From Pirellulales bacterium (GTDB lineage Bacteria; Planctomycetota; Planctomycetia; Pirellulales; Lacipirellulaceae), in the NCBI GenBank assembly GCA_019636345.1, contig JAHBXQ010000003.1, forward strand, positions 124,001-188,000: a stretch of DNA of 64,000 nt, written 5' to 3'. The translations under genes and the position numbers were made by a program. Shown here piece by piece: positions 1 through 64,000 of the stretch (position 1 is the stretch's first letter; each line of letters starts with the position of its first letter). The notes beneath the pieces were generated by a model. It was given only the letters and a program-made list of their open reading frames with translations, had not been told where the DNA came from and did not search any database.

Positions 1-1665
1 GGCGGCGGCACCCGGTTGTTGCAGCAGGACCTCATGGTCTGGCAGACGGCGCTGACCAAGCGGGCCGCCGCCGGCACGCAATACACCGTGCGACAGTATG
101 TCGATTACGACGCGAACAACGCCCCCGGCAACGAGTTCCCCAGCGCGTGGAACGCGAACATCGAGGGCGAGTTTCGGCATCCATTGCTGCAGGGAAGCGG
201 CATCGACTACAACCGGATCGCCGGGCCGACCAATGTTCCCGGCGTCTACAACGGCGTGCTCGTGGCGCGGGTCAACACGGACGTGCAGATCGCCGATTTC
301 GAACTGGCGATCCGCGACCTCGTGAGCAACGTCGAAAACGCCTACTGGGACTTGTACTTCGCATATCGCGATCTCGACGCCAAAATCGCGGCCCGGGACG
401 CGAGCCTGGAAACCTGGCGACGGATTCACGCCCTGTACGAATCGGGTCGTCGCGGCGGCGAGGCCGAGAAAGAGGCTCAAGCTCGCGAGCAGTTCTTTCT
501 GTTCCAGGAGGAAGTGCAGAACGCGCTGTCGGGCCGGTTGATCGACGGCACGCGGACCGGCAACGGCTCGAGCGGCGGCACCTTCCGAGCTCAGGGCGGC
601 GTCCATGTCGCGGAACGGCGGCTGCGGATGCTGCTGGGGCTGCCCCCCAGCGACGGGCGACTCATTCGCCCCGCCGACGAGCCGATCACCGCGCCGATGG
701 CGTTCGACTGGAGCGAAGTCACCGGCGAGTCGCTCGTCCGGCGGGTCGAGCTCCGCCGGCAACGGTGGGTCGCCCGACGGTACGAACTCGAGTGGATCGC
801 CAGCAAGAATCACTTGCTCCCGCAGTTGGACGCGGTCGGGCGGTATCGATGGCGCGGATACGGCAAGGATCTGCTCCCCACCGGGGTCGACCAGGGCCGA
901 TTTGAGAGCGCCTACGGCACGCTGGCCGACGGCGACTTTCAGGAATGGCAGGTCGGCATGGAATTGACCGTGCCGCTGGGATATCGCCAAGCCTTCGCCG
1001 GCGTGCGGAACGCCGAATTGCAGCTCGCCCGGCAGCGAGCCATCCTCCGCGAGCAGGAACGACAGGTGTTGCACGACGTGGCGGCGTCGGTCGCCGATTT
1101 GGACCGGGCCCGCGTCGTCTCCGAGACGACCGCGAACCGGCTCGCCGCGGCCCAGCAGCAGTTGGCGGCGGTCACCGCGGCGTATGAAGCGGACAAGGCG
1201 CCGCTCGATCTTCTGCTCGAGGCCCAACGGACCGTCGCCGACGCCGAGAGCCGGCACTATCGCGCGCTGGCCGAATATGCGATCGCGATGAAGAACGTCC
1301 ACTTCGCCAAGGGGACGCTGCTGGCGTACGACGGGGTTCACCTGAACGAAGGCCCCTGGAATTCGCAGGCCTACTCCGACGCGGCGGCGCTCGAGGCCCG
1401 TCGCGGCAAGGCGCGCCATCTGAACTACGCCTCGGCGATCTCGCCGCGGGTGAGTCGCGGGGGGTACGACCAGGACCCGGCCATGGCCGAGGCGCTGCCG
1501 TTGGACGCCCCGACAGCCCGGGGACCGGAGTTGCAGGAGGAGCCGGAGTCGGACGAGACGGCAAGCGCCGCGAGCCCGACGGTCGCCCCGACGAGCGAGA
1601 TCTTGCCCAAACTCCATGCCGCCGAACCGGCGCAACACGGCGTCGAACGGATGTGGGTGAAGTAA
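1..1665 (+). CDS. TolC-family outer membrane efflux protein (5' end missing)
   Basis: The reading frame is open from base 1, so the N-terminus lies outside the window; the TTG at 16 is probably internal. The visible part, about 555 residues, has the look of a TolC/OEP outer membrane factor: long helical stretches rich in Ala, Glu, Arg and Gln (roughly residues 110-220 and 330-440) alternate with strand-like segments such as the one around LLQGSGIDYNRIAG. These proteins form trimeric channel-tunnels that connect inner-membrane pumps and periplasmic adaptors to the outside. The C-terminal 100 or so residues are proline- and glutamate-rich and probably disordered. The gene converges on the acyl-AMP ligase gene. 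Its partner pump is not visible here, although HlyD-type adaptors are encoded at 29-35 kb. Confidence 0.85.
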   Translation, partial: GGGTRLLQQDLMVWQTALTKRAAAGTQYTVRQYVDYDANNAPGNEFPSAWNANIEGEFRHPLLQGSGIDYNRIAGPTNVPGVYNGVLVARVNTDVQIADFELAIRDLVSNVENAYWDLYFAYRDLDAKIAARDASLETWRRIHALYESGRRGGEAEKEAQAREQFFLFQEEVQNALSGRLIDGTRTGNGSSGGTFRAQGGVHVAERRLRMLLGLPPSDGRLIRPADEPITAPMAFDWSEVTGESLVRRVELRRQRWVARRYELEWIASKNHLLPQLDAVGRYRWRGYGKDLLPTGVDQGRFESAYGTLADGDFQEWQVGMELTVPLGYRQAFAGVRNAELQLARQRAILREQERQVLHDVAASVADLDRARVVSETTANRLAAAQQQLAAVTAAYEADKAPLDLLLEAQRTVADAESRHYRALAEYAIAMKNVHFAKGTLLAYDGVHLNEGPWNSQAYSDAAALEARRGKARHLNYASAISPRVSRGGYDQDPAMAEALPLDAPTARGPELQEEPESDETASAASPTVAPTSEILPKLHAAEPAQHGVERMWVK

Positions 1666-1702
1666 CGACCGCCGTGCAGCGAGACGCCGAAGCGCTCGAG
1701 CC

Positions 1703-3847
1703 TCACGCCGGCGCGGGGGTCGTTTGGATTTGCTCGGCCAGATAACGGCCCATCGAGGCGGGAGTGGGGAACTCCATGGCCATGATCGGGGGGAGCCGTA
1801 CGCCGAACGCCTCCTCGATCGCCACGCCCAGTTCAAGCGCCGTCAGCGAATCGACCCCCAGCTCGGCGAAGGTCGCCTCGGGGACGAGCTGACCCGCCCC
1901 TTCGCCCAAGTGTCGGCCGATCCAGGCCAGCAGCCAACGGGCGATCTCCTCGGCCAGTCGTTCGACCGACAGCGACTCGGCCTGGTCCAGAAACGCCGGC
2001 CGGCCTGACCCCGCGGCGCGCGCGTCGGGCGCTGCGCGGTCTTCGTCTGCGGGGCGGCGCCATTCGGCCAGGATCGGCAACTCGCCCGCCTCGAACAGTT
2101 CGCGGCATCGGGTCCGCTGCACCTTGCCGCTGGTCGTGATCGGCACTCCCCCCGGGCGCACGAGCAGGATCGCGTGGGGGTCGAACTCGAACTCGTCGAC
2201 GATCGTCGCGCGGATCGTTCGGAGCACGGGGGAAAGGTCGCCGCGACGATGCTCGCGCCCCACTTGGTGGACGACGACCAGCCGATCCTCTGTTCCCTCG
2301 CTCACTGCGAACGCGGCGCCGAGGTCGAGCGCCGCGTCGGCCGAGCGAACCGTTTGCTCGATGTCCTGCGGGTAGAGGTTGCGACCGCGGATGATGATGA
2401 CGTCCTTCATCCGCCCGGTGACATAGAGGTTGTCCTGGTGAAAAAATCCCAGATCGCCCGTTCGCAAGTACGGCTCGTCGCGCTCGGGCAACCGGGCGGC
2501 GAACGCGGCGAAGTTCTCCTGAGGGCGATTCCAGTAGCCGCTGGCGACTGAGTCCCCGGCGACCCAGACCTCGCCGATCGCCCCGTCGGCGAGCGGCTGG
2601 CACGTTTGCGGATCGACGATCGCCACGCAGATGCCGGCGAGCGGCTGGCCGCAGCTCACCACGGGCTTGGCCGTCGGCGTGCCGTTGGCGGATGCGAATC
2701 GTCCTGCGGCCAGTTCGGCGCGATCGGCCCGCAACACCGCGCCCGCGCCGACGGCGCGCCCGCCGGTGACCAGCAGCGTCGCCTCGGCGAGCCCGTAGCA
2801 GGGGTAGAACGCCTCGCGGCGGAAGCCGCAGGAGGCGAACGCCCCCGCGAAGCGGTCGAGCGCCGCGGCGTCGATCGGCTCGGCCCCGCAGAACGCCAGC
2901 GACCAGCAACTCAGGTCGAGGTCAGCCAGGGCCGCGGCGGTCGCCTTCTCGGCGCACAGGTCGTAGGCGAAGTTCGGCGCTCCGCTGATCGCCGAGCGGG
3001 TCGTGCTCAGTTTCTCCAGCCACGACAACGGCCGCCGCAGAAACGCCGCGGGCGCCAGCAGGTGGCTCGTCCCCCCCACGTAGAGCGGCGTGAGGATGCC
3101 GCCGATGAGCCCCATGTCGTGGTACGCCGGCAGCCAGAACACGCCGGACAGCGGCGGGTGGTCGTCGTCGGCGATCTCGATCCCGAACCCGCGGCGAATC
3201 GTCTCCAGGTTCGCCAGCAAGTTGCCGTGGGTCACCATCACGCCGCGCGGCTCGCTGGTCGAGCCCGAGGTGTATTGCAGGAAGGCGAGGCTGCTGCGGT
3301 CCGCGTGGGACAGCGTCGGCACGCGGGTCGTGGCCAATTGGTCGACGGCGATCCACGGGCAATCTCGCACCGCGGGCGACTGCTCGGCCAATTGCACGGT
3401 GTCGACCGTGGCGGCGGTGGTCAGAATCGCGGCGGCCTGGCAATCGGCGACGATCGCGTCGAGCCGCGGCGACGGTCGGCGAGGCTTGGGGTAGGTGGCC
3501 GGCACGGGGACGACCCCCGCGTAGAGGCAGCCGAAAAACGCCGCGATAAAATCGAGCCCCGGCGGGAACACCAAGGCCGCGCGATCGCCTGGGGCGACTC
3601 GGCGTAGCAGCTCCTCGGCCACGGCCGCGGCCCGCGAGTCGAGTTGGGCGTAGGTCCAGGCGACTTCGGCCCCCGACTCGTCGGTGAAGGTGAACGCCGT
3701 TTGGGAGCCCCGCTGGCGCGCTCGGCGACGCAACAGCTCGGCCACGGAGGTGAGCGGCGCGTCGGACGCGGTCCCGGGCAAGGTCATGGCATGTCCGACA
3801 GGCGGGGCGAAGGCGGCGAATCGCGCAAGGCAGGCGGTCAGGGACAT
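1703..3847 (-). CDS. Fatty-acyl-AMP ligase (FAAL) fused to an acyl carrier protein domain
   Basis: The 714-residue protein is an adenylate-forming enzyme of the FAAL type. It shows the ATP loop YTSGSTSEPRGVMVTHGN, the FAAL hallmark YHDMGLIGG, the YLRTGDLG motif and the C-terminal hinge GRMKDVIIIRGRNLYP. The last 80 or so residues are a carrier domain with the phosphopantetheine serine in GVDSLTALEL. The expected reaction is activation of a fatty acid as acyl-AMP and transfer to its own carrier arm. Such proteins usually load polyketide or lipopeptide synthases, but none is visible nearby, so the acceptor is unknown. ATG 3847 was used. An internal ATG at 3787 (MTLPGT) could be the true start because the first 20 residues are not conserved-looking. 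Confidence 0.88.
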   Translation of the reverse strand: MSLTACLARFAAFAPPVGHAMTLPGTASDAPLTSVAELLRRRARQRGSQTAFTFTDESGAEVAWTYAQLDSRAAAVAEELLRRVAPGDRAALVFPPGLDFIAAFFGCLYAGVVPVPATYPKPRRPSPRLDAIVADCQAAAILTTAATVDTVQLAEQSPAVRDCPWIAVDQLATTRVPTLSHADRSSLAFLQYTSGSTSEPRGVMVTHGNLLANLETIRRGFGIEIADDDHPPLSGVFWLPAYHDMGLIGGILTPLYVGGTSHLLAPAAFLRRPLSWLEKLSTTRSAISGAPNFAYDLCAEKATAAALADLDLSCWSLAFCGAEPIDAAALDRFAGAFASCGFRREAFYPCYGLAEATLLVTGGRAVGAGAVLRADRAELAAGRFASANGTPTAKPVVSCGQPLAGICVAIVDPQTCQPLADGAIGEVWVAGDSVASGYWNRPQENFAAFAARLPERDEPYLRTGDLGFFHQDNLYVTGRMKDVIIIRGRNLYPQDIEQTVRSADAALDLGAAFAVSEGTEDRLVVVHQVGREHRRGDLSPVLRTIRATIVDEFEFDPHAILLVRPGGVPITTSGKVQRTRCRELFEAGELPILAEWRRPADEDRAAPDARAAGSGRPAFLDQAESLSVERLAEEIARWLLAWIGRHLGEGAGQLVPEATFAELGVDSLTALELGVAIEEAFGVRLPPIMAMEFPTPASMGRYLAEQIQTTPAPA

Positions 3848-4002
3848 CGCGACGGTCTTCCATTGGAAGGCTGACGGCCGCCGCGATGAGGCTGCAAGGC
3901 CTGCGGCAGCGAGCCTCGCACCGCTTGCGATGCTCAGATAGAGTAGCGGGAAGCGACGCCCCTCTGCAACATTCCGGCCCCCCGAGCCCGGAGCGAGGGG
4001 GG

Positions 4003-4584
4003 CTACTTGTCGGCCGAGTCCGTCGCAGGGGTCGGTTCGCCCGGTCGCTCGGGGGTTGTCGCAGCCGCCGGCGATTGCGGCCGGGGTCGCTGCGGGACCG
4101 AGCCCACCGGGGCGCCGGTGAGATAGGCGTATTGCAGCCCATTGAGCGACAGGAACCCCTGAACGAACGATTCTTGGGGTCTGTCCTTGAGGGACACCTG
4201 CACGCTGCCGATCCCGGCCACCACTTGCCTCGAGTCGGTCGGGTCGGTCACCATCAGTCCCTCGCAGCGGACATTGCGCATTTGCAGATAGTCGTCCGCG
4301 AGCCCGAAGAACTCTTGTCCTGAGCTGTCGGTCAGGACGAGTCGCCCCACTTGGCGCGAGGGCGCCCCGGCGTCGCCGCCAGGGATCGTCGCCGAGGCGA
4401 GCTCGGCGAGGATCCGCCCCTGCGAATCGACGACGTGGAGTTGCTGGCAGGCGATCGACTTGGCCTGAACTTCGGTGCAGGCCAGCGTCTTGGTCTCGAC
4501 CTGATGGAGCAGCTTGTCGCGGATTGCCGCACCCAGGGCGAAGAACAACAGCGGGTAAACGATCCAGCGTTCGCGTTCGCTCAT
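4003..4584 (-). CDS. Membrane-anchored protein of unknown function
   Basis: The 193-residue protein starts at the ATG of MSERERW; an in-frame TTG 72 bases upstream is less likely because it would put charged, repeat-like sequence before the membrane segment. One hydrophobic helix (about residues 8-22, WIVYPLLFFALGAAI) anchors the protein. The rest contains two similar 'D-x-x-G-x-x-x-x-x-L' strand motifs (VVDSQGRILAEL and VLTDSSGQEFFGL), which suggests a small repeated beta fold. The last 35 residues are a Pro/Ala/Thr-rich tail. I do not recognise the family. It is followed on the same strand by the acyl ligase gene about 150 bases downstream and preceded by a lipoprotein gene, but co-transcription is not shown. 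Confidence 0.6.
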   Translation of the reverse strand: MSERERWIVYPLLFFALGAAIRDKLLHQVETKTLACTEVQAKSIACQQLHVVDSQGRILAELASATIPGGDAGAPSRQVGRLVLTDSSGQEFFGLADDYLQMRNVRCEGLMVTDPTDSRQVVAGIGSVQVSLKDRPQESFVQGFLSLNGLQYAYLTGAPVGSVPQRPRPQSPAAATTPERPGEPTPATDSADK

Positions 4585-4665
4585 GTGCGGGCTTTCGCGT
4601 GAGAGGCGGTCATGAATTGATTGGCTGGCTCGACGGCCGCGATGCAGTTGCCGCAAGCTGGCGGC

Positions 4666-5202
4666 TTAACGCTCCGCGCGGCGGAAATACAACGCGCCGA
4701 GCCGCCGATCGGCGCCGACTTCGTGAAGCGTGAACCCGTCCAGGCCGTCCGACCGCTGGTCGAGTCCGAGTTCAAACCGGCGCCGGACCGGCTCGGGATC
4801 GCCGGCCCCCTCGGGGGCGGCGGGGGTGACGATCTCAATGACCACCCCGGCGGGGCCCGATTCGACGATCTTCCACGTCCCCTCGACGGGGGCGCCGTCG
4901 ACCGCGCCGTTGATCGCAAGCCGCACGCGCTGGTTCGCTTGCAGGTCGAGCGTCACTTCGACGTCGTGCCGCTCCCAATCGGTGACGAGCGCCGGGGGTC
5001 GTGCGCTGGCGTCGTCGTCGCCGTCGATCGTCAAGCCGCCGGACGCGGCGACCAGTTCGCGGTACTTGTTCTCATCACGTTCGCCGCGGGCGGCGACCGT
5101 GTCGGGTTTGCCGACCCAGGTCCCTTCGAGCGTTCGCGCCGGTCCGTGACCGCACCCCGCAAGCGGAATCAACACGAGCAGCGACAGACGAAGCGCAGAC
5201 AT
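4666..5202 (-). CDS. Putative lipoprotein with lipocalin-like domain
   Basis: The start at MSALRLSLL is chosen because it gives a complete lipoprotein signal: a short basic n-region, a leucine-rich core and the lipobox LAGC with the lipidated cysteine near residue 16. The mature protein begins with a 'LEGTWVGKPD' motif and later has 'VEGTWKIVE', which is the pattern of lipocalin-like or TIGR03067-like domains that bind small ligands or report on them. The frame is open 294 bases further upstream, into the end of the neighbouring ATPase gene, but that extension lacks any plausible function. The role is unknown and the fold assignment is an inference. Confidence 0.65.
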   Translation of the reverse strand: MSALRLSLLVLIPLAGCGHGPARTLEGTWVGKPDTVAARGERDENKYRELVAASGGLTIDGDDDASARPPALVTDWERHDVEVTLDLQANQRVRLAINGAVDGAPVEGTWKIVESGPAGVVIEIVTPAAPEGAGDPEPVRRRFELGLDQRSDGLDGFTLHEVGADRRLGALYFRRAER

Positions 5203-5311
5203 CACGCGGCGAGATCCTGGGAGCGGGGCCGAGACTCTCAGCTTACCTGCCAGAGGCGACGCTGGCGACCCGACCGCCGTCAGGGGCGCGTGCGCCTCAG
5301 GCAACGGGAGT

Positions 5312-7756
5312 TCAGTACGCGGGGCGGTCGCCGCCGGAGCCGCCGATCCACCAGGGGAGCCACGCCAGCACGACCTGATCGACCGCGATGTCGCTCTTGC
5401 GAGGGCTCGCCTCGATCTTGGCGAGCTTGAGATTTCCCGGTTCAAAGTCGAAATCCAACTGCTCGATCTCCCGCTGGCAGTCGGCCTGGGCGGCAAGCAC
5501 CCGCTGCCGAGCCGCGTCGACCTCCGACTCGGCCCGCGCAGTGCGGCTGCGGGCTTCCATCGTCTGCCGACTGCCGGTCGCGGTGACGACCTGCTTACGG
5601 GTTCGCCCTCCCAGCACTCGGATCGCGACCACCTCGACGATCCGCAGGATCATCTCCCACACGCGGCCCCAGAAGCGCGACTTGAGTTCCGCCAGCGTCC
5701 GCTCGGCCTTGGCGAGGTCCCCCTCGGCCCGTTCGACGAGCTTGGCGTGTTTGGCGCGGATCCGCTCCTTTTGCTCGTCGCGACGCTCACGAGCCAGTTG
5801 GCTCATCCGGATGCGGAAGTCGGCCTCCGGCTCGCCCGGCTCGCTGCGCGCATCAAGCTGCGCGCACTGCCATGCCGTGTAGCGTTCGGTTTGGTAGAGC
5901 CGGGCCTCCAGATCGCTTCGCCAGGCGCGGTAGTTCTTCGCGTCGGCCAACTCGCTCGGGTAGTCGGCGTATTCGGCGTCGCCATGGGGGTTCGCGGCCC
6001 ACAGCGGCTGGCGTTCGAAGATCATCGCCGTCGTCCACATCGGGCGCGGCAACTCGCCATGGATCGGCTGCAGCGCGGCGTACTCGCACCACACGTCGAC
6101 GTCGTCGGCCGCTTTGACGAAGTGGAGCCGCCCTGCGGCCGCCAGCGCGGGGCGATACGCCAGCCGGGCGCCGGCGGTCGGCGGTTCGCCGACCGGCCAG
6201 AATCGCTGCGGGACCTCGGCCGACATGACCGGCCGCGCCGAAGCGGCCGCGCCGGCAAGTCCGCGCGGCGGGACGGAGGGCGTGGCGCCGGCTGCGTCGT
6301 CGCCGCCGTTGGCCGCGCCGGCCTCGGCAGCCGCCTTCTTCTTCCTGTCCTTCATCAACTCGGCGATCTGCGTCCGCGTAAGCGGCCCTGCCAGATACGA
6401 CAGCGCCCACCGCGTCTGAAACACCGTGGGAGCGTTGTCGTGGACGTTGTTCATCAGGAAGACGCGATTGCCGAGCCCGGCGAGGGTTTGCTCCATGCGG
6501 CGGCGGTCGAACTTGGCGCCCGCCTCGGCCGAGGCGCCCTCAAGTCCCTCCAGCACCCTCATCTTGTCCCGCTCGGTTTGCAGCCGCCCCAGGAACCAAG
6601 CGCCGGCGTTGGAGAGCCCCTTGTAGTCGAGGTCGACGGGGTTCTGCGTCGCCAGCACGCATCCTAGACCGAACGCCCGGGCCTGCTTCATCAGCGTCAG
6701 CATCGGCCGCTTGCTGGGAGGATTGCCCACAGGGGGGAAATACCCAAACACCTCGTCCATGTACAGGATCGCCCGCAGGCTGCCTGTGCCGGGCTGGGTG
6801 CGCATCCAAGCAAGCACCTCGTTCAGCAGGATGGTCACGAAGAACATCCGCTGCGCGTCGCTCAGGTGGGCGATCGAAAGAATCGCCAGCCGCGGGCGTC
6901 CGTCGGAAGTGTACAGCAGTCGCTGCACGTCGAGCGGTTCCCCTTCCAACCAACTGGCGAACGACGGCGAAGCGAGCAAATTGTTCAGCCGCATCCCGAG
7001 CGCCAACCGATCGGCCGCGGGAAAGAAGGCGTCCAGGTCGACGACCCCGACCCGCTTGAACGGCGGTTGCTGGATTTCGTGAATGAGCGTCGCGAGATCG
7101 AGATCGCGTCCCGCGCGCCAGGCGTGATCGAGCACGTTTGAGAGCAAGATGTGCTCGCGGCTCTTCACGGGGTCGGCGTCGATGCCCAGCAGGGCAAGCA
7201 CCCCCGACGCGGCGGCTTGCACGCGGTCGAGATACGCGTCGCCGTCATCGACGATTTCCTGCGGAGGGGCGTTGAACGATTTGAGGATCGTCAGCGGCAC
7301 GCCGGCCGTGGAGCCGGGGGTGTAGATCACCCTGTCGACGGCATTGTTGTAGCGGGCGATTCGCGCTCCGTCCTGCCCCCACTTCCCCAGCCCGGTGCGC
7401 CACAACTCGGCCGTCTGCGCGGCGAACTCGTCGGAGGAGATCCCCTTGCGAGCCGCGACGCTCTCGTCGATCCAGGGGCGGAAATCCTCGGGTCGCAAGT
7501 CCGGGAACGTGAGCAGCAGATTGCCGAGGTCCCCCTTGGGATCGATCGCGATCGCCGGGATGCCGTCGAGGCCCGCCTCCTCCAAGAGCGACAGGCACAA
7601 CCCCGTCTTGCCGCTGCCGGTCATGCCGACGCACACGGCATGGGTGGTCAGGTTCTTGCTGTCGTACAGCAGTTCCTCAGCCGAGGTTTCGCCGGTCGCG
7701 AGGTCGTGCTTGCGTCCCAGGTAGAACGAGCCGAGGTGTTCGCGGTGCAGTGCCAT
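5312..7756 (-). CDS. HerA/FtsK-like ATPase (DUF87 type)
   Basis: The 814-residue protein has a Walker A motif GMTGSGKT at residues 44-51, a Walker B motif in AILYMDEVFGYFP and a downstream sensor-like segment ATQNPVDLDYKGLSNAG. This is the signature of HerA-type P-loop ATPases that move along or remodel DNA or act as conjugation-like coupling ATPases. An alanine- and lysine-rich linker follows at about 470-500. The C-terminal half contains a long charged coiled coil (about 650-720) and a WEMILRIVEVVAIRVLGG segment that may be membrane-associated. The substrate is not evident: there is no NurA nuclease next door. tRNA-His lies upstream on the same strand. Confidence 0.8.
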   Translation of the reverse strand: MALHREHLGSFYLGRKHDLATGETSAEELLYDSKNLTTHAVCVGMTGSGKTGLCLSLLEEAGLDGIPAIAIDPKGDLGNLLLTFPDLRPEDFRPWIDESVAARKGISSDEFAAQTAELWRTGLGKWGQDGARIARYNNAVDRVIYTPGSTAGVPLTILKSFNAPPQEIVDDGDAYLDRVQAAASGVLALLGIDADPVKSREHILLSNVLDHAWRAGRDLDLATLIHEIQQPPFKRVGVVDLDAFFPAADRLALGMRLNNLLASPSFASWLEGEPLDVQRLLYTSDGRPRLAILSIAHLSDAQRMFFVTILLNEVLAWMRTQPGTGSLRAILYMDEVFGYFPPVGNPPSKRPMLTLMKQARAFGLGCVLATQNPVDLDYKGLSNAGAWFLGRLQTERDKMRVLEGLEGASAEAGAKFDRRRMEQTLAGLGNRVFLMNNVHDNAPTVFQTRWALSYLAGPLTRTQIAELMKDRKKKAAAEAGAANGGDDAAGATPSVPPRGLAGAAASARPVMSAEVPQRFWPVGEPPTAGARLAYRPALAAAGRLHFVKAADDVDVWCEYAALQPIHGELPRPMWTTAMIFERQPLWAANPHGDAEYADYPSELADAKNYRAWRSDLEARLYQTERYTAWQCAQLDARSEPGEPEADFRIRMSQLARERRDEQKERIRAKHAKLVERAEGDLAKAERTLAELKSRFWGRVWEMILRIVEVVAIRVLGGRTRKQVVTATGSRQTMEARSRTARAESEVDAARQRVLAAQADCQREIEQLDFDFEPGNLKLAKIEASPRKSDIAVDQVVLAWLPWWIGGSGGDRPAY

Positions 7757-7860
7757 CGGCGAGACGCGAAGCGAAGGGGCGAAAAAGGACGAGCCGACGC
7801 CCCCTCTGGCGACGCCGCTTCAGCGGCCGCCGCCCCCGACCGTGCAGGCGGTTAAGAAAG

Positions 7861-7935
7861 GGTGGCTGATGGGACTCGAACCCACGACATCCAGAATCAC
7901 AATCTGGCACTCTAACCAGCTGAGCTACAGCCACC
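7861..7935 (-). tRNA. trnH: tRNA-His (GTG anticodon)
   Basis: Read on the minus strand, the sequence begins GGTGGCTGTAGCTCAGCTGG, has the anticodon stem-loop CCAGATTGTGATTCTGG with GTG at the centre, a T-arm GTGGGTTCGAGTCCCA and the acceptor end AGCCACC. The extra 5' G opposite C73 is the identity element of tRNA-His. The 3' CCA is not encoded (CTT follows), so it must be added after transcription. Confidence 0.97.
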
Positions 7936-7949
7936 GTGCGCGTCTGGCG

Positions 7950-7978
7950 ATGGTACCCCCCCGGGGAGCGCGGGTCAA
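7950..7978 (-). promoter_or_regulatory. Promoter of tRNA-His
   Basis: On the minus strand a TTGACC hexamer is followed after exactly 17 bases by TACCAT. The -10 box ends about 15 bases before the tRNA. Spacing and position are what a sigma-70 promoter of this tRNA should have. Confidence 0.6.
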
Positions 7979-8020
7979 CGCCCGGGCCGGGCGTCGCGGG
8001 GGCCGGGCGAGGCTTGCTCG

Positions 8021-8146
8021 CTACCGCGGCCGCCGGAGCCGCAGCGCGACCGTCGCGAGGGCGATCCCCGCGGCCATCCCCGCGACGAACGTCAGCAAGC
8101 CGGCGGGGAATTCGTGAGGGGTGACATGGGCCAGCAGGCTGCTCAT
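8021..8146 (-). CDS. 41-residue single-helix membrane protein
   Basis: A short frame starts at ATG 8146 and encodes MSSLLAHVTPHEFPAG, then one hydrophobic helix (LLTFVAGMAAGIALATVALR, about residues 17-36) and a basic end LRRPR that fits a cytoplasmic C-terminus. The HEFPAG motif just before the helix looks conserved-type rather than random, and no longer frame on either strand explains the region. An AGAAAG sequence about 9 bases upstream is a weak ribosome site. The function is unknown. It lies between tRNA-His and a secreted HEXXH protein gene. Confidence 0.55.
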   Translation of the reverse strand: MSSLLAHVTPHEFPAGLLTFVAGMAAGIALATVALRLRRPR

Positions 8147-8289
8147 GGGACAAACTTTCTCGGCACGAGGTTCGGATTGACGGTTGGTCGGTAGCGGCTT
8201 TCCGTGAGCGCTTCTCTTGCGAGAATCGCCGCGACTTTCGGAGAGAGTCGCCTACGCGGCGCCGCGGAGGGGGATCTCGAAAGGGGGAG

Positions 8290-9633
8290 TCACTCGCCGG
8301 CCGGCAGAGTCGCGAGGAACTCGCGGTACTCGCGGTCGAGCTCGCCGTAGCTCTTGCCGGTCAATTCGCTGAGTGTATCCGGTTTGTCCTGGCCCGCGTA
8401 GATCCGCTTGAGCAGTTCCGCGAACGGTTTGCGATAGGCTCCTTCCGCCCCGTCCATGAGAAACGCGGCGAGCCCCGCACTTTGGCTGTAAAGCTGCGGC
8501 AAGTCGGTCCGTTTCTGCAAGTCGGCCATCGCCAAGGGCGCAAGTTCCGCCAGCGGCACGTAGTAATCGTCGACCAGCCGTCGCTGCCGCGCCGCGGGGA
8601 GCCGTCCTTCGCTCGCGGCGCCGATCGCGAACGCGGTCGGCCGCCGGCCCGGCTCGCCCAGCGCGATGAGCGATTCGAAGTAACATGCGATCCCTTCGAT
8701 CGCCCAGGCGTTGCTCGTGGCGCCGGGGCGACGTCCGCCGGTGTTCGCCTCTTCGAAAAACTGGTGAACCGCCTCGTGATCGATCGTGCCGCGATCCTGA
8801 TCGGGGCCCGCGAAGAAGTGGCTCTCCCGCTCGCGGTCGAAATAGATTCCCAGCGTCACTTCGATCTGCGGCTGGCGGGGCGCCAGCGCCGCGTTGTAGG
8901 CGGCGCGATCGCGGTGGTAGAACACCCGAAACGGCTTGCGGCGATAGCCGGTCGGCTGCTTGCCGTCGAGTCGGGCTTGCAACTCGGCGGCGGGGAGCTC
9001 GAACTCGCCGAAGAGTTGTCGCCACACGTGGTGGAGCGTTTCCAGTCGCACCGCAAACTCGACCGCCGCTTCGCGACTGTGGTTGGTTTGCACCATGACG
9101 TGGTCGGTGCGAACCTGCCAGCCGCGGTCAAGCGCGGCGTGACGCCCGGCGTCTTCGGCGGCGGTGATCCAGCGATTTCCCCAGGGGCGCTCGCCGGCGG
9201 CGTAACGCGGACCGTCTCCGGTTTGGATCCAGCCGAAGCGCGGATCCCACTCCTTGCCCGCGGCCAACTCGCGAGCCGCGTACCCGCCGGCCCATTGGTC
9301 GCCGACTCGTTGGTAGCCGAGCAGCCGCCGGGCGCCGGCGTGATCGGGATCGGCGGCGACGACCCGCGCCGCCAACCGAATCGCCGCTGAAACGTCGCCG
9401 CGGGCGACGACCGCCGGCATGTGCTTCCACAGTTCCTCGGCGTCGCCGACGCCCGTCACAGGGGGCAAGGCGCCTGAGTAAACGTCCCCCGGCACGAACA
9501 GCAACGTGGCGGGCGCCCCCGAGGTGCGGGGGCTCTTCGACTCCGTCGAGTCCGGTCCCTCGGCTGCGGCGGCGCGCGCAACGGCGCCCAGCGCGACCAA
9601 GCCGAACAGCAAGCGGAGCGACGGCGACGGCAT
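8290..9633 (-). CDS. Secreted HEXXH metallopeptidase-like protein
   Basis: The 447-residue protein begins with a signal peptide (MPSPSLRLLFGLVALGAVARAAAA). The start is ATG 9633; a TTG two codons upstream is also possible. The C-terminal half carries HEAVH (about residues 286-290) followed by AWAIEGIACYFESL, the HEXXH plus downstream glutamate pattern of gluzincin-type zinc peptidases, often labelled DUF1570-like in planctomycetes. The N-terminal third has helical repeats resembling TPR segments. It presumably acts in the periplasm or outside the cell. A second secreted HEXXH protein is encoded at 27.8 kb and a third at 39.1 kb. Confidence 0.75.
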   Translation of the reverse strand: MPSPSLRLLFGLVALGAVARAAAAEGPDSTESKSPRTSGAPATLLFVPGDVYSGALPPVTGVGDAEELWKHMPAVVARGDVSAAIRLAARVVAADPDHAGARRLLGYQRVGDQWAGGYAARELAAGKEWDPRFGWIQTGDGPRYAAGERPWGNRWITAAEDAGRHAALDRGWQVRTDHVMVQTNHSREAAVEFAVRLETLHHVWRQLFGEFELPAAELQARLDGKQPTGYRRKPFRVFYHRDRAAYNAALAPRQPQIEVTLGIYFDRERESHFFAGPDQDRGTIDHEAVHQFFEEANTGGRRPGATSNAWAIEGIACYFESLIALGEPGRRPTAFAIGAASEGRLPAARQRRLVDDYYVPLAELAPLAMADLQKRTDLPQLYSQSAGLAAFLMDGAEGAYRKPFAELLKRIYAGQDKPDTLSELTGKSYGELDREYREFLATLPAGE

Positions 9634-9672
9634 GACCAAGCCCGACGGCGAAAGGACCTCCCGGTACGTTCG

Positions 9673-9681
9673 AGTATAGCA
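9673..9681 (-). promoter_or_regulatory. Extended -10 promoter for the HEXXH protein gene
   Basis: The minus strand reads TGCTATACT, an extended -10 element, with no convincing -35 box 17 bases further up. It lies about 40 bases before the start codon at 9633. Confidence 0.45.
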
Positions 9682-9704
9682 GCGCGATCGGCGGGCGGTC
9701 GCAG

Positions 9705-9783
9705 ACTCCGCGGGCTGACGCCTCGCGGCTCCTGTCGGAGCTTGCGAGTCGTGGATGAGCCGCGAGGCGTCAGCCCGCGGAGC
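9705..9783. repeat. Palindromic intergenic repeat, perfect 25-26 bp arms
   Basis: Bases 9706-9730 are exactly the reverse complement of 9758-9782 (arm core GCGGGCTGACGCCTCGCGG), with one further pair inside and about 25 bases of loop. The arm matches a palindromic repeat type I associate with Pirellulales intergenic regions. A diverged half-copy starting ATGAGCCGCGAGGCG lies at 39915. Lying between two minus-strand genes, it could also end transcription of the upstream isomerase gene. Confidence 0.8.
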
Positions 9784-9841
9784 CGCACGGCAGACGATCC
9801 CGAAGGCGATCGGTCGCCTGCGCTAAGCTCGCAAGCCCGAG

Positions 9842-10840
<999 letters not shown>

Positions 10841-11019
10841 GGCGACGCTCTCCCAAAGGCGATCGAAGAAGAGTGAAACGAGTCGCGTATTGTGGCGCGA
10901 CGCCCAGTTCGGTGCAAGTTCTGCGGACTGGCGGTTCCATCCCCGTGCAGATCGGCCGGCGTGCTAGAATTCCAATGTTCAATCTCACGTTCCGCTCCCG
11001 AGGCGATCGAGGCGGCGAT

Positions 11020-12072
11020 ATGCAAGCATTTCGAATCGGCCTCGCGGCGTTTGCGGCGCTCGCTTCGGCGGCGGCCCTGGCGGCCGTGCCGGTCGAGATC
11101 GAGGTCGCCGCGGTCAGCGGGGCGCCGCTCGATCAGTTGCAGACTTGGGCGCAGGCGCTCGGCAAGATGGATCTGGAGCGCGTCACGCTGCGCGGCGCTC
11201 GTGACGGCGAACAACCCGCGATCGCGACCGAGGAGTTCGGCGGGGCGAAGCGGTTTCGCGTGCTGGCGCTGCTTACGCGCAACAACGAGCTGCAACTGCC
11301 GCGGGGTCGGTTCGCGTTGGCCGACGCCAAGCGGCTCGAGGCGCACCTTCGCGAGCTTCCCGAGGCGCTCGACGAGGCGACGATCGAGCGGGGAACGTTC
11401 GGACTCACTCGGGAGGACTTCGCCCGACTGCTGACGGCGATGAGCGCCCCGGCCGACGACGCCAAGTCCGAGACGCCGACCGGGGCGTGGCTCCGCCGGA
11501 CGACCGCGGCGCTTCCGGCGTCGTGCGAGTGGTCGCCGACCGCCGAAGCGGCCCTCGCCGGCGCCGAGCCGCTGGGGATCGATCTCTCGCGCTACTCCGT
11601 CGGCATGGCCCTGGCCACGGTGTTGCGGAACCAGGGCCTCGCACTGCTTCCGGACCAGCGTCGCCGCGAGCCGCTGAAGCTGCGGATCGTCGCGTTTGGT
11701 CCCGGCGTCGACTGGGACTTGGCTTGGCCGACGGGCTGGAAGCCGGAACAGACCGCGCGGCAGGTCGCGCCGGCGATGTTCCGATCGACGACCGTCGAGA
11801 TCGCGAATTACTCGCTCGCCCAGGCGCTCGCCGCGCTGGAAGGTCCGCTGGGGGCGCCGATCGTGCTCGACCGCTTCGCCCTGACCGAGGCGAAGATCGA
11901 CCCCGCGGCGATCCAGGTGAAGATCCCGCGGAAAAAACTGCTCGTGAAAACCGCCGTCGACGTATGCCTCAGCCAGGGCCGGTTGGCCGGCGAGTTGCGG
12001 GTCGACGAGCTTGGTCAGCCGTTCTACTGGGTGACTCGGTTCGGACCGACGAGCCCGCGGGCGACCAAATGA
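11020..12072 (+). CDS. Secreted protein of unknown function
   Basis: The start at 11020 gives a signal peptide (MQAFRIGLAAFAALASAAALAA) and is preceded by GAGGCGG. The frame extends 147 bases further upstream through non-coding-looking sequence. The mature 330 residues have two alternating parts: a helical N-terminal half, and a C-terminal half with YSVGMALATVLRNQGLAL and YSLAQALAALEGPLGAPIVLD. The second part resembles the STN/secretin N-terminal alpha-beta fold, in which short helices pack on a small sheet. A similar fold occurs in the sigma factor at 13-14.7 kb. The function is unknown. Confidence 0.65.
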   Translation: MQAFRIGLAAFAALASAAALAAVPVEIEVAAVSGAPLDQLQTWAQALGKMDLERVTLRGARDGEQPAIATEEFGGAKRFRVLALLTRNNELQLPRGRFALADAKRLEAHLRELPEALDEATIERGTFGLTREDFARLLTAMSAPADDAKSETPTGAWLRRTTAALPASCEWSPTAEAALAGAEPLGIDLSRYSVGMALATVLRNQGLALLPDQRRREPLKLRIVAFGPGVDWDLAWPTGWKPEQTARQVAPAMFRSTTVEIANYSLAQALAALEGPLGAPIVLDRFALTEAKIDPAAIQVKIPRKKLLVKTAVDVCLSQGRLAGELRVDELGQPFYWVTRFGPTSPRATK

Positions 12073-12177
12073 ATGGCGGATGTTTGATGTCGGTTTTTTG
12101 ATGTGCGAGAATGCGGGAGCTTGCTTGTCGCCCATCGACAATCCAATATCCCGCACTCCGCGTTCCGATCATGTCTT

Positions 12178-12936
12178 ATGTCCGCTGAGTCGAGCACACT
12201 GCTTCCTGCGTCGTGGGAGGTTCCGTCGGTCCTGCGACAACGGCTGGGACGGCATCCCGGCAAGCAACGGTCGATGAAGGCCGAGGGGCATTTGCTGCTC
12301 GTGCTTCACGCGCCGCCCACCAAAGACCACGAGCTTCGCGAAGGGCGCTTCTTCTGGCGCAATCCCCAGGGAAAGTGGGCCCCTGCGGCGATGCATCACG
12401 GCCAGCATGCGCTGGGCGAGTTGCTTGACGATTACGACCGCGTGCTCGACGAGCTTCAGGAAGCGTTTCAGCGGGTCGAGGCGGCGCGGGACTACTTCAA
12501 CCTGTTCACTCGGCTCAACCCGTTGGTCCGCTCGCTGCGCCATGCGCACGAGGTGCTGCAATCGGCCCGCGAGTCGACGCCGGACGATCGGCAGCTGATC
12601 GTGTTCCGCGACCGGGCGTACGCCATGGTCCGCGCGGCGGAGCTGCTGCAGGACGATACGAAGTTTGCGCTGGAATTCGAGCAGGCCCGCCGGGAGGAGG
12701 AGCAGGCCGCGTCGGCCCAGCGGATGGCGGTCTCGGCCCACCGGCTCAACGTGCTGGTAGCCTGTTTCTTCCCCGTGGCGACGCTGGCGGCGATCTTCGG
12801 GATGAACCTGCGCCACGGGCTCGAGGAGGTCGACGAAACGAGCGGTCCGTGGCCGCTGACGGCGATCGTCCTCGGCGCGCTGGTCAGCGGCTTTCTGTTG
12901 TCGCTGTTCATCACGCGCAAGCCGCGGAAGAAATAG
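12178..12936 (+). CDS. CorA-like divalent cation transporter family protein
   Basis: The 252-residue protein has the CorA layout in short form: a soluble N-terminal domain, a long charged helix (about residues 90-200) and two C-terminal membrane helices. The first helix ends in AIFGMNLRHG, containing the GMN signature that lines the pore of CorA/Mrs2 magnesium channels. The acidic loop GLEEVDETSG follows. Typical CorA proteins are about 310-370 residues, so the N-terminal alpha-beta domain is reduced. ATG 12178 is chosen because upstream codons run into a repeat-like segment. The cation is not certain: magnesium, cobalt and zinc are all known in the family. Confidence 0.7.
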   Translation: MSAESSTLLPASWEVPSVLRQRLGRHPGKQRSMKAEGHLLLVLHAPPTKDHELREGRFFWRNPQGKWAPAAMHHGQHALGELLDDYDRVLDELQEAFQRVEAARDYFNLFTRLNPLVRSLRHAHEVLQSARESTPDDRQLIVFRDRAYAMVRAAELLQDDTKFALEFEQARREEEQAASAQRMAVSAHRLNVLVACFFPVATLAAIFGMNLRHGLEEVDETSGPWPLTAIVLGALVSGFLLSLFITRKPRKK

Positions 12937-13046
12937 GATCCGCCAGGGTCGCGGCCTCGAAGCGATCGAGAATTCTCTCCAGCTCCACGATTTCGACGGA
13001 ATTCGCGGCGGGATTGTCCGCGAGCCTGCATTCCTCCCGTAGAACG

Positions 13047-14732
13047 ATGCACGTCCCCCCAGCCAGCCCTGCAGACTCCGTGGCGCCGACCGCCGAGGTA
13101 ACGGCGACCGACGACGTGCTCCTGCAAAGGTTCGCCCAAACTCACGACGAGTCGGCGTTCGCCGAGCTTGTCCGCCGGCACGGCAGCCTCGTGATGGGGA
13201 CGTGCATGCGGACGTTAGATCGTTTGCACGAGGCCGAGGACGCATTTCAGGCCACGTTCATGGTGCTTGCCCGGAAAGCGGTCGGCGTGCGCGTGGCTCA
13301 ATCGCTCGCGCCGTGGCTGTATTCGACGGCTCGCCGAATCGCAGTCCGGGCGGCGCAACAACGACAGCGTCGTTTGGAGACGATGATGCCCGCGGATTTC
13401 GTCGACCGCAGCGACCCGTTGGCCGAGATGGAGGCCAAGCATCGTTTGCACGTGCTGGAGGAGGAACTCGATCGACTCCCCGCAAAGCTCCGCGATCCGC
13501 TCGTATTGCACTACTTGAGCGGCAAAACCAACGGTGAAGTTGCGAAAGCCTTGGGAATCACAATCCGTGCGGTCGAAGGTCGGCAGCGCCGCGGCAAAGC
13601 CGCCCTGCGCAACCATTTGGCGCTGCGTCGAATTAGCCTGCCGTTGGCGGTCGCAGCGCTGACGGCGGCCCAACAGACGATTGCGGTCGCCGTCGATCCT
13701 CGATTGGTTCAGTCGACGGTCGCCGCCAGTTTGTCATTCGCCGCGGGTGAAGCGTCGACAACCTGCTCTCCGGAACTGCATGCATTAGCACAGAAAGAGG
13801 TGATTCTCATGAACGCTTCCATGCCCTCGACCGTTATTGCGTTGGCCGCCGTCGTTTTGTTGGGAGGAGTCGCGACGATCGCCAGTCAGGCGGGGACCGC
13901 TGAGTCCGCTTCGTCGGGCGCGGCGCTCGATTTGGGCGCCGACGTTGTCGTCGCAGAGGGGACGGCGGTCCCGGCCGAAGTCGCCGTATCGCCGGCAAGC
14001 GATTCGGAGGTCGTTCCTGCGTCTGCAGGGGGCGAGAATCCGTTTGCCGCGAGAGTCGCGGCAAACCCGACAAGAACAGACGCATCTGCCGATCCGCAAA
14101 GCGCCACAGGCAAAAGACCGGAGGAGCGCTTGTCCTTGTCGTGGACTTACGATCGTCCCTCGCTGTCGAGGAAGCGACTTACGCAACGAGAACTCGAAAT
14201 TCGCACTGCGCTGAATACGCCGATCTCGCAGATTCAGTATGCCGAGACGCCGTTGAATCGGGTGATCGAGCAAGTCGCCGACGAGGTCGGCGTCGCCATC
14301 ATTTTTGATCGTCATGCGCTCGAAGACGAAGCGTTGTCGCCGGAGATCGAGGTCTCGGTCGATCTGCCGCAGATGCAGTTTCGCTCGGCGATCAACTTGA
14401 TTTTGCGCGAGGCGACTCGCGACCTGACCTACGTCGTCGAGAACGAAGTCTTGGTGATCACGACTCGTCGTCGCGCCGACGCGCTTCTGGAAACAGAAAT
14501 TTACGACGTTCTGCCAGTCTGCGAGGGGGGGGCGATCAGTCTCGCTGATCTGCGAGACGTCGTTCTGAAAGGCACGGACGCCGATTCGTGGCAGGAAAAC
14601 GGGACGGGCGAGGGAACAATTTCAGTCGTCGACGGCGCCTCGCTCATGATTCGCCAGACGCAGGCCGTGCACGCAGAGATCGCCGACTTGTTCGAGCAAA
14701 TGCTCCGACTCGTCAACTCGCGGAATCAGTAA
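13047..14732 (+). CDS. ECF sigma factor with transmembrane segment and STN-like extracytoplasmic domain
   Basis: Residues about 25-190 form an ECF sigma factor: region 2 with FAELVRRHGSLVMG and EAEDAFQATFMVLARKA, and region 4 with LPAKLRDPLVLHYLSGKTN and GITIRAVEGRQRRGKAALR. A membrane helix follows at about 255-280 (STVIALAAVVLLGGVATIAS), then a low-complexity linker. About residues 365-480 form an STN/secretin-N-like domain (TPLNRVIEQVADEVGVAIIF). Planctomycete ECF factors often carry such extensions, which are thought to tether the sigma factor and sense the periplasm. An internal ATG at 13809 has a strong ribosome site (AGAGG, 8 bases away) and could also yield the C-terminal part alone. 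No anti-sigma gene is adjacent. Confidence 0.85.
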   Translation: MHVPPASPADSVAPTAEVTATDDVLLQRFAQTHDESAFAELVRRHGSLVMGTCMRTLDRLHEAEDAFQATFMVLARKAVGVRVAQSLAPWLYSTARRIAVRAAQQRQRRLETMMPADFVDRSDPLAEMEAKHRLHVLEEELDRLPAKLRDPLVLHYLSGKTNGEVAKALGITIRAVEGRQRRGKAALRNHLALRRISLPLAVAALTAAQQTIAVAVDPRLVQSTVAASLSFAAGEASTTCSPELHALAQKEVILMNASMPSTVIALAAVVLLGGVATIASQAGTAESASSGAALDLGADVVVAEGTAVPAEVAVSPASDSEVVPASAGGENPFAARVAANPTRTDASADPQSATGKRPEERLSLSWTYDRPSLSRKRLTQRELEIRTALNTPISQIQYAETPLNRVIEQVADEVGVAIIFDRHALEDEALSPEIEVSVDLPQMQFRSAINLILREATRDLTYVVENEVLVITTRRRADALLETEIYDVLPVCEGGAISLADLRDVVLKGTDADSWQENGTGEGTISVVDGASLMIRQTQAVHAEIADLFEQMLRLVNSRNQ

Positions 14733-14763
14733 CGGGCGGCGACGGCCGATCGAGTCGCCTTGC

Positions 14764-16599
14764 CTACAGCAGTTCGTCCAACTCCGTCACCAGCGCCTCG
14801 AAGCGGTCGAGCGCCGTGCGCACGGGGGTGGGTTCAGCCATGTCGACGCCGGCGTCGCGCAACAAGTCCAAGGGGTCCTTCGAGCAGCCCCCCTTGAGGA
14901 ACGACAGGTAATCGTTCAGCTCGCCGCGGCCGCCGCCGAGGACGCGCTCGCTGAGCGCAATCGCCGCCGACAATCCCGTGGCGTACTTGTACACGTAGAA
15001 CGCCCGGTAGAAGTGGGGGATGCGGAAACACTCCAGCTTCAGTTGGTCGTCGATCGCAAAGTCGGGGCCGAAGTAGTCGGCCAGCAGCTTGCCGTAGACG
15101 TCTTTGAACGACTCGACGGTCAGCGGTTCGCCCGCTTCGCACAATTCGTGGGCGATTTTCTCGAACTCGGCGAACATCGTCTGGCGAATGATCGTGCCGC
15201 GGATCGCGTCGATGTCGCGGTTGACGAGATAGGCCCGCTCGGCGTCGCTCTTGGCGTGCGCCATCAGATGCCGGCTGAGCAGTTGCTCGTTGAACGTGCT
15301 GGCCACTTCGGCGACGAAGATGACGTAGTTGTAGTAAAGGAACGGCTGATGCTTGCTGCTGTAGTAGCTGTGCATCGAGTGCCCCGCCTCGTGCGTGAGC
15401 GTGAACACGTGGTCGAGCACGCTCGCTTGGTAGTTCATGAGGATGTACGGCGCGGCGTCGAACGTGCCGCAACTGAAGGCGCCGCTTTGCTTGCCGCGGT
15501 TGGGGTAGCGGTCGCACCAGCGGGCCTCGCCCAGCCCCTCGGCCAGCACCCCGCAGTACTCGCTTCCGAGCGGTTCGAGCGACCGCAGCACGACGTCGCA
15601 GGCCTGCTTCCAGGTGCGCTTCTGGTCGAGATCGGCCAGGATTGGCGCGTAGGTGTCGTAATGATGAATCTCGCGCAGCTTCATCTTCCGCCGACGCAGA
15701 TCGAAGTACCGATAGAGGACCGGCAGCCGCTCGCGCACGGCGGAGATGAGATTGTCGTACACCGCCGCGGGAACGTTGTCGGGGAACAGCGCCGCGGCCC
15801 GGGCGCTTTCGTATCCGCGCGCTTTCGCGTAATACGCATCCCGCTGAATCGAACCGGACAACGTCGCGGCCAACGTGTTCTCGTGCGCGGCGAACACCTC
15901 GTAGTACTGGTGAAACGCCTTTTGCCGGACGCTGCGCTTGGGGGCGTGCAGCAGAGCCGAGAACGACGAGTGGGACAGCTCGACTGTCTCGCCCGCTTCG
16001 TTCTTGATCGTGCCGAATTTCAGGTCGGCGTCGGTGAGTTGCCGAAACGCGCGGTTCGCCGCGTCGGCCATCTCGCTCTGCATGGCCAGCAACCGTTCCT
16101 CGGCGTCTGACAGCGTGTGGGGCCGATAACGGTCGAGCCGCTCCAAGAGCAGCCGGTAGTGCGCCAGCTCCTTGGACGCGAGATACTCGGCGAACCGCTT
16201 TTTGGAGATCGCCATGATCTCGGGTCGAATGTAGCTGGCCGCCTGACTCGCTTCGCTGGCCGTGAACTGGTATCGCCCGACCATCCGCTGATAGACGCTG
16301 TCAGCCTGATCCTCAGTCGTCTTGAGAAACGCGTACGTGCCGATCCGCTCCCCCTCGCGATCGAACTTCTCGTCGAACGCCAGGCAGGCCGCCAGTTGTT
16401 TAGGCCCGTCGGCCAGCGTCCCGCGGAACGCGGCGAACTTGGGGATCTGCTTCTTCCACTTCTCGAACGCCGTTTCCCACGTCTCGTCGGAGGGGAACAG
16501 CGACGCGAGATTCCAGGAGTCGGCTTCCTTCACGGCAGACCGGGCCGGAAGCATTTGAGCCTGGGGCTTGGTGCGAGCAGGGGTTTTCGTGGCGGACAT
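14764..16599 (-). CDS. pepF: Oligoendopeptidase F (M3 family)
   Basis: The 611-residue protein carries the zinc motif HEAGH in LTHEAGHSMHSYYSSKHQ and the third ligand region FNEQLLSRHLM. Its length and the aromatic YYNYVIFVAEVAST segment fit the PepF branch of thimet-like peptidases. The enzyme cuts short peptides in the cytoplasm. The start ATG 16599 leaves a basic N-terminal tail (MSATKTPARTKPQ) before the conserved domain begins at ADSWNLASLFPSDETW, which is the usual PepF opening. The gene stands alone between the sigma factor and FabH. Confidence 0.93.
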   Translation of the reverse strand: MSATKTPARTKPQAQMLPARSAVKEADSWNLASLFPSDETWETAFEKWKKQIPKFAAFRGTLADGPKQLAACLAFDEKFDREGERIGTYAFLKTTEDQADSVYQRMVGRYQFTASEASQAASYIRPEIMAISKKRFAEYLASKELAHYRLLLERLDRYRPHTLSDAEERLLAMQSEMADAANRAFRQLTDADLKFGTIKNEAGETVELSHSSFSALLHAPKRSVRQKAFHQYYEVFAAHENTLAATLSGSIQRDAYYAKARGYESARAAALFPDNVPAAVYDNLISAVRERLPVLYRYFDLRRRKMKLREIHHYDTYAPILADLDQKRTWKQACDVVLRSLEPLGSEYCGVLAEGLGEARWCDRYPNRGKQSGAFSCGTFDAAPYILMNYQASVLDHVFTLTHEAGHSMHSYYSSKHQPFLYYNYVIFVAEVASTFNEQLLSRHLMAHAKSDAERAYLVNRDIDAIRGTIIRQTMFAEFEKIAHELCEAGEPLTVESFKDVYGKLLADYFGPDFAIDDQLKLECFRIPHFYRAFYVYKYATGLSAAIALSERVLGGGRGELNDYLSFLKGGCSKDPLDLLRDAGVDMAEPTPVRTALDRFEALVTELDELL

Positions 16600-16718
16600 G
16601 GGGGAAGGGATTCGTAGTTAGTGACTAGTGATTGACGACCGGCGATTGGGGGAAGGCGACAGCGAAAGGGGGATGGCGTTTGGCGCTGGTTCCGATCGCC
16701 AATCGCCCGCGCAGCGCC

Positions 16719-17741
16719 CTACCATCGCCACGCCAGCGTGCCCCAGGCCAGGCCGGCGCCGAAGCCGCACATGACGACGTGGTCGCCCGACTTGATCCCG
16801 CCCGCGCGGACCGTTTCGTCGAGCGCGATCGGAATGCTCGCCGCCGAGGTGTTTCCGTAGCGGTCCATGTGCATGACGACTCGTTCGCGGCCGATTCCCA
16901 GTGCGTCGACCGCCGCTTCCAGGATGCGCACGTTCGCTTGGTGGAACAGCCAGCAATCGATCTGCTCGGGCGTCAGCCCGGCGTGGTCGAGCACCTGCAA
17001 CACGTTCTCGTGAACCAGCCGCACGGCCCACTTGAACACGGGGCGACCTTGCATCTGCATGTACCAGCGGCGATCGAGCCGGCCGTCGGGGTAGACCTCG
17101 GGATGTTCCGTGCCGCCCACCGGGCGGGTCAGCGATTCGATCCCTCCGCCGTCGGCGCCGATCGTGTACGCCAACGGCCCTTGTTCGTCGCTGCCGGCGG
17201 TCAGCAGCACCGCCCCGGCGCCGTCGCCGAACAGCGGGTAGGTGGTTTTGTCGTCGGGGTCGAGAATCCGCGAGTTCGTGTCGGCGCCGATCACCAAGGC
17301 ACGGCGACTGCACCCCGTGGCGACGAACTGCATCCCTGCGGCCAGAGCGTAGGTGAACCCGGCGCACGCGGCAGCGACGTCAAACGCGCCGCAATTGAGC
17401 CCCAACGCATGCTGCACTTTCGTGGCGGTCGCCGGCATCAGCCGATCGGGCGTGAACGTCCCCAGCACGAGCAGGTCGACGTCCTTGGCCGGGACGTCGG
17501 CGGCGACCAAGCAACGACGAGCCGCCTCGATCGCCATGTCGCTGGTGGCCATGCCGGGGGGGGCGTGCCGGCGTTCGCGAATCCCAGTCCGCTGGACGAT
17601 CCAGTCGGCGTCGCACCCCAGGCGCGCGAGGTCGTCGTTGGTGACGATCTGGTCGGGGACGAAGCTGCCGGTCCCGGCAATCTGCACCCCGGTCAGCCGC
17701 CGCAAGGGCGATCCGCCGACCGATCCGCTCGATTCGCTCAT
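16719..17741 (-). CDS. fabH: 3-oxoacyl-[acyl-carrier-protein] synthase III
   Basis: The enzyme condenses acetyl-CoA (or another short acyl-CoA) with malonyl-ACP to start fatty acid synthesis. The Cys-His-Asn triad is visible: Cys126 in DVAAACAGFTYAL, His in WLFHQANVRI and Asn in YGNTSAASIP. The length of 340 residues is normal once translation starts at MSESSG (17741). The frame stays open upstream through the neighbouring gene's end, so the longer version was rejected. The gene sits downstream of a predicted nuclease gene and pyrE on the same strand and away from other fab genes. Confidence 0.93.
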   Translation of the reverse strand: MSESSGSVGGSPLRRLTGVQIAGTGSFVPDQIVTNDDLARLGCDADWIVQRTGIRERRHAPPGMATSDMAIEAARRCLVAADVPAKDVDLLVLGTFTPDRLMPATATKVQHALGLNCGAFDVAAACAGFTYALAAGMQFVATGCSRRALVIGADTNSRILDPDDKTTYPLFGDGAGAVLLTAGSDEQGPLAYTIGADGGGIESLTRPVGGTEHPEVYPDGRLDRRWYMQMQGRPVFKWAVRLVHENVLQVLDHAGLTPEQIDCWLFHQANVRILEAAVDALGIGRERVVMHMDRYGNTSAASIPIALDETVRAGGIKSGDHVVMCGFGAGLAWGTLAWRW

Positions 17742-17916
17742 GGTGCAGAGCATCCTCGCGGCGACTGCGGCCGCGGCAAAATACCGTCGTTGGGGCAATT
17801 TCGAGAAGATAAAAGGGTACGCCTTGGCCCCCGAAATCGCAAGGCGAACCGCGGCGTCGCGACCTCGGTCGCGAAACGTTGTGAGCGGCGGGGCGTGGAA
17901 GATCGTGACAGGCGCG

Positions 17917-18597
17917 TTATGCAGCGCGCCCCTTGCGGCGGTAGAGAATCGCGTTGCCTGCCTTGCCCGCTTCTTCGACGGCGCCCGTTTCGCGCAGACA
18001 GTAGGCAATCCGCTGGGCGATCCACCGCGGCACGCCGAGCCCTTCCGCGAGATGCCCCGTGTGGAACGGCCGCGGCAGCCGCGGCGGGAGCAGCCTCATG
18101 AGGTCGCTCGCCTTGCGGAACTGGTGATGCGAGTCGACGGCAACGAGTCGCTGGTCCTCGATCTGGAACTCGGCCTCCGGGCGTCGTCGCCGACGTCGCT
18201 TGCCGCGTCCCGGGTAGCGCAGCTCCTCGACCTCGACCAGCACCACTTCCAGGGTGAGCCGCGGGTGGGGAAACACGCGCGTGAAGTAGACCAACTCGTC
18301 GAACAGGTCGAGCAGCGTGCCGCGCTTCGGGCTCTTGCGCCGGCTGGTCGGCTCGGCGCCAGGCGCGGGAAGCTTCACGAGCGTCTTGCGGGCGACGATC
18401 GGCTTGACGACCCGCACGCGGTGCGAGTCCAGCAGCCGGCGGATCTTGTCGCGAATCGCCGCCAGCGACCCATGCTGCACCTCGATCAATTCTTTCCCGC
18501 GCACCGCGTCGATGCGGTAATCCCCCAACACCACCTCGTGCAACGTCGCATCGGCCACATAGAGGGCTTTGAGTTGGCGATGGAGCGAGGTTTCCAT
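17917..18597 (-). CDS. Predicted nuclease-like protein with C-terminal winged helix
   Basis: The 226-residue protein starts at METSLHRQLK. Its N-terminal part has the order 'LHEVVLGDYRIDAVRGKELIEVQ', with an Asp and then a Glu-x-Gln, followed by 'DKIRRLL' and 'VRVVKPIV'. That is compatible with a PD-(D/E)XK-type core in which the usual Lys is Gln. A basic stretch RGKRRRRRRPEAE lies in the middle. The C-terminal 70 residues (about 'LPRPFHTGHLAEGLG' to 'GAVEEAGKAGNAILY') look like a winged helix that could bind DNA. The family is unrecognised and the nuclease idea is an inference. It lies 71 bases after pyrE. Confidence 0.6.
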   Translation of the reverse strand: METSLHRQLKALYVADATLHEVVLGDYRIDAVRGKELIEVQHGSLAAIRDKIRRLLDSHRVRVVKPIVARKTLVKLPAPGAEPTSRRKSPKRGTLLDLFDELVYFTRVFPHPRLTLEVVLVEVEELRYPGRGKRRRRRRPEAEFQIEDQRLVAVDSHHQFRKASDLMRLLPPRLPRPFHTGHLAEGLGVPRWIAQRIAYCLRETGAVEEAGKAGNAILYRRKGRAA

Positions 18598-18668
18598 GGG
18601 GAGCGAGGAAGCAGAGGGAAGGGACAAGGCGGAGCGGGGAAGCGAACGCAGGTTGATCCGGTCGCCAA

Positions 18669-19226
18669 TCACCCCTCCGGCCGCGCAATGCCGAAGTCCT
18701 CGATCGTCACGAGCGTCGTCAGTTCGTAGCCGCGCGCCGCGAACGCTTCGCGGCCTCCTTCGAGGCGATCGACGATCGCCAACACGCGGCGAACCTTGAG
18801 CCCGACCGCTTCGCAGCGCTCGATTGCCAGCAGCGACGATCCCCCCGTCGTGACGACGTCTTCGACGATCGCCACCTCCTCGCCGGCGACGAACGGGCCT
18901 TCGACGAACTTGCCGGTGCCGTGCTGCTTGGCTTCCTTGCGGACCATGACGCCGCGGAGCGGTTTTCCCTCGACGCCGGCCAGGGTGAGAATCGCGGCGG
19001 TGATCGGGTCGGCGCCGATCGCCATGCCGCCGACGAGCGGCGGGAGATCGTCCCCCATCAGCTCGAGCATTCCCGCGCCGATGAGCCGGGCGCCTTGCGA
19101 GTCGAGGGTCACGCTGCGGCAATCGAGGTAATAGCTGGCTTTTTTCCCTGAAGCGAGCGTGAAGTCGCCGAATTTCAGGGCTCGCTCGCGGATGAGGTCG
19201 ATCAGTTGCTGGCGATCGTACGACAC
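18669..19226 (-). CDS. pyrE: Orotate phosphoribosyltransferase
   Basis: The protein joins orotate to PRPP to make OMP in pyrimidine synthesis. The PRPP loop VAIVEDVVTTGGSS and the N-terminal FTLASGKKASYYLDCR motif are complete. Translation most likely starts at GTG 19226 (VSYDRQQLIDLIRERAL), giving the usual length of about 185 residues; the frame extends upstream but has no conserved sequence there. The gene is followed closely by the predicted nuclease gene. Confidence 0.93.
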   Translation of the reverse strand: MSYDRQQLIDLIRERALKFGDFTLASGKKASYYLDCRSVTLDSQGARLIGAGMLELMGDDLPPLVGGMAIGADPITAAILTLAGVEGKPLRGVMVRKEAKQHGTGKFVEGPFVAGEEVAIVEDVVTTGGSSLLAIERCEAVGLKVRRVLAIVDRLEGGREAFAARGYELTTLVTIEDFGIARPEG

Positions 19227-19289
19227 GGCAGTCTCGCTTCGTCCCGGTGAACGGCGGCGCGACCTCGCGCGAGGCCGCTCTCGTCGGCG

Positions 19290-19318
19290 TGTATAACCCA
19301 CGTGACGCCGATCGTCGA
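19290..19318 (-). promoter_or_regulatory. Possible promoter of pyrE
   Basis: On the minus strand TCGACG is followed after 17 bases by TATACA, about 57 bases before the GTG start. Each hexamer matches four of six consensus positions. Confidence 0.4.
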
Positions 19319-19360
19319 CGACCCCGGGGCCGAATCTCGACCGGGAGCCGGCTCGGAGCG

Positions 19361-20830
19361 CTACCGTCGGATCGTGATCCGCGAGCCGACCGAGAGGATG
19401 TCGAACACGTCTTCGATGTCGGGCGAATCGAGGCGGATCACCCGGCCCGCCGGCTCGGGGGAAGCTGCGTCGGGGACGCCGGGGCCGCGCAGCACCGCCA
19501 CCTGGCCGCTCAGCGCCGTCGGGTTCTGCAGCATCACCGACCGGTCGACGCCGTCCGCGGGCGGATGGGGCACGTTGGGCGCGGCCGACGCGGGCGCGAG
19601 CGGCTTGTCGACCACCTCCCACTGTCCGTCTTCCACAGTCAGCGCCGGGTCGATGTTCACCCGGAACCGACCGGCATAGCGGCGATCGAGCATGAGCGTC
19701 AGTTCCCGGTCGCTCAGATCGATGAGCGCCGAAAACGGCCCACGGACGACCTTCAGTTCTTGCCCGGGCGCGAGCGGCTGTCCGGGGGCGACGCCGTTGA
19801 TCTTGCCCAACAATTGCGGCGAGACGTCGTACTTGGCCGCGATCCCGTCGATCGTCTCGCCCGCTTGGACCAAGTAGGGAGGCTCAAGCCGATGCTCGGT
19901 CGAGTAGATGACGCTGCCGGCAAGCTGGCTCAGCAGGCCCTCCACTTCGGCGGATTCGTCGCGGGTGAGCGAGGGATCGCCCTGCCAGTCGCTGAGCATC
20001 TGCAACGCCTGGGCGAGCTCGCCCCGATCGAGAGCCGATTGAATCGACCGCCGCGATTGGGCGTACAGAGAACCGGTCGACGAAGCCGGCGTGTCAACCG
20101 GGGCGGGAGCTGAAGCTACGGCAGCGTCAGCGTACCGACCAAGATCGCCAGCCGGGGGCGTGGCTTCAGGCGCCTCGGTCGCGACGTCGCTCCACGGGGC
20201 GGCGGCATCCGTCGTCGCGGTTGAGACCTCGGCTGTCGGGGAAGCCGAAGAAGCCGAGTCGCCCGGCGTCGAATAACCCTGCGTCGGGTCATCTTGCGCC
20301 AGCGGAGGGGCGCCGTAACGGTCGCCGCTCATCACGGCTGCTGCAGCGCCAGCGCCAGCGAGCGTTCCCGCCGCGGCTGCCACGGCCGGTGCGGCCGAGG
20401 CGCTGGTTTGTTCCTGCGGGATCTCCGGCATCGCGGGCTGCGTCGCAGGCGCTGCAGGCTCGGCGCCGGGCGTCGTTGACGGAGCCGCTGCAACGAACGG
20501 CGGAGGCCCGTCCGTACTCGCGGCAGCCGTGTCGTTCGTGAACGGCGGCGGAGTCGTCGCTGTGCCGCCGTCCCAGGCCGGGGGTGCAGAACTCGGTTCG
20601 CTGGGGACGAACGCCGGGGGAACTCCGCCGGAACCCGCGGCCAGCGGCGCGGTTCCTTGCAACGGGGACCAAGCCGTCGGCTCGTCCATGCCGCTGTCCA
20701 GGCCGACGTTGAACTCGTATTCGCCGACGCCGTCCGGGATGACCGGCTCGGTCTCGGTGATTTTCACGTACAACACGAAACCCGCGACGGCCAACAACAT
20801 GATCGTCGCGAGGGGTCGAATCGAACTCAC
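19361..20830 (-). CDS. LysM protein with degenerate L,D-transpeptidase (YkuD) domain
   Basis: The GTG start at 20830 follows a strong GGAGGA site and leads straight into one membrane helix (residues 6-23). A 290-residue Ala/Pro/Thr/Ser-rich linker follows, then a LysM domain at about 318-365 (YLVQAGETIDGIAAKYDVSP) that should bind peptidoglycan. Residues 367-489 align by eye with a YkuD L,D-transpeptidase domain (ALIDLSDRELTLMLDRRYAG and VFDILSVGSRITI). The catalytic His and Cys are gone: the GIHGT region reads AVLRG, and SRGCIRL reads AGRVIRL. It is therefore probably a cell-wall-binding structural protein rather than an enzyme. Confidence 0.82.
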   Translation of the reverse strand: MSSIRPLATIMLLAVAGFVLYVKITETEPVIPDGVGEYEFNVGLDSGMDEPTAWSPLQGTAPLAAGSGGVPPAFVPSEPSSAPPAWDGGTATTPPPFTNDTAAASTDGPPPFVAAAPSTTPGAEPAAPATQPAMPEIPQEQTSASAAPAVAAAAGTLAGAGAAAAVMSGDRYGAPPLAQDDPTQGYSTPGDSASSASPTAEVSTATTDAAAPWSDVATEAPEATPPAGDLGRYADAAVASAPAPVDTPASSTGSLYAQSRRSIQSALDRGELAQALQMLSDWQGDPSLTRDESAEVEGLLSQLAGSVIYSTEHRLEPPYLVQAGETIDGIAAKYDVSPQLLGKINGVAPGQPLAPGQELKVVRGPFSALIDLSDRELTLMLDRRYAGRFRVNIDPALTVEDGQWEVVDKPLAPASAAPNVPHPPADGVDRSVMLQNPTALSGQVAVLRGPGVPDAASPEPAGRVIRLDSPDIEDVFDILSVGSRITIRR

Positions 20831-21224
20831 GGCTCGTCCTCCATGACAAGCGGGGGGTGGCGCCAAAACAGCGGCGAATTCACGGTGCGCACGCGCGCCG
20901 GCAATCCTAGCGCCGCGGATCGTAGGAGAAGCCGGGGAATCGCACCACGGCAGTTCCCGCGCCGAAGACGATGGTGCTAGCAGCGGAGGGGAGGGCGGGA
21001 CCATCGTGAGCCCGCGCTGCGATATTTGAAGCATGAAGCTCGAAAGTCGCGACAAATCCGAAAACCGGCTATCGAAGGATTCAAACTGCCGGAGGTCGTT
21101 GCCGGCTTGGTTGGGGGATTGGCATATTGGATTCGGGATGTGCTTCGACTTTCGTGCTTCGTATGCCGTCTTTGTTCGTCCCCTTCCGTCCGGTTGTCCC
21201 GAGGTCCCGTCGTCCCTGCCTTCG
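20831..21224. other. Intergenic stretch with an imperfect palindromic element
   Basis: No coding frame is convincing. Bases 20831-20850 hold the ribosome site of the LysM gene. The stretch 21035-21160 is bounded by 15-base inverted repeats that match at 14 of 15 positions (GAAGCTCGAAAGTCG and its diverged complement). The rest is boilerplate-like sequence. Confidence 0.6.
21035..21160. repeat. 126-bp element with 15-bp terminal inverted repeats
   Basis: Left arm 21035-21049 and right arm 21146-21160 are inverted repeats with one mismatch, 96 bases apart. The A/T content is higher than in the surroundings. It resembles small non-autonomous palindromic elements, but only one copy is visible here. 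Confidence 0.45.
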
Positions 21225-21890
21225 TCACCACGGCTCGGCGATTCCCCCGGGGGGAAGCAGCCCGCAGAGGGGGCAGTCGGCGCACTTCGGTTGCGGTTTG
21301 CACCACCGTTTGCCGACTTCCACGATCAGGGCATGCAGTTCGTTGTAAGTCGCCGGGTCGACGGGCAATTCGTCGACGAGCCGTTCCTGCAGACGGCTGT
21401 AATCCGCGTCGTAGTCGATCCACCCGTGTCGAGCCCAAATCCGCAGCGTGTAGGCGTCGACCGCCAGGGCCGGCATTTCCAGGGCGTAAAGCAGGATCGA
21501 GTCGGCCGTCTCGGGCCCGATGCCGTTGATCGCCAGCAGTTCCTCGCGCAGGCTCGTCATGTCGGTTTGCCGCAGGGCGTCGATCGAGCCGTCGTACTCT
21601 CGGACGAACCACCGCATGAGGTTGGCGAGCCGCTTGGCTTTGACGCGAAAGTAGCCCGCGGGGCGAATCAGCGCCTCGAGTTCCTCGGGCGGGAGTTCGA
21701 CGAGGCGATGCGGATCGAGAGCCTCGGCGTCGCGCAGGTTGGCGATCGCCCGCTCGACGTTCGCCCACGCGGTGTTCTGCACGAGCACGGCGCCGACCAT
21801 CACCTCGAGCGGCGAATTCGCCGGCCACCAATGTTGCGGCCCCAATGCCGCGAGCAGCGTTTGAAACACGTGCGAAGCGTCGATGCGCAT
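21225..21890 (-). CDS. Endonuclease III-like HhH-GPD DNA glycosylase with 4Fe-4S cluster
   Basis: The 221-residue protein has the helix-hairpin-helix motif LLAINGIGPETADSILLYAL followed by the catalytic Asp in ALAVDAYTLRI, as in endonuclease III-type DNA glycosylases. The C-terminus carries a four-cysteine cluster (RWCKPQPKCADCPLC) that should hold a 4Fe-4S centre. The canonical Lys of bifunctional Nth would lie in the hairpin, where this protein reads NGIGPETA with Glu instead. It therefore belongs to a divergent branch and may be monofunctional. It acts in base-excision repair; the damaged base is not known. Confidence 0.85.
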   Translation of the reverse strand: MRIDASHVFQTLLAALGPQHWWPANSPLEVMVGAVLVQNTAWANVERAIANLRDAEALDPHRLVELPPEELEALIRPAGYFRVKAKRLANLMRWFVREYDGSIDALRQTDMTSLREELLAINGIGPETADSILLYALEMPALAVDAYTLRIWARHGWIDYDADYSRLQERLVDELPVDPATYNELHALIVEVGKRWCKPQPKCADCPLCGLLPPGGIAEPW

Positions 21891-22004
21891 CGGAAGGACT
21901 CGTACTGCTAGCGGCGGACGTCGTGCTGCGACGTACGACGCGAGGATTTGTCAAGCGAGAAGTGCGCGAATTCTCTGTGGAAGTTCCCGCCAAGAAACTT
22001 CCCT

Positions 22005-22033
22005 TTGAGACTCGCCGCGCGGAGAATTATAAT
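22005..22033 (+). promoter_or_regulatory. Sigma-70 promoter upstream of the DUF2617 gene
   Basis: TTGAGA at 22005-22010 is followed after exactly 17 bases by a perfect TATAAT at 22028-22033. Transcription should begin near 22040, about 110 bases before the start codon at 22152. Confidence 0.75.
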
Positions 22034-22151
22034 CAAGTCGTCACAAGCGCCGATTCGTTCGTATGCGCTTGCGACGTCGCCCGCCTCCTTTCCGACTGCG
22101 ACCGACGCCGAACGCTTGGCTTTGGGAGCGAGTCGGCTGAAGATACCAGCC

Positions 22152-22706
22152 ATGAATCGTCCGATGCTGTCCGTTCGTCCGAAGATCGCGGAACTCGTCT
22201 ACCAGTTCTACGGGCGGTCGCTCCACCCCGAGTTGTTCGACATTCAGCAAAGCCGTCGCGTGTCGCGCGGCGATTATGCGGCGACGATCCATATCACCAA
22301 CTCGGGCCACGTGGTGACGTGGACCTACCAGGGGCTGGTGCTGACCGAGACGGCCGCAGCGGCGAACCAGCCGCTGCCGCAGCGGCGCCGGCTGATGGCC
22401 TATCGCCTGCAGGGGACCCGCTCCGACGCGATCGATTGCCGCGGCGGAGTGCGGTTCGAGATGAGCTACTCGCTGGAGCCGGCCGACAGAGAGAAGTTCG
22501 CCGCGTACGATCAGCAACTCACTCTTCCCGCGACCCGCGACGGGATGCTGCAACGGTTTGAGGCGAGCGGTCGGTTCGAACGGGGCGCCCTCAGCTATAT
22601 CGCCGTCGATTGCCGCGACAAGGCGATGCGAATCCAAGCGTTCCACACCTTCCCCGACGACGCCGCGGTGCTGAAGATCCAAAGCGTCTATCGCGTGCCG
22701 AAGTAG
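22152..22706 (+). CDS. DUF2617 family protein
   Basis: The 184-residue protein matches, from memory, the planctomycete/actinobacterial DUF2617 family. It opens MNRPMLSVRPKIAELVYQ and continues with FYGRSLHPELFDIQQSRR and TNSGHVVTW. No catalytic motif or membrane segment is seen, and the fold is probably a compact alpha-beta domain in the cytoplasm. The start at 22152 was preferred over upstream in-frame codons because it fits the family's N-terminus and lies downstream of a good promoter. The biochemical role of the family is unknown. Confidence 0.8.
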   Translation: MNRPMLSVRPKIAELVYQFYGRSLHPELFDIQQSRRVSRGDYAATIHITNSGHVVTWTYQGLVLTETAAAANQPLPQRRRLMAYRLQGTRSDAIDCRGGVRFEMSYSLEPADREKFAAYDQQLTLPATRDGMLQRFEASGRFERGALSYIAVDCRDKAMRIQAFHTFPDDAAVLKIQSVYRVPK

Positions 22707-22777
22707 GACAGGCTTTCAGCCTGTCGCCGCATGCCAGAGTCGGGGAACAAGGCCCTGCTGAAACGTCCGCGGGCAGG

Positions 22778-23599
22778 CTAGACGGCCCGCCCGACGAAGT
22801 CGAGCAGCGCCGCGTTGTACGCGGCGGGGTTTTCGAGCGGCGCCATGTGGCCGGCCATAGGGACCTCGACGAAGCGGCCCTGCGGCAATGCGGCGGCGAG
22901 TTCGCGCATCTCGGCCGGGGGGCTAATTGCGTCCTCGGCGCCGACGATTGCCAGCGCGGGGCAAACGATCTCGCCAAGTCGGTCGCGCACGTCGGGTCGC
23001 ACGGCCATGCCGATCTGCGCAGCAGCGATCCCCGCGGGCGAAGCGCCCCGGATCATCGCCGTCACACGCGCAACCGCCGGCAGACCCGCGGCGAGCGTCG
23101 CCGGGGCGAGCAGCTTGGAAATCATCCCCTCGGCCGCCGCGGGACTGTTCTCGGCGAGAACCCGTTCGGCCATCGCTCGACGATTGGCCGCCGCCTCGGG
23201 AGGATCGGCCGCGGCGCGGGTGTCCGAGAGGACCAGCGCCCGCAGCCGCTCGGGGGTTTGCAGGGCGAATTGCCACGCCACGTAGCCCCCCATCGAGAAG
23301 CCCGCCAGCACGACCGGCGCGCGCACGCCGGCCGCGTCGAGCACGGCGACGAGATCCGCGGCGTACCGCTCCATGGGAACGCCGCTGCGAGCGTCGTCGG
23401 GGCCGATTCCCGATTGGCCGAACCCGCGCAAATCGGGCGCGATCACGCGATACGTTCCGGCGAGCGCCGCGACCTGCTCGTCCCACATCGAACGGTCGAG
23501 GGGAAAGCCGTGCACGAGCGTCACGACCGGCCCGGCGCCGATGTCGGCGTAGGCGAGTTCGACTCCGTCGGAGGTCGTCGCTTGGCAAGCGGCAGTCAT
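22778..23599 (-). CDS. Alpha/beta hydrolase
   Basis: The 273-residue protein shows the full hydrolase pattern: oxyanion HG in VTLVHGFPLDRSMWD, the nucleophile Ser in LAGFSMGGYVAW, an acid in AIVGAEDAISPP and the catalytic His in MAGHMAPLENP. It resembles the 3-oxoadipate enol-lactonase/BioH/haloperoxidase-like group, whose substrates cannot be told apart by sequence alone. The start MTAACQATTS at 23599 has an AGAGG site 7 bases upstream. The protein is likely cytoplasmic since no signal peptide is present. Confidence 0.85.
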   Translation of the reverse strand: MTAACQATTSDGVELAYADIGAGPVVTLVHGFPLDRSMWDEQVAALAGTYRVIAPDLRGFGQSGIGPDDARSGVPMERYAADLVAVLDAAGVRAPVVLAGFSMGGYVAWQFALQTPERLRALVLSDTRAAADPPEAAANRRAMAERVLAENSPAAAEGMISKLLAPATLAAGLPAVARVTAMIRGASPAGIAAAQIGMAVRPDVRDRLGEIVCPALAIVGAEDAISPPAEMRELAAALPQGRFVEVPMAGHMAPLENPAAYNAALLDFVGRAV

Positions 23600-23704
23600 G
23601 GTCGGCCTCTCACGTTTCAAGAGGATGGGAGTCGTTTCATGCATGCGGCGCGTGAATCGAACGGTCCGAGCGCAAGCAAGCGACGCCCGTCCCCTTTTCG
23701 CCCG

Positions 23705-25750
23705 TCATTGTCCGGCCCGTTTGGCCTTCTCTTGCCGGAAGAACTCGAGCTGCCGCTGCATGACGCGTACATGCGGGGAGAGTTCGCAAGCGCGGGATTG
23801 CGCCTCGAGCGCTTTGTCGAGATCGCCGACGGCGTAATAGCAGCGGCCGAGCGTGTCGAGAAAGCTCGGCTCGTCGGGCCGAGCCTTGAGCGAGTTCAGC
23901 GACAGTTCGAGCGCCTCCTCGTAGTTTCCCTCGGTGTTGCTCACCAGCCACGCGTACTGATTGCACAACTGCGCGTAGTAAAGCGGATTGTCGTCGACGT
24001 CCTTGACGTAGCTTCGCAGACGATTCGCCTCGCGTTCGATGTGATACTGCGTCGTGCGATGCGATTCGGCGTCGTCGTCGGTCAGGCGATAGAGGGCGAT
24101 CAACACGTCGGGGTCGTGCTGGTTGCTGGCCAGCGCCAGTTTGAGATGGCTCCGCTGGGCCGCCCCGTCGCCGGCGGCCTCGGCTTGGCAGGCGGCGTAC
24201 AGATACCGGCGGCCGGACAATCCGCTTAGATACTCGCGGGCCGAGCCGCTGCGAGAGCGCTCCTCGATCGCGGCGTTGACCGCCTTGCGCAAAGCGGCGT
24301 CGGTGCGGATCGCGTCGGTCACCTCGGCAAGCACCTCGGCGGCGCCGGCGTACTCCTCGCGATCGTGCAGCCACTGGGCCAGCGACTCGCGCGATTGAAT
24401 CGCCACGAACGTCGCGACCGGATTGTCGTCGATGATCCGCCGGTACTCGCGCTCCGCCCAGGGGATGGCGCCCCATTCGGCCAGGGCGTCGGCCGCAGCC
24501 TTGCATTCTTCGAAGTTCGGATCAGGCCGCTGGTACGCCGCATTGGCCGCGGCGGTCGCCTCGGCCGCGCGGCCCAGCTGCCGCCAGCCCGTCGCGGCCA
24601 GATACTGGCACCCCCGTTCCGAGGCGGCCAGCTTGGTCCTGTCCGTCAGCAGCTTTGCGAGCGCGTCGTGGCAGCGATGGGCGAGACACCAGTCAATCGC
24701 CCAACACATGGCCGTCGCGCCGGGGGTCGCGCTCTCCTCGTAAAGGTACTGCGTGTAGATCAGCGTCGCGACGCCTGCGTCGAGCCGCGCCCCGGCGAGT
24801 TCGGCGAGTCCCCGGGCCCATATCTCGTCGTCGGGATTCTCGGCGTCGAAGTCGATCACGCGCCCCAGCGCCGCCGCCAGTTCGGTCGCGGTCCCCGTGG
24901 CGCGACACTGACCGAGGTGGTGCTTCACCAGCCGGAACGTCACGCGCGGGTCGATCCCCTCGGTTTCGACGCGAAGCTCGGCGAGTTCGGCGTCGATTGC
25001 CGCGTTGAGCGCAGCCAGAGCGGCTTGCGGATCGGTCAGGCTCGTCAGCCGGATGCGAATCCATTGAGCGGGAACCTGCTGTGCGTCGCCGAGCTCGCGC
25101 TCGATTGCCCGCGCGAGCGCCCCGCCGCGGGACAAATCGTGATCTGGGGCGCTGAGAATCGCCAGGGCCGCCGATTTGGCGACGCTCGGATAGCTGTCGA
25201 ACCGCGCCATTCGGCACAACGGCCCGATCCCCTGTCCGTCCGGCAGCGCCGCCAGGTGGGCCAAGCAGGCGATCCGGCCCTGCTCGTTGAGCGTCTTGTA
25301 TCGGGCGAGGATCTTTCGCGCCGGCAGCGGATCGTCGGGCCGGACCCAATCGATCTGCAGCCGCAATTCGATGTAGTGAATTCGCTCGCGGACTTCGAGG
25401 TCGGGATGCTCCTTGGCCGCGACGACAGCGTCGTAGACGTCCTGCCCCAAGCGAAGCAATTGTTCCTCGGCGCGGGCCCGCTCGGCGAAGCTGGAACTGC
25501 CCAGCTCTTCGATCAACTGCGGGACGTCGGCCAGCGTCGCCGCCGCGGGAGTCGCGCCGTGTTCGGCCGCATTGCGGGCAATTGGCGAAGCGGTCGTCAA
25601 GTCGGGCCGCGTCCCCTCCGCGCAGAGGGTCGCGTCGCCGGAGAGGATCGCCGCCGCCAGCGCCAGCCTGCGCATTCCGAGCGTGCATACGCCGACGACC
25701 GCCGCGCCGCGCGGACCGCCGCAGTCGAGGAGGCGTTGCTCGGCGCTCAT
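23705..25750 (-). CDS. Secreted or periplasmic tetratricopeptide-repeat protein
   Basis: The 681-residue protein has a hydrophobic segment (LALAAAILSGDATLCAEG, about residues 28-45) that can serve as a signal peptide. The ATG 75 bases downstream (25675, MRRLALAAA) may be the real start. The N-terminal half (ADVPQLIEELGSSSFAERARAEEQLLRLG) is HEAT-like, with paired helices. The C-terminal half contains TPR units, the last ones being 'EALELSLNSLKARPDEPSFLDTLGRCYYAVGDLDKALEAQ'-like in register (residues about 600-660). Such repeats bind partner proteins. There is no enzymatic motif and the partner is unknown. Confidence 0.75.
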   Translation of the reverse strand: MSAEQRLLDCGGPRGAAVVGVCTLGMRRLALAAAILSGDATLCAEGTRPDLTTASPIARNAAEHGATPAAATLADVPQLIEELGSSSFAERARAEEQLLRLGQDVYDAVVAAKEHPDLEVRERIHYIELRLQIDWVRPDDPLPARKILARYKTLNEQGRIACLAHLAALPDGQGIGPLCRMARFDSYPSVAKSAALAILSAPDHDLSRGGALARAIERELGDAQQVPAQWIRIRLTSLTDPQAALAALNAAIDAELAELRVETEGIDPRVTFRLVKHHLGQCRATGTATELAAALGRVIDFDAENPDDEIWARGLAELAGARLDAGVATLIYTQYLYEESATPGATAMCWAIDWCLAHRCHDALAKLLTDRTKLAASERGCQYLAATGWRQLGRAAEATAAANAAYQRPDPNFEECKAAADALAEWGAIPWAEREYRRIIDDNPVATFVAIQSRESLAQWLHDREEYAGAAEVLAEVTDAIRTDAALRKAVNAAIEERSRSGSAREYLSGLSGRRYLYAACQAEAAGDGAAQRSHLKLALASNQHDPDVLIALYRLTDDDAESHRTTQYHIEREANRLRSYVKDVDDNPLYYAQLCNQYAWLVSNTEGNYEEALELSLNSLKARPDEPSFLDTLGRCYYAVGDLDKALEAQSRACELSPHVRVMQRQLEFFRQEKAKRAGQ

Positions 25751-25827
25751 GGGCGGTTACCTGGCGTCGGCTTCGAGGGGGGCGGCTGCGGCAGGGGATT
25801 GTGCGCCGGTCGACGGCCGACAGCGAT

Positions 25828-26277
25828 TCAATTCGCGGCGCCGGCGCGTTCGTCCATGCTCTCGATGTAACGGCGCAGTCGCTCGCGTTCGTCGGTCACG
25901 TGCCGCAGCTTGAGCATGTTGTCGACCCGCTTGAGCAGCTCGAGCTTGTTGACCGGCTTGGAGATGAAGTCGTCGGTCCCCGCCTCGACGGCCCGTTCGA
26001 TGTCGCCGTCCTCGTTGAGCGCGGTGACCATCAGAATCATCACGCCGCTGGTGGCGGGATCGCCCTTGAGACGCTCGCAGACCTCGAACCCGCTCAGTCG
26101 AGGCATCATCACGTCGAGCAGGATCAGGTGAGGTTGGAACGAGCCGAACTTGTCGAGCGTGTCTTGCCCGTCGACCGCGATTGCGACGTCGACGTCGCGA
26201 TCGGCGAGAAACGCTTCGAGCAACTCGACGTTCTGTTCGTTGTCGTCAGCGATCAAAATCCGGTCCCGTTCGCTCAT
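25828..26277 (-). CDS. Stand-alone response regulator receiver protein
   Basis: The 149-residue protein is a single CheY-like receiver. The acidic pocket is in ILIADDNEQ, the phosphorylated Asp in LILLDVMMPRLSG, the switch Thr in MVTALN and the conserved Lys in ISKPVN. A short C-terminal coiled coil (residues about 120-149, LKLRHVTDERERLRRY) follows instead of an output domain. It probably passes a phosphoryl signal to a partner protein, as polar or c-di-GMP-linked receivers do. No histidine kinase is encoded nearby. The start is at MSERDRILIADD. Confidence 0.9.
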   Translation of the reverse strand: MSERDRILIADDNEQNVELLEAFLADRDVDVAIAVDGQDTLDKFGSFQPHLILLDVMMPRLSGFEVCERLKGDPATSGVMILMVTALNEDGDIERAVEAGTDDFISKPVNKLELLKRVDNMLKLRHVTDERERLRRYIESMDERAGAAN

Positions 26278-26298
26278 GACATCACCCAATTCTGGAAA

Positions 26299-26450
26299 TG
26301 CGACCACCAAGGCACGACGGGCACGAAGCGATGCGGCGAAGCAACGACATGACTGCGAGTCGGCTGGACGAGCGGACCACGGCAGGTTCGGACACGCCGC
26401 GGTCCCGTCGTCCCGATGTTCCTTCAAATTCTTGGCGTCTTGGTCGCTGC
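26299..26450. repeat. Boilerplate-type intergenic sequence with inverted ends
   Basis: The segment between the receiver gene and glyA begins GCGACCACCAAGGCACGACG and ends with a sequence whose reverse complement begins GCGACCAAGACGCCAAG. Related wording recurs elsewhere in the window (see findings). No frame or promoter is convincing inside it. Confidence 0.4.
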
Positions 26451-26458
26451 CCTGTGAA

Positions 26459-27721
26459 CTAAACTGCCGTGGCTTCCAGCGCCGCGGCGGGGACGGGAAA
26501 GTCGATGCACAACTCGCGAATTTGCCCGCGGATGCGCTCCAGAACCGCCGCGTCGTCGGCGTGGCGGAGCGCCTCGAGCATCCAGCCGCCGATCGTGCGC
26601 ATCTGATCCTCGCCCATCCCGCGGGTCGTGAGCGCCGGCGTGCCGACGCGAATGCCCGAGGGATCCATCGGCTTGCGCTGATCGAAGGGGATCATATTCT
26701 TGTTGACCGTGATCCCCGCGGCGTCGAGAGCCTCCTCAGCCTTCTTGCCGCCGATGCCCAGCGACGTGACGTCGACCAGCATCAGGTGGTTTTCAGTTCC
26801 GCCGCTGACCAGGGACAACCCTCCCGCGGCCAGCGCCTCGGCCAGGGCGCTGGCGTTGTCGATCACTTGCCGGGCGTAGACGCGGAACTCGGGCTTGAGC
26901 GCCTCGCCGAAGCAAACCGCCTTGCCTGCGATCACGTGCATCAGCGGCCCCCCCTGGATGCCGGGGAACACGCGGCTGTTGATCGTCTTGCCGTATTCTT
27001 CCTTGGCCAGACACAAGCCGCCGCGCGGGCCGCGGAGCGTCTTGTGGGTGGTCGTCGTCACGAAGTCGGCGACCCCGACCGGATTGTCGTGCAACCCCGC
27101 CGCCACCAGCCCCGCATAGTGGGCCATGTCGACCATCAGCTTGGCGCCGACCTCGCGGGCGATCTCGGCGAACTTCGGGTGCGGGATCTCACGCGGATAA
27201 GCGCTCGCCCCCGCGACGATCATCTTCGGCTTGTGCTCGCGAGCCAGCCGGGCGACCTGATCGAAATCGATCCGGTGATCGTCAGGCCGCACGCCGTAGG
27301 AGATGAAGTTGTACAACATCCCCGAGATGTTTAGCTTCATCCCGTGGGTCAGGTGGCCCCCGTGGGCCAAGTCGAGCCCCAGGACCGTGTCTCCCGGCGC
27401 AAGCGCGGTCAGGTAGATCGCCGTGTTCGCTTGGGAGCCCGAGTGAGGCTGCACATTGGCGAACTCGGCGCCGAACAGCTCCTTCGCCCGATCGATGGCG
27501 ATTTGCTCGACGACGTCGACGAACTCGCACCCGCCGTAGTACCGCCGGCCGGGGTATCCCTCGGCGTACTTGTTGGTCAGCACGCTGCCGACCGCCTGCA
27601 TGACCGCGGGACTGGTGTAGTTTTCGCTGGCGATCATCTCCAGCCCGTCCTGCTGCCGGGTCGCCTCGTCGGCGATGGCGTTCCACACGGCAGGATCGGC
27701 GGCGGCAAGGAGGTTCGTCAT
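26459..27721 (-). CDS. glyA: Serine hydroxymethyltransferase
   Basis: The enzyme converts serine and tetrahydrofolate to glycine and methylene-tetrahydrofolate. The PLP lysine is Lys227 in [15 protein letters not shown]. The N-terminal [13 protein letters not shown], the tyrosines in [12 protein letters not shown] and the ANTAIY motif are intact, and the length of 420 residues is standard. ATG 27721 has no visible Shine-Dalgarno, which is common in this window. The methylene-tetrahydrofolate it makes feeds ThyA, encoded at 61.5 kb. Confidence 0.96.
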
Positions 27722-27833
27722 CGGGGGGCAGGCGGGGGTGCGGGGAGACGGGCCGGCCTCGCCAAAATTGCAACTGGCGACGCCATCGGCAGTTAACGCG
27801 ATCGGTGTATTCTCAAACCCGGCCCCGAGGAAG

Positions 27834-29228
27834 TCAATCGGCGATGACCGCCCGCAGGTCGCCCGAGTTGTCGCTGAGCGAGGCGGCGGAGTCGTTCACG
27901 CGGAGATAGAGGATCGCGTCGCGCCGGGGCGTGATGCGGGCGGCGAGGCCGACGGGGCAGGGGGCGGCGAAGTCGGGGTCGGGCGCCGCGTCGGGCCGGT
28001 CGGGGGGGGACGCGACCCTGTCGGCCGCGGTCGGCGTCATCGGGCGCAGCGCCGCGTGCAGTTCCCCCAGCGGTCGCCCCGCGTGCCAGCGGAGCGTCAC
28101 TCCCCCCGGTTCGCAGGGCCACGGTCGACCGTCTTCGACGGCGATGACGTACCGTCCCTGCGCGGAAATCTGATACGTGCGCCCGGCCCGCAACACCGCG
28201 CCCGTCGATTGCCAGCCCCGATCGGCGCGAATCCGAACCTCGCGTTCGCCTGCGCCGACCTCGTTCGCCTCGCGATGCGTCATCGCCATGCGGGCGAAGT
28301 CATAGCCGTAGTCGATCGTCGCACAGTACGCTTGCCACTCGCACGCAAGGTCGCCCCAATCCGCGGCGAAAGTCTGCCGGACGCGATCGTTGAATTCGGG
28401 CTCGCTCGCTGCGGCCGCCAGAGTTCGGAACCGCGCACGGAACTGGGGGTGACCGTCCAGCAGCGCACAGAGCGCCCAGGTCCAGGCATAGGCGTCGTCG
28501 CTGATGGCGCGCGCCCCGTCCAGGGCGAGCACCGCCTCCAAGGACAGCGAGGCGCCCGCGGCCGCTGCGTCGCGCAATGTTCTCACCCGGCCCCACATCG
28601 GCACATCGTCCCGCTTCGCCGGAAACGCAGGGAGGCGCAGGCGGTCCTTGTCGGCGCTTGCCGCGGCGTTCCAGGTATGCGAGCCCAACAACTCGGCCAT
28701 CCCCTCGGCGTACCACCCGGGTCCGGTTCCGCCGAGGAACTCGTACATGAAGGCATGCACCCCCTCGTGCAGCAACAGGTGGCGGCGGTAGTAGTCGCTT
28801 GGCTGCTCGACGAGCCACAGCTCGCGCCCCTGGGCGAAGCCGTTGGCGAACTCGGGGTTCCGCTCGGGCATCAGCCCCAACGCAGCGAAGGTTCCGCGGT
28901 CGTCGATCAGAAAGGCCTGCGCGTGCCAAGCGCCCACGCGCTCCGGCGCGACGCCGAAATGCTCCGCCCACAACGACACGGCCGCCGCGAACACAGCGGG
29001 GAGTTCGTCGATCGCGGGATTCGGCGGCAAGTCGGTCCACAGCCGCAACCGCTGCCCGGCGACGACGCGCATCCCTGCGGCCGCGGCTCGCGCAGGGGGA
29101 ACTTCGCGCGGCGGCGGCGACTCGGCCTGAACCCTGGGGACAAACAAGCAGAAGGAACCGCAGAGGAACGCGGTGAGACGCAGATTTGCGCTGGGACGCC
29201 TTCGCGCTGCACGTTTCTCCGCGTTCAT
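27834..29228 (-). CDS. Secreted HEXXH peptidase-like protein, end of the HlyD/M50 cassette
   Basis: The 464-residue protein has HEGVH at about residues 154-158 and [11 protein letters not shown] about 17 residues later, the gluzincin-type zinc pattern. Residues about 300-464 form a beta-rich domain beginning near [13 protein letters not shown], possibly for substrate or wall binding. The N-terminal signal ([20 protein letters not shown]) is encoded by sequence that looks like the boilerplate intergenic repeat, so ATG 29228 is plausible but unproven; ATG 29072 (MRVVAGQRL) would give a cytoplasmic form. It begins 35 bases after the PqqD/M50/HlyD gene on the same strand and is probably co-transcribed. 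Confidence 0.7.
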
Positions 29229-29263
29229 TTGCGGTTCACCGATTGGCACGGCAGGCACGGGCG

Positions 29264-31510
29264 TCAGATGTCGAAGTTGAACGTGCGACTCAGGTAACGC
29301 ATGATCCGCGCGGCGAGCGTCCGGTGCGGGGTCGTGATTCGCGCCCGGCCGGTGAGCCCGTTGCGGAGCAGGCCCGAGGAGTTGTCGAGCGGGGCGGTCG
29401 CTTGGTAGCTGGTGGTCAACGGGCGGATGACCCCGTCGGGCTGCGGTTGGGCCGCGACGGGGCCCCCGGAGGTGCTCGCCAGTCGGGCCGGGACCGCTTC
29501 CATCGCATCGGTCGAGCGGTGGTCGATGGTCGAGTCGAATTCCTGCCAGCTCGCCTCTTCCAAGAGCAGTTGCACCCGCTGGCCTTCCTGCACGAGATCG
29601 ACGTCGTTCTGATCGACCACCATCACTGCGTCCCAGGCCTCGGGGTCGATGATCTGACAGACCATGTTCCGCGGTCCGTCGGGCTGCATCAGGGCGCCCA
29701 GATTCTTGGGCTCCAGCGGGCTGCCCGACCACTCGGGGAGCTCGACCTCGGGATCGGCGTGATGCGCGGGCGCCGGGGGCGGGGCGATCACCGTGCCGGC
29801 GATCGGCGCCTTCACTTCCAATTGAGCCAGCTCGGTTCGCTTTTGGGCGAGCCGCTCCTCGGCCGCTTGCAAGAGTTCGCGGGCCGTATCGAGCCCCGCC
29901 GCCGCGTCGGGATTGCGCAGCCGCAGGCGTTCGAGGTTTTCGATCTCGGTCTTCGCCGCCGCTCGATCTCCTTCGAGACGGAGGATTTCGGCCTCGGTCG
30001 ATTCATTGACCAGACGCACCAGCACCTGTCCCGCCTCGACCCGATCGCCGGGTTGCACGAGAACCTCGACCAACCGGCCAGGGGACTCGACGTAGACGCT
30101 GGCGGCCCCGCGGGGCTGGATTTCGAACGGGCAGTACACGTGCGACGGCAGCGGCACGAGCAGCACGGCCGCAACGATCCCAGCCAAGACCAGCAGCGTG
30201 AGGTACATCCGCAGCCGCTTCATCTTCGTCAGTCTCCCCGGCACTTTGAAAAACTTGTAGGCCTTCCAGGCTGGCGCTGCGAACAGGCCCCAGATCGACG
30301 CGAGCGCGATCGTCTGGCCGATGACTTTCAGACCGTACGGCTCGAACACCTTGTTGAGGAAGAACAGAATCGAAAACAGCACGACCCAGCGATACACGAA
30401 CGAGGCGACTGTGTACAGCGCGAACAGCGATTGATGCCGCTTGGGCAGAAAGGGATCTTCCGCCTCCTCGAGCCCCAGGCACCACTTGGCCAGCTTGCGA
30501 TTGAGGATCGTATTGGCCTTCTGCCGCAGGTTGGGGACCTCCATGAGGTCGCTGAGGATGTAGTACCCGTCGTATCGCAACAGGGGATTGGCGTTGAACA
30601 GGATCGTGCTCACCGAGCTGACGAACATAACGTTCAGGCAGGTGTAGTTGAGCCACCCCGGCTCGCTGAACCACCAGAGGAAGGTGGCGATCGAGGCGAG
30701 CACCACCTCGACGTACATCCCCGCGGCGCCGATCGCGGCCCGCTTCCATCGACTGGGGAGCATCCACGAGTCGCTTACGTTGCAGTACAAGCAGGGGGTG
30801 AGCACGAGAAACATGACCCCCATTTCGTGGCACTCGCCGCCGAAATGCTTGCACGACAACCCGTGGCCGAACTCGTGCAGAATCTTGGTGACCGCCAGCG
30901 TGGCCCCCAAGGCGAGCCAGTTCTGCGCGTCGAAGAACGAGTGGAAGGACGGCAGCCGCGAGCGGAACACGTCGAACTCGACCGTCACCAGAATCGCCGC
31001 GGCAAGCATTAACGACAGGTTGAAGACCGTCGCCGGTCCCGAGAAGAAGAACCGGCCGATCGGCCGCATCGCGTTCAGAATCTTCTCAGGGTCGAACCCG
31101 CGGAATCGGAACGCGAGAATGTTGCTGGCCGCGGCGAGCAGCTCCTTGCGTTTGCGTTCGTCGCGGCGCTCCTTGAGCTGATGTCCCTGGCCCGGCGAAT
31201 TGGACAGCACCAACCCGCTGCGATGGAGCATGCCGATGAAGTTCTGCAACTCCTCGACGCGGATCGTCTGGGGCGGAAACTCGCGCTCGAACTGTTCGGC
31301 GATCTCGTCGAGGCTCGACTCGCCGTCGAGCATCTGCAGGATCGCGAACTCCTCCTCCTCGAACCGAAAGTACTGCAGCCCCACCGGATCTTTGACGACC
31401 CAGTAGACCCGGCCTTGGTAACGCTGCTTGCGAGCCTTGAGATCCGGCCGTACCCGGATCGCCAGCTTGCGCGACGAGCTGGAAACGATGCTGTCGGCAA
31501 GCGTGGGCAT
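29264..31510 (-). CDS. PqqD-like / M50 site-2 protease / HlyD fusion protein
   Basis: The 748-residue protein has three parts. Residues about 30-115 resemble a PqqD-type peptide-recognition domain (VYWVVKDPVGLQYFRFEEEE). Residues about 150-430 are a multi-pass membrane peptidase of the M50 type, with zinc ligands HEFGH at 212-216 and Asp314 in NPLLRYDGYY. Residues about 440-748 are an HlyD-like adaptor, with a membrane helix, a lipoyl half (VESPGRLVEVLVQPGDRVEAG), a coiled coil and a second lipoyl half (LEVKAPIAGTVIAP). This combination suggests recognition, cutting and export of a peptide. It is the third gene of a minus-strand cassette with GAF-HlyD and HlyD genes upstream. Confidence 0.85.
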   Translation of the reverse strand: MPTLADSIVSSSSRKLAIRVRPDLKARKQRYQGRVYWVVKDPVGLQYFRFEEEEFAILQMLDGESSLDEIAEQFEREFPPQTIRVEELQNFIGMLHRSGLVLSNSPGQGHQLKERRDERKRKELLAAASNILAFRFRGFDPEKILNAMRPIGRFFFSGPATVFNLSLMLAAAILVTVEFDVFRSRLPSFHSFFDAQNWLALGATLAVTKILHEFGHGLSCKHFGGECHEMGVMFLVLTPCLYCNVSDSWMLPSRWKRAAIGAAGMYVEVVLASIATFLWWFSEPGWLNYTCLNVMFVSSVSTILFNANPLLRYDGYYILSDLMEVPNLRQKANTILNRKLAKWCLGLEEAEDPFLPKRHQSLFALYTVASFVYRWVVLFSILFFLNKVFEPYGLKVIGQTIALASIWGLFAAPAWKAYKFFKVPGRLTKMKRLRMYLTLLVLAGIVAAVLLVPLPSHVYCPFEIQPRGAASVYVESPGRLVEVLVQPGDRVEAGQVLVRLVNESTEAEILRLEGDRAAAKTEIENLERLRLRNPDAAAGLDTARELLQAAEERLAQKRTELAQLEVKAPIAGTVIAPPPAPAHHADPEVELPEWSGSPLEPKNLGALMQPDGPRNMVCQIIDPEAWDAVMVVDQNDVDLVQEGQRVQLLLEEASWQEFDSTIDHRSTDAMEAVPARLASTSGGPVAAQPQPDGVIRPLTTSYQATAPLDNSSGLLRNGLTGRARITTPHRTLAARIMRYLSRTFNFDI

Positions 31511-31663
31511 GGCGGAAGGCGAACGGCGATCGAGATTGAGGGACTCGCGCCCGCGCGCGATCCACGCACGTCAAGTTAGCGGTCGACGCCCGTCGACCCA
31601 AGCGAATTCCCGGTCACGCCTCGAGCGTGTCTTTCGCCGCGGCGGCACGAGCGAACCGGCTCA

Positions 31664-32581
31664 CTACCGCGACAGTTTGCGGTCCAGGTGGATCGTCACC
31701 TCGACGGTCATCCCGGGGCGGAGGACCCAATCCCCCTCGATCTGGACGTTCTTCATCTCCGCCCGGACTTTGTAAGCGAACTCGGACGATCCGCCCTGCA
31801 CCTCCTGGTCGACGAAGGCGATCTGTCCCTCGACCAAGGCGGTCCGCCCGCGGGCCAGGGTCGCCGTCGCCGTGACCGCGCACCCGTCAAGCTCCTGCGG
31901 ATCGTGTTGCGAGGCGGGCACCACGAGGTTGACGTACAGGTCGTCGAGCCGAACGAGTTGAAGCACGGGATCGCCCGGGTTGGCCCACTCGGCCTCGTGG
32001 GCGTACAGGATTTGCACCTCGCCGTCGAAGGGGGCGCGGATCGTCCGCCGCTCGACCGCGACGTTCGCCGCTTCGAGTTCGGCCTCGTACGCGTCGGCGT
32101 CCATCCCGGCGAGCACGCGATCGTTTTGCGCCTTCTCGTATTGCAGCAAGGCCTTCTGCCACACGAGCTTCTTCTGCCGCAGTTGGATTTCGGGGACCGA
32201 CTTGGGAACGGCTTTGTTCGCCTCGACGTCGCGGTCCCAGTCGGCCCGGGCGACGTCGCCGGCGGCGTCGGCGTAGCGCAGCTCGATGTCGTCTTCGGCC
32301 CGCTTGCGCGCCGCGTTGCGTTTCGACTCGGCCACCTTGCGTGCGGCTTGGGCTTGGCGATCGTCGATCTGGGCGAGCAATTCGCCTGCCTGGACGCGGC
32401 TCCCCTCGCGGACGGGCAGCAGACGGATCACCCCCGCTTCCTCCGCAGGGATCTTCACGGTCTGCACGAATTCGACCGTGCCGCTGGTGTGCACCTCGGC
32501 GGCGACGGAGCGCCTTGCGGCGAGACCGACCACGACCAGCGACGTCAACAGCAACGCACGACGACAGCAACGACGGACCAT
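31664..32581 (-). CDS. HlyD-family periplasmic adaptor subunit
   Basis: The 305-residue protein has a signal peptide (VRRCCRRALLLTSLVVVGLAA), a lipoyl half-motif (LLPVREGSRVQAGELLAQID), an alpha-helical coiled coil (about residues 75-165) and the second half VERRTIRAPFDGEVQ. Membrane-fusion proteins of this kind bridge an inner-membrane transporter to an outer-membrane channel such as TolC. ATG 32581 is used: GGAGG lies 7 bases upstream, better placed than for the GTG one codon before. It lies between the two larger HlyD-containing genes. Confidence 0.85.
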   Translation of the reverse strand: MVRRCCRRALLLTSLVVVGLAARRSVAAEVHTSGTVEFVQTVKIPAEEAGVIRLLPVREGSRVQAGELLAQIDDRQAQAARKVAESKRNAARKRAEDDIELRYADAAGDVARADWDRDVEANKAVPKSVPEIQLRQKKLVWQKALLQYEKAQNDRVLAGMDADAYEAELEAANVAVERRTIRAPFDGEVQILYAHEAEWANPGDPVLQLVRLDDLYVNLVVPASQHDPQELDGCAVTATATLARGRTALVEGQIAFVDQEVQGGSSEFAYKVRAEMKNVQIEGDWVLRPGMTVEVTIHLDRKLSR

Positions 32582-32710
32582 CACGATACCTCCGAAAGCG
32601 GCGCGGGCCGCGATTCATGCCAAACTGCAACGCGAAGACCACGGATGACGCGGATCCCGAGCGATCCGTACCGTCGGCGGTCGCTCGGGACCGAAGTCGC
32701 CGCGGCCCAA

Positions 32711-34846
32711 CTATATCCGGAACAAGATCCGCGACTGGACGAACTCCCACAGTTCGTGGAACCACACGTAACCGATCGGCGCCCGGCCGCAGCGGATCTT
32801 CGCCTTCACGTCGGCCGCCACCTTCAGGTCGCGGGCCGGGTCGGCCACGATCTGCTTGAGCTGCTCTTGATCGAACTCGACGTCCATCCGGACCGTGTTC
32901 CCTTTGTCTCCCTCGACCTCGGCGTTGGCGTGGATCGTGGTGACGCGGCCGACGAGTTTCTGATCGACGTTGGTCGCCAGGATGAACGTGACTTCCAATT
33001 GGGCCTGGGAATCCTGACGGAGCAACTCGTCGAGTTGCGCCGTCACGTGCCCCATTTTCTTCTCGGGGACGTAGATTTCGAGCATCCACCCTTGCGACGG
33101 GTCGGCGATCTCCATCAGTCGATGCCCCGTGCGGACGGTTCGTCCCTGGATGAGGTCCTTGACCTTCCAGGTGACGACCTTGCCGTCGACGGGGCTGCGG
33201 ATCAGCAGCTTCTCGCGCTGCGATTTGTGAAACGCGACCTGCTTGTCGAGGCCGTCGAGTTGCGTTTGCAGGACCGCCTTCTCGGCGATCAGTTGGTCGC
33301 GATCTCCGGGGCGGGCCGTCGCGGCGCTGAATTTGCGCAATTGCAGATCGACCGTGCTGATCTTCTGCAGCACGGCGTCGCGTTCCTTGTTCAGCGCGAC
33401 TTCCTGTTCGTCGAGCGCGCTGCTCCGCTGCACGGCCAGCACTTCGCCCGCGGTCACCGCGTCGCCGTGGGTCTTTTTGACCTCGGTGATCATGCCGTCG
33501 AGCTCGGCGAACACGTTGCGGCGTCGCTCGGGGAGCAGCTTGCCGTCGGCCGTGACGGTGAAGTCGTACGGCACGAGCGTCAACGTCGCCGCCACGGCCG
33601 TCACCGCGATCGCCGCGGCGATCGTCTTGGGCAGATTGCGGGCCGCGACCAGCACGCGGCTCTTGCCGATGAGCCGCCACAGCGGCATCAGGAACAGACT
33701 CTCGTGGAACGCCGCATTGGTGAGCGCCGTGCCGCTGTGCCGGCGCACGACGTCGACCCGCTGCAACAGCCCCTCGGGCTGCCGACCGTCGACGAGCTGC
33801 TCGATCACCAGGACGCCCAGAATGTTGTCGGCCCGTTTCTTGGCGGCATCGTCGTCGTCGCCGGAGTCGTCGATCTCGCGCAACGGGAGGACGGCCAGTT
33901 GCTTGGTATGCGATTCGTCGACGTAGGCGTTGACCGCCTTCTCGACCTGCGGGGCGAGATTTTTCGTGTCGCCGGCGTACCATAGGTCCTCGCCGCTGCG
34001 GCCGACGACCCGAGCCAAGTCGCGCAACAGCCGGACGACGTTCGACCGCTTGTCGAACGTGTCCTGCCCGCTGATCGCTTCGACGACGTAGCTGCTCCCC
34101 TTGCGGAGGACGACCGTCACGCGGTCGCACCCGATGAGCCGCCGCCCTTCGTTGGCGATCGTGTAGGCGGTCTCGCGGGAGTCGAGTCGTTCGTGAACGA
34201 GCGACGTGAAGCTCTCGAGCTGCTCCCACAACGATTGCTTGCTGACGAACTGCCGCAGGCGGCGGGTCTTGAGGTACTCGCCGGCGATCTCGCACATTTG
34301 CACGAGAAAGCGGAGGTAGCCGCGCTGGGCAGTCGGCCGGGCGCCGGTCCGCTGGAAAATCTCCACCAGCCCGTCGACCCCTTTGTCGGTGCGGATGGGA
34401 GCGACCACCAGCAAGTAATCGGTGGGGTTGGCGGCGATCTGGTGCTGGTCGTCCCCCTCGCCCCCCGCGCCGGAGTGGGGCGGGGCGAGGCTCGGCTCCC
34501 CTTTCTCGGCGATTTGGGCCAGAAGCCGGGCGTGCTGCATCTGCAGCGCGGGGTCGCGAGCCAGCCCGGTCTGCTGCAGGTTCACCTGGTACTGCGGTTT
34601 GAAGCCGGCGCCTTCTTCAATCGTCCAAACGACCCCGCCGAACGCGGCCAACGCGGCAATCGATTTGTCGAGCAATCCGGCGAAAAACTCAGTCGGCTCG
34701 ACCTCGCTCTTGGCCAGGTCGTCGACTTCTTGGACGAGGGACTGGATTTCCTGCTTGGCCCGGCGGATGGCGTCCTCGTCGGGCAGCCTCCCTTCGTCGG
34801 CGTACTCGTCGCTCACAGCCGGACCTCGACGGAATTCGTCAGACAT
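32711..34846 (-). CDS. GAF-domain protein fused to an HlyD-type adaptor
   Basis: Of 711 residues, the first 370 or so are cytoplasmic and include a GAF-like domain (about residues 190-360, with AYTIANEGRRLIGCDRVTVV and ILGVLVIEQLVDG). A membrane helix follows near residue 415 (TIAAAIAVTAVAATLTLV). The rest is HlyD-like: lipoyl half RNVFAELDGMITEVKKTHGD, a coiled coil and the closing half KLLIRSPVDGKVVTW. The GAF part may sense a small ligand and tune export. ATG 34846 was chosen over an in-frame ATG 63 bases upstream because the extra residues are low-complexity. It is the first gene of the four-gene cassette. Confidence 0.82.
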   Translation of the reverse strand: MSDEFRRGPAVSDEYADEGRLPDEDAIRRAKQEIQSLVQEVDDLAKSEVEPTEFFAGLLDKSIAALAAFGGVVWTIEEGAGFKPQYQVNLQQTGLARDPALQMQHARLLAQIAEKGEPSLAPPHSGAGGEGDDQHQIAANPTDYLLVVAPIRTDKGVDGLVEIFQRTGARPTAQRGYLRFLVQMCEIAGEYLKTRRLRQFVSKQSLWEQLESFTSLVHERLDSRETAYTIANEGRRLIGCDRVTVVLRKGSSYVVEAISGQDTFDKRSNVVRLLRDLARVVGRSGEDLWYAGDTKNLAPQVEKAVNAYVDESHTKQLAVLPLREIDDSGDDDDAAKKRADNILGVLVIEQLVDGRQPEGLLQRVDVVRRHSGTALTNAAFHESLFLMPLWRLIGKSRVLVAARNLPKTIAAAIAVTAVAATLTLVPYDFTVTADGKLLPERRRNVFAELDGMITEVKKTHGDAVTAGEVLAVQRSSALDEQEVALNKERDAVLQKISTVDLQLRKFSAATARPGDRDQLIAEKAVLQTQLDGLDKQVAFHKSQREKLLIRSPVDGKVVTWKVKDLIQGRTVRTGHRLMEIADPSQGWMLEIYVPEKKMGHVTAQLDELLRQDSQAQLEVTFILATNVDQKLVGRVTTIHANAEVEGDKGNTVRMDVEFDQEQLKQIVADPARDLKVAADVKAKIRCGRAPIGYVWFHELWEFVQSRILFRI

Positions 34847-34945
34847 GGGATCGCACGGCGCCCAAGGGCCGGGAGGAGACGAGTTGTCCCGAGGGCTGCG
34901 GCGCGGCACGGGCCGAGCGATCTCGGGGCGATAGCGGAATGAATC

Positions 34946-34974
34946 ATTTTTCCGATGCGGGCGGAAATCGTCAA
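34946..34974 (-). promoter_or_regulatory. Possible promoter of the GAF-HlyD cassette
   Basis: On the minus strand TTGACG is followed after 17 bases by AAAAAT, in the most A/T-rich part of the region, about 100 bases before the start codon at 34846. Confidence 0.45.
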
Positions 34975-35164
34975 ATTGTTATCTGGCAACAACTTGCACC
35001 GAATTAAGGGAGGGCCGGCAAGACCGTTGCTGCGGGCATGTTCCGGCCAAAGAGAGTGTTTCCCGCCCTGGGGGACAAGACCAATCTCGAAGTTGCCCCG
35101 TCCGGGGGGTCGAGAGGAGGGCCCGGACCGGCCGAAGCCGGCCGAAATGGCTCACGACTCGCCG

Positions 35165-35193
35165 TTGGACAGTGCCGCTGGGAGTGGTAGGAT
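35165..35193 (+). promoter_or_regulatory. Possible promoter of infA
   Basis: TTGGAC is followed after 17 bases by TAGGAT, about 100 bases before the infA start. The match to consensus is moderate. Confidence 0.35.
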
Positions 35194-35295
35194 AGTAGGA
35201 TTATCGACGACGCGCGGTCGTCGAGTGCATTTCGCCGGTCGGTGCGCGGGCGGGGTCGTTCCTTGCTCTGGCGGCGCCGCGGCTCTGAGAGATTT

Positions 35296-35520
35296 ATGGC
35301 TAAACAAAAGGAAGAAGCCCTCGAAGTCGAGGGAGTCGTCACCCAAGCCCTGGCAAACACCCGATTTCGCGTGGAAATCGAGGGGGGGCACACCGTGACC
35401 GCCCACGTGGCCGGTCGCATGCGCAAGTACTTCATCCGCATCGTCCCCGGCGACAAGGTGCGGGTCGAATTGTCGCCCTATGATCTGACCAAAGGTCGGA
35501 TCACGTTCCGCGAGCGGTAG
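35296..35520 (+). CDS. infA: Translation initiation factor IF-1
   Basis: The 74-residue protein is a single S1-like OB fold: [38 protein letters not shown] and [18 protein letters not shown] are the family's landmark segments. IF-1 binds the ribosomal A site during initiation. The start MAKQKEE is standard; in-frame codons further upstream are not conserved. It stands alone rather than in a ribosomal-protein operon. Confidence 0.97.
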
Positions 35521-35861
35521 GCGACTCGCGGCGCCGCGCGTCCGGTGCGTTCCGGTCGATCTTTGCGCCCCCGCGGGGGGCGTTCTGCGCTCGTTTCTTG
35601 GCCTCGCGGCCGTTTTTTTGGCAATACTGGCCGAGATTCTCGGCGATTGAGCGTATACATTCGTGGGTGCGAGAAGGCCGCTCCGGCGCACTTCGAGCGC
35701 CGGTCGAGCCGTCTTCAGCCGGGACGCCGGGGGGCGCGCCCGGGCTTGCTGCAGCGAGCCGCTTCGCCAGGCTGCCTGTTGCACCGGGCGAACCGTCGCG
35801 CTTGCCTTCCCGTACCCACCCTCGTTGCGGACATTCTGCCTCGTTCTAGGAGTTTTTGATC
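35521..35861. other. Intergenic stretch after infA
   Basis: A GC-rich hairpin (about 35566-35582) and a short GGCC-TCGC-GGCC stem at 35600-35611 followed by seven T residues may end infA transcription. The rest holds only the AGGAG ribosome site (35848-35852) of the next gene. I see no coding frame. Confidence 0.5.
35600..35619 (+). terminator. Possible terminator of infA
   Basis: A four-base-pair G/C stem with a TCGC loop is followed by G and seven T residues. The stem is short, so confidence is low. Confidence 0.35.
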
Positions 35862-37562
35862 GTGATCACCTCAGTCCTTCGCACGACCGCCGCCAGCGCC
35901 GCGGTTGCCGCCGCGCTGACCGGCTCGCTCGTGAGCTCGGTTCGCACCCTTGCCGCCGAACCGATGGCGGTCGTCGCTTTCTCGGGCTACGACGCGCTGA
36001 TGCAAGACGCCGATTTCATCGGCAGCCTGGGCGGGCAACCGCAGGCGTCGCAGACCATCGAGATGATGCTGCAGATGTTCACGCAGAACAAAGGCCTCGC
36101 GGGGCTCGACAAGTCGAAGCCGATCGGGGTGATCGTGCTGTCGGATCAGGGGATGATCATGCCTCTGATCTGCGTGCCGGTCACCGACGCCGCCGAACTG
36201 TTGGCCGTCGCCAAGGGCTTTGGCGTGACGACCCAAGACATGGGGGACGGGATGATTCAGATTCAGACCCCCAGCATGCCGCTGTTCGGCAAGGAGTCGG
36301 GGGGGTGGCTGCACCTGTCGATCGCGCCGACCGCCGTCACGGCGGCCCCGGCGAACGTCGCCGCGATGCTGACCGATTTGACCCAGGAGTACGACCTCGC
36401 CGCGCGGGTGTTCGTGCAGAACGTCCCCGAGGCGTATCGCCAGCAAGGGATCGAGATCATCTCGCAAGCGGCCCAACAGGGCTTGCAGAAGCAAGCCGGG
36501 GAGAGCGACGACGACTACGCCGCTCGTGAAAAGCAAGTGGAGGACGGACTCGCCCAACTTCGCGAGGCTTTGGCCCAGCTTGACCAACTGACGTTCGGCT
36601 TGGCGGTCGATTCGAAGCAAGCTCGAGCGATCATCGACGGCAGCGGGACGGCTCTGCCCGGGACGAAGCTGGCCGAGGAGTTCGCCAAGGCCGAGAAGTC
36701 GACGACCAATTTCGCGGGGTTCTTCGAGCCTGAGGCGGCGATGACGTTGTGTCTGGCGGCCGAGGCGGCCGAGAGCGATCTGGCTCAGATGGAGCAGCAG
36801 TTCGCCGCCGCGCGCAAGGAGGCGTACAAAGAGATCGACAAGAACGACAAGCTCTCCGACGAGGGGAAGACGACGATCAAGTCGGCGCTCGACGACATCC
36901 TGGCGGCGATTGAAGCGACGGCGAAGGCCGGGAAGTTCGACGGCGGGGCGGTGCTGAATCTCGAGGCTTCGGCGCTGACTTTCGTCGCCGGCGGCATGAT
37001 CGTCGAGCCGGCCAAGATCGAGTCGGCCCTGAAGAAGATCGTCGAAGTCGCCGAGAAAGAGGGCAAAGGCGACATGCCGAAAGTGTCTTGGAACGCCCAG
37101 CAGGTCGGGGGACACGCCTTCCACACGCTGTCGGCCCCGGTTCCCGAACATGAAGCAGAAGCCCGCACCATGTTCGGCGAGTACGTTGAGATGGCCGTCG
37201 GAATCGGCAAGGAGTCGGTGTACTTTGCCGTCGGCAAGGACTGGCAGCAAAAGGTGAAAAGCGTCATGGACGCCTCGGCCGCCAGCCCCGGCAAGAGCGT
37301 CCCCCCGATGGAGATGACGTTCGCTCTGGGCCAGATCATGAACTTCGCCAAGACCGTGGCCGAGGACGACGTCAAACCGATGCTCGAGCAAATTTCGCTG
37401 ATGATCGCCAACGAGACGAGCGGCCGCGACCACGTGCGGATGGTGGTCCAGCCGATCAAGAGCGGTCAGCGGATGCGGTTCGAACTCGAGGAAGGGGTCC
37501 TGCGTTCGATCGCCATGGGCGCCATGGCGGCCCAGATGCAGGCGGCCGGCGCCGGCCGTTAG
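35862..37562 (+). CDS. Secreted protein of unknown function
   Basis: The 566-residue protein starts at GTG 35862, 9 bases after AGGAG; a TTG two codons earlier is too close to that site. A signal peptide (TSVLRTTAASAAVAAALTG) precedes a long Ala-, Glu- and Met-rich domain. The central part has charged helices (about residues 205-240 and 305-350), and the pattern AVDSKQARAIIDGSGTALPG and GGMIVEPAKIESALKKIV suggests two similar alpha-beta halves. No catalytic motif is visible. Proteins of this type are frequent in planctomycetes and have no assigned role. A hairpin at 37596-37630 closes the transcription unit. Confidence 0.7.
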   Translation: MITSVLRTTAASAAVAAALTGSLVSSVRTLAAEPMAVVAFSGYDALMQDADFIGSLGGQPQASQTIEMMLQMFTQNKGLAGLDKSKPIGVIVLSDQGMIMPLICVPVTDAAELLAVAKGFGVTTQDMGDGMIQIQTPSMPLFGKESGGWLHLSIAPTAVTAAPANVAAMLTDLTQEYDLAARVFVQNVPEAYRQQGIEIISQAAQQGLQKQAGESDDDYAAREKQVEDGLAQLREALAQLDQLTFGLAVDSKQARAIIDGSGTALPGTKLAEEFAKAEKSTTNFAGFFEPEAAMTLCLAAEAAESDLAQMEQQFAAARKEAYKEIDKNDKLSDEGKTTIKSALDDILAAIEATAKAGKFDGGAVLNLEASALTFVAGGMIVEPAKIESALKKIVEVAEKEGKGDMPKVSWNAQQVGGHAFHTLSAPVPEHEAEARTMFGEYVEMAVGIGKESVYFAVGKDWQQKVKSVMDASAASPGKSVPPMEMTFALGQIMNFAKTVAEDDVKPMLEQISLMIANETSGRDHVRMVVQPIKSGQRMRFELEEGVLRSIAMGAMAAQMQAAGAGR

Positions 37563-37595
37563 GCGCCGCCCGCGACCTGCGAACCACGACGTCCC

Positions 37596-37630
37596 AGCGG
37601 CGGTCCTGCACGGAGCGGGACCGCCGCTTT
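37596..37630 (+). terminator. Hairpin terminator
   Basis: Bases 37596-37606 pair perfectly with 37618-37628 (11 bp, AGCGGCGGTCC arm), followed by a short T run. It lies 34 bases after the stop codon of the secreted protein gene. Confidence 0.5.
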
Positions 37631-37717
37631 CGCGTCCCAGCGGCAACACCTTCCAAAGTCGCACGGAGCCCTCCGTACGCTTCCGCCTTCCTCTTGAGAA
37701 ACACGTCTCTCCAAGTC

Positions 37718-38998
37718 ATGAGCGTCACTGCCGAATCGACTTCCCTGGTTGAAACCGTGGCCGGACTCGCCGTCGAGCAGATCGCCGAGCAGTTCGGCAC
37801 CCCCGTGTACGTGTACGATGCGGCGGTGATCGCCGAGCGGTGCGCGGATCTGGCCGTATTCGACGTCGTGCGGTTCGCCCAAAAGGCGTGCTCGAACATT
37901 GCGGTGCTCGATCTCGTGCGGCGAAACGGAGTGGTCGTCGATGCGGTGAGCGCCGGCGAGATCCACCGCGCCATCCTCGCCGGGTACAAGCCCGGCCCCG
38001 GCGAACCGCCGCAGATCGTCTACACGGCCGACATCTTCGATCGCGAGGCGCTCGACATGGTCGCGCGGCTCGACGTGCCGGTGAACTGCGGCTCGCCCGA
38101 CATGATCGATCAGTACGGCGAGCGTTGCCCCGGGCGGGGGATCACGCTCCGCATCAATCCCGGCTTCGGCCACGGGCACAGTCAGAAGACCAACACCGGC
38201 GGGCAGCAGTCGAAGCACGGCATCTGGCACGAGCAACTCGGCGAATGCGTCGACCGTGCCGCCAGGGTCGGCCTGTCGATCACGGGACTGCATATGCACA
38301 TCGGCTCGGGGACCGACCTGTCGCATCTCAGCCAGGTGTGCGGCGCCATGGAAGCGGCGGCCCGTTCGGTCGGCGATTCGGTCCGCACAATCAGCGCCGG
38401 CGGCGGACTCTCGACTCCCTATCGCGCCGGCGACAAACGCGTCGACGTCGCTGCGTACTATGAACTGTGGAACGCCACGCGCACCAAGCTGGCCGAGGCG
38501 TTCGGCCATGCCGTGAGTCTTGAACTGGAACCGGGACGATATCTCTCCGCGGAGAGCGGCAGTCTGATCGCCGAAATCCGGGCCGTGAAGCGGATGGGGA
38601 CGAACACCTTCTATGTCGTCGATGCGGGGTTCAACAACCTGGCCCGGCCGATCCTGTACGGGGCGTATCATCCGATGGCGATTTGTCCGCGGGGAGGCCC
38701 GCGCGGATCGCAGATCTCGACGCACCCGGTGATCATCGGCGGCCCGCTGTGCGAGTCGGGCGACATCTTCACGCAGGAAGAAGGGGGGTTCGTCGCCGCT
38801 CGCGAACTGCCGAAGGCCGAGGTCGGCGACTATCTGGTCATCGGCTGCGCCGGCGCCTACGGCGCCGTGATGGGGAGCAACTACAACAGCAAGCCCCTGG
38901 CGGCCGAGGTGCTGGTCGAGGAGGGCGTCGCGCACCTGGTCCGCGAGCGGCAGTCGCTGGAGGACCTGACGCGCGGGGAACGCATTCCCCGGCGGTAG
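37718..38998 (+). CDS. lysA: Diaminopimelate decarboxylase
   Basis: The 426-residue PLP enzyme of the alanine-racemase fold has the Schiff-base lysine in VVRFAQKACSN, the glycine-rich phosphate site SAGGGLSTPY, the substrate motif ELEPGRYLSAESG and the second-subunit cysteine in GGPLCESGDIF. The last fits diaminopimelate decarboxylase, which makes lysine from meso-DAP. The start MSVTAEST was preferred over an in-frame ATG 24 bases upstream. Related ornithine or carboxynorspermidine decarboxylases were considered, but the CESGD motif favours LysA. Confidence 0.9.
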   Translation: MSVTAESTSLVETVAGLAVEQIAEQFGTPVYVYDAAVIAERCADLAVFDVVRFAQKACSNIAVLDLVRRNGVVVDAVSAGEIHRAILAGYKPGPGEPPQIVYTADIFDREALDMVARLDVPVNCGSPDMIDQYGERCPGRGITLRINPGFGHGHSQKTNTGGQQSKHGIWHEQLGECVDRAARVGLSITGLHMHIGSGTDLSHLSQVCGAMEAAARSVGDSVRTISAGGGLSTPYRAGDKRVDVAAYYELWNATRTKLAEAFGHAVSLELEPGRYLSAESGSLIAEIRAVKRMGTNTFYVVDAGFNNLARPILYGAYHPMAICPRGGPRGSQISTHPVIIGGPLCESGDIFTQEEGGFVAARELPKAEVGDYLVIGCAGAYGAVMGSNYNSKPLAAEVLVEEGVAHLVRERQSLEDLTRGERIPRR

Positions 38999-39108
38999 TC
39001 CGTCTCTGCTGCGAACTCGCTTGACGGAGCCTTTCCCCTCTCCCAGCCCACCCCGCAAGGGAGGGAGCCGGAGCGGATGGAATGCAAACAGCGATCCGCG
39101 CGTCTTCC

Positions 39109-39885
39109 TTATTGCCCGGCCGGTTCGGCGGTAGCCGACTCCTCAGCGCGGGATTCGACAGGCGCTTCCCACGTCGCGCGAATCGCGGCGAATCCCTGCG
39201 GGTCGTGCTTCTCCAACTCTCTGCGCACGAAGGGGAAGAAGTCGTTTTTGCCGTAGTAAGCTTCGCTGAGTTCGGCGAAGTACTCTTTGTCGTTGGTCGT
39301 CGCGTACGCCTTCTGCGTGCCGCCGGCGACATAGGGGACGCGGTCGTACAGGCCGCGGTCCATGGCGTTGCGATACGCGGCGGCGATCTCCGCATGGTCC
39401 TCGCCCAGCACGCGGAAGTGCCAAGCGTGGGCCAACTCGTGGAGCACCATGCACGGTTGCGCGGCGGCCGACCACTCGACGAAGTTGCGGGCGTTGGCGA
39501 TCTCGACGCCCCCCGTCTTGGCGGGATTGTAGCCGTTCTCCGTAAGCCATCTTCGCGAGACGTGGTACTCGGCGCCTCCGCGCTCTTTGGCGTTGAGCTC
39601 GACCCAAATCTGAACCTTGCGCAGCTCGACCAGCGCGTGCTCGGGCAGAACCTTCACGATCTCGGTCAGCTGCCGCTTGAGTTCCCGACGAGTCTTGGTC
39701 GCCAGTTCGGCGTCGGCGTCAACGTCGCGGTGGACGAGGACTGAGAAACCCGCGCTGGTTTCGCTCGCGTACTCGGAGAGGGGGGCGTAAGCCTCGCTGC
39801 GAGTCGGATTCGCGACGAGCCAGAGCGCCGCCAGTGACAGATTCAGCGCGACTCGAAATGTCGCGTACGACTTCGTGCTGGTCAT
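39109..39885 (-). CDS. Secreted metallopeptidase-like protein
   Basis: The 258-residue protein has a signal peptide (FRVALNLSLAALWLVANPT) and the zinc motif HELAH at about residues 149-153, with a candidate third ligand in DKEYFAELSEAYYG about 50 residues later. This spacing and the AEL-SEAYYG motif recall anthrax-lethal-factor-like and other gluzincin families. The C-terminus is short and charged. The protein should act outside the cytoplasm, but a substrate cannot be named. It is the third HEXXH protein in the window and does not share obvious sequence with the other two beyond the motif. Confidence 0.7.
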   Translation of the reverse strand: MTSTKSYATFRVALNLSLAALWLVANPTRSEAYAPLSEYASETSAGFSVLVHRDVDADAELATKTRRELKRQLTEIVKVLPEHALVELRKVQIWVELNAKERGGAEYHVSRRWLTENGYNPAKTGGVEIANARNFVEWSAAAQPCMVLHELAHAWHFRVLGEDHAEIAAAYRNAMDRGLYDRVPYVAGGTQKAYATTNDKEYFAELSEAYYGKNDFFPFVRRELEKHDPQGFAAIRATWEAPVESRAEESATAEPAGQ

Positions 39886-39914
39886 CGGCCGAGCTTCGTC
39901 TCAAGACTCAAGGA

Positions 39915-39943
39915 ATGAGCCGCGAGGCGATAGCGCCGGGCCC
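39915..39943. repeat. Diverged half-copy of the Pirellulales-type palindromic repeat
   Basis: It begins ATGAGCCGCGAGGCG, identical to one arm of the palindrome at 9705-9783, then diverges. Confidence 0.5.
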
Positions 39944-40119
39944 TTTGGATTATCGTCGAATCGTTTCACTTCACACGCGGCTAGCGCGGCTTTGCTCGTC
40001 GTGTGGGACAGAGCCTCGTGCTTTGACGCAGGCTTGGTTTCGGACTGGCATGTGCGAAACGCGTTCTTCGAGCCCGGCCTGCTGAGCGTCCGGGAGGAAC
40101 GTGTCTTGGCGAGACGGGA

Positions 40120-41124
40120 CTACGACAGTTTCACCAGCAACTTGCCGCCGACGGGGTGCTTTCCTAACACGGTGCTGTTGTGTTGCAGGTCGTGGAGCAA
40201 GGCGGTTTCCTCAAGGGGCGCGACGCGATCGATCGGCGTACGAAGTTTGCCGGCGGCCAAGAGGTCGTTGACTCGCGCTGCGGCGCGGGCCTGCGTCTCG
40301 GGGTCGCACAGGAACATCACGAATCCCAGCAGCCGGCAGCACTTCACGTAGAACGGACCGATCGGCAGCACCGGCCGGGCGTCGCGGCCGGCCATGACCA
40401 CGATTCGGCCGCGCTGGGCCAGCGCGTTCACCGCCAGTTCGAGTTGCGGTTCGCGACAGGTTTCCCACCACACGTTCACGCCGCCGGGGGCCCAGTCGGC
40501 GATTGACGCCGCGACGTGGTTGTGGTCCTGGTGCAGGTAGTCGACCGTCGTTTCGGCGCCAAGCTCGCGGCAGCGACCGCATTTCTCCGGCCCCCCGGCG
40601 ACGGCCAGCACGCGCGCCCCGGCCGCGGCGGCCATTTGAACGACCATCGACCCGACCGCTCCGCCGCCGCCGTGGACGACGATTTGGTCTCTCGGTTGCA
40701 GGTTGGCTTCCTCGAACAACCCCAGGGCCGCGGTGAGTCCTACCAGCGCACTCGCTGCGGCTTGCTCGTCGCTGACCTCGTCGGGGATCGGATAGAGCCA
40801 CTGCTGGTCCACGGCGGCCAGTTCGGCGAACGTCCCCTGCCGGCCGAGGAGTCCCTGGTTGGAGCCCCAGACGCGCATGCCCGGAGAGTATCGCATGACG
40901 CCGGGGCCGACCGCCTCGACGACGCCGGCCAGATCGCACCCGACGACGAAGGGGGTCGGCAGTTCCATCGCGACCATTCCGCTGCGGACGTACGTGTCGA
41001 TCGGATTGACCGCGGCGTAGGTCACCCGCACAAGGACCTGCCCCGGCCCAGGCTGCGGGTCGGGAAGGTCGCCGATGGTGATGTTTTCGACGGGGCCAGG
41101 AGCGGTGATATAAGCGGCGCGCAT
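40120..41124 (-). CDS. Zinc-independent medium-chain dehydrogenase (NADPH:quinone reductase family)
   Basis: The 334-residue protein is an MDR family member: an N-terminal GroES-like fold (ITIGDLPDPQPGPGQVLVRV, VVGCDLAGVVEAVGPG) and a Rossmann nucleotide motif HGGGGAVGSMVVQMA. It lacks the zinc ligands of alcohol dehydrogenases and resembles zeta-crystallin-type quinone reductases, which use NADPH to reduce quinones or enones. No pathway partners are nearby. ATG 41124 is the natural start. The upstream sequence contains a boilerplate-type repeat rather than a promoter that I can defend. Confidence 0.87.
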   Translation of the reverse strand: MRAAYITAPGPVENITIGDLPDPQPGPGQVLVRVTYAAVNPIDTYVRSGMVAMELPTPFVVGCDLAGVVEAVGPGVMRYSPGMRVWGSNQGLLGRQGTFAELAAVDQQWLYPIPDEVSDEQAAASALVGLTAALGLFEEANLQPRDQIVVHGGGGAVGSMVVQMAAAAGARVLAVAGGPEKCGRCRELGAETTVDYLHQDHNHVAASIADWAPGGVNVWWETCREPQLELAVNALAQRGRIVVMAGRDARPVLPIGPFYVKCCRLLGFVMFLCDPETQARAAARVNDLLAAGKLRTPIDRVAPLEETALLHDLQHNSTVLGKHPVGGKLLVKLS

Positions 41125-41378
41125 GGTATTGCCTCACGCAGGAGAGCCACGGATGACGCAGATTACTTGGGATACGACTATTGGCCACAAAAGAGACAGG
41201 AAGCACAAGAGGGGATTTTCATTGCGCCCCGCGGTCCTAGGACGATCGGTCCTTCGTGAGGTCATCTCGCGCCTTGGAGCGATCTGTTCCGGATGACGGC
41301 GTACGAGTTGCCGTCGCCCGTTTGTGTCTTCAGCGATTTTCGGCCAATCGCCTCTGCGAAATCTGGGTTCTCCGTGGT

Positions 41379-41407
41379 TAAACACTCGCCAAGTCGGCAG
41401 CTATACT
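41379..41407 (+). promoter_or_regulatory. Promoter of the first dynamin-like GTPase gene, possibly leaderless
   Basis: TAAACA and TATACT are separated by 17 bases. The -10 box ends 6 bases before the start codon at 41414, so transcription would begin at or next to the ATG and leave no room for a ribosome site. Confidence 0.6.
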
Positions 41408-41413
41408 GGTCGC

Positions 41414-42961
41414 ATGAGTTTTCTCCCCCGCAAGCTTGGCCTCGTTCTGCTGGCGTTCGCCGCCGGGTGGGCTTACGCGGCGGTGGCGTGGTTCCCGACG
41501 ATCGTCGACATCTACCAGCGGGTTCACGCCCAGCAGCCGTGGCTGGCGTACAGTTATCTGTCGGTCGTCGGCGCCGGGGGACTGACCCTCGCGGGGCTGA
41601 CCGTCGGGATCATCGCCCACCTGTGGAAAAACTCCGCGGCGAAGGCCAAGAACGAGGCCCGCCGCAGCCGCGACCCGAGCGCCTTGTCGACCGGCGAGCG
41701 TCGCGACGAAATCGCCGACAATCTGGCTGCGGGGCGAGATTTTGCCGAGAGCGAGCACGCCGACCCGGCCGTGCGAACCAAGTTGCGCGAGGCGATTGTC
41801 GAACTGGAGTCGAAGCAATCGGCCCAACGGCTGGAGATTGCCGCATTCGGCACGATCTCCAGCGGCAAGAGCACGCTGCTGAACGCGCTCGCCGGGCGCG
41901 ATGCGTTCAGCACCAACGTCGTCGGCGGGACGACGACGATGCGCAGCGAGCTTCCCTGGCCGGGCGCCGACCGCGTGACGCTGGTCGACACGCCGGGGCT
42001 GGCCGAAGTGCGCGGCGAAGCCCGCGCCGCCGAGGCGGCTGCGGTCGCTCAGAACGCCGACCTCGTGCTCTTGGTGGTCGACGGGCCGCTCAAGGCGTAC
42101 GAGGTCGAGTTGGCCGAGGCGCTGCTTGCGATGGAGAAGCGGCTCATCGTCTGCCTCAACAAAGAGGACTGGTACGACGCACGGCAAGAGAGCGAGCTTA
42201 CCGCGCAAATCGCCGAGCAGCTGCCGGGCGTCGCCCGCGAGGACGTCGTCGCGGTGCGCGCCGGGGCGACGCAGCGGCCGCAGGTGCGCGTGCTGGCTGA
42301 CGGTTGCGAGGAGACGGTTCTGGTCGACGTGCCGCCGAACGTCGAGCCGCTCGCCCGGCGGATGCTGGCCGTGGTGAAGCGGGACGGCGGCGATCTGCTG
42401 CTCGCCAACCTGCTGTTGCAGTCGCGGGGGATGGTCGACGAGGCGAAGCGGCAGGTGCGCGCCCGGCTCGACGAGCGGGCCGAGGAGATCGTCAGTCGGT
42501 CCATGTGGGTCGCGGGGGGGGCGGCGGGGATCAACCCGATTCCGCTGTTGGACTTGGCCGGCGGGAGCGCGATCACGCTCAAGATGGTCCTCGATCTGGC
42601 CAAGGTCTACCAGCAACCGCTCGACGTCGACTTGGCGGCGAAGATGCTCGAGGGGCTCAGCAAGAACCTGATCGCCATGGTCGGCGCCACGGCCGCGACC
42701 CCGGCGTTGGCCGGGCTGGTGGGCTCGCTGCTGAAGACGGTCCCGGGGATCGGCACGCTCGCCGGCGGGCTGGTGCAGGGACTCGTCCAGGCGCTGGTCA
42801 CCAAGTGGATCGGCCGAGTTTTCATCGCGTACCTGCAAAACGAAATGAAACCGCCCGAGGGAGGCCTCGCCGAAACGGCCCGCCGCGAATGGAGCCGCGT
42901 GACGACGCCCGAGGAGCTCAAGAAGCTGATCCACCTGGGGCGGAGCATGCTGCGGGGGTGA
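41414..42961 (+). CDS. Membrane-anchored dynamin-like GTPase (DUF697-related)
   Basis: Two membrane helices (about residues 10-30 and 45-70) precede a GTPase domain with a P-loop in FGTISSGKSTLLNALAG, switch II DTPGLAEV and base-specificity motif NKED. A C-terminal hydrophobic domain (about residues 370-475) contains NPIPLLDLAGGSAI and several Gly/Ala/Leu-rich helices typical of DUF697/YcjX-like proteins. Such GTPases may reshape membranes or sense stress. ATG 41414 was chosen because an upstream in-frame ATG lies before the likely promoter. It is the first of three same-strand genes, the third being a second GTPase. Confidence 0.8.
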   Translation: MSFLPRKLGLVLLAFAAGWAYAAVAWFPTIVDIYQRVHAQQPWLAYSYLSVVGAGGLTLAGLTVGIIAHLWKNSAAKAKNEARRSRDPSALSTGERRDEIADNLAAGRDFAESEHADPAVRTKLREAIVELESKQSAQRLEIAAFGTISSGKSTLLNALAGRDAFSTNVVGGTTTMRSELPWPGADRVTLVDTPGLAEVRGEARAAEAAAVAQNADLVLLVVDGPLKAYEVELAEALLAMEKRLIVCLNKEDWYDARQESELTAQIAEQLPGVAREDVVAVRAGATQRPQVRVLADGCEETVLVDVPPNVEPLARRMLAVVKRDGGDLLLANLLLQSRGMVDEAKRQVRARLDERAEEIVSRSMWVAGGAAGINPIPLLDLAGGSAITLKMVLDLAKVYQQPLDVDLAAKMLEGLSKNLIAMVGATAATPALAGLVGSLLKTVPGIGTLAGGLVQGLVQALVTKWIGRVFIAYLQNEMKPPEGGLAETARREWSRVTTPEELKKLIHLGRSMLRG

Positions 42962-43026
42962 AGTGCGTTTGTTTCACCATGGAGGCGCGGAAGACGCCGG
43001 GAAGCGAGAGGACGGAACGACGCGAG

Positions 43027-43884
43027 ATGCAAAAGTCCGACGCAACTACCGCTGACGCCAGCCCCGCGCGCCTACACGTGCTTCTGGCTCGCGATGCGCC
43101 GATCGGGCTGGTAATCAGGCGCGGACCCTCGAAGCAGGTCGCCACAATCCTGTGGGACCGCAAGCATGATCGCTTTCAACTGGGACAGTGGATGAAGGGG
43201 CGCATCTACGAAGACCGATGCGATATCTCGCCCGATGGCCGGCACTTCGTCTACTTCGCCATGAACGGCCGCTGGAAGTCCGAAACCAGGGGTTCATGGA
43301 CGGCAATCTCGGGGGTTCCCTACCTCAAGGCACTTTCGCTTTACCCGCAAGGCGATACGTATGGAGGCGGGGGCTTGTGGCTCGACGATCGCGCCGTTTG
43401 GTTGAATGCTTGCCCGACGAGCGCGCCGCTGCGCGAGTCGACGGCTTTCCGCCGCACAACGTCCAATGCGTTCGCTGAATACTGTCGCCCGCACTGGCCG
43501 GGGCATTACGAGGTACGGCTCTTGCGAGACGGCTGGCGACGTACCGACCGTTCGTTGAGCGGCGATCCTCGGTCCACGGTCGTCTTCGAAAAAGTCGTCG
43601 ACCGGCGCTGGCGATTGCGCAAGTACGAAAGCCCCGTCGTCGCCGCCGACGGAAAGGCGCCAAAGCCCTGTTTCTGGGAGTTGCATCGGCTTGTTCACGA
43701 ACGATCGGGGGTTGTCGTCGATTGTCCGGATTGGGAATGGGCCGACATGGATTGCTCCCGTCTCGTGTGGGCCGCCGACGGAAAGCTGTTCACCGGAACT
43801 CCAACCCTCGATGGCCTGCAAGACATCCGCGAGCTTTACAATTTCAACGGCATGGCGTTTATCCAGGTCACAGCTCCGTACTGA
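43027..43884 (+). CDS. Conserved protein of unknown function between two GTPase genes
   Basis: The 285-residue protein begins near MQKSDATTAD. Recognisable conserved-type segments are GLVIRRGPSKQVATILWDR, GQWMKGRIYEDRCDISPDG and ISGVPYLKALSLYP. The pattern of strands with aromatic residues suggests a WD40-like beta-propeller or a similar all-beta fold, but I do not know the family. Base composition is slightly less GC-rich than in the GTPase genes. An in-frame ATG at 42979 lies in a boilerplate repeat and was rejected as start. It starts 65 bases after the first GTPase gene and ends 60 bases before the second. Confidence 0.6.
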   Translation: MQKSDATTADASPARLHVLLARDAPIGLVIRRGPSKQVATILWDRKHDRFQLGQWMKGRIYEDRCDISPDGRHFVYFAMNGRWKSETRGSWTAISGVPYLKALSLYPQGDTYGGGGLWLDDRAVWLNACPTSAPLRESTAFRRTTSNAFAEYCRPHWPGHYEVRLLRDGWRRTDRSLSGDPRSTVVFEKVVDRRWRLRKYESPVVAADGKAPKPCFWELHRLVHERSGVVVDCPDWEWADMDCSRLVWAADGKLFTGTPTLDGLQDIRELYNFNGMAFIQVTAPY

Positions 43885-43944
43885 ACCTCCCGGCCTAGTT
43901 GCCTCCGTACCCTCTCTGTCTCCGTGGTGAAATGACGCCTCCCC

Positions 43945-45300
43945 ATGACCGAAGCAACCGTCAACACGTCATCCCCACTCGCCGACGCCGACTACGACGC
44001 CTCGCTCGCGGCGATTCGGCGGGCCGTGCGGGAGTTCGAGGGGTGTCGGCCCGCGGAGCTTGAGGTGCTCGCCCGCGATCTCGATCAACTCGCTCGGATG
44101 AGCGAGAAGCTGGCTGCGGGGCGGGTCGAGATCGCCGTGTTCGGCGAGATCAGCACCGGCAAGAGCGCCGTGATCAACGCCCTGCTCGGCGAGCAGCGGG
44201 CCGCAGTGAACGTCCGCGGCGGGTGGACCAAGGACGTGTGGCACGCTTCGTGGACCTCGGCCGGGTATGCCCTGCCTGGGTTCGGGGCGTCGGAGGTCGT
44301 GCTCGTCGACACGCCGGGCCTCAACGAGGTCGACGGCGCCCAACGGGGCGAGATGGCGACGGCCGCGGCCGAGCGGGCCGACTTGGTGCTGTTCGTCGCC
44401 GACAGCGATCTCAACGAGGTCGAGTACCGGGCGCTCGTCGAGCTCGCCGCGAGCAACAAGCCGCTCATTTTCGTGCTGAACAAGAGCGACCTGTACCGCC
44501 CGCAGGAGCTTGAGGACTTGCTGACCCAGTTCCGCGGTCCGCGGCTCGCCGGGGTCGTCGCCCCGGACAACATCGTCGTCGTTGCGGCCGATCCGCGCGA
44601 AGTCGAGTACGTGATCGAGGCGGCCAACGGGTCGACGCGCTCCGAATGGCGCAAGCCCTCGCCGCGAATCGACGATCTGCGGCTGCGGGTCCTGGAGATG
44701 CTCGAGGCCGACGGCAAGAGCCTTGTGGCGCTCAACGCAGCGATGTTCGCCGCCGACAAGGGGGATCGCATGCGGGCCCTGCGCGTGCGACTGCGCGAGG
44801 ACGAGGCGAACCGGGTCGTGTGGAGCTTCGCCGTCACCAAGTCGCTGGCCGTGGCGATCAACCCGGTGGCGGTCGCCGACGTGCTGGGGGGGATGGCGGT
44901 CGACGCGGCGATGATCGTCACGCTGGGGCGGATCTACGGCATCCCCGTCAGCCGCACGAACGCCCAGTCGCTGGCGTTATCGATCGCCAAGAGCGCGGGG
45001 CTGGTGACGGTGTTCGAGGCGGTCGTCAGTTGGGCGAGCAGTGCGATGAAAGCCCTCACCGGCGGGTTGAGCACGGCGCTTTCGCACGTCCCGCAGGGCG
45101 CTGCGGCAGGGTACGGCAGTTACATCGTCGGGCAGGCCGCGCGGTACTACTTCCAGCACGGCGCCAGTTGGGGGAACGAATCGCCGAAGCAAGTCGTCAG
45201 CCAGATCCTGGCGAACACCGACAAGAAGTCGGTCATCGAACAGCTCAAGGCGGAGATCCGCAAGAAGATCGCCCGCAACGTCCATGCGGACGAGCCGTGA
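43945..45300 (+). CDS. Dynamin-like GTPase with C-terminal DUF697-type domain
   Basis: The 451-residue protein has a helical N-terminal lead, a P-loop in VFGEISTGKSAVINALLG, switch II VLVDTPGLNEVDGAQ and the G4 motif LNKSD. A C-terminal domain (about residues 290-400) contains VAINPVAVADVLGGMAVDAA followed by amphipathic helices that should sit on membranes, as in the DUF697 group. It differs from the GTPase at 41.4 kb by lacking N-terminal membrane helices. The two could form a pair, one anchored and one soluble. The function is unknown; membrane remodelling is an inference from the dynamin-like family. Confidence 0.82.
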   Translation: MTEATVNTSSPLADADYDASLAAIRRAVREFEGCRPAELEVLARDLDQLARMSEKLAAGRVEIAVFGEISTGKSAVINALLGEQRAAVNVRGGWTKDVWHASWTSAGYALPGFGASEVVLVDTPGLNEVDGAQRGEMATAAAERADLVLFVADSDLNEVEYRALVELAASNKPLIFVLNKSDLYRPQELEDLLTQFRGPRLAGVVAPDNIVVVAADPREVEYVIEAANGSTRSEWRKPSPRIDDLRLRVLEMLEADGKSLVALNAAMFAADKGDRMRALRVRLREDEANRVVWSFAVTKSLAVAINPVAVADVLGGMAVDAAMIVTLGRIYGIPVSRTNAQSLALSIAKSAGLVTVFEAVVSWASSAMKALTGGLSTALSHVPQGAAAGYGSYIVGQAARYYFQHGASWGNESPKQVVSQILANTDKKSVIEQLKAEIRKKIARNVHADEP

Positions 45301-45360
45301 GGCGGAGACGTCGCTCCGCGAGGTCCGCTGAAGACGCGGAGTGCGCCGCGCCGGCGAGGG

Positions 45361-48300
45361 TTACTCGAGGCCGAACGCCCCGGCCGGCGGGACGTCGATG
45401 CCGGTTTCGCGCGTGAGGCGCAGGTTCGGCAGGAACCGCGGTTCAAGCAGGAACGACACGCCGACGTTGTTCTTCGAGTTGTCGACGTTGAAGCCCATGG
45501 TGAACAGCATCGATTCGCCGATGCGGGTCAGGGCGAGCGTTTGGCCGATGTTGCCGGCGGTCGACAGGTCGAAGGTCGCCGAGGCGGAAGAGATCCACTT
45601 CTCGCTCAGCCGGTAGTTGTAGCTGCCCAACAGCACGTTGCTGTTGATCGGGCCGTTGATCGTGCGGACGCCGATGTAGCCGTTGCCGCGGCTGGGACGG
45701 TTGATGACGATCCCTCCCGAGGCGGTCGCAAGTCCGCTGCCGAAGAAGTCGGCGGCGCCGTCGCTGACGACCGTGAACCGGTCGCCCAAATGCCACCGCA
45801 GGTCGTAGTCGAACAGGCCGAACTCCTGACCGAAGTTGTCGCGGTTCGCGTCGGGAAAGAGCGACACGTTCATGTCGAGCGTGAGCCAGTCGACGATATG
45901 TTGTCGCCCGGGGCCGCCTCGTTTGGTCTGCCAGCGGTTGCGCATTCCCAGTCGGGCGACCATGAGGTCGTCGACCATTTCGGTCGAGGGGGAGGTCACC
46001 CACCCCTGCAGTCCCGAGCGAATCGCGTAGAGTCGCGGGTCGAACTTGGGGTCGCTGATGCTGGGCGGAAGCGTTCCGTCGAAAATCCGTCGCCGGAATT
46101 CGTACAGCGAAATGTCGTCGAGCGGGTCGTACAACGGCAATTGGTCGAAGTTCTGGTTCGCGTCGGCGTACGACAACTCCGCGTCGAACACGACCTTGTG
46201 AGCCAAGCCGTTGAGATTGAACAGCGTATCGCGGTACTCGGGGAATACGGCCCACATCGGCACGCTCGCACGGACGCCGGCGTGGACGTAGGCTCTGTCG
46301 AGCGAGTTGCCGGTCAGGTCCTCGCCCCAGTGGGCGAACTCGCCGAGCGCAAACGGAACGACTTTGACGACCCCCAGTTGCACCGGCAGGTCGAACTCCT
46401 GCCGCGTGGCGGCCCGCACGCCGCGCGCGTTGCCTTCCCAGGGGAACAGCGAGAACTGGCTGGCAAGGGTCGGATCGGTCGGCGTCGAGGCGGTGCGGTG
46501 GTCGAGATACGCGACGTGCGAGTGCTCGAACCACGTCAGCCGGTCATCCAACAGCGACGCCCCTAGCCAGTAGTGGTCGAGCCGCGGCAGCTCCTGCGTT
46601 TCGGTGAAGAAGTCGTTCACCCGCGCGTTGGCCGAGAGGGCCCACTCGCGGTTGTCGTCGAGCCGTTTGAGCCGGACCCCGGTCCGCGGCGACTTCAGCT
46701 CGTCCCACTCGCGCTCGTAGTACTGTTCGAGGAACGTGCGGTCGGAGATCCAGCCGCTCTCGGCGGTCAGTTCCCAACCGTTTTCCAGCCGCTGGCGGTG
46801 TTGGCCAAAGAGGCGGAAGCGGAAGTTCTCCTCAGGGTTGATCGTGCGGCGTCCCAGACCGAGGTTGTCGACGCCGCTGTCGCGAATGGCCCAGGCGTCC
46901 CATAACCCCCTCGCGGGGCCGTCGAGTCCCAGGAAGCCGTTGCGGTTGTACGAGAAGTCGGTCCCGAACCCGAGACCTCGATCGCTGAGATAATCGGTGC
47001 TGAGCCCCCAGTCGGTGCCGGCGGGGGCGTTGCGCATGCCGAACAACTGGTACGCGTCGTAATCGACTTGCACCTGCGTGCCGAAGACGTTGTCGTTGCC
47101 CAAGCGGACTCGATCGATGACGAACGACGGCTCTTCGAGGTCGGTCGTCACCCGCGGCCAGTAAAATACGGGGATGCCGCGGAGATAGACCGCGTTGCCG
47201 TAGCTTTCGGCGACCTGTTTATGATCGACCACGGCATCGCCGGTGAAGGGATCGACCAGCGGGGCCCCGGTCGCGGGGTCGACGACCGTTTTCTGAACGT
47301 CCTCGAAGACGATCTCCTTCGCGCCGATCGCGTAGGAGGGTTCCTCGAGGCGGCTGGTGGTGACGATCGCGTTGGTCGCGGCGAAGCGCGATTCGTCAAG
47401 CTGCCGGACCGCCGCGGCCTTGAGCCGCACGAGCCCGGGGTACTCGAATCCTCCCAGGTTGGGCAGCGGCGTGAGGACCTCGGCGTTCAAGATCACGCCG
47501 ATCTGCCGGCGAACGTCGTAGTACATGCGGTCGGCGTAGACGACGCGGTCCCCCTGGCGGAACTCGATGTTCCCTTCCATGTAGATTTCCAGCGGGGCGT
47601 CTTGCGTCTGCAACCCGGCGCCTCCCGGGCCGCCGCTCACCCCCGAGGCGAACACGACCGCCCGATCGGTGGACAGGTCGATGACCCCCAGCGGGCCAAG
47701 GTTCGCCGGCAAGCCCTCGGCGGCGACTCCCTCGATCAGCAGTCGCACCCCGCCGGAGAGCACCATCGCGTTCTCGCCCGCGGGGCCCGGTTTCCATTCG
47801 AGGTTGAACGGCAGGTCGCTGCGGGGGAAGAGTTGAAACCGCCGCACCCCCGGCGGAAGCTGCTGCGCCGTTGCGGGGACGGGCGTGAATTCGGTGAACT
47901 GGGCGAGCAAGAGTTGTTGCCGACGCTGGGGATCGAACTGCTCGAGGCCGCGCGAGTAAATCTCCGGCTTGATCTGCGGTTCGGGGGCCGGCTCGGGCAA
48001 ACTTAGCTTCAGCGGTGCGGTCGTCGCGAAGCGTTCGAACCACGTCGAGCCTTGCTGACGACCGAGCAGGCCTCCCTTTGCGGCGTCTTCCGGACGACGT
48101 TGGAAGTCGACCGTCAGCGGCGCCCCTTCGACGCTTTCAAAGTACGCGATCACTTTCGTCGGCTCGCCGAGGGACTTGCCGGGGGCGATCCACAACACCG
48201 CTTCGGAGCCGCGGGCGTAGGTGAGACCCTGGTTCAAATAGACGTGCCCGCGCAAACGATAGACGTCATAGATCCCCTGGCGCCAGCGCTCGCAGTAGTC

Positions 48301-48423
48301 CGCGGCGATCGTGATCGGTTCAGCGACGTCGACGCCTGGGGCCGCGATGTCCGCGGCGCGCGATAGCGGCTCGACCGTCTGCCACGCGCACGTCGCCGCA
48401 ACCGCGACGAGCGCCAGCCGCAT
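45361..48423 (-). CDS. lptD: LPS-assembly protein LptD homologue
   Basis: The 1020-residue protein begins with a signal segment (MRLALVAVAATCAW) and continues into an OstA-like beta-jellyroll region (about residues 40-330, with AVVFASGVSG and DRVVYADRMYYDVRRQIGVI). A long C-terminal region rich in alternating aromatic strands forms the outer membrane barrel. LptD inserts lipopolysaccharide into the outer leaflet, so this gene argues for a true outer membrane. The protein is longer than the roughly 780 residues of E. coli LptD, and I see no conserved disulfide cysteines. The start is uncertain: the frame stays open to a TTG at 48555, and a good promoter lies at 48641-48670. Confidence 0.8.
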   Translation of the reverse strand: MRLALVAVAATCAWQTVEPLSRAADIAAPGVDVAEPITIAADYCERWRQGIYDVYRLRGHVYLNQGLTYARGSEAVLWIAPGKSLGEPTKVIAYFESVEGAPLTVDFQRRPEDAAKGGLLGRQQGSTWFERFATTAPLKLSLPEPAPEPQIKPEIYSRGLEQFDPQRRQQLLLAQFTEFTPVPATAQQLPPGVRRFQLFPRSDLPFNLEWKPGPAGENAMVLSGGVRLLIEGVAAEGLPANLGPLGVIDLSTDRAVVFASGVSGGPGGAGLQTQDAPLEIYMEGNIEFRQGDRVVYADRMYYDVRRQIGVILNAEVLTPLPNLGGFEYPGLVRLKAAAVRQLDESRFAATNAIVTTSRLEEPSYAIGAKEIVFEDVQKTVVDPATGAPLVDPFTGDAVVDHKQVAESYGNAVYLRGIPVFYWPRVTTDLEEPSFVIDRVRLGNDNVFGTQVQVDYDAYQLFGMRNAPAGTDWGLSTDYLSDRGLGFGTDFSYNRNGFLGLDGPARGLWDAWAIRDSGVDNLGLGRRTINPEENFRFRLFGQHRQRLENGWELTAESGWISDRTFLEQYYEREWDELKSPRTGVRLKRLDDNREWALSANARVNDFFTETQELPRLDHYWLGASLLDDRLTWFEHSHVAYLDHRTASTPTDPTLASQFSLFPWEGNARGVRAATRQEFDLPVQLGVVKVVPFALGEFAHWGEDLTGNSLDRAYVHAGVRASVPMWAVFPEYRDTLFNLNGLAHKVVFDAELSYADANQNFDQLPLYDPLDDISLYEFRRRIFDGTLPPSISDPKFDPRLYAIRSGLQGWVTSPSTEMVDDLMVARLGMRNRWQTKRGGPGRQHIVDWLTLDMNVSLFPDANRDNFGQEFGLFDYDLRWHLGDRFTVVSDGAADFFGSGLATASGGIVINRPSRGNGYIGVRTINGPINSNVLLGSYNYRLSEKWISSASATFDLSTAGNIGQTLALTRIGESMLFTMGFNVDNSKNNVGVSFLLEPRFLPNLRLTRETGIDVPPAGAFGLE

Positions 48424-48860
48424 CCATCGCACCAGCGCGCACGCGCGGCGCTGGCGCTCGCGGCAGCGCGCAACGGCACGGCGTCGAAGTGGCGGCAGAG
48501 GTTTCAGCGACTCACCTTCCTGGCGAGGGTCCGCCCGGCGGCAAACGCCGCGCAAACCGGGGGCGATCCGACCGTTCTGGTCATCCGAAAGACAAGCGTG
48601 ACGGGGACTTGCGCATTTTGGGCCCGGACAAAGGCGGCGAAGTATAGGGGCCGGCCGCGTCGGGGGTCAACATGCTTTGGCCCGGGGGCGAGGTTCCGCA
48701 ATCCCATGCCTGACAAGCAGTTGCGACGACGCTAGCGGTCCGTCGTCCGCTCTCCCCCCTCGCGATGCAATCGTCGACCCCCTACGCTTCACCCCGGAGA
48801 ACCCTAGGCGAGCCCCTGTGGCTCGCCCCTCGCCGCCGTCAGATCACACGCGATTTGCCC
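48424..48860. other. Divergent region between lptD and the MMPL permease
   Basis: The lptD side includes a possible N-terminal extension up to 48555 and the lptD promoter at 48641-48670. The permease side shows no strong promoter or ribosome site. No separate gene is seen. Confidence 0.55.
48641..48670 (-). promoter_or_regulatory. Promoter of lptD
   Basis: On the minus strand TTGACC is followed after 18 bases by TATACT. Transcription should start near 48634, leaving a leader of about 210 bases to ATG 48423 or about 80 bases to TTG 48555. Confidence 0.6.
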
Positions 48861-51059
48861 ATGTCTCCCCTCATGTTCCGCCGCGTCTTGGGCGCCATGA
48901 TCCGTTGGCGGTGGGCGTTGTTGGTTCTGGCTGCGGCGCTGGGGCTCGTCGGAGCGATCGTAGGAAGCCGGCTGACGCTCGATCGGTCGATCGAGAAGAT
49001 GTTTCAAGCCGACGACCCGCTGCTCGTTCCGTTCGAGCGAATGAAGCGCACGTTCGGCGAGCACGAAATCGTGATGGCGCTCTACGCCGACCCCGAGCTG
49101 GCAAGCGAAGCGGGGCTGGCTCGCGTCGAGCGACTCGCCGCGCGGATGCGCGAGGTCCCCGGCGTCGTCGCAGTCGTCTCGCTGCTCGAGCCGCCGGGGG
49201 CGAGCGACTTTGCCGACGCGGGGCGCGGAGCGCGGTTTCGCGACATGTTCGCCGGGTACACGCACAATGCGTCGCTCGACGGGGCGGGAGTGATCTGCCT
49301 GATCGAGCGTGCAGGGGTCGGCCCGACGACGCGCCGCGAGACCTTGGCGCGGATGCGCTCCGCAGCGGCTGATTATGACGCCGCCGTGCTGGTGGGGGAA
49401 CCGATACTTGTCGAGGAAGCGTTCGACCTGCTCGAACGCGACGGCAAGCTGCTGAACTCTTGGTGCACGGCGCTGGTGCTCGCCGTGATCTTGGCTTGCT
49501 TCCGTCGGTTGACGTGGCTCGCTCTGCCGCTGGCGACGGTGTGGTTGGCGCTCGCGTTGACCCGCGGACTGTTGGCGGCGTCGCAATTGCAGTTGAGCAT
49601 GGTCAGTTCGATGCTAGGGGCGATCGTCACGGTCGTCGGCGTGGCGACCGTGGTTCACGTGATGGTCCGGTATCAGGCGTCGCGGCAGCGCGGGCTGGCG
49701 CCGCGGCGGGCCCTGCTGACGACCCTCGAACAACTTGCCGTGCCGGTGACCTTCGCCTGTCTGACCGATGCGGCCGGGTTCGGCGCTTTGATGGTCTCGC
49801 GCGTCGGCCCCGTGCACGATTTTGGGCTGATGATGGCGCTGGGCAGCTTGCTCGTGCTGCCGAGTTGTGCGCTGGCGGCGCCAAGCCTGACGTTGGCCGG
49901 CGGGGCGCGCGACGTCGTCGCCCCCCCCGCGCCCGATGCGGCGCGGGGTTGGCTCGTCACCGGGCTCGAGGCGCTGTTGGCGTGGTCGACAAGACACGCC
50001 CGGCTGCTGATCGCAGGGTTCGGAATCGCGGCGGTGTTGGCCGGTTGGGGAACCCGACGACTCGAACTGGAGACCGACTTCACGCGCAATTTTCGCGCCG
50101 GCAGTTCCATCGTCCAGGCGTACGAGTTCGTCGAGAATCGCTTCGGAGGCGCAGGCGTGTGGGACCTGATGATCCCGGCGCCAGAGCGAGTCGACGGCCG
50201 CTGGCTCGCCGAACTTGTCGACCGCGAAGCCGCTTGGCGGGCCGCGAATCCCAATCTCGGCAAGGCGATCTCGCTGGCCGATGCGCTCGCCGCAGGATTG
50301 GGCAGTTCGACTGCGCTGCGCCGTGCGCCGACATTCGCTCTGGCCGCGGGGATGCGACTGATGCGAGCCCGGATGGTCGAGTTCGTCGAGGCGATCGACA
50401 ACGTCGACCCCGAGACCGGTCGCAGATGGTTGCGCGTGCTGCTCCGTTCGCCGGAGCAGCTTCCCGCGGCGGAGAAGGCCGAGTTGATCGCGCAAACGAC
50501 CGCCGCGGTGCGGGCGGACTATCCCGAGGCGGAGGCGACCGGATACTACGTGCTGCTCACCCGACTGGTGGAAAGTCTCCTGGCCGACCAGTGGACGACG
50601 TTCGCCGTGGCGGCGGGGGTCGTGCTGGCGATGCTGGCGGCGGCGTTTCGCAGCGTGCCGCTCGCGCTGGCGGCGGTCGTGCCCAACATGGCGCCCTCGC
50701 TGGTGCTGTTCGGGGCGATGGGTTGGCTGGGGATTCGCGTCAACATGGGCGCCGCGATGATCGCCGCGGTCAGCGTCGGGCTGAGCGTCGACGGCAGCAT
50801 CCACTACGTCATGCTGTACCAACGGCTGCGGCGGCGCGGCGCGAGCGTCTCCGCGGCGCTCGTGCAGGCCCAGGACTTGGTTGGTCGAGCGGCGACGTTC
50901 GCCACGCTTGCGCTGATCGTCGGATTCGCGGCCTTGGCGCTGAGCGACTTTGTCCCCACGGCCTATTTCGGCGTGCTGGTGAGTTTGTCGATGGTCGGCG
51001 GGCTCGTGGGGAACCTCACGGTGCTGCCGATGTTGATCGCGGCGCTTTCCGAGGACTGA
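48861..51059 (+). CDS. MMPL/RND-family transporter
   Basis: The 732-residue protein has the twofold RND layout: an N-terminal helix (MIRWRWALLVLAAALGLVGA), a periplasmic loop, five or six grouped helices (about residues 200-380), a second periplasmic domain and a second helix bundle (about residues 580-730, including VSVGLSVDGSIHYVMLYQR). It resembles the MMPL or hopanoid-exporter HpnN group, which move lipids or hydrophobic compounds by proton-motive force. ATG 48861 (MSPLMFRRV) is chosen over an in-frame ATG 96 bases upstream. Its nearest neighbour, lptD, is divergent, so a shared role in envelope lipids is only suggestive. Confidence 0.82.
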   Translation: MSPLMFRRVLGAMIRWRWALLVLAAALGLVGAIVGSRLTLDRSIEKMFQADDPLLVPFERMKRTFGEHEIVMALYADPELASEAGLARVERLAARMREVPGVVAVVSLLEPPGASDFADAGRGARFRDMFAGYTHNASLDGAGVICLIERAGVGPTTRRETLARMRSAAADYDAAVLVGEPILVEEAFDLLERDGKLLNSWCTALVLAVILACFRRLTWLALPLATVWLALALTRGLLAASQLQLSMVSSMLGAIVTVVGVATVVHVMVRYQASRQRGLAPRRALLTTLEQLAVPVTFACLTDAAGFGALMVSRVGPVHDFGLMMALGSLLVLPSCALAAPSLTLAGGARDVVAPPAPDAARGWLVTGLEALLAWSTRHARLLIAGFGIAAVLAGWGTRRLELETDFTRNFRAGSSIVQAYEFVENRFGGAGVWDLMIPAPERVDGRWLAELVDREAAWRAANPNLGKAISLADALAAGLGSSTALRRAPTFALAAGMRLMRARMVEFVEAIDNVDPETGRRWLRVLLRSPEQLPAAEKAELIAQTTAAVRADYPEAEATGYYVLLTRLVESLLADQWTTFAVAAGVVLAMLAAAFRSVPLALAAVVPNMAPSLVLFGAMGWLGIRVNMGAAMIAAVSVGLSVDGSIHYVMLYQRLRRRGASVSAALVQAQDLVGRAATFATLALIVGFAALALSDFVPTAYFGVLVSLSMVGGLVGNLTVLPMLIAALSED

Positions 51060-51136
51060 CGCCCTTGGTTCGGAGGGAGTGACGGGAAGTTCGCCGGCGC
51101 GCAGCCCCTCGCTTGCGGCTTGGCGCGCTCCGACCG

Positions 51137-52243
51137 TCACCGCACCTCGCCCGGCTCGCCGTAGGCGTTCTGCTCGACGGTCGTTCCCGCCTCGGCGACC
51201 ACCGGCGGTTGGTTGTCGAGATGCCTTGCGATCCAGTTGTGATGCACTTGGCAGCGGTCTTCCGGGACGCCGCGTATCTTCACCGCGATCGCGAGGGCGC
51301 GGAACGTGTTGTTGCGGATCTCGATCGACGTGCCGGCGACGTTCGTTCCGTCCCGGCGGTCGCGTCCGCCGTGCATGTCGAAGCAGTGGCTGAGCGACTC
51401 CCCCAGTTCAACGTTGTGGGCGGCCACGTAGCCCGACCCCGGGCGCCCCGTCCCCGCAATCGAGTGGCGGTTCCAGTTGAACAGATTGCGCTCGATCGTC
51501 GAGGTCGCCACGTTGTGACAGACGCCGTACCCCAGCCCCTGGTATTGGCAGTGGTGAATCGACGAGTGGTGAACATGGTGCCCCGTTCCGCGGCGCAGGT
51601 CGATCCCCGCATGGGCGAACGCCGAGATGTCGCAGTTGTCGACCTCGAGCCGATCGTGCTCCGTGACGATCCCGTTGCTCGTGGGGAACTTGTAGTAGTA
51701 ACGGCGATACTCGGGCCCTTCGAGCTCCATCGCGCGGCGATGGTGGTCGAGATGCCGTTTGGGGCAGGGCCCCTGCAGCCGCAAGCCCGTGATCCGCACG
51801 TCGGGGCCCAGGGCGCGGATCATCACGGGGGTGTCGAGAGCGTCGCTGACGAGGATCGCCCCGCGCGAGCCGTCGACGCCCCGATTGCCGGCCAGCGTCA
51901 CGCCGGAGGGGATTTCGAGCACAAGCTTGTCGACGTAGATCCGCGCGGTGAGGTCGATCTCGGTCTCGCCGGGGAGGAACACCGTTTGTCCGGCTTGAGC
52001 TTGCGCAAGCGCGGCCAACAGTTCGTCCAGCGTCGCGACCTCGAAGTCGCCTCCGGCGACGGTCGCGCGGTAACCCTCTCCTCCGCCGAGGGGCCCGCGC
52101 TCGTCCGCTTGGGCGCCGTAGACGACGCCCAAGCGCTCGATGAACGTCGGCTCGTCCGCTGCTGCGCGGGCCGACGAAGCGAGCCAGACGCCGAGGCAAG
52201 TGGGAATCAATAGCTTTGCGACGAACCAGGGTGTTTGCAGCAT
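51137..52243 (-). CDS. Secreted right-handed beta-helix (pectate lyase-like) protein
   Basis: The 368-residue protein has a signal peptide (KLLIPTCLGVWLASSARAAA). The mature part has the repeating short-strand pattern of a parallel beta-helix: GVTLAGNRGVDGSRGAI, VRITGLRLQG, LEVDNCDISAFAHAGIDLRR and YQGLGYGVCHNVATSTIERN are successive rungs ending in Asn/His ladders. Such proteins often bind or cleave polysaccharides, but no catalytic residues can be assigned safely. It diverges from the riboswitch-controlled operon and its start lies about 140 bases from that promoter, so shared regulation is possible but not shown. Confidence 0.8.
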   Translation of the reverse strand: MLQTPWFVAKLLIPTCLGVWLASSARAAADEPTFIERLGVVYGAQADERGPLGGGEGYRATVAGGDFEVATLDELLAALAQAQAGQTVFLPGETEIDLTARIYVDKLVLEIPSGVTLAGNRGVDGSRGAILVSDALDTPVMIRALGPDVRITGLRLQGPCPKRHLDHHRRAMELEGPEYRRYYYKFPTSNGIVTEHDRLEVDNCDISAFAHAGIDLRRGTGHHVHHSSIHHCQYQGLGYGVCHNVATSTIERNLFNWNRHSIAGTGRPGSGYVAAHNVELGESLSHCFDMHGGRDRRDGTNVAGTSIEIRNNTFRALAIAVKIRGVPEDRCQVHHNWIARHLDNQPPVVAEAGTTVEQNAYGEPGEVR

Positions 52244-52380
52244 CGTGGGCGTCCTCAGGCGTGGAGTCGGCGGAGAAGAGTTCGGCGCAAGGAGCGTCGC
52301 ACGAGCGTCATTTTATCCGCGATGCGATCGCGCGCCGCGCGGCAACCGCGACGTTGTTTCGCGTTATTGCGCACCGGGCT

Positions 52381-52409
52381 TTGACACGGCTCCGGAGTGC
52401 GTTTAGACT
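52381..52409 (+). promoter_or_regulatory. Sigma-70 promoter of the cobalamin-riboswitch operon
   Basis: A perfect TTGACA at 52381-52386 is followed after exactly 17 bases by TAGACT at 52404-52409. Transcription should start near 52416, about 50 bases before the riboswitch core. Confidence 0.8.
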
Positions 52410-52466
52410 CGCCCCGTTCACTCACCGTGCGTCGGTGGTCGACTCGGGCGATGCGTAGCTCGCAGT

Positions 52467-52632
52467 CGACGGAACAGGGAATCCGGTGCAAATCCGGAAC
52501 GGTTCTCGCCGCTGTGACTGGGCGACGAGGTCGGACGCTTCTGCGAGCCATTGCCGTCGGCAGGCCTTCGGGTCGGTCGCGGCGAGAAGGCCCCCGTCCG
52601 ACCGAGCCTGGGAGTCAGAAGACCTACCGTCG
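52467..52632 (+). promoter_or_regulatory. Cobalamin (vitamin B12) riboswitch
   Basis: The conserved landmarks appear in order: GGAACAGGGAATCCGGTGCA and AATCCGGAACGG (52471-52502), CGCTGTGACTGGG (52511), GAGCCATTGCCG (52544), GGCGAGAAGGC (52581) and the B12-box-like GAGTCAGAAGACCTACCG (52612-52629). Outer stem P1 is CGACGG 52467-52472 with CCGTCG 52627-52632. Binding of a cobalamin normally represses the downstream genes. A 12-bp hairpin with one mismatch follows at 52642-52675. It lacks a T run, so control may act at translation or through a fold that is not obvious by eye. Confidence 0.93.
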
Positions 52633-52641
52633 CACCTGTCG

Positions 52642-52675
52642 GTCGCGCCTCTTGCGAGAGCTCAAGAAGCGCGAC
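52642..52675 (+). promoter_or_regulatory. Hairpin downstream of the riboswitch (possible expression platform)
   Basis: GTCGCGCCTCTT (52642-52653) pairs with AAGAAGCGCGAC (52664-52675) with one mismatch and a 10-base loop. It sits 9 bases after P1, where an L5-L13 pairing partner or expression platform is expected. Confidence 0.45.
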
Positions 52676-52786
52676 GCATTGGCGTCTGCAGCGCGGCCGC
52701 AAGCCGCGCGCCTGGCTACTAAGCCGTCGCGGGGTCGTCCCTCGCAGGCTTGTGCGTCGGCAGTCGTCGGAACGGTCTTCGGTTCC

Positions 52787-53629
52787 ATGCCACGGCAGGG
52801 AGCATTTCATCCGCGGGCGTTTACGCTGGTCGAACTGTTGGTCGTCATGGGGATTCTCGGCGCGCTGGTCGCGCTGCTTCTCCCGGCGGTTCAGAGTGCG
52901 CGCGAGGCGGCTCGTCGGACCCAGTGCGCCAACAACCTGCGGCAAGTCGGCGTCGCGCTGCAAACTTATCACGCGGCCTACGGCGAATTGCCGATCGGGT
53001 GTCTCGACAAGCGAATCCCCCGGGTGAACCCCGCGGGACGGCAGTTGAGTTGGCTTGCGGCGATTCTTCCGCAGATGGATCAGGCCCCCCTTGCCGCGCG
53101 GCTCGATGCGACGGCCGCGTTCGATTCGGCGGCGAACCGCGCGGCGGCGGAGACCCCGGTGGCGTCGTTTCTGTGTCCCAGCGTCGTCCGCTGGGCCAGC
53201 CGCCGCGAAGGGGCGTTCGTCACGACCGTGTTGCAGGGAGCCGCTGAGCTGTTCGCCGCCGCGGCCGCCGACTACGGCGGCATCTACGGGGCGACCTACA
53301 AGAGTCCCTCGGCCAACGGCGTGCTGTTGTACGACCGGGCCGTTGCGCTCCGCGAAGTGACCGACGGCGCGTCTCGCACGCTGGCGGTCGCCGAGGACGC
53401 GGGTCGCGGCGCCGCAATGGACGGTCAGTGGATCAACGGCGAGAACGTGTTCGACACGACCGGCCAAGTGAACGTCGAACAGGACAACGAGATCTGGAGC
53501 GATCATCCCCAGGGTGCGCAAGGCGCGTTCTGCGACGGCAGCGTGCGGTGGATCGACGCCGCACTCGACGTGGCGATCGTCGAGGCGATGGCGACCCGCG
53601 CCGGAGAGGAGGTCGAGCATGCACGCTGA
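52787..53629 (+). CDS. DUF1559 pilin-like protein under cobalamin riboswitch control
   Basis: The 280-residue protein has a type IV prepilin-like N-terminus: a short basic leader and FTLVELLVVMGILGALVALL with the Glu5 equivalent. The residue before the predicted cleavage is Ala11 instead of the usual Gly. The rest is the planctomycete DUF1559 domain, with AREAARRTQCANNLRQVGVA near the start and the H-X9-DG motif (HPQGAQGAFCDGSVRW) near the end. It would sit in the inner membrane and reach into the periplasm as a pseudopilin. It is the first gene after the riboswitch and overlaps the next start codon by 11 bases. Confidence 0.88.
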   Translation: MPRQGAFHPRAFTLVELLVVMGILGALVALLLPAVQSAREAARRTQCANNLRQVGVALQTYHAAYGELPIGCLDKRIPRVNPAGRQLSWLAAILPQMDQAPLAARLDATAAFDSAANRAAAETPVASFLCPSVVRWASRREGAFVTTVLQGAAELFAAAAADYGGIYGATYKSPSANGVLLYDRAVALREVTDGASRTLAVAEDAGRGAAMDGQWINGENVFDTTGQVNVEQDNEIWSDHPQGAQGAFCDGSVRWIDAALDVAIVEAMATRAGEEVEHAR

Positions 53630-55049
53630 CACGCCTGATGCAACGGCGGGAGCAGAAATCACTTCACTCCGGCGCCACGGAAGATGCGTAGTAGGGGAAA
53701 TAGCCAATCTTCAAGCTCCAATGACCATGGACGATTCACCGATCGCCCGTCGTCAATCGCCCGTCGCATTGACCAGCATTGATCAACCGTCGTCGGGCAT
53801 TGGTCATCGCAGCTTAGCGCTTGCGAGCGTTTCGCTCCGGATCTCTGTGGCGTTCTTCATGTCATTGGCCGCATCGCCGGCGCTCGCTGCGCCCGCGGGT
53901 TACGTCACGCGGACGATTGCGCTCGACGGTCCGCCGGTCGGGATGGCGTTCGCCCCTGACGGTACGCTGTACGCCGTCGAGGACAGTGGTTACGGCGCCA
54001 ATACGATCGCGCTGCGAGCCATCACGTCCGGCGGAGCGGTCGGCGCCCCGGTGACGTTCGCCGGGGACGATCCGTTGAACTTTTGGGTCGGCGGGGTGGC
54101 GTACGATCCGATCGCCGAGCGGATTCTCGTGACCGACAACACGACCGACGGACGGCTCTACTCGCTGGGACTCGATGGCAGCCGCGAGACGATCGCTACG
54201 AGGATCAACGCCATCGCGGGCGTTATCGTGCATTCCAGCGGCGAGATCTTTGTCTCGACGTCTCGTGGCGCCGGGTTGGGGACGATCAGCCGCGTCGATC
54301 GCGCCACCGGCGTCGCAACGACGCTTCTCGGCGGACTGGACTATGGCGCGGGGCTGACGCTCGACGGGGCGGGGAACCTGCTCTTTCTCGATGCGTTGGC
54401 CGGCAACCCGACCGAGGGTCGGCTGTGGCGAGCGGGAGTGCAGCACGACGTCGGCGGCGTGACGCTCGTCTCGCCGACGGTGATCGCCACGGGCGTCCCC
54501 GCGGCCGCTGTGGCGATCGACGACCAGGGGGACCTGTTCGTCACCGGCTTCGGCGGGGTGTTCGCCCTCGCAGGGACGGTCCCTGAGCTCGCAGCCGAGC
54601 CGTTCGACACGCGAGAGATCGAGGGACAGTTCGCCACGGCGATCGCGTTCTGCCCGGGGAGTGCACCGTTTGAGCCGTTCGCGGGACCCGACGGCGGGGT
54701 CTTGGCCGTAATGGCCGACTTCGGTTTCGGCGCCACGGTCGACGAGTTCGTGACGCTCTTCACCCCGGCACGGCCGGAGGACTTCGACTCCACCGGCCTC
54801 GTCGATGGTGCGGACTTGGCGATCTGGTCGCAGCACTACGGCGCTGCGGACGTCGGGCCGGCGTTTGGCGACGCGACCCAGAACGGCGCCGTCGACGGGG
54901 CCGACTTTCTCCGTTGGCAACGCGCAACCGGAACGCACAACGCACTTGTCGGCTCGGTTCCGGAGCCGAGGGCCGCGTGGTTGTGGCTTGGCGCCCTCGT
55001 CCTGGGCTGGGCGTTTCGCACAAGGGCCTCGTGCGTCGCTTTGTGTTGA
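53619..55049 (+). CDS. Beta-propeller protein with dockerin-type repeat and PEP-CTERM anchor
   Basis: The start ATG 53619 overlaps the end of the DUF1559 gene and follows a strong GGAGAGGAGGT site. ATG 53721 is an alternative. An unusually long N-terminus (about 88 residues, partly from a boilerplate repeat) precedes a signal segment (VAFFMSLAASPALAAPAG). About residues 95-385 are propeller blades of the NHL/SMP-30 type, with motifs such as VGMAFAPDGTLYAVED, GEIFVSTSRGAGL and AVAIDDQGDLFVTGFGGVFA. A dockerin-like calcium repeat (DFDSTGLVDGADLAIW, NGAVDGADFLRWQ) follows, and then VPEP, a helix and Arg as the PEP-CTERM sorting signal. It is probably exported and anchored. A cobalamin-binding role is an inference from the riboswitch. 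Confidence 0.82.
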   Translation: MHADTPDATAGAEITSLRRHGRCVVGEIANLQAPMTMDDSPIARRQSPVALTSIDQPSSGIGHRSLALASVSLRISVAFFMSLAASPALAAPAGYVTRTIALDGPPVGMAFAPDGTLYAVEDSGYGANTIALRAITSGGAVGAPVTFAGDDPLNFWVGGVAYDPIAERILVTDNTTDGRLYSLGLDGSRETIATRINAIAGVIVHSSGEIFVSTSRGAGLGTISRVDRATGVATTLLGGLDYGAGLTLDGAGNLLFLDALAGNPTEGRLWRAGVQHDVGGVTLVSPTVIATGVPAAAVAIDDQGDLFVTGFGGVFALAGTVPELAAEPFDTREIEGQFATAIAFCPGSAPFEPFAGPDGGVLAVMADFGFGATVDEFVTLFTPARPEDFDSTGLVDGADLAIWSQHYGAADVGPAFGDATQNGAVDGADFLRWQRATGTHNALVGSVPEPRAAWLWLGALVLGWAFRTRASCVALC

Positions 55050-55105
55050 CTGTATTTGTTGAATCGTGTTCTTCACCTCTGGTTTTGCTTCAGAAAGGTC
55101 GTCTC

Positions 55106-55942
55106 ATGAAACGCTTCGCACCGCTCGCCGCGGTCATTGCTCTCGTATTCGCCGCCGGCGCTTGGGCCGGGCCCTATTCAGGGCCGACGGATACGGCTCA
55201 CGCCGTCGACGCTGCGATTCCCGCGGCGAGTCCCCTGTTCGTCGAGTGGGCCGATGCGATCGACCCGGCGCGGACGGCGTACGCTCCTCGCGGCTCGGCC
55301 GCGATCAACCCCGGCGGGACGAACAGCTTGGGGGATCTCGACGCCGATGAAATTGCCGCCGGTGCGCAGCCTGGCTACATCACCGTGACTTTCCCAAGCG
55401 GCATCCGCAACGGCGCGGGGCCCGACTTCGCAGTGTTCGAGAACGGGTTCGTGTTCCCGAGCGATCCCTACTTGTTCGCCGAGTTGGCGTACGTCGAGGT
55501 CTCGTCCAACGGCGTCGACTTCGCCCGATTCCCGTCGGTCAGCACGAACATCGACTGGCAAGGGACGTTCGGCCAGTCCTTCGGCGGGTTCGACATGACC
55601 AATGTTCACAATCTCGCTGGAAAGCATGCGAGCGGTTTTGGCACACCGTTCGATCTCGACGACTTGACGAGCGATCCGCTGGTGATCGGCGGACAGGTCG
55701 ATCTCGCGGCGATCGCCTTTGTGAAACTAGTTGACATCCCCGGCAACGGCGCCTTCGTCGACAGCAGCGGTAGTCCGATTCTCGACACATGGTTGGGGAC
55801 AGGGGGAACAGCAGGATACGATTTCCGACTCGGCGTCGGTCACGGAGTGGGCGTGATCAACGCGATCCCGGAACCGCTTTCACTGTCGCTAGCAGCGCTT
55901 GGCGCCATTTGCTTGGCATATTCGCGGCGCGGTGTATGTTGA
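55106..55942 (+). CDS. PEP-CTERM cell-surface protein of the 'DFAVFENGF' type
   Basis: The 278-residue protein has a signal peptide (MKRFAPLAAVIALVFAAGAWA) and a C-terminal PEP-CTERM sorting signal (NAIPEPLSLSLAALGAICLA followed by YSRRGVC). The core is a beta-sandwich-like domain with GPDFAVFENGFVFPS, AELAYVEVSSNGVDFARFPS and FDLDDLTSDPLV. I recall similar 'cell surface protein' genes next to cobalamin transporters in other bacteria, and the domain's role resembles that of the DUF4465/BtuH proteins, although equivalence is not established. AAAGG precedes the start by 9 bases. It lies 56 bases after the propeller gene in the same operon and is followed by two terminators. Confidence 0.82.
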   Translation: MKRFAPLAAVIALVFAAGAWAGPYSGPTDTAHAVDAAIPAASPLFVEWADAIDPARTAYAPRGSAAINPGGTNSLGDLDADEIAAGAQPGYITVTFPSGIRNGAGPDFAVFENGFVFPSDPYLFAELAYVEVSSNGVDFARFPSVSTNIDWQGTFGQSFGGFDMTNVHNLAGKHASGFGTPFDLDDLTSDPLVIGGQVDLAAIAFVKLVDIPGNGAFVDSSGSPILDTWLGTGGTAGYDFRLGVGHGVGVINAIPEPLSLSLAALGAICLAYSRRGVC

Positions 55943-56087
55943 ACTTCGTGAAGGAGACCCGCGCGTCGGCCATCCTTCGGCGTCGCTCGAATTGACGTGC
56001 TCGTCAACGGGAGGGGAGAACTCGAGCGACGTTAGATCGGCCTCTTGACGTTTGTTCGGCCGACCGTTCCTTCACGAGGGAGTTGCT

Positions 56088-56153
56088 CGCGGGACGATTC
56101 ATCAAGACGGGAGACCTAGGCATCATCACCCGAATCGTCCCGCGGGCTTTTTT
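56088..56153 (+). terminator. First terminator of the cobalamin-riboswitch operon
   Basis: Bases 56088-56100 (CGCGGGACGATTC) pair perfectly with 56132-56144 across a 31-base loop, followed by GGC and six T residues (56148-56153). It overlaps the 3' end of the minus-strand gene. Confidence 0.7.
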
Positions 56154-56973
56154 CCGCGGCGCAGACTTGCAGAGGAGAAGGCGACGCTTCGGCGTCGCTT
56201 TTTTCGTGCGCGGAACGGTCTTTCGGCGCCAAACGGTCGTCGCTCCATGAGTCGACCGCCAAGCAGACCGCCCAGGCGATGCACCAACCGATCGACGCGA
56301 CCATGAGCGTCGCATCGCTATTGCGTTCAAGAAGATTCACGGACACGAACGCGACCGCGAGAATCCCTCCTGCGATGACCGCGGCATAGCGAGTCTGGGG
56401 GGGATCGGGGCGAGCGAGTCGCCATGCGAGAGCGAATCCGGCGACATACGCGACCGTCAGCCAAGCCACGGCGTCATGACTTCCCAGGAGTTCTCCCACA
56501 GGCGAATTCCTCAAGCAAGCCGACACGATGGCGACGACGATCGACCAGCCGAACAGTTCGATCAGCGGGAACTGCCACGGCCCGTTCTCGCCGCGAGATC
56601 GATCTCCCAGCAGTCGGCGACCGAGCACAAGCGTCGCGGCGCCTAGTGCGGCAAGAACTTGCATGAGAAAGACGACGCCGACGTAGCGGCTCCAGCGGCT
56701 CCAATCATCGCTGAAGGTCAGGAGAGTCGGAAACAGCGCGGTTCCCCCGGCGAACAACCCGAGCCGCAGCAGTCGGTGGGCCCGCCATGCCGCGACCGCG
56801 GCGCCGGACAGGTAAATCGGACCCAGCAAGACCGCGCACAACAACTCGTTCGGGCCGCTCGCCGTGAGCCGATCCGCAGTGGGCAGCTCAAGGGTGAAAA
56901 CAATCGTCGCCGTCACGACCGCGGTCGCCGCGAAGAAAAGCCATGTCACCGGTCGTCGCCCAATACTCGGCAT
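56116..56973 (-). CDS. Multi-pass membrane protein of unknown function
   Basis: The 285-residue protein contains about eight hydrophobic helices, for example VTWLFFAATAVVTATIVFTL, YVGVVFLMQVLAALGAATLV, LTVAYVAGFALAW and YAAVIAGGILAVAFVSVNLL. It ends in a charged tail (about residues 245-285) predicted to be cytoplasmic. No transporter or enzyme motif is recognised. Its final 30 codons lie opposite two plus-strand terminators. A 7-bp palindrome covers the start codon (56969-56992). Confidence 0.6.
   Translation of the reverse strand: MPSIGRRPVTWLFFAATAVVTATIVFTLELPTADRLTASGPNELLCAVLLGPIYLSGAAVAAWRAHRLLRLGLFAGGTALFPTLLTFSDDWSRWSRYVGVVFLMQVLAALGAATLVLGRRLLGDRSRGENGPWQFPLIELFGWSIVVAIVSACLRNSPVGELLGSHDAVAWLTVAYVAGFALAWRLARPDPPQTRYAAVIAGGILAVAFVSVNLLERNSDATLMVASIGWCIAWAVCLAVDSWSDDRLAPKDRSAHEKSDAEASPSPLQVCAAEKSPRDDSGDDA
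56181..56204 (+). terminator. Second terminator of the cobalamin-riboswitch operon
   Basis: A perfect 7-bp stem GCGACGC/GCGTCGC closed by the stable TTCG tetraloop is followed by six T residues. It is a textbook intrinsic terminator. Confidence 0.85.
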
Positions 56974-56992
56974 GGCACAACTGTACCATGCC
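56969..56992. promoter_or_regulatory. Palindrome over the start codon of the membrane protein gene
   Basis: GGCATGG (56969-56975) and CCATGCC (56986-56992) form a perfect 7-bp inverted repeat with a 10-base spacer, spanning the minus-strand ATG. It could be an operator or an RNA hairpin that hides the start. Confidence 0.35.
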
Positions 56993-57317
56993 TTGAGGGC
57001 CTGCGCCGGGAGCGGTCGGGAGGTTTCGCCGCCGAGTTCCCAGCGGGAGCAAAGCCAGAGACAAACAAGGCGTTCCGCGCGGCGAGTTCGGAAAAATGCG
57101 GCATGATTCGGCCGGCATCATTTGAGGCAGCGGATGCCAGCAGCGTTCGTTGCTGCTCTGACTCGCACTACGTCCTCCGCGACCTCTGTGGTGCGCCTAA
57201 ACCCCATTTCCGCTACGCCCTGGCGAGAGCGAGATGCGGCGTTGAAAATCCCCCCCGTTCGGGCGACAATCGGCGGTTCGCACCGCCCGCCGCCGCCACT
57301 GTCTTTTGCGACTCGCC
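56974..57317. other. Intergenic stretch before the AroE-family gene
   Basis: Apart from the palindrome at its left end and a boilerplate segment near 57183 (CCTCTGTGGTG), nothing recognisable is present. No coding frame is convincing. Confidence 0.5.
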
Positions 57318-58175
57318 GTGTCTCGCCTCGTCCAACAAGACGTTTGTTGCCTGCTAGGGGATCCCGTCGCGGGGAATCCCAACCACTACATGCTGGAGAA
57401 GGCGTTCGAGGTCGCGGATCTGGATTGGCGGTTTCTGACGTTCGAGGTCTCGGCCCGCGATTTCGAGGGGGCCTTGCGGGGAGTGCGGATCTTCGGCTTC
57501 CGCGGAGTGATGCTCGCCCCGCCCCATCGGGGGCGGGTGCACGCCTACCTGGAACAGACCACCGATGCCGCCCGGATCAGCGGGCAGGTGAACTGCCTCC
57601 ACCAAGTCGACGGCAAGCTGCACGGCCATAACACCGAGGGTCTCGCCTTGCGGCGGTTGCTCGAGCCGCACGCCCCGATGAAGGGGGCGACGGCCGTCAT
57701 CCTCGGCGGGGGGCGGCTCGCCCATTCGATCGCGGCGGAACTGGCCCTGGCCGGAGCCGCGGCTTTGCGGTTCGTCTGCCTCGATCCGGGGCAGGTCGAT
57801 ACGCTGCAGACGACGATCGGCAATCTCAAGGAGCCTCCCGCGTGCTCGACGCTCGTCTGGCCGAACGAGGGGATGCTGGAGATCGACGAGGGGACGACCC
57901 TGGTGATCAACACGACCCCCTTGGGGCGATTCGACCAGCGCACGTCGCTGCCGATCGACCTCGCGGCGCTCGGCAAGAAGACGATCGTCGCCGACGTCGT
58001 CTACAACCCGCCGCTGTCGCCGCTGCTGCGAGCGGCGCGCGAGCGGAAGCTGACGACGATCGACGGGTTGACGCTGCTCGTGGAGCGGGCCGCCGCGGCG
58101 TTCGAAATCTGGACCGGCGCCAGCCCCGATCGCGAGGCGATGAGCGACGCGGTCGAGGAGTTTCTGCAACTGTAG
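57318..58175 (+). CDS. Shikimate dehydrogenase (AroE) family protein with altered catalytic residues
   Basis: The 285-residue protein aligns by eye with AroE along its whole length: CLLGDPVAGNPNHYMLEKAF at the N-terminus, ILGGGRLAHSIAAELALAG as the nucleotide loop, and VINTTPLGRF, VADVVYNPPLSPLL and DGLTLLVERAAAAFEIWTG in the C-terminal half. The two catalytic residues differ. The lysine motif NVTxPHK reads MLAPPHRG, so Lys becomes Arg, and GxNTDG reads GHNTEG, so Asp becomes Glu. It may be a slow or redirected enzyme, or the AroE of this lineage. The start is GTG 57318 (MSRLVQQDVC); a TTG four codons upstream is possible. No Shine-Dalgarno is visible. Confidence 0.82.
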   Translation: MSRLVQQDVCCLLGDPVAGNPNHYMLEKAFEVADLDWRFLTFEVSARDFEGALRGVRIFGFRGVMLAPPHRGRVHAYLEQTTDAARISGQVNCLHQVDGKLHGHNTEGLALRRLLEPHAPMKGATAVILGGGRLAHSIAAELALAGAAALRFVCLDPGQVDTLQTTIGNLKEPPACSTLVWPNEGMLEIDEGTTLVINTTPLGRFDQRTSLPIDLAALGKKTIVADVVYNPPLSPLLRAARERKLTTIDGLTLLVERAAAAFEIWTGASPDREAMSDAVEEFLQL

Positions 58176-58289
58176 CGGAGCGAGAACGCGCTGCTCGCGC
58201 CACAACGAAGACAGGAGGCCGCGAATCGGCGCAACTCGTCGCGATGTTCTTAAGCCAAGCGGCGTCTGGGAACGCCCCCGACCCGCCAA

Positions 58290-58327
58290 GAGGACCGTCG
58301 ATTCGCGTTGATTCGCGGTCCTGCTTT
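58290..58327 (+). terminator. Possible terminator after the AroE-family gene
   Basis: AGGACCG (58290-58296) pairs with CGGTCCT (58315-58321) over an 18-base loop and is followed by GCTTTT. Part of it resembles the boilerplate repeat. Confidence 0.4.
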
Positions 58328-58371
58328 TCCTGGCGCCGCAACCAGCATTCGATCAGAGAGAGTTTTCGCCC

Positions 58372-59058
58372 ATGACGTGCGGTCTGTTCATCGCCGGGAC
58401 GAGCACCGAGGTCGGCAAGACCCGCATCGGGGCGATGATTGCGCGGGAACTCTTCGGTGCGGGGCGTCGCGTCGGAGTCTACAAGCCCGCGGCCAGCGGC
58501 TGTCGCATCGAGGCGGGCCGCGTCGTCGCCGACGATGCGGTCAGGTTGTGGGAGGCCGCGGGGAGGCCGCTGACGACGGACGAAGTTTGCCCGCAGCGTT
58601 TCCTTGCCCCCGTTTCGCCCCCGCGCGCTGCGACGGCCGAGGGACGCCGCGTCGACGAGCGCCTGTTGCGGGCAGGTCTGGCGCCGTGGCTCGCCGCGAG
58701 CGAAATCGTGCTCGTCGAGGGCGCCGGCGGGCTGATGTCGCCGTTGGGAGACGCGACCTACAACATCGACCTCGCCGCCGACTTCGGCTTTCCGCTGGTG
58801 ATCGTCGCGGCGAACGAGTTGGGGGCCGTCAACCATTCGCTGCAGACGATCGTCACGGCCCGAGCTCGCGCACCACGGCTGCCGATTGCCGGGATCGTGC
58901 TGAACCAAGCGGCGCTGCGCGAAGGGGACGCGAGTCTCGCAACGAATGCGGACGATCTCGCCGAGCGGTGCGGCGTGCCGCTCTTGGCGACGGTGGCCCA
59001 CGGCGGCGAACAGTTCTCGTCGACAATCGATTGGTTCGCTCTCGCCGGCGACTCGTAG
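58372..59058 (+). CDS. bioD: Dethiobiotin synthetase
   Basis: The 228-residue protein closes the ureido ring of dethiobiotin from diaminopelargonate, CO2 and ATP. The P-loop GTSTEVGKT is at residues 9-17. VYKPAASG gives the catalytic lysine and EGAGGLMSPLG the conserved acidic loop; the C-terminal AGIVLNQ fits the nucleotide-base pocket. The length is normal. No other biotin gene is adjacent, so the pathway is scattered in this genome or partly encoded elsewhere. Confidence 0.92.
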   Translation: MTCGLFIAGTSTEVGKTRIGAMIARELFGAGRRVGVYKPAASGCRIEAGRVVADDAVRLWEAAGRPLTTDEVCPQRFLAPVSPPRAATAEGRRVDERLLRAGLAPWLAASEIVLVEGAGGLMSPLGDATYNIDLAADFGFPLVIVAANELGAVNHSLQTIVTARARAPRLPIAGIVLNQAALREGDASLATNADDLAERCGVPLLATVAHGGEQFSSTIDWFALAGDS

Positions 59059-59188
59059 GACCTAGAATATCCCAACCAGCCGGACTGCAACGCGGTCCGG
59101 AGTGCAGCGCGCGTGCATCGTCGCTCTTCCGGCTAGGGGAGACTGCGAGCCGCAGTGCGATCTGTTCATGGCGTAGTCGAGGACTCGA

Positions 59189-60139
59189 GTGACCGACGAC
59201 GATTCGTCACGATTTGCTCTGCACCGCGAACGCTTGCAGCAACGAGCCGCGTTGCTCGCCAGGCTGCGAGCATTCTTCGCCGCGCGGGGTTTCGTCGAGG
59301 TCGCGACTCCGCTGCTCTGCGACGAAGTGATTCCTGAATTGCACATCGAGCCGATCGCTGTCGAAGGGAGGTGGCTGCAGGCGTCGCCCGAGTTGTCGAT
59401 GAAGCGACTTCTCGCCGAGGGGATGCCGGCGATCGTGCAAATCGGCCCTGCGTTTCGGCGGGGAGAGCATGGGCGGCTCCACAACCCCGAGTTCACGATG
59501 GTCGAGTGGTATCGCGTCGGCGACGACTTCGTCGCCGGGGTGAGCTTGCTTGCCGAATTGTGCCGAGAGTTGCTCGGCGGGGACGTGCCGATCACGCAAA
59601 CCGCCTATGCCGACGCGTTGGCGACTCACGCCGGGATCGATCCGCACCAAGCGTCGCTCGCGGAATTGGCTCGCGCTTCGGAGCGACTTGCCGTGGTCGT
59701 CCCGGCGGACATGCCGGAGGATCGCGACGAGTGGCTCAACCTGCTGCTGGCGGCGGCGGTGGAGCCGCGACTCGGGGCGGCTGGGCCGGAAATTTTGTGC
59801 GACTACCCGCCGAGCCAAGCGGCCCTCGCCGCGACGCGAATCGACCCCCAGGGGAACGTGGTTGCCGAGCGGTTCGAACTGTACTGGCGCGGGGTCGAAC
59901 TGGCTAACGGCTACCACGAACTGACCGACGGGACCGAGTTGCGGCGTCGGTTTGAGGAAGTGAACGCCCGTCGCGTCGCCGACGGGCGGGCGGCGCTGCC
60001 GCTGCCGGAGAAGTTCCTCGCCGCCCACGCCCGTCTGCCGCCGTGCAGCGGCTGCGCCCTGGGCTTCGACCGGCTGGCGATGCTCGCCAGCGGCGCCGGC
60101 AGCATCGCGGAGGTGATGACGTTTGCGTGGGAAGAGTGA
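59189..60139 (+). CDS. epmA: EF-P lysine aminoacylase-like protein (EpmA/GenX family)
   Basis: The 316-residue protein is a truncated class II lysyl-tRNA synthetase: motif 1 LRAFFAARGFVEVATPLL, motif 2 IGPAFRRGEHGRLHNPEF with FTMVEWYR, and motif 3 GCALGFDRLAMLAS. The anticodon-binding domain is absent, which is the mark of EpmA. This enzyme attaches beta-lysine to elongation factor P. The start is GTG 59189, preceded by GAGG. EF-P and EpmB are not in the window, so function rests on the family. Confidence 0.88.
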   Translation: MTDDDSSRFALHRERLQQRAALLARLRAFFAARGFVEVATPLLCDEVIPELHIEPIAVEGRWLQASPELSMKRLLAEGMPAIVQIGPAFRRGEHGRLHNPEFTMVEWYRVGDDFVAGVSLLAELCRELLGGDVPITQTAYADALATHAGIDPHQASLAELARASERLAVVVPADMPEDRDEWLNLLLAAAVEPRLGAAGPEILCDYPPSQAALAATRIDPQGNVVAERFELYWRGVELANGYHELTDGTELRRRFEEVNARRVADGRAALPLPEKFLAAHARLPPCSGCALGFDRLAMLASGAGSIAEVMTFAWEE

Positions 60140-60174
60140 GACTCGGAGCGGCTTCGCCTCTCCCTCCAAGGCGC

Positions 60175-60786
60175 TCACTTGTTTCCCCTCGCCAACTCCC
60201 GACACGGTTTGTGGCGAAAGCAACTCACCAGATGGTCGTTGACCAGTCCTGCGGCTTGCATGTGGGCGTAAACGATCGTGCTTCCGACGAACTTGAAGCC
60301 GCGCTTCTTGAGATCCTTGCTCAGGGCGTCGCTCTCAGGCGAGGTGGCGGGGATCTCGGCGTGTTCGCGCCAACGATTTTGGACTGTTCGTCCGTCGACG
60401 AAGCTCCACATGTAGTCGTTGAACGATCCGAACTCCTCCTGGACCGCGAGAAAGCAACGGGCGTTCGAGACCGCCGCGGCGATCTTGAGCCGGTTGCGGA
60501 CGATCCCGGGGTCGAGCGCCAGTCTTTCGATTCGCTTGGCGGTGAAGCGAGCGACCTTCTCGGGGTCAAAGCCGGCGAAAGCCCGGCGGTACCCCTCGCG
60601 TTTGTTGAGGATGCAGGACCAACTGAGCCCCGCTTGGGCGCTTTCCAGCGTGAGAAACTCGAACTGCTTCCGATCGTCCCGCACCGGGACCCCCCACTCC
60701 TGATCGTGGTAGGCCAAGTACAGTGCGTTTCCGCCGCGGGTCCACCCGCAACGTGTCGGTTCGGCGGCGGGACGTCGGGCGCTCAT
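60175..60786 (-). CDS. tag: DNA-3-methyladenine glycosylase I
   Basis: The 203-residue enzyme removes 3-methyladenine from alkylated DNA. The N-terminal zinc-site cysteine and histidine are seen in RCGWTRGG and LAYHDQEWG, the active-site Glu in FLTLESAQAGLSW and the C-terminal zinc ligands in VNDHLVSCFRHK. Its ATG overlaps the folA stop codon as ATGA (60783-60786), which points to translational coupling with folA. Confidence 0.93.
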   Translation of the reverse strand: MSARRPAAEPTRCGWTRGGNALYLAYHDQEWGVPVRDDRKQFEFLTLESAQAGLSWSCILNKREGYRRAFAGFDPEKVARFTAKRIERLALDPGIVRNRLKIAAAVSNARCFLAVQEEFGSFNDYMWSFVDGRTVQNRWREHAEIPATSPESDALSKDLKKRGFKFVGSTIVYAHMQAAGLVNDHLVSCFRHKPCRELARGNK

Positions 60787-61301
60787 GGGGCGACTCGTTC
60801 GTAGAGTTCGAAGCTGCACGGATGCTCGTTGCGGTCGTCCGCCTCGTGACGCTCGCTTGCGGCGAGTCGCCATGCCCGAGGATCGATCTCCGGAAAGTGC
60901 GTGTCGCCGTCGACTGTCGCATGAACGCGGGTGAGGTGGAGCCGATGGGCGTGCGGGAGCGCGGCGCGATACAACTCGGCGCCGCCGATGACGAAGCACT
61001 CCTCGCCCCCGGGCGCCGCAGCGGCGAGTTTCAACGCGGGCGCCAAGCCGCAAGCGACGAGGACGCCGGAAACAGCAGGGCGGTATTCGGGGTTGCGGGT
61101 GACGACGATCGAGGTTCGCCCCGGGAGGGCCCGGCCGAGCGAATCCCATGTCTTGCGCCCCATGACGATCGGATGGCCCACGGTCAGTCGCTTGAACCGC
61201 TGCAAGTCGGCGCTCAGTCGCCACGGCAAACCGCCGGCGCGGCCGATCACCCCGTTTTCGGCGACGGCGACAATGAGGGAGATGCGCTGTGCGTCAGGCA
61301 T
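60783..61301 (-). CDS. folA: Dihydrofolate reductase
   Basis: The 172-residue enzyme reduces dihydrofolate with NADPH. Typical segments are SLIVAVAENGVIGRAGGLPW, MGRKTWDSLGRALPGR, VTRNPEY and the C-terminal VIGGAELYRAALPHAHRLHL. The start is MPDAQRISL; an in-frame ATG 111 bases upstream lies in repeat-like sequence and was rejected. ThyA, which consumes methylene-tetrahydrofolate and makes dihydrofolate, is encoded 180 bases upstream on the same strand. Confidence 0.95.
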   Translation of the reverse strand: MPDAQRISLIVAVAENGVIGRAGGLPWRLSADLQRFKRLTVGHPIVMGRKTWDSLGRALPGRTSIVVTRNPEYRPAVSGVLVACGLAPALKLAAAAPGGEECFVIGGAELYRAALPHAHRLHLTRVHATVDGDTHFPEIDPRAWRLAASERHEADDRNEHPCSFELYERVAP

Positions 61302-61480
61302 GCAATTCGACGGAACGACGGAGGACGCAAAAAGGGAGCAAACGATGAAGCAATGTGCGAAGCGGCAGAAGTTCGACATTCGATGAATACGGGAGAGGGG
61401 GACGGCGTTCACCGTTCCGCCTCAAACCGTCTCCGTAACGTCCGTGCCTCCGTGGCGAACCCGTTTCCGCCGCGCCAAGC

Positions 61481-62275
61481 TCAAACCGCGACTGGCGCCT
61501 TGATGTGCGGATGCGGGTCGTAGTTTTCGAGCGCGAAGTCCTCGTACGCGAACGCGAAGAGATCCGTCACGCTCGGGTTGAGCCTCATCGTCGGCAGCGG
61601 GCGCGGCTCGCGGCTCAACTGCAGACGAGCTTGCTCCAGGTGGTTGTCGTACAGATGGGCGTCCCCCAGCGTGTGGACGAACTCTCCGGGGGCCAGGTCG
61701 GTCGCCTGTGCGACCATCATTGTGAGCAGCGCGTACGAGGCGATGTTGAACGGCACGCCAAGAAAGACGTCGGCGCTCCGCTGATAGAGCTGGCACGACA
61801 GTCGCCCCTGGGCGACGTAAAACTGGAACAGCAAATGGCACGGCGGCAGTTTCATCTGCGGCACGTCGGCCACGTTCCACGCGCTGACGATCAGCCGCCG
61901 CGAATCGGGGTTCGTGCGGATCGCGGCGAGCACCGCCGACATCTGATCGATCAAATGCCCGTCGGGCGTCTCCCACGATCGCCACTGCTTGCCGTACACG
62001 GGGCCCAGTTCGCCGTCGGCGTCCGCCCACTCGTCCCAGATCGTCACGCCGTGCTCGTTGAGATACGCGACGTTCGTCTCGCCGCGCAGGAACCAGAGCA
62101 GTTCGTAGATGATGCTCTTGAGGTGAACCTTCTTGGTGGTGACCAGGGGAAACCCTTCGCTCAGATCGAATCGCATCTGGTGCCCGAATACGCTGCGCGT
62201 GCCGGTGCCGGTCCGGTCGTCCTTGTGGACGCCGCTGGCGAGGACGCGATCGAGGAGCGCGAGGTACTGGTGCAT
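61481..62275 (-). CDS. thyA: Thymidylate synthase
   Basis: The 264-residue enzyme makes dTMP from dUMP and methylene-tetrahydrofolate. The nucleophile is Cys146 in [12 protein letters not shown], the phosphate-binding arginines lie in DRTGTGT and [11 protein letters not shown], and the folate site in [10 protein letters not shown] is complete. Length and numbering match E. coli ThyA. ATG 62275 ([10 protein letters not shown]) is the family start; the open frame further up is not conserved. Confidence 0.97.
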
Positions 62276-62373
62276 GGGGGAACAATCTGTATTCGGCGAC
62301 GAAATCCAGTATGAACTTGCGACGCAGTGAGCGGCGGCGGCCACGCCGCTCACCCTCGACTACCCGACGCCCC

Positions 62374-62637
62374 TCACTCCTTCCCCTGCAACTCCGTCAC
62401 CTTCTTCGCCAAGAGCGCCGGGTCGTCTTGCTTCTGCAAGTGCTCGATCTCCTGCGCCGGCACCCCGCAGCGCTCCAGCGCCGCGGCGATCTGTTTCCAC
62501 TTCGACGCCCGAGTTTTCCCCTCGGCGAGATAGAGATCGGTCACCAACTCCCCAAGCCGCTGCAGCGAGATCGCGTCGCGGTTGTCGTAGAAGTTCTTGA
62601 TGGCCTTTTGCTGGAATTTGGAGTACTGGCGATCCAT
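62374..62637 (-). CDS. Small conserved-type protein of unknown function
   Basis: The 87-residue protein starts at MDRQYSKFQQ. It is helical and charged, with YDNRDAISLQRLGELVTDLY as the first half and SKWKQIAAALERCGVPAQEI with HLQKQDDPALLAKKVTEL as the second. Two helix-turn-helix-like pairs could bind protein or nucleic acid, but nothing specific is recognised. The frame stays open upstream for 192 bases without plausible coding. It lies just upstream of thyA on the same strand. Confidence 0.6.
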   Translation of the reverse strand: MDRQYSKFQQKAIKNFYDNRDAISLQRLGELVTDLYLAEGKTRASKWKQIAAALERCGVPAQEIEHLQKQDDPALLAKKVTELQGKE

Positions 62638-62870
62638 CGGCGTGGGGGAGTTCGGAGGGTTGGGGGCGGCGGTCTGCTTCGCGACTGATTCGCTCCGAGC
62701 ATCGGCGGTCGAATTGCGGAGAAAATCGACCGCCAGCGGGCGAGAACCGATCAATATGCGGGCCACTTTCCCGGGGATTTTTGGCGCGGTAGAGTATGTT
62801 ACTCGCGCCGCGTCGCCCATGGAACCCAATCCGGCGCCCCCCTCTCCGCTTGCCAGGAACGCCCCTCGCC

Positions 62871-63284
62871 ATGCCGGTCATCAAGTTCGTCAAGGAACAG
62901 AAGGAAATTGAGGTCCCGGCAGGCGCCAACCTGCGGGCCGAAGCGATCAAGGCGGGCGTCAACACTCACCAGGGGCTCAACGGCTTCGGCGCCGGGCTCA
63001 ATAAGGTGATCAACTGCCACGGCTTCGGCCAGTGCGGTACGTGCCGGGTGCGGATTACCAAGGGGATGGACAACACAAGCAAGATGGGGATGGTCGAGAA
63101 GCTCCGCTTCAAGGTGCCGATCCCCACCCCTGTTACTCCCGGCGGCGTCGACCCGCTGCCGTGCCTGGCGTTCGTCGGCAACGAGGAGACGATGCGCTTG
63201 GCGTGCCAGACCAAGGTTTACGGCGACATCGAAGTCGAGACCGGCCCCGAGATCGATTTGTTCGGCGAGAATTTCTTTAGCTGA
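62871..63284 (+). CDS. 2Fe-2S ferredoxin
   Basis: The 137-residue protein is a plant-type ferredoxin-like fold. The cluster cysteines are in CHGFGQCGTCRV (C-x5-C-x2-C) and, after an unusually long insert of about 55 residues, in RLACQTKV. The insert (about residues 70-115, MGMVEKLRFKVPIPTPVTPG) includes an extra cysteine at LPCLAF. It probably carries electrons in the cytoplasm; the redox partner is unknown. ATG 62871 is chosen because MPVIKFVKEQKEIEVPAG is the normal opening strand. Confidence 0.88.
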   Translation: MPVIKFVKEQKEIEVPAGANLRAEAIKAGVNTHQGLNGFGAGLNKVINCHGFGQCGTCRVRITKGMDNTSKMGMVEKLRFKVPIPTPVTPGGVDPLPCLAFVGNEETMRLACQTKVYGDIEVETGPEIDLFGENFFS

Positions 63285-63387
63285 GTAGCTGTTAGACATA
63301 AGCCGTAAGCTCTAAGCCAGAGGAGGGCGGAGTTTGCGACCGCCGCAGCGACGATTGCTTGGCTTACAGTTCGTAGCTGCTCCCCTT

Positions 63388-63714
63388 ATGAAACAAGTCG
63401 TCGCCATCGTGAAGCCGTATCTGGCCGAGAAGATTCTCGAAGGCCTCCGGCGGGCGCCCCTCGAGGCGGTTCACGTTCGCGAGGTGAAGGGTTTCGGCAA
63501 GCAAAAAGACTATCTCAACGAGTACGCCGACAGCGAGTACCGCGACGCGTTTCTCCCCAAGGTCGAGATCACCGCCTGGGTCGAGGACGGCCGAGCCGAG
63601 GAGGTGATCCAACGGATGGTCGAGGCCGCCCGCACCGGCCGGATGGGTGACGGCAAGATTTTCGTCCTGGGCGCCGAGAGCTACGAAACCGTGCTGTCCG
63701 CGGGGAAGAAGTGA
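63388..63714 (+). CDS. glnB: P-II family nitrogen regulatory protein
   Basis: The 108-residue protein is a standard P-II trimer subunit: MKQVVAIVKPYLAEKILEGL at the start, the T-loop VKGFGKQKDYLNEYADSEYR with the tyrosine at the position used for uridylylation, the B-loop RTGRMGDGKIFVL and FLPKVEITAW. It senses 2-oxoglutarate and ATP/ADP and controls nitrogen assimilation. It could be GlnB or GlnK; no amtB gene is adjacent to decide. The start is ATG 63388, after a short boilerplate-like leader. Confidence 0.93.
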   Translation: MKQVVAIVKPYLAEKILEGLRRAPLEAVHVREVKGFGKQKDYLNEYADSEYRDAFLPKVEITAWVEDGRAEEVIQRMVEAARTGRMGDGKIFVLGAESYETVLSAGKK

Positions 63715-63809
63715 ACCGGCGATTGAACGCCATGTCGCGGTGAGCGGCTCCTCATCCAATTCGCGCCCGTTCGCGTCATCCGCGGACGCCTATTTCTGAA
63801 TCGAGAAGC

Positions 63810-64000
63810 ATGTCGCAAACTTCGCTCGTTTTGACCGTGCTGGGGCCCGATCGGCCGGGGATCGTCGAGCAGATCGCCGCCGTCGTCGCCGAACACGGCG
63901 GCAACTGGATCGAAAGCCGGATGGCTCGGCTCGCGGGGCAGTTTGCCGGGATTTTGCGAGTCGAGATTGCTGCCGAGGGAGCGGCAGGCTTGACCGCTGC
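63810..64000 (+). CDS. ACT-domain protein, GcvR-like (3' end missing)
   Basis: The first 63 residues are visible before the window ends. SLVLTVLGPDRPGIVEQIAA is the classic ACT-domain opening, followed by VVAEHGGNWIESRMARLAGQ and FAGILRVEI. This is the pattern of glycine cleavage system transcriptional repressor GcvR and similar two-ACT proteins that bind amino acids. Whether the second ACT domain is present cannot be seen. The start ATG 63810 lies 95 bases after the P-II gene on the same strand. Confidence 0.8.
   Translation, partial: MSQTSLVLTVLGPDRPGIVEQIAAVVAEHGGNWIESRMARLAGQFAGILRVEIAAEGAAGLTA

Follow-up and report, generated by a model that had tools for sequence, protein, structure and literature searches.

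A locus that combines a secondary SecA_DEAD protein with three HlyD/M50/GAF proteins occurs in Planctomycetes, Verrucomicrobia, Proteobacteria and other groups, according to the accessible part of a study by Kamneva, Poudel and Ward published in 2015 (PMC4452313). There, the module is described as lacking an ABC transporter and its role is left unknown, the proposal being that it serves in secretion, with SecA as the ATPase that supplies the energy and the M50 protein as the membrane part. The same portion of the paper names no cargo and mentions neither a LEPR-XLL leader nor a PqqD domain (PMC4452313). Annotation of the LEPR-XLL domain (NCBIfam NF012209) goes no further than a short domain at the N-terminus, to which the sources searched assign no machine; HlyD, M50 and TolC go unmentioned in a paper that refers to LEPR-XLL.

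A conserved three-gene unit

The window (the whole stretch of DNA analysed, 64,000 nucleotides) contains a run of four genes at positions 27834-34846, which the sequence-only reading had described as a cassette of three HlyD-type proteins and a secreted HEXXH protein without an ABC transporter. The four genes proved real, P1, P2, P3 and P4 all being intact minus-strand reading frames (Table 1), and no ABC gene was found in the run, in a paralogous locus of the same genome or in the operons holding plasmid homologues (see below). P1 matched the Pfam families GAF (24.2 bits, cut-off 22.4) and HlyD_3 (44.6, cut-off 22.2), both above threshold. P2 matched HlyD_3 with 58.2 bits and RND_mfp (TIGR01730) with 115.8 bits, above the cut-off of 94.9, and P3 matched Peptidase_M50 (29.5 bits, cut-off 27.2) and HlyD_3 (23.2, cut-off 22.2). 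The PqqD score of P3, 20.1, lies below the Pfam cut-off of 23.4; 14 of 40 family members match PqqD at E<=0.01. In a confident AlphaFold model of P3 (mean pLDDT 86.2) the predicted strand-helix order of this region is compatible with PqqD; the PqqD assignment is marginal. A structure search with P3 was dominated by HlyD-type adaptors, the HlyD part resembling MacA, AcrA and MexA, and retrieved neither the PqqD nor the M50 part separately. A search of Rfam over window positions 27000-36000 gave no match, and no homologues were found in the viral contigs searched.

Table 1. Location of the genes discussed. Numbers alone are window positions; G000 denotes the genome of the window, L numbers denote loci.
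Feature	Location	Strand	Remarks
TolC/OEP-family outer-membrane channel gene, 3' part	1..1665	+	PF02321, 82.8 bits
P4, secreted gluzincin-like metallopeptidase, C-terminal PA-IL-like lectin fold	27834..29228	-	
P3, PqqD-like N-terminal domain, multi-helix M50 protease, HlyD adaptor	29264..31510	-	748 aa
P2, free-standing HlyD/RND-type periplasmic adaptor, signal peptide	31664..32584	-	306 aa, GTG start
P1, cytosolic GAF region, transmembrane helix, periplasmic HlyD-type adaptor	32711..34846	-	711 aa
Secondary SecA	G000:C1:994668-996557		657-aa open frame
DUF3467 gene	G000:C2:170306		
Paralogous triad	G000:C3:117947 to ~123107		
Cluster c10 convergent gene, examples	L032 12597-13307, L075 7213-8136, L078 10876-11676, others		
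Protein kinase	L032 2292-7193		1634 aa, 17 WD40 repeats
AsmA-like DUF748 gene, example	L034 9158-12670		between P3 and P4; same-family loci
Small DUF3467 protein	L062 13818-14171, L213 12759-13100, L224 16739-17044		beside triad or secondary SecA
Giant Ig-like protein, E. coli plasmid NZ_CP081687.1	L215 7439-13734		leader LESRQLFDGA

P3 fits the M50 (site-2 protease) family by its HExxH and NPxxxxDG zinc ligands and its several membrane helices. The two motifs read HEFGH at residues 212-216 and NANPLLRYDG at 306-315, and residues H212, E213, H216 and D314 were invariant in alignments of 16 and of 40 sequences. Among 58 planctomycete homologues examined, HExxH was present in every one and the second ligand motif, NPL..DG, in 57 (locus L089 has a variant), with NPL(L/M)R(Y/F)DG as its conserved form. 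Wide loss of these ligands, which would have spoken against the sequence-only reading, was not seen in these homologues.

Relatives of the M50-HlyD protein were present in 58 of the 59 genomes of the order. The gene order P1-P2-P3 was kept in 38 of 39 orthologous loci of the order, as well as in most paralogous loci, so that the expected retention in relatives holds for the triad. This does not extend to P4, which occurs in 9 of 17 same-family loci versus none of the 22 loci from other families. No Pfam family could be assigned to this protein; it carries the motifs HEGVH and EGMAE, and its fold is predicted to be that of a collagenase/M1-like gluzincin, followed at the C-terminus by a lectin domain like PA-IL (LecA). 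On its distribution we judge P4 not to be part of the module, and treat it as a family-level neighbour rather than the end of the set, as had been supposed; the conserved unit comprises three genes and not four. In 8 of the 9 P4-bearing loci, P3 and P4 are separated by an AsmA-like DUF748 gene coding for ~1000-1200 aa, which neither the window nor the congener G001 has.

Membership in the secondary-SecA module

The three proteins correspond to those of the published module: P1 combines GAF with a HlyD/biotin-lipoyl domain, P2 is a HlyD/biotin-lipoyl secretion protein and P3 a membrane protein joining an M50 peptidase to HlyD. The genome of the window also encodes, on another contig, a secondary SecA of the kind described, with SecA_DEAD, P-loop and preprotein-binding (PP_bind) domains and no SecA_SW match. 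In four loci from sister families (L054, L056, L108 and L131), the orthologous triad directly follows such a gene in the order SecA2-P1-P2-P3, and in our sample of the phylum a second SecA was found in 39 of 57 genomes with an M50-HlyD protein versus 1 of 138 genomes lacking one. Because of these domain sets, the secondary SecA of the genome, the gene adjacency and the co-occurrence across the phylum, we assign the window triad to this secondary-SecA, type I secretion-like module, whose basic domain set and ABC-free status were already published in 2015 (PMC4452313).

In three loci (Table 1), the triad or the secondary SecA has a small DUF3467 protein as its neighbour. The genome of the window carries a single DUF3467 copy, located elsewhere. 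It may act as a chaperone or an adaptor for the machine.

Giant LEPR-XLL proteins beside homologous loci

A paralogous triad lies just outside the window, ~35 kb from the first. The TolC-family gene at the start of the window is divergent from this triad and part of its locus, which is adjoined by a gene for a PKD-repeat protein of 1601 aa. The N-terminus of this protein, PRVLEPRRLLDAAG, resembles the LEPR-XLL domain NF012209 and contains the leader LEPRRLLDAA. In the paralogous clade, the order TolC, triad, uncharacterised convergent gene and giant with LExRxxLxA near its start is a recurring one. The convergent gene (cluster c10), which keeps its place between the giant and the TolC-type triad, encodes a conserved hydrophobic C-terminus, GLVFLIP for example. 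A protein kinase with WD40 repeats adjoins the LEPR giant in the paralogous locus of L032, and similar large genes recur at other loci of the paralogous type.

We scanned genes of at least 800 aa lying no more than 5 kb from a planctomycete M50-HlyD gene for the strict leader motif LE.R.{1,2}[LMV].{0,2}[AST] near the N-terminus. The motif was found in 25 of 66 such genes. Of 14 large genes at a greater distance none had it, 15 did among 1158 shorter genes, and the rate in shuffled N-termini was 0.8%. The N-termini of giants linked to M50-HlyD are basic and lack a strongly hydrophobic core of the signal peptide kind. On proteobacterial plasmids a LEPR giant lies in the operon in 13 of 16 loci, namely those of Azospirillum (two), Thalassospira, Pseudosulfitobacter, Rhodobacteraceae M382, Escherichia coli, Niveispirillum, Methylosinus, Mesorhizobium, Tistrella, Cupriavidus, Indioceanicola and Ensifer; none was seen in the loci of Phyllobacterium, Magnetospirillum and Caballeronia. 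The Pseudosulfitobacter giant reaches ~12,700 aa, and those of Thalassospira and Rhodobacteraceae M382 were already annotated as LEPR-XLL by the depositors or NCBI. On the E. coli plasmid, the genes that share an operon with the giant (Table 1) encode TolC, an M50-HlyD homologue and two HlyD proteins. Plasmid records matching P3 include 18 from Escherichia and 8 from Citrobacter.

Across 195 genomes of the phylum, M50-HlyD was present in 28 of the 31 with an NF012209 match versus 29 of the 164 without one (p=7e-15; p=3e-13 in other classes alone), p-values that treat the genomes as independent and so overstate the independence of related taxa. No NF012209 match at E<=0.05 was seen in 29 M50-HlyD genomes. 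In the P3 tree, the clade of the window counts 79 tips, 8 of them LEPR-linked and 5 SecA2-linked, and LEPR giants are also found at orthologous triads of sister families together with the secondary SecA. When NF012209 matches were considered genome-wide, linkage to M50-HlyD within 25 kb was not significant (3 of 86 and 4 of 78), so that the claim of linkage rests on the direct neighbours of M50-HlyD and on the operons of the plasmids. No SecA, TolC, DUF3467 or LEPR gene adjoins the window triad. The genome carries four dispersed LEPR proteins, with leaders LLAAD, VMSAD, ILLAGD and LLSAD, all of the (A/S)(A/G)D type. Since most NF012209 matches are unlinked to M50-HlyD, it is our assumption that the triad serves these proteins in trans.

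Leader types match machine types

The leaders fall into types that follow the composition of the machine. In proteobacteria, the leaders end in ..L(S/A/N)AD at all 6 loci with a secondary SecA or DUF3467, and in ..(F/Y)D(A/G)A at all 7 loci without either (p=6e-4). The trend has the same direction in planctomycete loci (p=0.046), giving p=5e-5 for all loci together, and machines with TolC only have no secondary SecA in their loci. The window genome fits this pattern, its dispersed ..(A/S)(A/G)D leaders occurring with a secondary SecA and DUF3467 and its TolC-linked paralogue having a giant with LLDAA. This match between leader types and the machine parts of the genome suggests that the dispersed LEPR set is served by the window triad, and the TolC-linked giant by the paralogous triad beside it.

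Proposed mechanism and alternatives

We consider it likely that LEPR-XLL proteins leave the cell through an ABC-free, type-I-like export machine of which the triad is the housekeeping copy. Given the associations described above, the cargo that the triad most likely recognises, cleaves and exports consists of giant surface proteins, not of small peptides. From the conservation of the genes and catalytic residues, the parts present in the genome, the linkage and co-occurrence and the correlation of subtypes we infer the following physical steps. The cargo, often very large, would have a basic N-terminus and, next to it, LExRxLL(S/A)AD in place of a hydrophobic Sec signal peptide, and the PqqD-like domain of P3, with a fold like that used in RiPP recognition, would bind this leader. 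Passage of the chain through the inner membrane would be powered by the secondary SecA ATPase, whose gene lies elsewhere in the genome, and the membrane part of P3 may form the pore or lie beside it. The M50 site would then cut the leader or a membrane-held segment, and P1, P2 and P3 would together build, from their HlyD parts, a periplasmic conduit that leads to a TolC-type channel. Gating or sensing may fall to the cytosolic GAF part of P1, for which a sensor role is a plausible guess.

The peptide or signal cargo first envisaged corresponds to a triad that exports and matures small RiPP-like peptides, with PqqD binding the leader, M50 cutting and the HlyD parts exporting. In favour of this are the PqqD-like domain and residues 31-404 of P3, which score 178.2 bits against the daptide intramembrane metalloprotease family NF041824 and 50 bits against YydH/LiaK (NF058609); both scores, however, are below the curated cut-offs (300 for NF041824). 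Moreover, a small-ORF search of the intergenic gaps of the triad yielded none that was conserved, the only matches being overlaps with infA, and the neighbours that recur beside homologous loci are giant proteins with a common leader, not peptides. Peptide export thus appears quite improbable to us: as cargo, giant LEPR-XLL proteins have the best support, and small peptides are probably wrong. The other half of the original proposal, an ABC-free export path coupled to an M50 protease, is supported, its genes being kept together in relatives.

M50 proteases often have signalling roles, and the triad might perform regulated intramembrane proteolysis, the GAF and HlyD parts sensing the state of the envelope and P3 cleaving a regulatory membrane protein, with no export at all. 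The GAF domain, the lack of linkage between the window copy and any cargo and the near universality of the triad in the order would all agree with this, but three HlyD adaptors, TolC genes at paralogous loci and a secondary SecA at orthologous loci fit export better, and no conserved regulator gene adjoins the triad in the loci examined; we hold this explanation to be unlikely. The DUF748 gene that follows the triad in many same-family genomes raises another scenario, in which the window copy acts with this AsmA-like protein in envelope lipid or outer-membrane homeostasis and only the paralogue exports LEPR giants. Yet we saw no DUF748 gene next to triads from other families, and the genus of the window lacks it, while orthologous triads of sister families adjoin the secondary SecA and LEPR giants, which leaves this scenario with little probability. 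We therefore retain export of LEPR-XLL giants as the preferred reading.

Comparison with known systems

What the present analysis adds is a candidate cargo for a module of Gram-negative bacteria that has a second SecA but no ABC pump and has been known since 2015 with neither cargo nor role. In the literature searched, no earlier proposal of LExRxLL giants as its cargo was found. Conversely, LEPR-XLL giants have hitherto been annotated without an exporter; the link puts forward a leader together with a receptor/protease and a class of cargo, and makes both module and giants directly testable. If true, it would account for the surface display of proteins of ~1000 to 12000 residues that have no obvious Sec signal, by a route that uses no ABC pump. 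The chances appear to us about even that Planctomycetota and Proteobacteria share a distinct pathway, defined by the LExRxLL leader, a PqqD-M50-HlyD receptor/protease, SecA in one subtype and matched leader and machine subtypes, that replaces the ABC pump for giants.

Measured against the accessible description of the secondary-SecA module, the window genome shares the GAF-HlyD, HlyD and M50-HlyD proteins, the lack of an ABC component and a secondary SecA without the wing-scaffold domain, and differs in that its SecA gene is unlinked to the triad. LEPR-XLL proteins and DUF4347 giants occur both in this genome and beside homologous machines. The HlyD-type adaptors, the TolC of the paralogous locus and the very large surface cargo recall type I secretion (HlyB-HlyD-TolC); however, the triad has no ABC ATPase, an M50 protease is fused to one adaptor, and the leader of the candidate cargo is N-terminal, whereas that of type I substrates is C-terminal. 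NF041824 and YydH/LiaK proteins share the arrangement of a PqqD-like domain with M50 and can be aligned over much of P3, which differs from them by its additional HlyD adaptor and sits in no recognised RiPP cluster. In the SecA2 accessory secretion of Gram-positive bacteria, a second SecA is dedicated to special, often large surface proteins. That system works in another envelope without adaptor and TolC parts, and, unlike Gram-positive SecA2, the secondary SecA of the window genome lacks the wing-scaffold domain.
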